In this document: piece by piece, positions 1-32,700 of the stretch
Layout of the letters: each line of letters opens with the position of its first letter
How positions within the stretch are numbered: the first letter of the stretch is position 1
DNA from: a bacterium
Lineage (GTDB): Bacteria > Armatimonadota > UBA5829
Assembly: GCA_021373255.1 (NCBI GenBank)
Contig: JAJFTD010000180.1
Location: 1 to 32,700 of the forward strand
Length of the DNA: 32,700 nucleotides
Direction: 5' to 3'
Translations under genes and position numbers: made by a program
Notes under the pieces: model-generated
Database searches by the model: none
Told to the model about the DNA's origin: nothing
The model's input: the letters and a program-made list of their open reading frames with translations, nothing else

Positions 1-2
1 AT

Positions 3-869
3 ATGAAAGAGATCAGGGAGTACAGACCCGAAGAGGTCAGGCTTCTTGAAACTATGGCTTCCCGGGCCGCACAGGCTATTGATAACGCCACTCTATATGC
101 TCAAGTTGTCAGCGCTCGCGAGGAATTATCTGAGGCATTAAGGCTCGAGCGCAGTTTTTCGCTGCTTCTCCAGCGTGCCCTGCTTCCGCGCAAGCCGTCC
201 ATCTGCGAAAACTACCGTGTGGCCACATATTACAGCCCAGCACAGACGGACCAGGAGATCGGTGGCGACTTTTATGACGTGTTCGTAGGTGCGGAAGGAA
301 AGACCGGTATTGTGATTGGTGATGTTTCCGGCAAGGGGCTTGAAGCTGCAGCCCTCGCGGCGACCGCCCGGAGTACTGTTCACGCTTTTACCCATGAAAC
401 TGACCTGGCTGCGGACGCTCTCACTCGCGCTAACGCTGTTCTTTATCCTCAGCAGCCGGATATCGGTTCATTTGTCTCGATTTTCCTTGCCATTCTCAAG
501 AGGTCTACAGGTGATATTAACTACGCGAGCGGTGGGCACCCTCCGGGGTTAATCTACAGGCATGGTGGTGATGTCGAGTTTTTGGGATATGGACAGCCTC
601 CGGTAGGGCTTATGGAATCCATTCAGTTTGAGCAGCAGATATGCCACTTGGACGCTGGTGACAAACTGATCATATACACAGATGGTATCAGCGAAGCCAG
701 GCACGATTCAGAGATGATGGGAATAGAGGGTGTTGAAGATATCATCCGCCGGTATGGTCACCTTGCTCCCAGTGATCTGGTAGATAAGCTGGTTTCATCC
801 GCAAAAGAATGGGCTCACGGCCGTATGGCAGATGATGTGGCTGTGGTCATTGTCGAACGAATAGCTTAA
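3..869 (+). CDS. PP2C/SpoIIE-type serine phosphatase with GAF remnant, 5' partial
   Basis: C-terminal part of a sensor phosphatase of the RsbU/SpoIIE (PPM) family, which typically dephosphorylates an anti-anti-sigma factor in a partner-switching pathway. Residues 8-35 match the final helix of a GAF domain (RPEEVRLLETMASRAAQAID), followed by a short coiled-coil linker (36-58) and the phosphatase domain. Metal-binding and fold motifs are visible: EIGGDFYD (86-92), GDVSGKG (107-112), SGGHPPG (176-182), YTDGI (225-229) and the terminal DDVAVV (278-283). All expected acidic residues are present, so it should be active. The reading frame is open to the window edge and the GAF domain is cut, so the first Met is probably internal and the gene begins upstream. 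No anti-sigma or STAS partner is seen downstream; the next gene is convergent. Confidence 0.93.
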   Translation: MKEIREYRPEEVRLLETMASRAAQAIDNATLYAQVVSAREELSEALRLERSFSLLLQRALLPRKPSICENYRVATYYSPAQTDQEIGGDFYDVFVGAEGKTGIVIGDVSGKGLEAAALAATARSTVHAFTHETDLAADALTRANAVLYPQQPDIGSFVSIFLAILKRSTGDINYASGGHPPGLIYRHGGDVEFLGYGQPPVGLMESIQFEQQICHLDAGDKLIIYTDGISEARHDSEMMGIEGVEDIIRRYGHLAPSDLVDKLVSSAKEWAHGRMADDVAVVIVERIA

Positions 870-886
870 GCCGGTCCTAATCCCCT

Positions 887-1429
887 CTACCGACTCGCTG
901 AGATAATCCTCTGCGCCATCAATACCCCGCAAATGGTTTTAGCATCCCTGATCTCGCCGGATCGGATCATATCCACTGCATCAGCCATGCGTACTTCGAC
1001 AATCTCTATAAACTCATCCGCCTCAGGTTCGGCTTGTATCTGCGTCAAATCTTCCGCTAGAAAAGTATGCAGCATCTCCGACGAGTAACCCGGAGCGAGA
1101 TACGACCTGAACATAAGGGTGAGCTTATTCGCCTGATAACCTATCTCCTCACGCAGCTCACGCACCGCGCACACCACCGGTTCTTCGTTTGGGTCCAATG
1201 TCCCTGCCGGTATTTCCAGCAATGCCTCTCCCGCCGCTTGCCTGAACTGCCTCACCATCACGATCCTGTCCGTATCAATAAGTGGCACAGCGGCTATCGC
1301 TCCGCGATGTACCACGATCTCCCTGGTAGTCTCTTTACCATCCGGCAGCCGGACCCTGTCCACCCGCAGCTTAACCAGCCGCCCCTCAAACGCCATTCTA
1401 CTTTCAATTGTCTCTTCCCTAAGCTCCAT
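887..1429 (-). CDS. NUDIX hydrolase, ADP-ribose pyrophosphatase type
   Basis: 180-aa NUDIX hydrolase that likely cleaves ADP-ribose or related nucleoside diphosphate sugars to a sugar phosphate plus AMP. The Nudix box runs from G76 to Y98 and fits GX5EX7REUXEEXGU exactly (RELREEIGY). It is preceded by the RQFRQAAGEALLEIPAG stretch (61-77) typical of the ADP-ribose/NudF-like subgroup, and the N-terminal beta-domain that makes the dimer is present. The length is normal for the family. The ATG start is preceded by GAGGT a few bases upstream. It is convergent with the SpoIIE phosphatase gene (17 bp apart) and divergent from the radical SAM gene. The exact substrate cannot be fixed from sequence. 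Confidence 0.93.
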   Translation of the reverse strand: MELREETIESRMAFEGRLVKLRVDRVRLPDGKETTREIVVHRGAIAAVPLIDTDRIVMVRQFRQAAGEALLEIPAGTLDPNEEPVVCAVRELREEIGYQANKLTLMFRSYLAPGYSSEMLHTFLAEDLTQIQAEPEADEFIEIVEVRMADAVDMIRSGEIRDAKTICGVLMAQRIISASR

Positions 1430-1465
1430 TGGACCTCACATCTTGTCGATCGTTGTGTCGACGTT

Positions 1466-1471
1466 ATTATA
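1466..1471 (-). promoter_or_regulatory. -10 box (TATAAT) for the NUDIX gene
   Basis: Perfect TATAAT on the minus strand, 37 bp upstream of the NUDIX start codon. No good -35 hexamer is seen 16-18 bp further upstream, so the call rests on the -10 and its position alone. Confidence 0.45.
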
Positions 1472-1605
1472 GCCGAACAGAGTCACTTCTGCTATACCAG
1501 CTCATCAATTAATTGCTGTCCCCGGGAACATATTGTCTGCCTGCGACGTAAAGCAAGTGACAAGCGGCCTGGCCAGGCTCATAACGCTATGGAGGCATAT
1601 CCATT

Positions 1606-3060
1606 ATGAAAGTGAAGATGATCCTTCCAGCGCTTACCGAGGCTAAAAGCCCCTTTTGGCGCCCGATCAAGTATTCACTGTTTCCACCCCTTGGCCTGGC
1701 AACATTGGCGGGGTATCTAGACGATGATGACGAAATAGTCATCCAGGATGAGCATGTGCAGCGCCTTGATCTTGATGACATTCCTGATTTGGTCGCAATA
1801 GAAGTCTATATTACCTCGGCCTATCATGCGTATGAGATTGCGGATAGTTATCGTGCAAAAGGCGTGCATGTGGCAATGGGTGGCTTACATGTAACCGCAC
1901 TTCCCGACGAAGCTGCACAGCATGCTGACACCATCTTTCTTGGACCCGGCGAGGATACATGGCCCGCATTTCTAGCTGATTTTCGTTCAAAACAGCCACG
2001 TAAACGCTATATTTCTACTCAACGCACACTGGAGGACCAACCCAGCGTGCGGCGAGACCTGATAGATCGTAGTCTGTATCTGGTTCCGAACTCGATAGTA
2101 GTGTCACGCGGTTGTCCTCACGCTTGTGACTTCTGCTACAAAGATGCATTTTTCAAAGGTGGAAAGTCTTTCTATACTCAAACTGTAGATGATGCACTTG
2201 CCGAGATTGACCGGCTTCCAGACCGCCACTTATTTTTTCTGGATGACCATTTATTTGGTAATCGGCGTTTTGCCAGTGAACTTTTCGAGGGCATGGTTGG
2301 AATGGGCCGTGTGTGGCAAGCTGCTTCGACTGTCCAGGCGGTAATGGAGCCTGATCTTCTTGAGAAAGCTGTTGTTTCGGGGTGCCGCAGTTTGTTTATT
2401 GGGTTTGAAACCTTAAGTGCATCTAATCTCCGAGAGCAAGGCAAATATCACAACATTGGGCGTGATTATGGCGCTGCTATTCGCCGTCTGCACGATTGCG
2501 GCGTTATGATCAACGCCAGTTTTGTCTTCGGTTTAGATGACGATGATGAGAGCGTCTTTGATCGTACTGTAGATTGGGCTGTGGAGCAGGGGATAGAGAC
2601 TGCCACATTCCATATACTCACACCATACCCAGGCACTGCCCTCTATGATCGATTATCTGCCTGTGGGCGTATCACAACCCGCGATTGGAGCCTCTACGAT
2701 ACACGACACACAGTTTATCAGCCCGCTAAACTATCATCCCAAGTGCTGGAAGAAGGTTACCGATGGGCTTATGCAAAGTTCTATAGCTGGAGGTCTATAA
2801 TCTCGGCTGCTCAGACAAAAGAATCGCTGGCTGGATTCCTTAGGCATGCTGCATACACCGGTGGCTGGAAGAAGTGTGAGCCGATTTGGGACCTTATCAT
2901 TAGAGCAAAGCGGCTTCCATTCGTAAAACCGCTTCTCGAATCAATCCTGGAGGGGCACCCATTGAGTTTGCGACGGATACCCCTTGGACGCCGTGCTAAA
3001 ACGTCTGACCCACGCTCACGTGCAGTCTATATGCATCACCACGAGCAAAATCGACTCTAA
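1606..3060 (+). CDS. B12-binding-domain radical SAM protein
   Basis: 484-aa radical SAM enzyme with an N-terminal cobalamin-binding-like Rossmann domain (about 1-135: FPPLGLATLAGYL at 26-38, GGLHVT at 92-97, the E-G-E-type GPGED at 113-117). The radical SAM core starts at the CX3CX2C cluster (C170, C174, C177 in RGCPHACDFCYK). This architecture is that of the BchE/HpnP/HpnR-like group, which methylates or rearranges unactivated carbons in lipids, pigments and antibiotics. The substrate is not assignable and no pathway genes sit beside it. Start ATG is backed by GGAGG 9 bp upstream. Its last 65 bp overlap the 3' end of the convergent Omp85 gene. Confidence 0.9.
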   Translation: MKVKMILPALTEAKSPFWRPIKYSLFPPLGLATLAGYLDDDDEIVIQDEHVQRLDLDDIPDLVAIEVYITSAYHAYEIADSYRAKGVHVAMGGLHVTALPDEAAQHADTIFLGPGEDTWPAFLADFRSKQPRKRYISTQRTLEDQPSVRRDLIDRSLYLVPNSIVVSRGCPHACDFCYKDAFFKGGKSFYTQTVDDALAEIDRLPDRHLFFLDDHLFGNRRFASELFEGMVGMGRVWQAASTVQAVMEPDLLEKAVVSGCRSLFIGFETLSASNLREQGKYHNIGRDYGAAIRRLHDCGVMINASFVFGLDDDDESVFDRTVDWAVEQGIETATFHILTPYPGTALYDRLSACGRITTRDWSLYDTRHTVYQPAKLSSQVLEEGYRWAYAKFYSWRSIISAAQTKESLAGFLRHAAYTGGWKKCEPIWDLIIRAKRLPFVKPLLESILEGHPLSLRRIPLGRRAKTSDPRSRAVYMHHHEQNRL

Positions 3061-4738
3061 TTGGGCCGATTGCTGTTCCGTAGCGGAGTCCTATTCCGAC
3101 ACCGAGCTTGGGGGAGAAGTTTTCGTGTTGGGTGAACGATGTGCTGCTCGTTGTGCCGGGTATAAATAGGAAATCGCTTCCCCAGGCGTCCCCAACATCG
3201 ACGAACCCGACTCCAGTGAAGCTCCTGCTGAACGGATATCTATATTCTGCGCTGCCGACAAGGGCATATTTCCCCCAGTACCTGCCTTCGAGGTAACCCC
3301 TTAGAGGCAGGTCGCTGATTCCACCAACGAAGTATTGCTCGGAAAATGGCAGGGAGCCTATCGATCCCGCCAGCATTGCCCTCAGTGCAAGCACAGGTAC
3401 CGGCCGTGGAACCGACACGCCGGGAGGAATCTCCCTTAACGGCAAAAACCAGCGGCGGTCTCCCCATAACTTTGCAATGCCATCACTGCTTGTGCTCAGT
3501 CTCGAAAGCCCGCCTTCCAAGAACGCGGTGGTGTAAGTGCCGGTGGTTGGAAACGCTGCCGAGTTGCGAAAATCCCAAATACTGCGTAAATTTGCAAGGA
3601 GCAGAGTGGTGTCCTGAGCTGTCGGGTCGGTCAGCATGTCGGATGGTAGATTGTTTACATCCACTACCTCAAACCTGAATCCTGTGCCCAGAGTCAGATA
3701 CGAATTCTGCTGACGGTTCACGGCTGCGCGGAACCCACTGTGACGTTCAAAATAACGGTCTTCCCCAGGCTCTGTAGTGATGTCGCGCGAGAAACGATAA
3801 CGCACGTTGCTGAACACGCTCAAGAGCAGTGACGTGCTGCGCGGCGCTATCCAGGGGTTATAGTAATCCACCTTGCCACCTGGCTGCACGTCTGCGCTTG
3901 CCACACTTACAGTTGCATCCAACCTCTCCGCACGGCCCCCAAGGTTCCCCAGGGTAAGCTGCGCGCTGCCTACCAGGCCATCGCTGGGGCCGTAGCTGCC
4001 GCCGATGGAGGCATAGTTAAAATTCTCCAGCTCACGAAATGTCCACACCAGCACTGCTTTTCCCGGCTCTGTACCCGGCTGCAACTCAAAAGCTAAGTCT
4101 TCAAATACTCCCAACTGCTGCAACTGCACGTAGTCTCGAATTACCGCTTCACGGTTGAAGATCATCCCCGGTTTCATACTGAGGATTCGCCTCACGGTGT
4201 TTTCCCTGACCTTTACCAGCCCCTGCAGGCGCACATCCGACAATCGTAGCTCCACTATGTTAAAATTGAGCGTGCCCACCTGGCCCGCTCTAGGCATTTG
4301 AATATCTGTTACCGCCGCGATGTATCCCTTATCTCGATATGCGGTCTGTATGTTCTCCACCGCTTGTGAAAGCGCGTCTTGAGTGATCAACTGTCCCGAC
4401 TTTATCCCCGCTACACGTCGAAGCTCCTCTGAAGACAGGATAGTGTTTCCCGTAAATGTAATGGTTCGAGCCAGTGGCGGGATATCTATCTGGATATCTT
4501 CCGGGTTTAACTGTGGCACCAGCCCGCCGGTTTGCGGCTGGGGTGCCTGTTCCGGGATTGCGGGTCCGAACGGGGGTGGGGTATCGGGTGGGCGATCCGG
4601 TATGGGCGGCAACCCTGGTGTTTGAGTGGGTGGTGGGGGTGGAGTTGGCATTACCTGCCCCACGCACTGCTGTGATGCCAGCATTGCTCCGATAATTGCT
4701 AGTCGTGAAATTACACTCATCAATGAAAACCGAGCCAT
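2996..4738 (-). CDS. Omp85-family outer membrane protein with POTRA domains
   Basis: 580-aa protein of the BamA/TamA/TpsB superfamily, which inserts or translocates proteins at the outer membrane. Visible in order: signal peptide (1-28), a proline-rich linker (31-70), two POTRA-like domains (about 91-165 and 167-240), then a C-terminal barrel with the L6-loop LRGY (variant of VRGF/Y) inside GISDLPLRGYLEGRYWG, and a final Phe typical of outer-membrane barrels. I chose the ATG at 4738 because it opens a clean signal peptide and has GGTGGAG 7-8 bp upstream; a longer frame reaches 4819 without a ribosome site. With two POTRAs and a Pro-rich N-terminus it resembles TpsB/FhaC or a minimal Omp85 rather than classical five-POTRA BamA. 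No TpsA partner is visible. Its 3' end overlaps the radical SAM gene. Confidence 0.88.
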   Translation of the reverse strand: MARFSLMSVISRLAIIGAMLASQQCVGQVMPTPPPPPTQTPGLPPIPDRPPDTPPPFGPAIPEQAPQPQTGGLVPQLNPEDIQIDIPPLARTITFTGNTILSSEELRRVAGIKSGQLITQDALSQAVENIQTAYRDKGYIAAVTDIQMPRAGQVGTLNFNIVELRLSDVRLQGLVKVRENTVRRILSMKPGMIFNREAVIRDYVQLQQLGVFEDLAFELQPGTEPGKAVLVWTFRELENFNYASIGGSYGPSDGLVGSAQLTLGNLGGRAERLDATVSVASADVQPGGKVDYYNPWIAPRSTSLLLSVFSNVRYRFSRDITTEPGEDRYFERHSGFRAAVNRQQNSYLTLGTGFRFEVVDVNNLPSDMLTDPTAQDTTLLLANLRSIWDFRNSAAFPTTGTYTTAFLEGGLSRLSTSSDGIAKLWGDRRWFLPLREIPPGVSVPRPVPVLALRAMLAGSIGSLPFSEQYFVGGISDLPLRGYLEGRYWGKYALVGSAEYRYPFSRSFTGVGFVDVGDAWGSDFLFIPGTTSSTSFTQHENFSPKLGVGIGLRYGTAIGPIRVDFARGDAYRLHVSVGQTF

Positions 4739-4833
4739 ATCTTCGCTCCACCGGTAAGGGATTTTATTATGCTTGTTACCCTTCACCGGCACAGCCAAAA
4801 ACACCTGCATTACAGGCATACATGATCAGCAAA

Positions 4834-4863
4834 GTGACGCCGTAAACCCATCAATGGTATAAT
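4834..4863 (+). promoter_or_regulatory. Candidate sigma70 promoter of dedA-like gene
   Basis: GTGACG (4834-4839), an 18-bp spacer, then perfect TATAAT (4858-4863). The predicted transcript would start near 4870, about 40 bases before the TTG start codon. Confidence 0.55.
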
Positions 4864-4908
4864 ATCTGCGACGCCGCCACCCGATGATATGCGGCACTGG
4901 AGGACTTC

Positions 4909-5559
4909 TTGCATTCTGTTATCGCAGCAGTTACTCACTGGATCGTAGCAAACATCACCGCGCTCGGCTATTATGGCATCGTGATCATGATGGGCATCGA
5001 GAGCGCGTGCATCCCCCTGCCGAGCGAGGTTATTATGCCGTTCGGAGGATACCTGGTCTACAGCGATCCCACGAAATATAACGTCTGGATAATGGGCGTG
5101 GCAGGCGCTTTGGGGTGTGTCTGGGGCTCGGCGCTTGCTTATTGGGTAGGTAAACTCGGCGGAAGGCCTTTCGTGATGAAGTATGGCAAGTATATTCTAG
5201 TCCGCCAGAAAGACATGGACCGCGCCGACGCATGGTTCCAAAAGCACGGCGACGCTGCGATCTTCTTCAGCCGCCTGCTTCCCGTGGTTCGCACATTCAT
5301 CTCATTCCCAGCCGGCATCTCAGGAATGCGTTTCGACAGATTCCTGCTCTACACATTCCTCGGCTCCTTCCCCTGGTGCCTCGGGCTCGCATATGTGGGG
5401 ATGATACTGGGCAAAGAATGGGACACCCGTCTCAAAGGCTATTTCCACGGTGCCGATGCTGTTATAGTGGTCGTGTTCGTAGCACTTATCGCTCTATACA
5501 TATATCACCACGTAAAGGGTGAGCGTGACTACAAGAAGGAGCTTGAGCGAGGTAAGTAA
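4909..5559 (+). CDS. DedA family (SNARE-associated/VTT domain) membrane protein
   Basis: 216-aa polytopic inner-membrane protein of the DedA family, whose members have been linked to lipid-carrier (undecaprenyl phosphate or phospholipid) flipping and membrane homeostasis. Diagnostic segments: an early E-S-A-C-I-P-L-P-S-E motif with the conserved Glu and Pro, a G-rich stretch around GALGCVWGSALAYWVGKLGG, and the conserved FFSRLLPVVRTFISFPAGISGM with the functional Arg residues. The start is TTG at 4909, supported by TGGAGGA about 6 bp upstream. Length is typical. It is probably monocistronic: it has its own promoter and is followed by a strong stem-loop at 5674-5705. Confidence 0.92.
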   Translation: MHSVIAAVTHWIVANITALGYYGIVIMMGIESACIPLPSEVIMPFGGYLVYSDPTKYNVWIMGVAGALGCVWGSALAYWVGKLGGRPFVMKYGKYILVRQKDMDRADAWFQKHGDAAIFFSRLLPVVRTFISFPAGISGMRFDRFLLYTFLGSFPWCLGLAYVGMILGKEWDTRLKGYFHGADAVIVVVFVALIALYIYHHVKGERDYKKELERGK

Positions 5560-5638
5560 AGAATTAATAATTGTATTTACCCGGCAGTTGGCTTCTCTAT
5601 TAGCATAACGTGTAAATGCGGTTTTAATCTTACCGTTC

Positions 5639-5720
5639 GAGTCCAGTCAGGAGAGCCAGCAAATTTGAAGATCAAGCCAGAGCAATTATACAACTGCTCT
5701 GGCTTTTGTTGTGTTTGCTG
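5639..5720 (+). repeat. Dispersed stem-loop repeat, copy 1 (terminator-like)
   Basis: Perfect 11-bp stem AAGCCAGAGCA (5674-5684) / TGCTCTGGCTT (5695-5705) with a 10-nt loop and TTTT at 5704-5707, preceded by the shared box TTTGAAGATCAA and by CAGGAGAGCCA. Lies 3' of the dedA-like gene and can act as its rho-independent terminator. Sequence outside the stem, and the loop itself, recur at copies 2-4, so it is a repeat family rather than an isolated terminator. Confidence 0.85.
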
Positions 5721-5785
5721 TGAGCACGGATGCTGGAATAAGGGACACACTCGGCGAGAGGGAGGGAGTGTCTATATAGAAGAGG

Positions 5786-5816
5786 TTGGCAGAACCTCGG
5801 CGACAAATGTTATAAT
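5786..5816 (+). promoter_or_regulatory. Candidate promoter of the secreted glycosidase-like gene
   Basis: TTGGCA (5786-5791) and TATAAT (5811-5816) with a rather long 19-bp spacer. It would give a leader of about 90 bases. Confidence 0.45.
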
Positions 5817-5912
5817 GACATTTATTCCGTGAACTATATATCTTTGCTGGTTTTGTTCATATAAGTAAGGAAAACTGAGATCATCGAATGAAGGGTGGTA
5901 TTAGGAAAAGAC

Positions 5913-8735
5913 ATGGTCAGGTTTTTTATATGCTCCGTCATATTGGTTTTGCTAACAATGGCATCTTCGTATGCAAAAGACACTGTGCTATTACTGAACG
6001 ATAGCTTTCCAGACACATCAAAGGTATTCATCGAGCGGCTTAAAAACAGCATACCCAGTGATGATTTTGATGTTAAAGTCGTAGACCCAGCCGGGTTGGT
6101 TTCGTGTCTTGATAACGTAGCAGGCAACGGCTCAATACTTGTTTTGCCGAATTCAAGATACTTTCCAGCCGATGCAATTTCTAATTTGGACGAATTTCTA
6201 AAGCGAGGAAATAACCTGTTCGCTGTTTCCGGGCCGATGTTGTCCAAGCCTGTAATCAAAGAAGACGGTCTTTGGGTCGATGCTGTTTCGGGTATAAAGC
6301 CTCTGATCCTGGAGTCCATTTGCCCTCCGTACAAAACCTATACGACCAATGCCGCCTATGTTAACATCGTGGGTGACAAAAAGCAGTATTCCATTCAAAA
6401 ATCCGTCTGCATAGCATTGCCGAGAAGCCGTGGTTATTTATGCGATAGCCTCCACAAATGGCGTCAAATCCCATTTGCCTATGCTCTTGATGCGAATGGA
6501 AAGAACAGAGGTGTAGCCGGAGAGCTGTTCTTGAATAACTCGGGAGAGTATTCACGCTCAATATGGGGGTATCTCGGGATTGAGCAATCGGATATTGAGA
6601 ATGCTTTGGATGTGTACATTCCCGCAATCGTTACTCAGCTCAAAAGGATGAAGAATGGTGTCTTCATAGCCAACGCTGGGTCTGATGCGTTTGGTTATGC
6701 CGCCGGGGAGAAGACTCGGCTGGGAGCGTATGTAGCCAATTTATCAAGAAACCCTGCTGATGTTTGTGCGGATTTTCAGGTATACTCCAACAAGCGAGTT
6801 ATGTTCTCTTCCTCGACGACTGCACAGGTCTCATCAGGCTCAGACGATGCGGTGGCATTCATTTCCGGTAAAAGCATAAAACTGCCCGCTGGAGAGTATA
6901 TTGCAAAAACTACACTTCGTATTGGTGGATCGGTTGTAGATGAGACATCGCAGAGTTTCAACGTAATCAATTACGGCAAGTTGCCGGATGCAGAGATTGT
7001 CAAAACAAAAAACGGTGATTTTCATCTGGACGGCAAGGTATGGCATTCACTGGGAGTCGGATATTTTCCGTATTACGTATCGGGCCTTGAGCCGAATGAC
7101 TACTGGGAGCAGTATTGGTCGAATTATTTCTATGATCCAGACGTAATCGAGCACGATCTCGCCCTTATGAACGACCTCGGGATAAACACAATCAGCATAC
7201 AGTATAACCTGCTTGATCAGGCGAGACCTGTTATGGATCTTCTTGCGCGGGCACACAGGCATGGCATAAAGGTTCATCTTTATATGCCGGGTCTGCATCC
7301 TCTTAAGCAAGATCTAAAATTAGCCGCCGGCATGATAAAAGCCGCACACTTATCTCAAAGTCCAGCCATGTTTGCCTATGATCTCGGTTGGGAGGTTTGT
7401 GTCGGAGTATTTAATGAGCGAAAGAAATACGACGGGCTCTGGCAGCAATGGATCATCGACCAATACGGCAGTGTCGATATTGCTCAGCGCGATTGGAACT
7501 ATGTTCCCGAAAAACAGGACGGTGTCGTCATCTGTCCAAGCGACTATCAGCTTACAAACAACGGCGTGTGGAACACATATGTGGCGGCGTATCGGCGATT
7601 CTGGGATGATGAGATAAGCAAACAATACGCTAAAGTGCGCAGGTTTGTGAAGTCGCTGGACCCGAATCATCTGGCCGGGGCACGCAGCGGTTATGGTGGA
7701 ACGGGAGCGCTATGCGTTGCGGGGATGCTTCCGTTCGATCTCGCGAGTGGTGCAAAGCATCTCGATTTCATCTCACCCGAGGCATACAATCTCAGTGGTG
7801 GTCGCATCGACTTTCTCAAGTCCGGAATGACCGATGCCTATGGGCGGCTTGTAAGTGGTGGTAAACCAGTTTACTGGGCGGAGTTCGGCATTCCGCTATT
7901 CTTGAATGTGAAACCTGGCGCATATCGCTCTGAGATGAGTATGCTCAATATGGATAGGCAGTATGATTATGTTAATAATATGGTAAGCGCTGTCCGCGAG
8001 GTCGGTTCTAATGGCTGTGCGGTATGGTGGTGGGCGGGAGGGTATCGCTGCGACGAAAAGAGCGATTTCGGAATTGTCGCCCCCGACGGCTCACCAAGAC
8101 CCGCCGCGCATGAGATCGCCAATGCCTGGAAAAAATCAGCACTGATTGGCAATCGATCAAAACCGGAAGTGATCTTTACGATTGATCGTGATCTTTATGC
8201 ATCAGGTTACGCCGGAATGTATGACGCATATTCCGCTCAGTTTGCTGATTCGTTGGCAAATGGACGTGGCGCTGGTCTTCGGACTGCTGGGACAAAAACA
8301 ACCTCTTCAGATGCTCCACTCACATTGGTGGGCAATGTGCCGTATGAAGGCCATGGCCCTCTAAAGTATCTAAATGCTGAGTTTAATCGTCTCAAAATAA
8401 ACAGCAAGCTGGTGAACAGCGGCGACAGTGTCGAGATCAAGCCCGGTGACCCAATTATTATAAGTGCGAGTGTAGGTAACACTGGCGAAGCGACATGGCT
8501 TGCGAAAGGGGTAAACCAGACCGGCGGCGTATGCTTGCTGGCGAGCTTTGGCGACAAAAGAACGACGTGTGCAATAAAGTCAGATGCAAAATATCTATCA
8601 GATGCTATCGTCCCTAAGTTCAAAGTGGGACAAATGACAAGCGCGCCTGAGAGTTTGATTATCCGAATGGCTTGCACCAATAGAGCGGAGTTTGGAGAAA
8701 TAATCAGAATAAGACTATTGCCGGAAAGGCATTGA
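5913..8735 (+). CDS. Secreted clan-A glycoside hydrolase-like protein, multidomain
   Basis: 940-aa exported protein. Order of parts: signal peptide (1-21, ending SSYA); an N-terminal alpha/beta region (about 22-115) resembling a glutamine-amidotransferase/ThuA-like fold; a beta-rich linker to about 360; a TIM-barrel region (about 370-745) like clan GH-A (GH5/GH42-like); and a C-terminal Ig/CARDB-like domain (about 815-930, SASVGNTGEATW). Candidate catalytic pair: acid/base E494 in YDLGWEV and nucleophile E657 in VYWAEFG, followed by the W-rich strand AVWWWAGG. The ATG at 5913 was chosen because it opens a clean signal peptide and follows AGGA by 6 bp; an in-frame GTG at 5895 lacks a site. Likely acts on an extracellular polysaccharide, but the substrate and family number are not determinable. 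It has its own promoter and terminator. Confidence 0.75.
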   Translation: MVRFFICSVILVLLTMASSYAKDTVLLLNDSFPDTSKVFIERLKNSIPSDDFDVKVVDPAGLVSCLDNVAGNGSILVLPNSRYFPADAISNLDEFLKRGNNLFAVSGPMLSKPVIKEDGLWVDAVSGIKPLILESICPPYKTYTTNAAYVNIVGDKKQYSIQKSVCIALPRSRGYLCDSLHKWRQIPFAYALDANGKNRGVAGELFLNNSGEYSRSIWGYLGIEQSDIENALDVYIPAIVTQLKRMKNGVFIANAGSDAFGYAAGEKTRLGAYVANLSRNPADVCADFQVYSNKRVMFSSSTTAQVSSGSDDAVAFISGKSIKLPAGEYIAKTTLRIGGSVVDETSQSFNVINYGKLPDAEIVKTKNGDFHLDGKVWHSLGVGYFPYYVSGLEPNDYWEQYWSNYFYDPDVIEHDLALMNDLGINTISIQYNLLDQARPVMDLLARAHRHGIKVHLYMPGLHPLKQDLKLAAGMIKAAHLSQSPAMFAYDLGWEVCVGVFNERKKYDGLWQQWIIDQYGSVDIAQRDWNYVPEKQDGVVICPSDYQLTNNGVWNTYVAAYRRFWDDEISKQYAKVRRFVKSLDPNHLAGARSGYGGTGALCVAGMLPFDLASGAKHLDFISPEAYNLSGGRIDFLKSGMTDAYGRLVSGGKPVYWAEFGIPLFLNVKPGAYRSEMSMLNMDRQYDYVNNMVSAVREVGSNGCAVWWWAGGYRCDEKSDFGIVAPDGSPRPAAHEIANAWKKSALIGNRSKPEVIFTIDRDLYASGYAGMYDAYSAQFADSLANGRGAGLRTAGTKTTSSDAPLTLVGNVPYEGHGPLKYLNAEFNRLKINSKLVNSGDSVEIKPGDPIIISASVGNTGEATWLAKGVNQTGGVCLLASFGDKRTTCAIKSDAKYLSDAIVPKFKVGQMTSAPESLIIRMACTNRAEFGEIIRIRLLPERH

Positions 8736-8760
8736 AATCATTACTTGTGCCTTGCAAACA

Positions 8761-8848
8761 ACCTGGTAATTTGTAAACATATCAATGGTAACATATATGA
8801 AGATTAAGGCAGAGCAGTTGTATGATTGCTCTGCCTTTTGTACGTTTC
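8761..8848 (+). repeat. Dispersed stem-loop repeat, copy 2 (terminator-like)
   Basis: Perfect 11-bp stem AAGGCAGAGCA (8806-8816) / TGCTCTGCCTT (8827-8837), 10-nt loop GTTGTATGAT, followed by TTTTG. The box ATATGAAGATTAA precedes it, as in copies 1 and 3. It follows the glycosidase-like gene by about 60 bp. Confidence 0.87.
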
Positions 8849-8890
8849 GTGAGCAAGTTTCCGAGATACCGAACACTGGAATGCGCGAGG

Positions 8891-8919
8891 TTGTAGTAAA
8901 TAGCAACCAGTGATATAAT
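8891..8919 (+). promoter_or_regulatory. Sigma70-type promoter of the TPR-thioredoxin gene
   Basis: TTGTAG (8891-8896), exact 17-bp spacer, TATAAT (8914-8919). It lies just downstream of repeat copy 2, so the intergenic unit is terminator then promoter, as after copy 1. Confidence 0.6.
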
Positions 8920-9011
8920 TCGGCTTAGAAGATTGCAATTTCGGACTTATTTTTGCAGCAGTGATAGTAGATAATAAAACAAGTTTTGCGAGAGAGATGT
9001 GGGGGAGAACC

Positions 9012-9956
9012 GTGCTTAAGCGTTTTGTTTCCTTGGTGTTCTTTTCAGGATTGCTCATGTACGCCATCACAGGCGCTATACTGGCTGATAAGCCTTTGGA
9101 TGAAGATCAGCTCAAGGCTAAGAAGCTAGAGGATATTACCCATGCACGCGAGCTATACATCCAAGGAGAGAATGCTTACAAAAACGGCCGTTTGGAAGAC
9201 GCAATTACATCCTGGGTTCAGGCCATTGAGCTAAAACCTGATAGCGATTATACGAAAAAGTGCTTAGCGAAAGCTCGTGCTGCTCTGGTTGTGAAATACA
9301 CAAAGGAATCTCAGCGATTGCAGAAAAACGCTGACCTTATATCAGAGTCTATCATGCTTGGCTCAGGACTTAAGTTAGTTCCTGATGATCCGGCTCTACT
9401 TCAGCGCCTCGGTGAAGTTAATGCAAAGCTGACAGATAGCGACAAGAAAGCGATAACAGCTCATGATGAAGCTATGGCGGCGTATGCCAAAACCGACTGC
9501 CCCAAAGCCTATGAATCGATCAAAGCAGCTTTAATCTACGGGCGCGGAAGCGAGTATCTGGAAAAGTCTTACACCCTGATTGAAAAGGCTTATTATGGCG
9601 GCAGTGCAGAATCGAACAGTATCAATTGGCAACAAGATTGCGATCGAGCGTTTGATTACGCCCAAAGTGCAAAAATGCCTGTTATGATTAATTTTTACGC
9701 TAACTGGTGTGGTCAATGTAAGAGGATGGATAGAAACACCTATCCCAACCCGGGTGTGGTGACGCTTTCCAGGCAATTCGTTTGTGTGAAGGTGGATTCT
9801 GACAAAAACAGGGATTTGGTAAGGAAGTTCAATGTTATTGGTTACCCGACAATCATCTTCCTAGACAGTATTTCTAGAGAAGCAAACCGAGTAAGCGGCT
9901 ACAGAGAGATAGAGTGGTTCCTGCGCGATATGAAGAAAGCGCTTAAAGGAAATTGA
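9012..9956 (+). CDS. Exported TPR-thioredoxin fusion protein
   Basis: 314-aa protein with an N-terminal signal peptide or anchor (about 1-25), a TPR-like helical region (about 43-190, with ARELYIQGENAYKNGRLEDA as the clearest repeat), and a C-terminal thioredoxin-fold domain (about 205-310). The redox motif is WCGQCK, C233 and C236, with cis-Pro P279 in GYPT. CGQC instead of thioredoxin's CGPC, and the DUF255/thioredoxin_7-like flanks, suggest a periplasmic thiol reductase or chaperone rather than a general thioredoxin. I prefer the GTG at 9012 because GGGGGAG sits 4-5 bp upstream; ATG at 8997 is in frame but poorly placed. Probably monocistronic between repeat copies 2 and 3. Confidence 0.8.
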   Translation: MLKRFVSLVFFSGLLMYAITGAILADKPLDEDQLKAKKLEDITHARELYIQGENAYKNGRLEDAITSWVQAIELKPDSDYTKKCLAKARAALVVKYTKESQRLQKNADLISESIMLGSGLKLVPDDPALLQRLGEVNAKLTDSDKKAITAHDEAMAAYAKTDCPKAYESIKAALIYGRGSEYLEKSYTLIEKAYYGGSAESNSINWQQDCDRAFDYAQSAKMPVMINFYANWCGQCKRMDRNTYPNPGVVTLSRQFVCVKVDSDKNRDLVRKFNVIGYPTIIFLDSISREANRVSGYREIEWFLRDMKKALKGN

Positions 9957-9961
9957 TCCAG

Positions 9962-10030
9962 GGTCGCTATCATATTTGAAGATTAAAGCAGAGCAGTTAT
10001 GTAATTGCTCTGTTTTTGCACATTTATTGC
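9962..10030 (+). repeat. Dispersed stem-loop repeat, copy 3 (terminator-like)
   Basis: Stem 9985-9995 / 10006-10016 (11 bp with one G-U pair), 10-nt loop GTTATGTAAT, then a T5 tract. Preceded by ATATTTGAAGATTAA. Begins only a few bases after the TPR-thioredoxin stop codon. Confidence 0.87.
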
Positions 10031-10156
10031 AAACACTAATACATGATAATCTCAGCAGGAAATCCGCTAACCATTGTGCAAGAGATGACAAGAAAGTAGC
10101 TTGCTTTCCTCAATTATTGCAGATGTATATGATATTTTGCTTAAGGAGATAGCATA

Positions 10157-10759
10157 ATGCATACTGTATTCATTGCTTTTGTGGCACTGCTGGTATTATT
10201 CGTGATATGGCGGTATATTGCTACGGCGACGGGAAGCAAGCGGATTTGGCAGGGTATCTACGCTGAAGTGGAGCCGGTTATTGCTGCGCTTAAGGCTGGC
10301 CAAAATCCTCTCCCCGGCGAGGTTGAGAGACTCGCATGCAGCCCGCAAACTCGAAGCGTAATTTATCGAGCATTGCGTGAGATAGGCCAAGATAATCTTT
10401 TTCCGAATGATCAAGCTCGTCTGGATCTGATAGCATTGTCTGATTTGGTCGTATGGCTGATGCATCCTAATGAACTCGCTGCCGTTCCGGACTCAATAGA
10501 ATTAGTGAAGGAGATCAGCAGGACGGAAGGCGAACCACTAGAGGAATATAAGTTCTTTATCTTCAAGTTCCGCGAAGCGCAATCCGCCAATTCTCCAATT
10601 CCTGAATGGATGGCAGGTATAGCTGGTCCTTATTGGGAGAATGATGCTGGCGAATGCGCTCCTCCTGGTGTCTTCAGCAGGTTCGAGAATATAGACAAAT
10701 ATGAGCCAGAGGAACATCTCCGCATAACCGAGGAGATGATTCTTCGCAAGCTGAGGTGA
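10157..10759 (+). CDS. Membrane-anchored protein of unknown function
   Basis: 200-aa protein I do not recognise. An N-terminal hydrophobic segment (residues 3-18) looks like an uncleaved anchor or signal, and the rest is a soluble, mostly helical, acidic domain. A central stretch rich in hydrophobic heptads (about 75-120) could form helical hairpins. The C-terminal third has two conserved-looking aromatic patches (EYKFFIFKFRE and GPYWEND). The ATG is well supported by AAGGAGA 6-7 bp upstream, and codon use matches its neighbours, so it is a real gene. It sits between repeat copies 3 and 4 and is convergent with mraZ. Confidence 0.7.
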   Translation: MHTVFIAFVALLVLFVIWRYIATATGSKRIWQGIYAEVEPVIAALKAGQNPLPGEVERLACSPQTRSVIYRALREIGQDNLFPNDQARLDLIALSDLVVWLMHPNELAAVPDSIELVKEISRTEGEPLEEYKFFIFKFREAQSANSPIPEWMAGIAGPYWENDAGECAPPGVFSRFENIDKYEPEEHLRITEEMILRKLR

Positions 10760-10837
10760 GTTCTTCGGTGTTTCTGTAACTTGTTCCCGAAATTCTGGTA
10801 GTTAAGCCGCTTGTGCCAGAAAAGTTCTAAGATCGTC

Positions 10838-10890
10838 CAACCAGGGGAGCCAAGCTTAATACATAGTAATTATACGACTGCTCTGCTCTT
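10838..10890 (+). repeat. Dispersed stem-loop repeat, copy 4 (decayed)
   Basis: The right arm TGCTCTGCT (10879-10887) and loop ATTATACGAC (10869-10878, nearly identical to copy 1) are kept, as is the upstream box CAGGGGAGCCA, which matches copy 1. The left arm has diverged (ACATAGTA against GCAGAGCA) and about 10 bp upstream of it are missing, so the stem no longer forms. Confidence 0.7.
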
Positions 10891-10987
10891 TGATAAGTTT
10901 TAATTTCATTACAAATAGCGTGGGCTAACTTTCCCGCGAGATGGGTAGAAATCTGTTGTAGGGAAGGTTCACTGGTTAAAATAACGG

Positions 10988-11019
10988 AAACGGCGGCAGC
11001 ATCCTTGCTCCCGCCGTTT
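10988..11019 (-). terminator. Hairpin terminator, probably for the mraZ operon
   Basis: AAACGGCGG (10988-10996) / CCGCCGTTT (11011-11019), perfect 9-bp stem, 14-nt loop. It lies about 60 bp past the mraZ stop codon on the minus strand. T-runs on both sides (TTTT at 11017-11020 and TAAAATAA before 10986) mean it could stop transcription in either direction. Confidence 0.65.
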
Positions 11020-11078
11020 TCCTTTGGTGTTCCGTCCCAAATCCCGCATTGTTAATTTCGGCCAGATAGTGCGGGTCA

Positions 11079-11513
11079 CTACGGCTCCTCGACGTCCCTG
11101 CCAAGTTCCGCAATAACATCGTCAGTTAAAGCTGCATTAAACTCGTCCCACCGTGCCTTGGTCCATATCTCGACTTTGTCGGTGAGCCCGATTACCCATA
11201 GCGAATCGCCGCCTTTTATTCCGGCGTGGTTCATTAGCATCTGGGGGATGGCTACTCTCCCCTGCCTGTCCGGCACACACTCGCTCGCAGCTCCCAGGAA
11301 GTATCTTTCCAGCTTTACTCCTCGGTCATCCAGCAGCGATTTTGGTGTCAGTTTCTGTTGTACATCGGTCCACGCTCGCTCGGGGAAGACCCACAAACAC
11401 CCGTGCAGGCCCCTTGTCATCACAAACTTCTCGCCTAGCTTCTGCCTGAAGCGGGCGGGGATGACAGTTCTGCCTTTATCATCAACAGTATGTTCGTAGG
11501 ATCCGGAAAACAA
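11079..11513 (-). CDS. mraZ: MraZ transcriptional regulator
   Basis: 144-aa MraZ, made of two SpoVT/AbrB-like halves: DDKGRTVIPARFR at 11-23 and DRQGRVAIP at 82-90, the paired DXXXR-type motifs of the family. MraZ forms a ring and binds 10-bp-phased direct repeats (TGGGN separated by 5 nt in E. coli) at its own promoter. The start is TTG at 11513, with GGGAG about 9 bp upstream. It follows the Zn-finger-like gene by 16 bp and is clearly co-transcribed with it. Unusually, no rsmH/ftsL/pbp genes follow: the transcript ends at a hairpin and meets a convergent gene. Regulation is probably by the box array at 12171-12210. Confidence 0.95.
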   Translation of the reverse strand: MFSGSYEHTVDDKGRTVIPARFRQKLGEKFVMTRGLHGCLWVFPERAWTDVQQKLTPKSLLDDRGVKLERYFLGAASECVPDRQGRVAIPQMLMNHAGIKGGDSLWVIGLTDKVEIWTKARWDEFNAALTDDVIAELGRDVEEP

Positions 11514-11529
11514 AAGAAGCTGCTCCCAA

Positions 11530-12144
11530 TCACGAAAGGTCCTTGACTTTGAAACGCATTGGCTGCTTTCTCGACGGGCATCTCACCAGCTCGGCGCGCG
11601 CAATTTTCTTGAAATCACGCTGATCCGCCGCGAGCAGTGACCTGATAAACTCTTTATTGCTCGGAGCGGCAGCCTCGGCGGTGCAGCTTGCGCAATAGCA
11701 TCTGGACAGGAACACCGATCCATCCTCGCGGGTCATGTTGACCAGCGTGGTGGGGAACGGCTCCACCTTGCCGCAGATGTTGCAGCGCGAAACGGCGTGA
11801 AGTTTGCTGCCGGTATTGCCGGAGAGCTCCGTCACTATGCGGTAGATGAGGTCATCAAACGAGCGCTGCGTTACCACGAACGCAAAGTTTTCCTTGAGGA
11901 ATGATTCTATCTCGTCCAGCACTGCCGCATCCGACTCATGCGCCTGCACGGCATAACTGACCAACTTGCCCTCGCACAACTGCAATACCTGCACCTGCGA
12001 TTGCAACTCGGCGAAAAGGTTGTCGATCTCATGCGCTTCATCGTCGGAACGCGTTTCAACCAGGTAGACCGCCCTCAAGCCGCCGGGTTGAGGATCGACG
12101 CTGATTTCGCGAACTTTTTCCACTGACCCCTCTGGTCTAGGCAT
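11530..12144 (-). CDS. Cys-rich (zinc-ribbon-like) protein upstream of mraZ
   Basis: 204-aa protein of unrecognised family. The N-terminal two thirds (to about residue 115) form an alpha/beta domain without Cys clusters. The C-terminal third carries C121-X2-C124 (CNIC) and C149-X-C151-X2-C154 (CYCASC), spaced like a treble-clef or zinc-ribbon metal site. The ATG at 12144 is preferred over 12150 because AAAGGAG then sits 8 bp upstream. It is first in a two-gene operon with mraZ (16-bp gap) and is expressed from the promoter at 12208-12236. A regulatory or RNA/DNA-binding role is only a guess from the metal site and the pairing with MraZ. Confidence 0.75.
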   Translation of the reverse strand: MPRPEGSVEKVREISVDPQPGGLRAVYLVETRSDDEAHEIDNLFAELQSQVQVLQLCEGKLVSYAVQAHESDAAVLDEIESFLKENFAFVVTQRSFDDLIYRIVTELSGNTGSKLHAVSRCNICGKVEPFPTTLVNMTREDGSVFLSRCYCASCTAEAAAPSNKEFIRSLLAADQRDFKKIARAELVRCPSRKQPMRFKVKDLS

Positions 12145-12170
12145 TGCCATGGCTCCTTTAGGCTAACATT

Positions 12171-12210
12171 ACCCTTATCTACCACAATCTACCACTGTCT
12201 ACCCCAGATT
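12171..12210 (-). promoter_or_regulatory. Putative MraZ operator: four 10-bp-phased boxes
   Basis: On the minus strand, four cores (GGGT, TGGT, TGGT, GGGT) begin exactly 10 bp apart; on the plus strand ACCC/ACCA start at 12171, 12181, 12191 and 12201. The spacing and TGG(G/T) core match the direct-repeat boxes known for MraZ. They cover the predicted transcription start and leader of the Zn-finger/mraZ operon, a position that fits repression. Confidence 0.75.
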
Positions 12211-12236
12211 ATATTGTATGCTTGCCATACCGTCAA
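12208..12236 (-). promoter_or_regulatory. Strong sigma70-type promoter of the mraZ operon
   Basis: Minus strand TTGACG (12236-12231), 17-bp spacer, perfect TATAAT (12213-12208). Predicted start near 12201, inside the MraZ-box array. Confidence 0.8.
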
Positions 12237-12320
12237 GCGATTACAGGCATGTTTTTCTGCTTTTTTCTGTACGCGCTCGGCGCTGATGTAATTCATTGCC
12301 AAAGCGAGCTCAATATTTGA

Positions 12321-12350
12321 AATGGTGGCTTGTGGTAGATTGTGGGTAAT
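12321..12350 (+). promoter_or_regulatory. Second MraZ-box-like array facing the divergent gene
   Basis: Plus strand TGGT, TGGT, TGGG cores begin at 12323, 12333 and 12343, again exactly 10 bp apart. The 14-mer GTGGTAGATTGTGG (12332-12345) is identical to one in the first array in inverted orientation (12195-12182). It lies about 55-80 bp upstream of the start of the divergent membrane-protein gene. Confidence 0.65.
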
Positions 12351-12391
12351 CAGCTTCATAACTGGTTATGCGCCTTCGGTGTAAATTCATG

Positions 12392-12397
12392 TATAAT
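12392..12397 (+). promoter_or_regulatory. -10 box just upstream of a possibly leaderless gene
   Basis: Perfect TATAAT ending 6 bp before the ATG at 12404, which would put the transcription start at or within a base or two of the start codon. No consensus -35 is visible 16-18 bp upstream. Confidence 0.5.
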
Positions 12398-12403
12398 AAG
12401 CGT

Positions 12404-13210
12404 ATGAGTAAAGAGATGACCGCCCCGAGGCGCGTGAACTTATTGAAATCGCTGGGTCGGGGCTTTAAATGTGCTTATGACCACTTGGGCTATGTGGTCT
12501 TTGTAACGCTGGCGTCATTTGTCCTTACGGCGATGGTCCTGAGCCTGACAATGGTGGTCAAAGGTAAAACAGTGCCCTTCGCCGCGACGGTCTTTGTGGC
12601 GGTGTTGGTCAGTTGGATGTGCGCTGTGGGGGCGTTTTATTATGCCAACAGAGCTGTCTATTATGAACATCCGGGGATATTGGACACGCTCACAGGAATC
12701 CGAGTGCTGGCGCTGCCCGCATTGAAGTTATTCTTGATTGATATATTGGTGCTGGCTGTGCTCGTATGCGATGCTGTTTTTTTTCTGGGGCTGGCTATAT
12801 CTAATAAGAGCCTACTGTTCGCGATGCCTGGGGTGCTGTTCGGTTATGGCGCGTTGATCTGGATGATGATGGCTATGTATCACCTGCCTCTGCTGCCGGC
12901 ACAGCTTGATATGGACTCCGGCACAGGCCCCTGGGTGATCATTAAAAAATCGTTTCTTTTGATGGCAGGCAGCCCCGGCTTTACAGTGGGTCTGTTTCTT
13001 GTTATAATCGCGTTTGCTGTGATATGCGCCCTACCTGTATTGATCGGAACAGCGATCATTTTCATGGGCGCCGCCGCGTTCGTCCTCACCCACGCCCTTC
13101 GCGAACTGTTTATCAAATATGGAGTGGTGGAGGAAGAGCCGGAAGTCATTGATGACTCCTGGCCGAACGTGGACGATAAAGCCAATAGCGAAGGGACTAC
13201 TGCTCATTGA
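12404..13210 (+). CDS. Polytopic membrane protein, possibly YesL/DUF624-like
   Basis: 268-aa integral membrane protein with about six hydrophobic segments: around residues 30-50, 58-80, 105-130, 135-160 and two between about 190 and 235, then an acidic cytoplasmic-looking tail (VVEEEPEVIDD). The topology and the basic loop before the fifth segment (IIKKSFLLMAGSP) recall the YesL/DUF624 family, but this is a weak resemblance and no function follows. The ATG at 12404 is chosen because of the TATAAT directly upstream; there is no ribosome-binding site, and in-frame Mets exist upstream at 12368 and 12389 and downstream at 12416. Divergent from the mraZ operon, sharing a control region with MraZ-like boxes. 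Confidence 0.75.
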   Translation: MSKEMTAPRRVNLLKSLGRGFKCAYDHLGYVVFVTLASFVLTAMVLSLTMVVKGKTVPFAATVFVAVLVSWMCAVGAFYYANRAVYYEHPGILDTLTGIRVLALPALKLFLIDILVLAVLVCDAVFFLGLAISNKSLLFAMPGVLFGYGALIWMMMAMYHLPLLPAQLDMDSGTGPWVIIKKSFLLMAGSPGFTVGLFLVIIAFAVICALPVLIGTAIIFMGAAAFVLTHALRELFIKYGVVEEEPEVIDDSWPNVDDKANSEGTTAH

Positions 13211-13291
13211 TGAGCATTGCTATAAAAAGCAGTCACGAGCGGTGGGTTACACACCGATATATATTGAGTGAGGCTGTGGGAAGCACGGCAT

Positions 13292-13297
13292 TATAAT
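13292..13297 (+). promoter_or_regulatory. -10 box for the GNAT gene
   Basis: Perfect TATAAT, 34 bp upstream of the acetyltransferase ATG. No convincing -35 box, so support is moderate. Confidence 0.4.
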
Positions 13298-13331
13298 AGT
13301 CTATTAGCAAGGCGGCAATAGGTTTTCTGGA

Positions 13332-13823
13332 ATGGCAAAGGTGGTTCTTAGGGAGATAAATAAAGAGATCTGGCCGAGGTGTATGGAACTCACACTAAAG
13401 CTGGAGCAGGGCGGACTTGTAGCGCCCAATTTTTACCGGGTTCATGAGTTCAAAGCGGAGCCTCAGTTTATTCAGGTTGCCATATTTGATGGCGAGGAAA
13501 TGGTGGGCTACGCGATGTATGGTGTGGACCCCGACGACGGCAAATACTGGATATACCGGCTGATGATCGACATCGACCATCAGAGGATGGGCTACGGCAA
13601 AGCTGCACTTGAAGAGATAATAAAGGTTCTGAGTGATCAACCAGGCTGCGACGAGATATTCGTCGGCTACCGCCCGGAGAACTTCGTCGCGCACGCGATG
13701 TACCTCAGCGCCGGTTTCAAGCGCACAGGCTCAATGCTGCAGGGAGAGTATATCGCGCGGCTTGATGTAAAAGAATTAAAAGCCCAAGTTGAAACTGAAG
13801 AGGCACGTTTGGCGGCGAGTTAA
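13332..13823 (+). CDS. GNAT-family N-acetyltransferase
   Basis: 163-aa GCN5-related acetyltransferase, which transfers acetyl from acetyl-CoA to a small-molecule or protein amine. The acetyl-CoA pyrophosphate loop fits Q/RXXGXG/A at 84-89 (QRMGYG) in the context YRLMIDIDHQRMGYGKAA, which resembles the spermine/spermidine acetyltransferase (BltD/PaiA-like) group. The C-terminal ENFVAHAMYLSAGFKRTG (about 116-133) is the usual strand 6/7 region. The length fits a single GNAT domain. The ribosome site is weak (TAGG at -13). The acceptor cannot be named from sequence. Confidence 0.9.
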   Translation: MAKVVLREINKEIWPRCMELTLKLEQGGLVAPNFYRVHEFKAEPQFIQVAIFDGEEMVGYAMYGVDPDDGKYWIYRLMIDIDHQRMGYGKAALEEIIKVLSDQPGCDEIFVGYRPENFVAHAMYLSAGFKRTGSMLQGEYIARLDVKELKAQVETEEARLAAS

Positions 13824-13825
13824 GC

Positions 13826-13954
13826 ATGAGCGATGACAGAGATTATCTTTCGGAGATGGTGAACCGGATTGTGGACGCGGTGCAGCCGGAGTACATAGTG
13901 CTCTTCGGCAGTTGTGCCCCAGACCTTAGTCACTGTTGCGTTGCGAGAAAGTAA
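13826..13954 (+). pseudogene. Truncated MNT-type nucleotidyltransferase fragment
   Basis: A 42-codon open frame. Its first 29 residues match the N-terminus of small (minimal) nucleotidyltransferases, ending in EYIVLFGS, where the family continues with the catalytic R-A-R-G-D. Here the frame runs into CAPDLSHCCVARK and stops, so the active-site Asp pair and the rest of the domain are gone. It starts 3 bp after the GNAT stop codon and is followed within 10 bp by hicA. Best read as a gene remnant left by deletion or replacement at this toxin-antitoxin-prone site. Confidence 0.7.
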
Positions 13955-13962
13955 AGTAATGC

Positions 13963-14157
13963 ATGAAAGTTCGGGACTTAATTCGTCAACTTGAACGCGA
14001 TGGCTGGTATATAGATCGCACGCGCGGTAGCCATCGACAGTTTAAGCACCCGAACAAGCCTGGGCTGGTGACTGTACACGGGCATCCGGCTGATGACGTG
14101 CCGGTAGGGACATTGCACAACATCTATAAGCAAGCGCAGATGGGGGACAAGCAATGA
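13963..14157 (+). CDS. hicA: HicA toxin (mRNA interferase)
   Basis: 64-aa HicA/YcfA-family protein with the small double-stranded-RNA-binding-like fold. The catalytic His is H24 in RGSHRQF, and the terminal GTLHNIYKQA helix is typical. HicA cleaves mRNA independently of the ribosome and is neutralised by HicB. It precedes and overlaps hicB by 4 bp (ATGA), the usual toxin-first order. Nothing suggests it is inactivated. Confidence 0.95.
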   Translation: MKVRDLIRQLERDGWYIDRTRGSHRQFKHPNKPGLVTVHGHPADDVPVGTLHNIYKQAQMGDKQ

Positions 14158-14369
14158 AAGAGTATGTTGTTGTCTATGAGCATACGGAGAACAACTGGGC
14201 GGCTTACTCCCCGGATGTTCCCGGTTGCATGGCCACGGGCAAGACACGCGATGAAGTGGAACGCAACTTTCAAGAAGCCCTGGAGTTTCATATTGAAGGG
14301 TTGAAAGCTAATGGACTGCCTATTCCTGAGCCCACATCGGAAACCGGACATGTGAGAGTGGCGGCGTAG
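14154..14369 (+). CDS. hicB: HicB antitoxin, short form
   Basis: 71-aa HicB with the partial RNase-H-like fold: YVVVYEHTENNWAAYSPDVPGCMATGKT at the N-terminus, then a helix, and a C-terminal IPEPTSE motif that contacts HicA. It has no C-terminal helix-turn-helix or ribbon-helix-helix domain, so it can neutralise HicA but probably does not repress its own promoter alone. Start ATG overlaps the hicA stop by 4 bp, so the two are translationally coupled. Confidence 0.95.
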   Translation: MKEYVVVYEHTENNWAAYSPDVPGCMATGKTRDEVERNFQEALEFHIEGLKANGLPIPEPTSETGHVRVAA

Positions 14370-14393
14370 ATTTTGCTGTCACACCTGTTACAC

Positions 14394-14433
14394 TGCGGGA
14401 ACGACTACCGGTGTGCCGGTGCAGGTTCCCGCA
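14394..14433 (+). terminator. Interrupted hairpin after hicB
   Basis: TGCGGGAAC (14394-14402) pairs with GTTCCCGCA (14425-14433), and inside it ACCGG (14407-14411) pairs with CCGGT (14416-14420) around a TGTG loop, with symmetric 4-nt internal gaps. There is no T-tract, so it may be a structured 3' end rather than a canonical terminator. Confidence 0.5.
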
Positions 14434-14469
14434 TTACAGCGTACATACCATCAAAAAAACTCAAAACTG

Positions 14470-14522
14470 GTGCTGGGCGTTCGTGACTTGATGTTAGCTG
14501 GGTGTTAGCTTACGCCCAGCAC
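14470..14522 (+). promoter_or_regulatory. Candidate alaS leader with two alternative hairpins
   Basis: GTGCTGGGCGT (14470-14480) is perfectly complementary over 11 bp to ACGCCCAGCAC (14512-14522). A second copy of the left arm, GCTGGGTGT (14498-14506), can pair with the same right arm (14512-14520) with one G-U. The two stems exclude each other, as in attenuators. It is not a T-box: no specifier loop or AGGTGG-type antiterminator was seen. A TACAAT at 14555-14560 could be a downstream -10, which would leave this region untranscribed from that promoter. Confidence 0.4.
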
Positions 14523-14590
14523 TCGTCTTCGCAGGAAGAAGAGGCATCACGCCATACAATGCCGCTGCCCAAAAACTGGATTCAAAACTG

Positions 14591-17242
14591 ATGCTTAGTA
14601 GCGAACTACGAACCAAATATCTGAAATTCTTTGAGAGCAAGGGGCATTTGATCCATCCCAGCGATTCGTTGGTGCCGGATGACGCCAGCCTTCTCTATAC
14701 CTCCGCCGGGATGGTGCAGTTCAAGCCTTATTTTGTGGGCGATCGCGTGCCGCCGGCGTCTCGGATTGTCACATCTCAGAAGTGCATGCGCACTGACGAC
14801 ATAGACGAAGTCGGCGACGCCGTGCATCATACGTTCTTTGAGATGTTGGGCAACTTCAGCTTTGGAGATTACTTCAAGCGCGAGGCTATTACCTGGGCAT
14901 GGGAGTTCCTGACCAAGGTTCTGGAGATCAACCCGGACCACCTCTGGACCAGCGTCTATCTCGATGATGACGAGGCTTACGATGTGTGGGTCAAGGAAGT
15001 CGGTTTCCCGGAGGAAAGGATCGTGCGGCTTGGTGAGGACAAGAACTACTGGCCCGCCGACGCGCCCAGCAAAGGTCCTAATGGCCCATGCGGTCCGTGC
15101 AACGAGATTTTCCTGGACGTAAACCCTGAGCTTGGCAGGCCGGAGGACCCCCCGTGGTCTATCGCGCACGACTCCAACCGGTTCGTAGAGATATGGAACC
15201 TTGTCTTCCAGCAGTTCGACCGCCAGGAAGACGGCACCATGAAGCCGCTTCCGACAAAGAATATTGATACGGGTATGGGCCTAGAGCGCACGATAGCTAT
15301 TCTCAACGGTGCGTCCACCAACTATGAGACTGACCTGTTCATGCCTATTATTCAGCGAGTTGAGGCTCTTTCGGGGGCGAAATATGGCTCTGATGATGAT
15401 GTCAACCGCTCAATGCGTGTGATCGCTGATCATATCAGGTCTGCTGTGTTCACCATTGCTGACGGTGTCATGCCTTCTAACGTGGGCCGGGGCTATGTCC
15501 TTCGCAGATTGATTCGTAATGCAGTCGTCAAGGGTCGCAAGCTCGGTTTGAACAAGAGTTTCCTCGAACCCATAGTTCCGATTGTGGTCGAGATCATGGG
15601 CGATGTGTATCACGAGATAGCAGAGCGCCAGGCCTATGTTGAGAAAGTAATCGGCAGCGAGGAAGAGAAGTTTCGCCGTACACTGGAGAGCGGCCTTCAA
15701 AGGCTGGAAGACCAGATCCAAATTGCAGCAGCGTCGGCTGAAAAGAAACTCGACGGCGACATCGCGTTCACTCTTTATGACACCTATGGTTTCCCGCTGG
15801 AGCTGACCAGGGAGCTTGCAGTGGAGAACGGTGTAGAGGTGGATGTGGACGGCTTTGAAGCTGCGATGGAAGAGCAGCGCAAGCGTGCTAAAGAGTCCAG
15901 CGAGTTTTCAACAGCTCTCTTCGGCGGTGGCAGCACGGCTATCCTTGAGCTTGAAAAGACTATCGAGCCGACCAACTTTATAGGCTACGAAGAATCCGCA
16001 TCCAACGCGACCGTTGCCGCGATAATAAAGGGCCAGGAGCTTGTCTCCTCCGCGAAGGAGGGTGATGAGGTCGAAGTGGTGCTGGACACCACTCCGTTCT
16101 ACGCCGAATCAGGTGGACAGGTCGGTGATACCGGCACGATCACCTCTGATAATGGTGCCGCGCTGGAAGTGGTGGACACCATCAAAGCGTCCCATTTCTT
16201 CTTCCACAAGACGAAAGTCCAGGCGGGGTCTATTTCCGTAGGTGACGAGGTCCAGGGTGCTGTTGATTATAAGCGCAGGCGCGCTATTGCACGGAATCAC
16301 ACTGCCACTCACCTGCTTCATGCAGCCCTTCATGAGGTGCTCGGCGAGCACGCACTACAGGCGGGTTCCGTGGTTGAGCCTAACAGGCTGAGATTCGACT
16401 TTTCGCACTTCCAGGCAGTTACGGCTGATGAGCTGCGGCGCATAGAAAACCGCGTGAACGAACTCATCCTTGAGGACGTGCAGGCCAACGTGACCATTAC
16501 CGACATCGACGAAGCCCGCAAGCTGGGCGCAACGGCGTTGTTTGGTGAGAAGTATGGTTCCCAGGTTCGCGTAGTCAAGATGGGCGATGTCTCGATGGAG
16601 CTCTGCGGTGGGACGCACTTGCGCCACACCTCGCAGGTCGGATTGTTCAAGGTTACCAGCGAATCCAGTGTTGGCGCAGGCCTGCGAAGGATCGAGGCTG
16701 TAACTGGTGAGGCCGCGGTTCGTTATGTAAATGATCTTGAAGACCAGATTCGCAAGACCGCCGATGCCTTGGGTAGTTCCGTGCCTGAGACCGTTGCTGC
16801 CGTTGAGCGGATGGTGCAGGCCGCGCACGATGCTCAAAAAGAGGTCGACACTCTCAAGGCCAGGGGAGCCGCTGAGCAGGCTGGTGATCTGGCTAACTCC
16901 GCCACTGAAATCAACGGGGTGAAATATGTAACTACAACCCTGCCCACTGTTGATGTGCCGACTCTGCAGAAGTTGGCTGACAGTGTCGCTGATAAGCTGC
17001 GCTCTGGAGTTGTTGTGCTTGCGGGCGTTTCGGATGGTAAGGTGCTGTTCGTGAGCAAGGTAACTCCCGACCTGGTGCCCAGGGGCTTCCATGCAGGCAA
17101 TATGCTGCGCGAGGTCGCCAAAGTTGCCGGTGGCGGCGGCGGCGGCAAGCCCGAGTTCGCCCAGGCGGGTGGTAAAGATGCCTCCAAGGTTGGCGATGCT
17201 TTAGCCAAGGCTGTTGAGATAATATCAGCTCAGGCAGGTTAG
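14591..17242 (+). CDS. alaS: Alanyl-tRNA synthetase
   Basis: 883-aa class IIc alanyl-tRNA synthetase that charges tRNA-Ala. In order: catalytic core with class II motifs at the N-terminus (HTFFEMLGNFSFGDYFK, about 78-94), tRNA-recognition region, editing domain with zinc ligands H570 and H574 (HTATH) and C672 and H676 (CGGTH), and a C-terminal DHHA1/C-Ala domain with a Gly-rich loop near 845 (GGGGGGKPEFAQAGG). The length is standard. ATG at 14591 gives the usual N-terminus; a Shine-Dalgarno sequence is not obvious. A hairpin-rich leader precedes it, and five downstream genes follow closely enough to be one operon. Confidence 0.98.
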   Translation: MLSSELRTKYLKFFESKGHLIHPSDSLVPDDASLLYTSAGMVQFKPYFVGDRVPPASRIVTSQKCMRTDDIDEVGDAVHHTFFEMLGNFSFGDYFKREAITWAWEFLTKVLEINPDHLWTSVYLDDDEAYDVWVKEVGFPEERIVRLGEDKNYWPADAPSKGPNGPCGPCNEIFLDVNPELGRPEDPPWSIAHDSNRFVEIWNLVFQQFDRQEDGTMKPLPTKNIDTGMGLERTIAILNGASTNYETDLFMPIIQRVEALSGAKYGSDDDVNRSMRVIADHIRSAVFTIADGVMPSNVGRGYVLRRLIRNAVVKGRKLGLNKSFLEPIVPIVVEIMGDVYHEIAERQAYVEKVIGSEEEKFRRTLESGLQRLEDQIQIAAASAEKKLDGDIAFTLYDTYGFPLELTRELAVENGVEVDVDGFEAAMEEQRKRAKESSEFSTALFGGGSTAILELEKTIEPTNFIGYEESASNATVAAIIKGQELVSSAKEGDEVEVVLDTTPFYAESGGQVGDTGTITSDNGAALEVVDTIKASHFFFHKTKVQAGSISVGDEVQGAVDYKRRRAIARNHTATHLLHAALHEVLGEHALQAGSVVEPNRLRFDFSHFQAVTADELRRIENRVNELILEDVQANVTITDIDEARKLGATALFGEKYGSQVRVVKMGDVSMELCGGTHLRHTSQVGLFKVTSESSVGAGLRRIEAVTGEAAVRYVNDLEDQIRKTADALGSSVPETVAAVERMVQAAHDAQKEVDTLKARGAAEQAGDLANSATEINGVKYVTTTLPTVDVPTLQKLADSVADKLRSGVVVLAGVSDGKVLFVSKVTPDLVPRGFHAGNMLREVAKVAGGGGGGKPEFAQAGGKDASKVGDALAKAVEIISAQAG

Positions 17243-17277
17243 TCTTGCACTGCAATGTCTGGGTTATTGGAAAGCTG

Positions 17278-19506
17278 ATGAATCAGTTCTTTTTGGTCCG
17301 GGGCTATTATAGGTCCCGGGCCCACCTAATATTCTTAATTGCCGCATTTATTTTTCTGGCCCTCCCTGCCATGGCGTCAAGCAAGTTTGTGGTCGTTGTG
17401 GCTAATCGTCTTACACTTTCGGATTTCGATAATCCTGCCCTTCCAACCATCAGCCGAATGATGTCGCGCGGGAGCGTTGGCCTTATCAGCCCGAACTGTG
17501 CCGGGCCGAAAGGTGAGTATGCGCTACTGCTGACCGCCGGGGCTGGGTCGAGCTGCCGGGGTGGGGCTGATGTGCGCGAATGCTACGATGCCTCTGAAAA
17601 GACTTTTAGCGGCGAGTATACGGCGGGCGAGGCGCATGCCAGGCGGATGGGCTGCCGTGTTCCTGCGGGCTCGGCTGTTTTTCTTGGGATGGGTCCTGTG
17701 CTTCGGGCTAATGTGGAATCGGCCAAACCTGCGGTATTGGGCGCGTGTGGTGATGCCATCCGCGCGGCGGGTCTGAAGACCTGCGCCGTCGGCAACGCTG
17801 ATGTCCCTCCACTTCGTATAGACAGGGCCGCTGCTGTGCTCGCGATGGACTCCAGAGGCATTATCGACATTGGCCGTTTGAGCGCTGTTCCGTCGAGGCG
17901 CAGTCCCAATGATCCATGTGGTCTCGGCTCAGATTCGGGTGAACTGCTTCGAGTTGCAAGAGAGGGTCTGCGCGCTGCGGATTATGTTGTGATCGATTAT
18001 GGCGCGACTGCCAGGCTGGATGAATACAAGCTTAGTATGTCTGATAACGCTTTGTCAAAGCATAAAGCCGAAGTGCTATCAGGTCTGGATCGCTTCCTTG
18101 CAGCGCTCATAAGGACCCCCGAAACGAAAAATGCCAAGTTTATGCTTGTCTCGTTTGGCTTGCCGGACGGTGACCCCTGGGACAGGCTTACTCCGATGGT
18201 GCTTTATCCATCGAAGACTCCCGGTCTCCTGACCTCGCCGACGACACGCACGCGGGGCCTTATCGCCGCCAGTGACTTCGCCCCCAGCGTGCTCCATGTT
18301 TTTGGCATTCCTCCGAGTGTCGAGATGCTGGGCCGATCAATCACCGAAACTCGTGTGCCGCACAAGATGGATGTGCTGCGCGATCTGGATATCCAAGTAC
18401 AATCACATCGCGATATGGTTGTCTGGGTCATATACGTTGTGATGTTCGTGTCCGGTTTGGCTTTTGTGAGTGCCACAGTGCTTGTCGCATTTAATCTCAA
18501 GGCGCCGAAGTGGGTTTCGAGTGCTACGCGAGTTGGGCTTGTTACTGCATGCGCCTTTGCTGTGGCAATGCTTCTCGGGACATTATCTCCGGCAGGCATT
18601 GTTCCTCACTCTTTGGGCATATTCATATCGTTGGTGATCATTGTAGGGCTCAGCTTCATAATCGGGTTGCCCCTTGCGCGCCGCACCGGCCTCATTGCTG
18701 GACCTGCATTGGCCCTTTTTGGACTGTCATCAGTGATTATCCTTATAGATGCGACTTTAGGCGGCCCATTGTGCAAATTTGCGCTTCCAAGCTCGTTCCA
18801 ACTCAGTGGATTGCGTTTTTATGGAATTGGGAATGAATACGCCGGCCTGCTCATAGGTATGTCGGCTCTATTTGCACTGCTCAGCGGCACTACTGCCCGC
18901 AGATGGCTGGTGCCTGTTCTTGGGTCCCTGGTAGTAGTCACGATGGGTGTCGGGCGCATGGGAGCGAATTACGGAGCCACTTTAGCCGCTGTGGTGACAT
19001 TCGGGCTTATGTGGCTGGCTGCTTGGCGTGGAAGATATGGCCTGAGGCATGTTGTGGGAGTATTCGGTGCTGGGTTTGCGCTGCTGATAGTTTTGGCGCT
19101 GCTTGACTCCAAATTCTCAGGGGGTGGGGCTGCTCACGCGGGCAGGGTTACGGGACTTGTAGAGAAGGTGGGAGCGGATTATCTAGTTGCGATGGTGAGC
19201 CGCAAGGTGCTTTTGAACCTCATGATAGCCGCACTGCCGTGGGCTATCATGGCCTATTCAGTTCTTGGTGCGATAATTGCGTTTGTGACATATAAATTCC
19301 CTAGTCAATTCAAGAAAGAGTTGTTCAAAGACAAGCATGTCACCGCAGGGCTGAAGGGGCTGATGGTCGGAATGCTGGCGGCGTTGCTGTTCAATGATTC
19401 GGGGATTGTAATGGCTTTGTTGATGTTGGGAATGATGGGAGTCGTGCTCTTATACTCGTTCCTGGATATCAAGGACAGGTTGGAGAATACAGATTGCCGA
19501 GAATAG
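17278..19506 (+). CDS. Alkaline-phosphatase-fold membrane protein
   Basis: 742-aa protein with two halves. A signal or anchor segment (about 15-35) is followed by an extracytoplasmic domain (about 36-360) of alkaline phosphatase/phosphoglyceromutase-like fold, ending in a typical ASDFAPSVLHVFGI...MLGRSI segment. From about residue 380 there are roughly nine membrane segments. One loop holds the striking RFYGIGNEYAG motif. The usual N-terminal metal-binding Asp (V-D-G-X) appears replaced by A-N-R-L, so catalytic competence is doubtful. Start ATG 17278 has GGAAAG just upstream; a TTG at 17245 is also in frame. It lies 35 bp after alaS and overlaps ruvX, so it belongs to this operon. Function unknown; envelope polymer modification is plausible from the fold and from neighbouring mltG. 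Confidence 0.75.
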   Translation: MNQFFLVRGYYRSRAHLIFLIAAFIFLALPAMASSKFVVVVANRLTLSDFDNPALPTISRMMSRGSVGLISPNCAGPKGEYALLLTAGAGSSCRGGADVRECYDASEKTFSGEYTAGEAHARRMGCRVPAGSAVFLGMGPVLRANVESAKPAVLGACGDAIRAAGLKTCAVGNADVPPLRIDRAAAVLAMDSRGIIDIGRLSAVPSRRSPNDPCGLGSDSGELLRVAREGLRAADYVVIDYGATARLDEYKLSMSDNALSKHKAEVLSGLDRFLAALIRTPETKNAKFMLVSFGLPDGDPWDRLTPMVLYPSKTPGLLTSPTTRTRGLIAASDFAPSVLHVFGIPPSVEMLGRSITETRVPHKMDVLRDLDIQVQSHRDMVVWVIYVVMFVSGLAFVSATVLVAFNLKAPKWVSSATRVGLVTACAFAVAMLLGTLSPAGIVPHSLGIFISLVIIVGLSFIIGLPLARRTGLIAGPALALFGLSSVIILIDATLGGPLCKFALPSSFQLSGLRFYGIGNEYAGLLIGMSALFALLSGTTARRWLVPVLGSLVVVTMGVGRMGANYGATLAAVVTFGLMWLAAWRGRYGLRHVVGVFGAGFALLIVLALLDSKFSGGGAAHAGRVTGLVEKVGADYLVAMVSRKVLLNLMIAALPWAIMAYSVLGAIIAFVTYKFPSQFKKELFKDKHVTAGLKGLMVGMLAALLFNDSGIVMALLMLGMMGVVLLYSFLDIKDRLENTDCRE

Positions 19507-19940
19507 TCGCGCTGGATGTCGGAGACGCTACCATTGGGGTTGCAGCAAGTGACGAGCTCAACATTACCGCGAACCCTGTGACTACTATTCGACGTAGTAA
19601 TAGTGTTAAAGCTGATCTGCGCGCTGTTGAAGAGCTTCTCCGGGAGCTTGACGCGTGCAAGGTCGTTGTCGGAAACCCATTGGATTTGGCGGGTGAAGAG
19701 GGAATCCAGGCGCTTAAAGTGAAGGAATTTGCCGGCCGGTTGACTAAGAGGCTTCGGATCCCTGTAGTGATGTGGGACGAGTCCCTGAGCACGGCGGAAG
19801 CGGAAAGCACGTTGATAGAGATGGACATCTCCCGCGGCAAGCGCAGGAAGATAATAGACCAAATGGCCGCCGCCGTAATCTTGCAGAGCTATCTGGAAAG
19901 TACGACGCCTGACACAAGACACGAGACGCAAGACGCATAA
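19494..19940 (+). CDS. ruvX: RuvX/YqgF pre-16S rRNA nuclease
   Basis: 148-aa YqgF-family protein (RNase H-like fold), involved in 16S rRNA 5'-end maturation and proposed as a Holliday-junction resolvase. Motifs: LDVGDATIGVAASD (7-20, with D8), VGNPLDLAGEEG (about 59-70), WDESLSTAEAE and the terminal IIDQMAAAVILQSYL. Start is TTG at 19494, with TTGGAGA about 9 bp upstream, overlapping the previous stop. The last 12 residues (after SYLES) come from a 7-bp tandem repeat, see the repeat at 19904-19945. Confidence 0.93.
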   Translation: MPRIVALDVGDATIGVAASDELNITANPVTTIRRSNSVKADLRAVEELLRELDACKVVVGNPLDLAGEEGIQALKVKEFAGRLTKRLRIPVVMWDESLSTAEAESTLIEMDISRGKRRKIIDQMAAAVILQSYLESTTPDTRHETQDA

Positions 19941-19945
19941 CGCTT
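19904..19945 (+). repeat. Degenerate 7-bp tandem repeat forming the ruvX 3' end
   Basis: Six consecutive heptamers of the form GACRCNN: GACGCCT, GACACAA, GACACGA, GACGCAA, GACGCAT, AACGCTT. They encode the final residues and stop codon of ruvX and run up to the mltG start. Confidence 0.75.
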
Positions 19946-19952
19946 AACGAAC

Positions 19953-21005
19953 ATGATCAAAATCCTGCTTCAAACAAAAACCTATATAGGGCTTTTCATA
20001 GCTGCGCTGATTGCGGTATGGCTTCTGATATCTATGGGGCTGCGACCTGTTTCGGGCGCAGGGGCACCTGTGCGTGTGGTCATTTTGAAAGGCACCACGG
20101 CTCGCGAGATCAGCGAGAATTTGCAGGATAGGGGTTTGATCAGGAGCCCGTTTATGTTCAGGTTGGCCTGCAAGTGGAGCGGGTCCAGTAATAAGCTCAA
20201 ACCGGGAGTCTATGAACTCAGCCCCAGGATGAGTGTGCCCAAGATCATTGATGAATTGGTCGAGGGCAAGCTGCTGGAGTCGTGGGTAACGCTGCCGGAA
20301 GGGTTCACTGCCAGGCAAATGGCGGATATTCTGGCGAAAAAGCAGTTAGTGGATGGTGACGCATTCGTGCGTCTGGCGATTACCAAGGGTTATGAGTTTT
20401 CGGAGTATCCGTTTATCAACGGAGACAATCTGGAGGGTTATCTATTCCCGGATACTTATCTGGTTGCCCGTGGCACTGATTCTCAGGATATTATACGAAA
20501 GATGCTCGATGCGTTCGAGGAGAAAATTGCCAGTCCCTACAGGCGGGAGATCGAGAACGTGATACGCGAGCGTTTCGGCCTGGGGCCGGATTCTTTTGAT
20601 GAAGGTCTTTACAGGTTGCTTATAGTGGCGTCTTTGGTTGAGCGTGAAGCTAAGGTTCCCAAGGATAGGCCGCTCATCGCCGCCGTGATTTGGAACCGTC
20701 TTGCGAAGGGCATGAGGCTTGAAATCGATGCGGCGGGCTCATATTCCCCTGGTGAGAGCACGGGTAACAAGAGCAGGCTTTATTACCGCGATCTAAAAAC
20801 GGACACTCCATATAATACCTACCTGCACGCCGGCTTGCCTCCAACCCCGATTTGCAATCCGGGGCTGGCTTCTTTTAAGGCTGTGCTTAAGCCCGCTCAG
20901 GTAGATTATCTTTTCTATGTCGCCCACGATGGCAGCCACATCTTCAGCCGCACGTTCCAGGAACATATCGCGGCAAAGAACGCTGCAAGAAACGGCGGGC
21001 ATTAG
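19953..21005 (+). CDS. mltG: MltG endolytic murein transglycosylase
   Basis: 350-aa YceG/MltG, which cuts nascent peptidoglycan glycan strands and so sets their length. It has an N-terminal membrane anchor (about 11-28), a LysM-like domain (about 40-105), the LEGYLFPDTY motif (160-169) and the catalytic Glu E230 in ASLVERE. The canonical segment LQSDPTVIYG is replaced by LEIDAAGSYSPG (256-267), a departure near the active-site groove. The C-terminal Y-F-V-A-H-D-G-S-H-I-F-S stretch is normal. Start ATG has no clear ribosome site, only the heptad repeat upstream. Confidence 0.95.
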   Translation: MIKILLQTKTYIGLFIAALIAVWLLISMGLRPVSGAGAPVRVVILKGTTAREISENLQDRGLIRSPFMFRLACKWSGSSNKLKPGVYELSPRMSVPKIIDELVEGKLLESWVTLPEGFTARQMADILAKKQLVDGDAFVRLAITKGYEFSEYPFINGDNLEGYLFPDTYLVARGTDSQDIIRKMLDAFEEKIASPYRREIENVIRERFGLGPDSFDEGLYRLLIVASLVEREAKVPKDRPLIAAVIWNRLAKGMRLEIDAAGSYSPGESTGNKSRLYYRDLKTDTPYNTYLHAGLPPTPICNPGLASFKAVLKPAQVDYLFYVAHDGSHIFSRTFQEHIAAKNAARNGGH

Positions 21006-21566
21006 ATGGGCGAATTTCTCGATCTTTTCTGCCCAGATCTCTTTGTTGAGAATATCTGCGACATTGATCTCTGCTCGCTCAAGGCGAATGGCTTCATTGC
21101 ATTGATTCTCGATCTGGACAACACTCTTCTCCCGTGGCAGAGCAGCCAGTTGCCGGAGCCGAGCAGGGCGTGGGTGGAGCAGGCAAAGGATCTGGGGATG
21201 CGGGTGTGTATTGTTTCCAACACGCACTATCCCACACGCCTCTCAAAAATTTCCAACGAACTGGGCATCTTCTCTCTGCCGCGCGCGCTCAAGCCGAGAC
21301 CGGTTGGTTTTCAAAAAGCTCTCAAAATGATGGATTGCAAGCCTGAGCACGCCGTGGTAGTGGGTGATCAGCTTCTTACCGATATTTTAGGTGGTAACTG
21401 GGCGTGTATTTACACTATCCTGGTGAAGCCTATGCATCCAAGGGAGTTTATTGGCACCAAAATCAGCCGGATTGTCGAACGCTATATTATGAGCCAGCTC
21501 CGTAAGAACGGCAGACTGGGAACAAACTATGGACCCAGTAAGTCAGAAAAGCGGGATACCAAGTGA
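21006..21566 (+). CDS. yqeG: YqeG-type HAD-IIIA phosphatase
   Basis: 186-aa HAD-superfamily phosphatase of the YqeG/GEP4-like group; in eukaryotes and cyanobacteria this family includes phosphatidylglycerophosphate phosphatases. Visible HAD motifs: DLDNTLL with D36 and D38, S71 in VSNTHY, K96 in RALKPRP, and D121/D126 in GDQLLTDI. The ATG directly follows the mltG stop with no gap, and the stop overlaps the aroE start by 4 bp (GTGA). The role in phosphatidylglycerol synthesis is from family knowledge, not from this sequence. Confidence 0.93.
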   Translation: MGEFLDLFCPDLFVENICDIDLCSLKANGFIALILDLDNTLLPWQSSQLPEPSRAWVEQAKDLGMRVCIVSNTHYPTRLSKISNELGIFSLPRALKPRPVGFQKALKMMDCKPEHAVVVGDQLLTDILGGNWACIYTILVKPMHPREFIGTKISRIVERYIMSQLRKNGRLGTNYGPSKSEKRDTK

Positions 21567-22420
21567 ACGTGCTCGGCAGTACGAAGATTTTAGGGGTATT
21601 CGGTCACCCGGTTTCCCACAGCCTGTCGCCGGTGATGCACAACGCCGCGATTGAGGCGTTGAACATTGACTTCATATACGTGCCGTTCCATGTTCTGCCT
21701 GACGATTTGGGCAGGGCGGTTGATGGAGTGAGGGCGCTCAGTGTGGCGGGGGTGAACGTTACCATTCCGCACAAGGAGCGCGTGATCGAGCATCTTGATG
21801 AGATAAGCGAAGAGGCGCTGCGAATACGCTCCGTCAACACGATTATCAACACAGGCGGCTGGTTACGTGGTGAGAGCACCGATGGCCGGGGTTTTCTCAG
21901 ATCAGCGGAAGCTGAGTGGGGGAAGCTGGGTGGAGCCAGTGTGGTGGTGCTCGGAGCCGGAGGGTCGGCAAAGGCGATCAGCTTTGCGCTGGCTGAAATT
22001 GGCTGTAAGCTGGTGATTGCAAACAGAACGCGTGAGCGGGCCGAGGAGCTTGCGGGGAGTTTGAACTCGCTATTTGGGAACGGCAAAGTGAGTGCGGTCG
22101 GGCTGGATTTAGACACATTATCCGATGAGATCCGCAGGGCGGACCTGTTGGTTAACACGACATCTGTCGGGATGCATCCCGATGTGGACGGCATTCCGGT
22201 ATCGACGGAACTGCTTCACCCGGGTTTACTGGTCTATGATCTTGTGTATAACCCTGCGGTGACCAGATTGGTGAGCGAAGCTCGGTCCAGAGGTGCAAAA
22301 GCTGTAACTGGACTGGGAATGCTCATCTACCAGGGTGCGTTGTCCTTGGAACTATGGACCGGTCAACCCGCACCCATTGAAGTGATGAGAAAAGCAATCG
22401 AAAAGGTAATTAAGAGTTGA
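21563..22420 (+). CDS. aroE: Shikimate dehydrogenase
   Basis: 285-aa shikimate 5-dehydrogenase (NADPH), fourth step of chorismate synthesis. Substrate-binding SHSLSP (18-23), catalytic K71 in NVTIPHKE and D107 in STDGRGF are all present, with the NADP-binding GAGGSAKA loop (about 131-138) and NRTRE after the second strand. GTG start at 21563 overlaps the previous stop. The final I-K-S codons and stop lie within a heptad repeat that continues downstream. It seems to be the last gene of the alaS operon. Confidence 0.97.
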   Translation: MNVLGSTKILGVFGHPVSHSLSPVMHNAAIEALNIDFIYVPFHVLPDDLGRAVDGVRALSVAGVNVTIPHKERVIEHLDEISEEALRIRSVNTIINTGGWLRGESTDGRGFLRSAEAEWGKLGGASVVVLGAGGSAKAISFALAEIGCKLVIANRTRERAEELAGSLNSLFGNGKVSAVGLDLDTLSDEIRRADLLVNTTSVGMHPDVDGIPVSTELLHPGLLVYDLVYNPAVTRLVSEARSRGAKAVTGLGMLIYQGALSLELWTGQPAPIEVMRKAIEKVIKS

Positions 22421-22524
22421 GAATTTAGAATGAAGAATTGGGGAGATGACTAGGGAGCAACCGTGAGGTTATAACCCAGCCCTCCCTTCATTCTTAACTC
22501 TTAATTCTCAATTCTTAATTCTTT
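22411..22524. repeat. Inverted pair of 7-bp tandem repeats after aroE
   Basis: Left arm 22411-22438 is heptads near TRAGAAT on the plus strand. Right arm 22490-22524 is five heptads ATTCTTA, ACTCTTA, ATTCTCA, ATTCTTA, ATTCTTT, i.e. the reverse complement motif. They can fold into a long AT-rich imperfect hairpin with TGGGGAG (22439-22445) opposite CTCCC (22482-22486). The left arm carries the aroE stop codon. Confidence 0.75.
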
Positions 22525-22538
22525 GAGGTCTGCCGCTT

Positions 22539-22566
22539 TTGGGTTGGGCTACTGATGTGCTATAAT
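22539..22566 (+). promoter_or_regulatory. Candidate promoter of the pil cluster
   Basis: TATAAT at 22561-22566 with a weak TTGGGT (22539-22544) 16 bp upstream. The leader contains the perfect palindrome CCCGCGCGGG (22580-22589) shortly before the pilB start. Confidence 0.5.
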
Positions 22567-22616
22567 TTCTGGGTGTCGGCCCGCGCGGGTACGACGTCTT
22601 AGAGGTGTAGAGAAGA

Positions 22617-24419
22617 ATGGCTAGAAGAGATTTAGGCGAGGCGCTTGTTGCTAAGGGCGTGATCACGGCTGAACAGCTTGCGGAGGCGCGTGACGTCCAG
22701 CGAAGTGCCCCGGGAGATATGGGGCGAATCATAGTTGATCTGGGGTTCGCCGACGAAAAGGCAGTCACGGAGGTCCGGGCGGAGACGCTGGGCATGCCGT
22801 TTGTCGATCTTTCATCGCAGAGAATCGACCAAAGTGCGGTGAACTCCGTGCCTGAGCACGTTGCCAAGAGGCATAAAGTTTTACCTATAGGCAAAAACGG
22901 CAACAGGTTGTTGGTGGCTGTGGTTAACCCCAATGACCCCGTTGCTATTCAGGACATCAGGCTCGCCAGTGGCGCTCAGCAGATTGCTATGGCCCTTGCC
23001 ACTGAAGATGATCTGCTTGAGGCGATTGACCGGCTGTATAACGCAGGCGGCAACGCTGCACCGCCTAGTGGAGTGGCTCCTACTGATTTGAGTGCTGTTC
23101 CCATCCCCACAGGTGGTGGCGCCGGAGGCGGCGGTGGAGTTGCTGGTATAAATCTTTCTGCCGATATCAGGCAGGCTATCGCAGGTTACGGCGCTCGCGA
23201 AGAGATTTCTGAGGACGACACTGAAAGTCTCGCAAAAGTCTCTGAAGAAGCGCCTATCATCCGTATTGCTTATACGATCATTCAGAGGGCTATCGCGGAC
23301 GGCGCCAGTGATATTCACATCGAACCCGACCGCCGCGGCGTGCGCGTTCGGTACCGCATTGATGGTGTTCTCCACGAAGTCATGCCGCTGCCGAAATACA
23401 TCGACAAGCCTCTTATTTCAAGATTTAAGATCATGTCGGATATGAACATCGCTGAGCGGCGTATCCCTCAGGACGGACGTATCCCTATTCGCTGGGACAA
23501 CAAAGACTACGACCTCCGCGTTTCGTGTCTGCCTACGGTCCACGGCGAAAAGATCGTTATGAGAATTCTCGACAAGAGCAACGTTCTCATCGGTCTGAAC
23601 AAACTGGGATTTTCCTCTGAAGTGCAGGCCCAGCTTGAAGAGCTTACAGCACAGCCGAACGGTATGTTCCTAACCACGGGGCCTACCGGTAGTGGAAAGA
23701 CCACCACGCTTTATTCAGTACTCCACAAATTGAACTCAGTAGAGAAGAACATCATCACTATTGAGGACCCGGTCGAGTACCAGTTGAGCGGAATATCGCA
23801 GGTGCAGGTGCACAAAAAAGCGGGTCTTACCTTCGGCAGCGCGATGAGATCCTTCCTCCGCCAGGACCCTGATATCATCATGGTCGGTGAAATGAGAGAC
23901 CTTGAGACGGCTGAGATCGGTGTTGAAGCGTCTCTTACCGGTCACCTTGTGCTTTCCACCCTTCACACCAACGACGCCCCGAGTGCGGTTGTCCGATTGG
24001 TTGATATGGGTGTTGAGCCATACTTGATTTCGGCTACGGTTATTGCGTGTCTTGCACAGAGGCTTGCTCGAAAGGTCTGCCAGAAGTGCAAAGCGCCTTA
24101 TCAGGTTGCGGCGTCGGAGCTCAGGCGCTTCGGGTTCAAGTCTTCCGACCCTAACCAGATGGTCACGCTATACAGGGGCGAGGGCTGCGATGTGTGCAAG
24201 CACACCGGCTACAAGGGAAGAATCGGCATCTATGAGATGATGAGGGTCAACGATGAAGTCCGAGAGTTGATCGTCCGCCGTGCTCCTCTTGCCGACCTCA
24301 GGGAAGCAGCTAAGGCGAATGGCATGCACGAGCTTAAAGAAGACGGTTTGGATAAGGTGATCGCTGGGGTTACTACCCCGGACGAAGTTATGAGAGTTGT
24401 ATTTACCGCGGGTCAGTAA
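22617..24419 (+). CDS. pilB: PilB/GspE-type pilus assembly ATPase
   Basis: 600-aa hexameric ATPase that powers pilus (or pseudopilus) polymerisation at the inner membrane. N-terminal MshEN-like domain (about 1-145; this type of domain binds c-di-GMP in some homologues), a Gly-rich linker (about 165-180), then the ATPase core: Walker A GPTGSGKTT (355-363, K361), Walker B-like DPDIIMVGEMRD, and the zinc tetracysteine C488/C491 with C524/C527. Full length and intact. First gene of the pilB-pilT-pilC-pilD series. Confidence 0.97.
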   Translation: MARRDLGEALVAKGVITAEQLAEARDVQRSAPGDMGRIIVDLGFADEKAVTEVRAETLGMPFVDLSSQRIDQSAVNSVPEHVAKRHKVLPIGKNGNRLLVAVVNPNDPVAIQDIRLASGAQQIAMALATEDDLLEAIDRLYNAGGNAAPPSGVAPTDLSAVPIPTGGGAGGGGGVAGINLSADIRQAIAGYGAREEISEDDTESLAKVSEEAPIIRIAYTIIQRAIADGASDIHIEPDRRGVRVRYRIDGVLHEVMPLPKYIDKPLISRFKIMSDMNIAERRIPQDGRIPIRWDNKDYDLRVSCLPTVHGEKIVMRILDKSNVLIGLNKLGFSSEVQAQLEELTAQPNGMFLTTGPTGSGKTTTLYSVLHKLNSVEKNIITIEDPVEYQLSGISQVQVHKKAGLTFGSAMRSFLRQDPDIIMVGEMRDLETAEIGVEASLTGHLVLSTLHTNDAPSAVVRLVDMGVEPYLISATVIACLAQRLARKVCQKCKAPYQVAASELRRFGFKSSDPNQMVTLYRGEGCDVCKHTGYKGRIGIYEMMRVNDEVRELIVRRAPLADLREAAKANGMHELKEDGLDKVIAGVTTPDEVMRVVFTAGQ

Positions 24420-24440
24420 TCCGTCGTAACGGAGCAGCAT

Positions 24441-25607
24441 TTGACAACCGAAAAGACAGTAAAAGCTCAGGATAAGGCCGGAAGAGAGAAGTCCGGCGCA
24501 CCGATCCCGACTGACGAGGTGCATATTGATGATCTCCTTGAGGAGATGATCAGCAGGGAAGCATCTGATCTTCATGTGTGCGTCGGGGTTCCGCCTGTGG
24601 TGCGCGTGGATGGACAGCTTTTACCGTTAAATTTCGGCAAATTCGCTGCTGCTGATACGCAGCGGATCATATACGATATACTCTCTGATGAGCAGATTCG
24701 CCGCTTCGAAGAACGCTGGGAACTGGATTTTTCCTACGCGGTGAAGAGTATAGCCCGGTTTCGTGTGAATGCTTATCGGGACAAGGGCTCCATTGCGGCG
24801 GCGTTTCGGTTGATTCCAACCAAGATTCCGACGATCCGAGAGCTGGAGCTTCCGGTTATTCTGGAGGCTCTTACACGGAAGCCGAGGGGCTTGGTGTTGG
24901 TGACAGGGCCGACGGGTTCGGGTAAATCTACTACGCTGGCGGCTATGATCAACCAGATCAACAGTGAGCGCAGTACGCATATCATCAGCATTGAGGACCC
25001 TATAGAATACCTGCACCAGCACCGGTTTAGCGTCATAAACCAGCGTGAAGTGGGGCAGGACACCAAGGACTTTGCCGGGGCGCTTCGCTCCGCTCTTCGT
25101 GAAGATCCTGATGTCATCCTGGTTGGTGAGATGAGGGATCTGGAGACAATCTCTCTTGCGATCACCGCGGCCGAAACAGGCCATCTCGTTCTTGCATCGC
25201 TGCACACCAGCAGCGCAGCTCAGACTGTGGACCGTATTATCGATTCATTCCCTGCGCAGCAGCAGGAGCAGGTAAGACTGATGCTCTCCAACAGCTTAGA
25301 GGCGGTGCTCTGCCAGCAGCTTTTGCCCAGAGTCGAGACTTCGGGTCGAATCTGTGCTATGGAAGTTATGATTGCCACTCCCGCTATCAGAAACCTGATA
25401 CGAGAGGCTAAAACCCACCAGATCGCGTCGGTTATCCAGACCAGCGCCAGTTCCGGGATGCAGACACTTGATCAGCATCTGCGGGAGCTGTATCAGAGAT
25501 ATCTGGTCAACTATGATGACGTGATGGCTGTTGCTATGAACCCGGAAGAGCTGAAGACGATGATCAGTATGACCAACAACAGCTCGGGACCAATGAATTT
25601 CAGGTAA
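24441..25607 (+). CDS. pilT: PilT-type retraction ATPase
   Basis: 388-aa ATPase that depolymerises type IV pili for retraction and twitching. Walker A GPTGSGKST (156-164, K162), Asp box with EDPIEY, Walker B DPDVILVGEMRD, His box HLVLASLHTSSAAQTVDRIIDSFP. A disordered N-terminal extension (about 1-28) precedes the PAS-like domain. Start is TTG at 24441, with GGAG 6 bp upstream, 21 bp after the pilB stop. Its presence argues for a true retractable pilus rather than only a type II secretion system. Confidence 0.95.
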   Translation: MTTEKTVKAQDKAGREKSGAPIPTDEVHIDDLLEEMISREASDLHVCVGVPPVVRVDGQLLPLNFGKFAAADTQRIIYDILSDEQIRRFEERWELDFSYAVKSIARFRVNAYRDKGSIAAAFRLIPTKIPTIRELELPVILEALTRKPRGLVLVTGPTGSGKSTTLAAMINQINSERSTHIISIEDPIEYLHQHRFSVINQREVGQDTKDFAGALRSALREDPDVILVGEMRDLETISLAITAAETGHLVLASLHTSSAAQTVDRIIDSFPAQQQEQVRLMLSNSLEAVLCQQLLPRVETSGRICAMEVMIATPAIRNLIREAKTHQIASVIQTSASSGMQTLDQHLRELYQRYLVNYDDVMAVAMNPEELKTMISMTNNSSGPMNFR

Positions 25608-25643
25608 TGAAGGCGTTGGTAGTTAATCAAGGAGTTGAGTAAA

Positions 25644-26858
25644 ATGCCCAACTATGCATATACAATTCGCGATGCTACGGGCTCAGTAATACCCGGCACC
25701 TCGGAAGCTGAAAACGAGGATATTCTTCGTAGACGACTTACCGAGCAGGGCTTTAGCGTAGTTGAAGTAAAGCAGATCAAGAGCACTCAAAAGAAGATCG
25801 GCGGCTATGGCGGCATTAAGAAGAACGAGCTTTCGATTATGTGCCGCCAGTTCTCGACTATGATCGACGCCGGTGTGAACCTGGTAAGGTGTCTTAACGT
25901 ACTTTCCGAGCAGGCGACATCTCCCAAGCTCAAGGCTATTCTCACTGATGTGCAAAACGAGGTAGAAGGCGGCCAGACTCTTACAAGGGCTCTTGAGAAA
26001 TACCCTACAGTGTTCGATAGGCTCTTTATCGGTCTTGTAAACGCTGGTGAGATCGGTGGAGCTTTGGAAGAGAGTTTGCAGAGGCTCTCGCAGTTCCTTG
26101 AGAGCGACGTGGCATTGCGGCGCAAGGTCAAGTCTGCTATGACTTACCCGGTTTTGATCTTAGGGTTTGCGGGTTTGGTCGTTATGGGCCTTATGACTTT
26201 CGTTTTGCCGAAGTTTATGACCCTGTTTACTGACCTTGGTATAAAGGATCTACCTGCGCCAACTGCTATCCTCAAGGGTACTAGTGAGTTTTTAATGACC
26301 AAGTGGTACTTTGCGATTGTGATCGTAGTGGGTTTCGTTGTTGCGATCAAATTGCTTATGAAAACCAAGGCTGGCCGTCGGCTCATTGATAAAGTTAAAC
26401 TAAGAGCACCTGTATTCGGTAAGCTCAATCATAAGGTTGCGCTCGCGAGATTTGCCCGCACTTTGGCTACGCTGCTTGCTAGTGGTGTTGCTATTTTACA
26501 GGCTATGGAAACGGTTGCCGGAACGGTATCTAACGATATCATCTCTGATGCGCTTCTGGAAGCCAGGGCAAGGATCAGAGAGGGAGACCGTATCGCTGAG
26601 CCACTCGCAAAGAGCAAACTGTTTCCACCAATGGTTGTGCAGATGATCTCCATTGGTGAGGAATCAGGTTCATTGGACCCGATGCTCAGTAAGGTTGCAG
26701 ACTTCTATGAAGACGAAGTAGATGCGGCGTTGGAAAGCCTTACATCCGCTATCGAGCCGGTGCTGATCGTTACGCTGGGTGGTGTGGTAGGTTTCATCGT
26801 TATCGCTATGTTCCTGCCGCTTATCGCGGTTATCCAGAACCTGTCCGGTGGTAGTTAG
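25644..26858 (+). CDS. pilC: PilC/GspF platform protein
   Basis: 404-aa inner-membrane platform protein with the duplicated T2SSF domain (about 70-190 and 270-395) and three strong transmembrane segments, the last near the C-terminus. It couples PilB/PilT motion to pilin insertion and extraction. ATG at 25644 is preferred: GGAG sits 9 bp upstream, whereas the in-frame TTG at 25635 would abut that site. Tightly followed by pilD (1-bp gap). Confidence 0.96.
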   Translation: MPNYAYTIRDATGSVIPGTSEAENEDILRRRLTEQGFSVVEVKQIKSTQKKIGGYGGIKKNELSIMCRQFSTMIDAGVNLVRCLNVLSEQATSPKLKAILTDVQNEVEGGQTLTRALEKYPTVFDRLFIGLVNAGEIGGALEESLQRLSQFLESDVALRRKVKSAMTYPVLILGFAGLVVMGLMTFVLPKFMTLFTDLGIKDLPAPTAILKGTSEFLMTKWYFAIVIVVGFVVAIKLLMKTKAGRRLIDKVKLRAPVFGKLNHKVALARFARTLATLLASGVAILQAMETVAGTVSNDIISDALLEARARIREGDRIAEPLAKSKLFPPMVVQMISIGEESGSLDPMLSKVADFYEDEVDAALESLTSAIEPVLIVTLGGVVGFIVIAMFLPLIAVIQNLSGGS

Positions 26859-26859
26859 T

Positions 26860-27768
26860 ATGGATTCGTTGCCGATTTGGATGGGAGTCACAATAGCGCT
26901 GATCTACGGGACGGTGGTCGGGAGTTTCCTGAACGTCTGCATATACCGTATACCTGCGGAAGAGTCCATTGTATTCCCTCCGTCGCACTGTCCGAAGTGC
27001 AATAAAAAGTTGCAGACGCTTGACTTGATTCCGCTGCTGAGTTTCTTACTACTTGGCAGGAAGTGCCGGTATTGTGGCACGCCGATCAGTTGGCGCTATT
27101 TCACTGTGGAACTGATCACGGGGCTGCTGTTTGTGGCTACGTATCTCAGATACGGGTTTGGAATCGACTTCTTTGTGTATGTGCTGTTCATCTCGGCGCT
27201 GTTGATTGCGTTCTTTGTAGACTTGGATCAATTTATAATACCGGACCAGGTAGTGATCTTTGGCCTGGTTTTAGGTGTTGCAAAGGACATTGCTCATATA
27301 ATAGCTGGGGATGCGCATCTGCTGCATGTGCCGTCGTCGCTTTCTGAGGGTGGGCTGCCGATGCTGCCCAGCGTTGCAGGCGCGGTGGTATGTGCGGGTG
27401 TGTTTTATATGATCGCGTATATCGGCTATTTCGTCTTTCGGCCCAGGGGCAAGGCGGCTGAGGGTGAAGAAGAAGAGGAGTATGGCGGCGCGTTGGGCGG
27501 CGGAGATGTGAATCTGGCTGCGGCCATTGGCGCGGTGCTGGGGATAATGCCCTCTCTGGTCTCGTTCTTTATTGCCGTGATAGTGGGCTCGGTTGTCGGA
27601 GTGGCCTACCTGGTGATGAAATCCAGGGCAGACAAAAAGGGCGTGCCGTGGCGTACGGAGATCCCCTTCGGCCCGCACATGGTAACGGGTGCGTTGGCGA
27701 TGATATTAATCAGCCCGCAATTAGGCGCGCTGTGGGGTGCATGGGTTCGCCTGATCACCCGAAGTTAA
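26860..27768 (+). CDS. pilD: Type IV prepilin peptidase/N-methyltransferase
   Basis: 302-aa membrane aspartic protease that cleaves prepilin leader peptides and N-methylates the new N-terminus. Zinc-type CXXC pairs C44/C47 and C69/C72 lie in the cytosolic domain. The active-site Asp pair is D121 or D123 (FFVDLDQFIIPD) and D216 in GGGDVN, where the family usually reads GXGDXK, so Lys is replaced by Asn. An acidic loop EGEEEEE (201-207) before the second Asp is unusual. Substrates are likely the three prepilins directly downstream. Confidence 0.95.
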   Translation: MDSLPIWMGVTIALIYGTVVGSFLNVCIYRIPAEESIVFPPSHCPKCNKKLQTLDLIPLLSFLLLGRKCRYCGTPISWRYFTVELITGLLFVATYLRYGFGIDFFVYVLFISALLIAFFVDLDQFIIPDQVVIFGLVLGVAKDIAHIIAGDAHLLHVPSSLSEGGLPMLPSVAGAVVCAGVFYMIAYIGYFVFRPRGKAAEGEEEEEYGGALGGGDVNLAAAIGAVLGIMPSLVSFFIAVIVGSVVGVAYLVMKSRADKKGVPWRTEIPFGPHMVTGALAMILISPQLGALWGAWVRLITRS

Positions 27769-27896
27769 AAATATAGCAATGCAAGTTTTAACGCTTTGGT
27801 GTAGGAACCAAGCGGAACATATCAATAAGAAATACCGCCAAATATGTGTAATAAACCGGCGGTGATTACAACTTCCCTGTGGAGGTGTTAGAGAAA

Positions 27897-28709
27897 ATGA
27901 AGACATCATCCCGAAGTAGAGGTTTCTCACTGGTAGAGCTTCTTACTGTTATCGCGATTATCGCGATTCTTGCCGCGATTATCTTCCCTGTAATGGCAAG
28001 GGTCAAGGAAACGGCGAGGCAGAACCAGTGCATGACCAATCTCCACCAGATTGCGATGGGTGTGCAGATGTTCAAGCAGGACAACCGTCGCTACCCCGAG
28101 GCACTCGCAGGAATGGTGGATAATACTGGTGCGCCTACAACCAATATTAGTAATGCTGTTGCGCTCGATGCGGCGAAGAGTGACTCTTATCTCTTCTCCG
28201 AATATGTGAAGTCGATCAAAGTCTTCCACTGCCCTTCGTCAAACTTTAATAAGACCGATGCAGCGAGCACAGTCTCTTGTGGATTAAAGACCTATGATGA
28301 GGAAGGCACCCAGGTTAACCTTTATATATATAATAGCTACGATGCCTATTGCTATCCTGATAGTAGCGAAAGTACTGGTTATAAGGGTGATCGTCACTAC
28401 TGCACTGACTGGGCTAATGAGGTTGGGTACATTGCCGATCATAATGATGAAATTAAACCATTTGATCCCAAAGCCTTAACTGACCCTGCAGCCAAAGCCG
28501 CTGCTGCTTCTGAAGATTATGCACGGCAGCTCAAGTTTCGTAACCCACCTGCTGATACTGTGATTACGTGGTGTTCTTATCACGAGACTCGCACGGCTGA
28601 TAGCGTATCCGGTAGGGCAACTGTAGTTTTCCTCGATGGCAGCACAGAGTCTGTTGATGCCCGTGTGATGGAAACCTGCAAGTGGCGTATGAGGCAGAAG
28701 AAAGACTAA
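27897..28709 (+). CDS. Type IV pilin-like protein (major pseudopilin candidate)
   Basis: 270-aa prepilin with the classical class III leader: cleavage after G9, then FSLVELLTVIAIIAIL with Glu at +5 (E14). The globular part has CXXC-free but Cys-containing loops and near the C-terminus VVFLDGSTESVDARV, like the D-G-rich end of the DUF1559/H-X9-DG pilin-like families of Armatimonadota and Planctomycetes. ATG 27897 follows GGAGG by about 11 bp; a GTG at 27879 is less likely. A stem-loop at 28744-28769 follows, so it may be made in excess over the two large minor pseudopilins downstream. Confidence 0.92.
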   Translation: MKTSSRSRGFSLVELLTVIAIIAILAAIIFPVMARVKETARQNQCMTNLHQIAMGVQMFKQDNRRYPEALAGMVDNTGAPTTNISNAVALDAAKSDSYLFSEYVKSIKVFHCPSSNFNKTDAASTVSCGLKTYDEEGTQVNLYIYNSYDAYCYPDSSESTGYKGDRHYCTDWANEVGYIADHNDEIKPFDPKALTDPAAKAAAASEDYARQLKFRNPPADTVITWCSYHETRTADSVSGRATVVFLDGSTESVDARVMETCKWRMRQKKD

Positions 28710-28743
28710 TATTCGGCCTCGTCAATTAACACTGATAACTGCC

Positions 28744-28769
28744 TTGGGACGGGAGTGATTCCGTCCCAA
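28744..28769 (+). terminator. Stem-loop after the pilin-like gene
   Basis: Perfect 9-bp stem TTGGGACGG (28744-28752) / CCGTCCCAA (28761-28769), 8-nt loop, but followed by TGTTGTGTT rather than a clean T-run. It could be a partial terminator or an mRNA-stabilising 3' structure. Confidence 0.6.
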
Positions 28770-28903
28770 TGTTGTGTTATCGTATCATTAAATCTGTTGA
28801 GCTTAAATAATGCTCGCTCCCTATTACGGAACATTAGGGCGCGTGGAATAGTCGTACCAACGACTGTGGTTTATGCGCAGCACCCCGTTTGTTGGTGATC
28901 AGG

Positions 28904-30799
28904 ATGTCTATGCACAATATCTGGACAGGCAAGAGAGGAACAACGCTGGTAGAGATCCTTGTGGTCATGGTGATCCTGCTCGTCGGGATTATGACTGTGA
29001 TCCAGATGTTCCCTACAGGATTCGGCGTGGTAAAGATCGCGGAAAGCCGGACCATTGCCACCAGGCTCGCTCAGCAGGAGCTGGAGCGATGGAAAAACAT
29101 GACCGCCAACCTGCCAACGGGTATTCTGCCGATCGACGATGATGAGACTAATGGTATAAACATCCTCAATGGACAGTATCCTGCTTCAGATTATGCATCG
29201 TTTATCAAGCGGGGCGAAAATTGGGTGCGTGGTAATGTGCTCAATATTCGCTGGATTCTAGGCGAAACCACGGCTATCCCAGCTCCTGGGTATTATCAAA
29301 CTGCTAATGGCACGGGCTTTGGTGCCCGTTACACCCTTGCATTCAGCCCCATTGATGTCTACTCAGATGGTAGAGGTGAGTTGCAGGGTCTTGTAATTCG
29401 CAGCGGCGACCTCAGGCGAATCAACGCGAGAGATCGGTTCTCCCCTCCAATGCTCAGGCGCGGCCAGTATGCCATTTACTATATGAGTGGCAAGCCCTAC
29501 TTCCGAATAGCTTTCCCCACCGATGCCGGCGCGATGGATCGCACTTATTATGTCAGCTACTCCTATTGGGCTGCCAGGAACGGTGCCGAACCTGTGCTTA
29601 TGAGCATGGTGGATCAGCGCGTCAATATCACTTTTGACAACACAAATACAGATACTGACAAGTACAATTACAATGGTGGCTGGATCGATGTGGACATAAA
29701 AGGTGTGCCCACAGGTTACACTCCCATTGAAGTAGAGCCGAACACCGATACCTGCGCGCGTGGCTTTGTCGAGGTGCCAGTGTTTGATAATGATCCTTAT
29801 GAGTACCAACTCGCTGACCCGATTCTGGGCGTGATTTCGTTCAATCCCACCGGGCATGGCGCTTATGAATACACAGCCACCGGCAAGCGCCCTATTGAAG
29901 CGCGCATAGACTATCGCATTTATGATCCGCGTATACTTCGCGAAGATAGGACTATCCCCGAGCCTGCAACAGCCAAAAGCAAAATCCCGATCAAGCTGGC
30001 GCTGAGGTTTATTCTCGATGCTGGAGAGTCCGGTAATCTTCACGATGGCACGCCCACCGACAACCCCGATGAGCCGACATTTGAAGGTCTGATGCGCGGC
30101 ATCAACGGTCGTCCCATACTAGGGAGAGAAGTTGGGACGCAAGTCGGAGATGATACTGTGGGTCTGATGATACCCACGTCAATGCTCATCATCGATCTTG
30201 CAACCGGCCTGCGCGTAGATATGAGTGATGTAAAGATAAACTACATCACGGGCACAGTCAAGCTGCCGCAGACTGCCAATTTGATTGATTGGCACGCCGA
30301 TACTCAAGTTGAGAATGCCAGTCTTCCCGGCAGGCATATTCGATTTTTCTATCGGGCAGATGGAGACTGGTCTGTGCAGTGCCAGAAGGCTTATGCTACT
30401 TATCAGCGCGTTTATGATCCTGGGTTAGTCAATTACTGCCAATACTATTTATATGAGCCTAATGTATTGCTCTTCGCTGCATGTGAGGGGGCAAAGACTG
30501 TTACCGTAGATTACAGCTATGTTCTTACTGACAGTGACGGCAACTCAACCAGCGGTGAGCGCAGGGTGGCTGGTCAAAGCTGCCAAATATCCGACCATAC
30601 CGAGCTTTTTGATGGTGTTGATTATTATTTCGCGGAACTCAAAGTGCCGACTGGCGAAACGTCTGAAATACAGCATTACAGGATAACGCGTCTGTTTGTG
30701 ACAGGCACATCGTTCAAGGCAAGGGTGATCTGGCGTGACGCCGGGCATTGGCGCAACGTTGATTTGGAAACCAGCCTGGTTCGCGAGCAATCTTACTAA
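28904..30799 (+). CDS. Large minor pseudopilin (PilV/GspI-like N-terminus)
   Basis: 631-aa prepilin: leader up to G12, then TTLVEILVVMVILLVGIMTV with Glu at +5 (E17). Normal minor pilins are 120-250 aa; this one carries about 580 extra residues, predicted from composition to be beta-rich. It contains repeated modules of the type INYITGTVKLP and IDYRIYDP that recur in the next gene. Start ATG 28904 is chosen over upstream TTG; ATG 28910 is also possible. Likely a tip or adhesin component processed by PilD. Confidence 0.85.
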   Translation: MSMHNIWTGKRGTTLVEILVVMVILLVGIMTVIQMFPTGFGVVKIAESRTIATRLAQQELERWKNMTANLPTGILPIDDDETNGINILNGQYPASDYASFIKRGENWVRGNVLNIRWILGETTAIPAPGYYQTANGTGFGARYTLAFSPIDVYSDGRGELQGLVIRSGDLRRINARDRFSPPMLRRGQYAIYYMSGKPYFRIAFPTDAGAMDRTYYVSYSYWAARNGAEPVLMSMVDQRVNITFDNTNTDTDKYNYNGGWIDVDIKGVPTGYTPIEVEPNTDTCARGFVEVPVFDNDPYEYQLADPILGVISFNPTGHGAYEYTATGKRPIEARIDYRIYDPRILREDRTIPEPATAKSKIPIKLALRFILDAGESGNLHDGTPTDNPDEPTFEGLMRGINGRPILGREVGTQVGDDTVGLMIPTSMLIIDLATGLRVDMSDVKINYITGTVKLPQTANLIDWHADTQVENASLPGRHIRFFYRADGDWSVQCQKAYATYQRVYDPGLVNYCQYYLYEPNVLLFAACEGAKTVTVDYSYVLTDSDGNSTSGERRVAGQSCQISDHTELFDGVDYYFAELKVPTGETSEIQHYRITRLFVTGTSFKARVIWRDAGHWRNVDLETSLVREQSY

Positions 30800-30828
30800 A
30801 CTCAAATGCTTTTTAAGGGACACAAAGC

Positions 30829-32628
30829 ATGTTCACCATAGCACGAAACAATCGGGGTTTCACCCTTATCGAGTTACTCGTGGTTATAGCCATATCCACG
30901 ATCCTCATGGGTCTGGTGCTGTACCCTGTGGTCAAGTCGTTCCAGATGACCCGCAGCGCCACGGCTATGGTCGAGTCGCAGGACGCGGCTCGCTCATCTA
31001 TGGAGAACATCAGCAGAGACCTCGGCGAGGCTATGGATATACTCGATTGGACCTCTGATGAACCTATCGAGCTTCCTGTGCTAATGTCAAATGGTGATGT
31101 GCAGTACTTCAAACTTCCTGATGCCAAGATCGACTTCGTTCTTCCGAAGATGATGGTGCATTGCAATAATCCGAGTCACACAGGTGGCGAGCCTCGTGAT
31201 TTTCCACGAGGTGATGAAGCTCTGCCGCGGTGCCAAATTAGTACATGCAACTCTACGGATGTGGAAGTGCGCCCCAAGCTGCCGTTGGAGCAGGATTCAA
31301 AGGTGGTTCGCTATTTCCTGGGTTTGAGGTATAACAACCCCAATGTGACCGACACATCACTACCGAAGTTTGGCTGGAAGTCGCCTTGGGATAAGAACAC
31401 GCAGACTAACGAAGGCAACCAGGTTGTCTTATACCGCGTTGAGTTTGATCCTACTGATACTGATCTGCTTTCAAGTGAGATATCAGAGGCTCTTCTGAAC
31501 AAGTTTGGCGGTGATAGGGTGCAAGCGAATCTTGCCGACCCGCAGTTCTTCTATCATAGGGATACATGGCGGGCTTGGGCACAGAAAGTTCGGATCATGG
31601 GTGTCGGTAAGTACGAAGATCTTGTACTCCCGATATACAACGATGTTGACCCTGATAGAATAGATGCGATGGAGCCGACGGTAACATTCCGCTACGCTTC
31701 AATCGACAACGACACTTTTACCGGCACGTTTTCGACCGATAAGAGCTTTGAGTATCCAGATGCCGTGCCATCAGTCTTCCGAGCGTCCTATGCTTATTGG
31801 CTCCCGGATTACAGCACCGGTGTCTATCAATATGAATACAATGATGACGGCAGCGTAAACACTACTACTGTCTATTATACCGGCAGTGATGGTCCGAATC
31901 TGGTCATCTACAAGAAGGTTTACCCAGACAACACTGATCCGCAGATAGTGTTCGATATAACGCAGTATCTAACTGATGGTCAGATCACATCGAACTCCAG
32001 TGACGCTGTGGAGATGGCATTTACGGTGGATGAGGGGCGCGGGTTGATCAATTTCGTGCTGGACCCGCGGACCATTGCTCAACGCAATGCCAATGAACCC
32101 GTATGCACTATCGACCCCGCGAGGATTAATGCCACGTTCAAAACGCAATACAATGCTGATCGTGGGTCAGCCCGCCGGGCTTATCTGCTGGACACATTTA
32201 ATCCGTCTATGACTTCTGTCTATCTGAAGTATGCTCGTATAGTGCCCGGCAGCGAGCGGGTGGTCGGCCCTAATATGACCCCCGGCCCTGCCTACGGGGT
32301 GCTTGTGCAATACGAGCGCGTGCCGTTTACACTTGGTGATCCGGGGCTGAACCAGTATAAGATTAACTATGATACCGGTGAGTTGTTCTTTAGCCCTGAG
32401 TACGACCAGAACCTGCCGGAGATATCCAATGGGGCCAATAGTTATGTTCCCATACGAGTCGACTACAGGGTGCAGTTCAACCGTGATGGTGATGTCGTGC
32501 GTGGTGACTATGTCACCAAATCAGCCATAACGATCCACCTGGGGATGCGGATGTTTGACCCCGATGCGGGTAAGTCGCACTCCGTGGACCTGACAAATAC
32601 AGTGAAAGTCCGCAATGCCCTCAGGTAA
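30829..32628 (+). CDS. Large minor pseudopilin (PilW/PulJ-like N-terminus)
   Basis: 599-aa prepilin, cleavage after G10, then FTLIELLVVIAISTILMGLV with Glu at +5 (E15), and a PilW/GspJ-like helix (SATAMVESQDAARSSMENISRDL). The remaining roughly 530 residues are far longer than usual and beta-rich, ending with INYDTGELFFSP and IRVDYRVQ, a module shared with the preceding gene, then VDLTNTVKVRNALR. ATG is preceded by AGGGA about 9 bp upstream. Probably pairs with the previous protein in a tip complex. Confidence 0.88.
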   Translation: MFTIARNNRGFTLIELLVVIAISTILMGLVLYPVVKSFQMTRSATAMVESQDAARSSMENISRDLGEAMDILDWTSDEPIELPVLMSNGDVQYFKLPDAKIDFVLPKMMVHCNNPSHTGGEPRDFPRGDEALPRCQISTCNSTDVEVRPKLPLEQDSKVVRYFLGLRYNNPNVTDTSLPKFGWKSPWDKNTQTNEGNQVVLYRVEFDPTDTDLLSSEISEALLNKFGGDRVQANLADPQFFYHRDTWRAWAQKVRIMGVGKYEDLVLPIYNDVDPDRIDAMEPTVTFRYASIDNDTFTGTFSTDKSFEYPDAVPSVFRASYAYWLPDYSTGVYQYEYNDDGSVNTTTVYYTGSDGPNLVIYKKVYPDNTDPQIVFDITQYLTDGQITSNSSDAVEMAFTVDEGRGLINFVLDPRTIAQRNANEPVCTIDPARINATFKTQYNADRGSARRAYLLDTFNPSMTSVYLKYARIVPGSERVVGPNMTPGPAYGVLVQYERVPFTLGDPGLNQYKINYDTGELFFSPEYDQNLPEISNGANSYVPIRVDYRVQFNRDGDVVRGDYVTKSAITIHLGMRMFDPDAGKSHSVDLTNTVKVRNALR

Positions 32629-32657
32629 TTGCGGATCGCCCGCCAGGAAGAGAATAA

Positions 32658-32700
32658 ATGCGTAAGTCACTTAATCAAAGAGTGCTAAATAGTAGAGGTC
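32658..32700 (+). CDS. Start of a further gene, probably another prepilin, 3' cut
   Basis: ATG at 32658 with AGGAAGAG about 6 bp upstream, 29 bp after the previous stop. Only 14 codons are seen (MRKSLNQRVLNSRG); the basic leader ending in R-G is what a prepilin leader looks like, and position in the minor-pilin series fits. The hydrophobic helix that would confirm this is outside the window. Confidence 0.55.
   Translation, partial: MRKSLNQRVLNSRG

Follow-up and report, generated by a model that had tools for sequence, protein, structure and literature searches.

The 32,700-nucleotide stretch of armatimonadotal DNA analyzed here, which we call the window, carries a two-gene operon on the reverse strand, orf206 followed by mraZ2, and a divergent gene for a membrane-protein-like product on the forward strand (Table 1). 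Placed between them are two arrays of short boxes, inverted with respect to each other, in each of which the boxes recur at a period of exactly 10 bp. Few bacterial regulators are as conserved as MraZ; in E. coli, it recognizes TGGGN boxes separated by 5-nt spacers. Both arrays in the window have the organization of MraZ operators, namely direct repeats at a 10-bp period with a GTG/TGG core. An initial annotation of this DNA had described two inverted, phased arrays that share an identical 14-mer, a description borne out by the sequence, by pattern counts and by shuffles, with box coordinates correct to about 5 bp.

Table 1. Coordinates of genes, promoter elements and boxes in the window
Feature	Position	Strand	Description
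mraZ2	11079-11513	-	MraZ paralog outside the division/cell wall (dcw) cluster; two MraZ domains; second operon gene
orf206	11530-12150	-	First operon gene; uncharacterized; four invariant cysteines, zinc-ribbon-like
Array 1	12166-12205	-	Four 10-bp boxes; proposed MraZ2 autoregulatory operator over predicted transcription start
Array 1 box 4	12175-12166	-	AGGGTAATGT
Array 1 box 3	12185-12176	-	GTGGTAGATA
Array 1 box 2	12195-12186	-	GTGGTAGATT
Array 1 box 1	12205-12196	-	GGGGTAGACA
-10 hexamer	12208-12213	-	TATAAT; 17-nt spacer; -10 directly before array in 18/18 loci
-35 hexamer	12231-12236	-	TTGACG; TTGAC-like hexamer at matching place in other 17 loci
Array 2	12322-12351	+	Three 10-bp boxes; this genome only
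Array 2 box 1	12322-12331	+	ATGGTGGCTT
Array 2 box 2	12332-12341	+	GTGGTAGATT; same as array 1 box 2
Array 2 box 3	12342-12351	+	GTGGGTAATC
-10-like element of membrane gene	12392-12397	+	TATAAT, 6 nt before ATG; similar in most orthologs
Membrane-protein-like gene	12404-13210	+	Divergent; no Pfam family; in most family genomes

The shared 14-mer, GTGGTAGATTGTGG (12182-12195 on the reverse strand and 12332-12345 on the forward strand, 150 bp apart and inverted), has two exact copies in the window and two in the whole 4.19-Mb genome. A three-box phased pattern, defined post hoc when the arrays were already known, has three matches in the window, all within these arrays, where shuffles predict 0.02. 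Array 2 is statistically non-random. Three forward-strand boxes at 10 bp arise in a fraction of 0.0004 of shuffled intergenic copies, and array 2 is the second-best match in the genome to a model of array 1 (genome-wide E = 0.485), from which we calculate the chance of such a match inside the 253-bp gap as about 3e-5. Arrays 1 and 2 are the only two good arrays in the genome. No Rfam match was found within the window.

Box 1 of array 1 begins 2 nt past the -10 of a TTGACG-N17-TATAAT promoter, and this placement of the -35 and -10 supports the earlier suggestion that the array overlaps the start, itself predicted, of the operon transcript. What had been called the mraZ operon does contain mraZ2, but its first gene is orf206 rather than mraZ.

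A MraZ paralog outside the division cluster

Three MraZ proteins are encoded in this genome. The single rsmH adjoins the copy on contig C28 and is followed by a penicillin-binding-protein-like gene, and the C28 copy is the mraZ of the dcw cluster. Since rsmH lies beside that copy, and since the window gene has orf206 upstream on the same strand and a downstream neighbor on the opposite strand, the mraZ of the window is an orphan paralog, MraZ2. It does not adjoin rsmH at the head of a dcw cluster, nor does it group with dcw MraZ proteins in phylogeny: in a tree of 46 proteins, 16 MraZ2 sequences cluster in a single clade (99/94), separate from 27 dcw MraZ. The rsmH neighbor on C28 and the separate clade rule out the window gene as the dcw copy, and the premise of a division-cluster mraZ in the initial annotation was thus wrong. 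Because mraZ2 itself lies outside dcw, the membrane protein, which was described there as a target beyond the division cluster, does not extend a dcw regulon. Branching inside the MraZ2 clade matches the family labels, an order that fits vertical descent.

The MraZ2 protein matches PF02381 in two stretches (6e-32, 109.9 bits against a gathering score of 23) and TIGR00242 (109.5 bits against a cut-off of 98.35), and falls below the threshold of the longer PRK00326 models. The DxxGR...P loop is present in the first repeat and its DxxGR part in the second, with D11, K13, R15, P19, D82, Q84, G85 and R86 invariant among eight MraZ2 sequences. Because the TIGR00242 cut-off is exceeded, automatic annotation would call mraZ2 a division-cluster repressor, which is misleading. 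Literature searches for orphan MraZ or for Armatimonadota MraZ returned nothing relevant among the papers listed. The third MraZ-like protein, also outside dcw, is encoded on contig C105 (L007 7357-7773, genome G000), with a CheW-like gene a few genes further on and no clear phased array upstream; genome G242 has two near-identical copies of this third type (L190 and L191; contigs C24 and C109).

The partner gene orf206 is present in 8 of 15 family genomes, with mraZ2 located 3-103 nt downstream in all eight, and it appears to be tied to MraZ2 only through the operon. Its product has no Pfam or NCBIfam match. Four cysteines in a CxxC...CxxC arrangement are invariant across 11 sequences, and the AlphaFold model (pLDDT 89.6) shows beta and alpha elements alternating in the N-terminal part, after which comes a small beta element that bears cysteines. 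There was no convincing match among PDB folds, the best Foldseek hit being ACT/ferredoxin-like (E 5e-3, TM ~0.3). In one relative (G001, L042 895-1362), the reading frame of orf206 is broken by a stop, unless the assembly is at fault, and mraZ2 and the array are intact.

Conservation and predicted role of array 1

Every one of the 18 genomes read, which reach up to class level, has boxes at 10 bp directly past the -10, and the array there covers the predicted start of mraZ transcription. Seventeen have three or more boxes at this period, for which shuffles give an expectation of about 0.002 per promoter, and G240 has a weaker form of two boxes. In relatives, the boxes read GGGGTA or GTGGTA and begin 2-4 nt past a TATAAT-like -10, which is itself preceded by a TTGAC-like -35. 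The 18 loci comprise nine arrays of the family, five found by a model and four read directly (G237-G240, with orf206 and mraZ2 and the same array). Among the nine is G004, which has mraZ2 without orf206 and still carries the array upstream of mraZ2.

The model was built from the sequences of the nine arrays alone, and it yields one strong match per family genome that has MraZ2 (E 8e-7 to 5e-4), array 1 scoring E = 2.2e-6 in its own genome, in a scan that includes these training loci, array 1's among them, and is circular for them. The six family genomes without MraZ2 give no strong match (best E 1.04). Because the family scan included training loci, the independent test is a blind scan of 291 genomes of the phylum, which revealed five new loci (G241-G244 and G236), all with orf206 directly downstream. 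In G244, orf206 and the array are on one contig and mraZ2 is on another, and their linkage is unseen in that genome. A weak match in G279 proved to be noise within a pyrG-like coding frame. The model scan found no further strong array in the window's own genome or in relatives that would indicate a wider MraZ2 regulon; weak matches are on C10 (E 0.6) and C96 (E 1.4).

The initial annotation had staked its proposal on arrays being present at orthologous loci that keep mraZ, and array 1 survives on this count in 18 of 18 loci. This conservation strongly supports autoregulation of the mraZ2 operon, most likely as repression. The suggestion that MraZ represses its own operon holds insofar as an operator-type array is conserved at the mraZ2 operon in all 18 loci, with repression as its predicted consequence. 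In Burkholderia cenocepacia, the MraZ site is built of four 7-nt repeats, spaced by 3 nt, that follow the -10 and span the start; the E. coli site occupies the same position, and the dcw MraZ binds the mra promoter in Burkholderia and represses it in E. coli (PMC7761207). Array 1 resembles these sites in its 10-bp period and in its placement past the -10 over the predicted start, whereas their target is the dcw operon and the target here would be a two-gene operon outside dcw with a zinc-finger-like gene first. Mollicute boxes, (AAAGTGKN3)3 (PMC5282649; PMC8475190), have the same 10-bp period and GTG core, but they are known from the dcw promoter only, where MraZ is described as an activator, and their box tail differs from the GTGGTAGAT found here. 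Array 1 matches published MraZ sites in period, core and position, and self-repression is the most likely mechanism. Activation of the operon is possible, given that an activating role has been ascribed to mollicute MraZ (PMC7761207), but sites that cover the start favor repression.

Taking the arrays, promoter, gene order, conservation and separate clade together, we infer that array 1 is an MraZ2 operator through which the protein represses its own operon, and that array 2 is an additional, lineage-specific site of MraZ2 type, a reading to which we assign a probability of roughly 80%. In this mechanism, MraZ2 would bind the 10-bp-spaced GTGGTA boxes that begin 2-4 nt past the -10 and cover the start, and the bound protein would block initiation, such that orf206-mraZ2 is self-repressed. 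Array 2 would either add binding or cooperativity at the orf206-mraZ2 promoter region or be a relict. The module of promoter, array, orf206 and mraZ2 would have passed by vertical descent through one class of Armatimonadota.

Array 2 and the divergent membrane-protein gene

Orthologs of the membrane gene exist in ten other family genomes, and none of the ten has a phased array upstream within the sequence searched (about 65-120 bp in G004, G006 and G011, and about 330 bp in the other seven). Array 2 is missing even from G013, in which the gene and orf206-mraZ2 are arranged divergently as they are in the window. Array 2 therefore fails at orthologous loci that keep mraZ, and control of the divergent gene by MraZ, as originally proposed, is unsupported beyond the species of the window; a conserved membrane-gene operator is rejected for the family. 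We also considered that the entire mraZ2 promoter had been duplicated in inverted orientation and rejected this, as the flanks of the two arrays show no significant similarity (341 of 3000 shuffles are equally good). In most genomes with the membrane gene, TATAAT lies 6-8 nt before the ATG without a good -35 (window 12392-12406; L089-L098), and the transcript is probably leaderless, with this arrangement conserved. In G013, long near-palindromic repeats AGAGTTGGATGATCCCTTAAGGGATCATCCAACTCT lie between the membrane gene and orf206 (L038 ~5672-6122).

What, if anything, array 2 does can be weighed among several explanations. It may have no function, having arisen by chance or as a relict, such as a short stretch of array 1 copied locally. 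Its occurrence in one genome only and its non-homologous flanks make this a serious possibility, though one that falls short of being probable, given that an exact 14-mer and a third box in phase are found at odds of about 3e-5 by position and 4e-4 by shuffle. No single function is more likely than a relict. Somewhat less likely is an auxiliary operator of the orf206-mraZ2 promoter, in which a ring-shaped MraZ2 oligomer would bridge the arrays and loop the DNA. MraZ forms octameric rings (PMC7761207), and the identical, inverted 14-mers 150 bp apart belong to the only two good arrays of the genome, but no relative has kept array 2 and the resemblance of the arrays does not extend beyond the boxes. 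It is unlikely that array 2 lets MraZ2 control the membrane gene in addition to its own operon. The array is non-random, oriented towards the membrane gene and closer to it than to the start of the MraZ2 operon; nevertheless, it is placed roughly 40-70 bp ahead of the -10 of the membrane gene and over no start site, unlike the array in all 18 array 1 loci, no promoter-like site was found adjoining it, and orthologs lack it, including the equally divergent one. Any effect on the membrane gene is most likely species-specific at most. We regard array 2 as a possible extra, lineage-specific site with a putative function.

For array 1, it is possible that another regulator recognizes the same boxes, such as the dcw MraZ or the third MraZ. 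That array 1 is mainly the target of one of these (the third being the C105 protein), which would couple orf206-mraZ2 to division, is improbable, even though the proteins belong to the same family and M. gallisepticum MraZ also accepts boxes spaced at 11 bp in vitro (PMC5282649), for strong matches to array 1 are found only where MraZ2 exists while dcw MraZ is present in every family genome, and dcw promoters of the family often bear a different, 11-bp array. Autorepression by MraZ2 through array 1 is the reading that we prefer.

Box spacing at the promoters of MraZ paralogs

Of 27 dcw mraZ promoters read in the class, 9 have three or more boxes spaced by exactly 11 bp, against an expectation of about 0.002 per promoter, and G004 joins them as a tenth once a CTGG core is accepted. 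All ten belong to the order of the window and have (T/A)TGG cores (dcw promoters of relatives in this order: L073-L087, L186 and L189). Like array 1, dcw promoters in this order have TGG-type boxes near the start site, but their period is often 11 bp with (T/A)TGG cores, whereas mraZ2 promoters have a 10-bp period with GTGG or GGGG. The contrasting arrays mean that two MraZ paralogs in one order have promoters that often differ in period. A strict link between dcw spacing and the presence of MraZ2 is broken by family f5, outside this order, which has MraZ2 and dcw boxes at 10 bp, and by G232 and G233, which have two dcw boxes at 11 bp without MraZ2. The dcw mraZ promoter of the window species itself (L008 8360-8540) has two-box runs only.

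One tentative and rather doubtful scenario is that operator geometry prevents cross-talk after a duplication, with MraZ2 using 10-bp GTGG boxes and bridging the arrays of the window, and the faster-evolving dcw MraZ using 11-bp (T/A)TGG boxes. We do not make such insulation our main claim, since the tie to MraZ2 is not strict, the species' own dcw promoter has two-box runs only, and precedent is mixed: M. gallisepticum MraZ bound an 11-bp-spaced site, its spacer changed by 1 nt, comparably strongly in vitro (PMC5282649). MraZ2 and most f5 dcw MraZ, which go with 10-bp GTGG-type boxes, read DxKGR (K13), and most dcw MraZ with 11-bp (T/A)TGG boxes read DxAGRF. Judged by eye, residue 13 is possibly a specificity residue.

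A MraZ paralog outside dcw, with an ancestral-looking 10-bp operator and a dedicated zinc-finger-like partner, offers a means of telling the protein's own job apart from control of the division cluster. Moreover, with paralogs whose operators are spaced at 10 and 11 bp, the specificity of MraZ for box spacing becomes directly testable.
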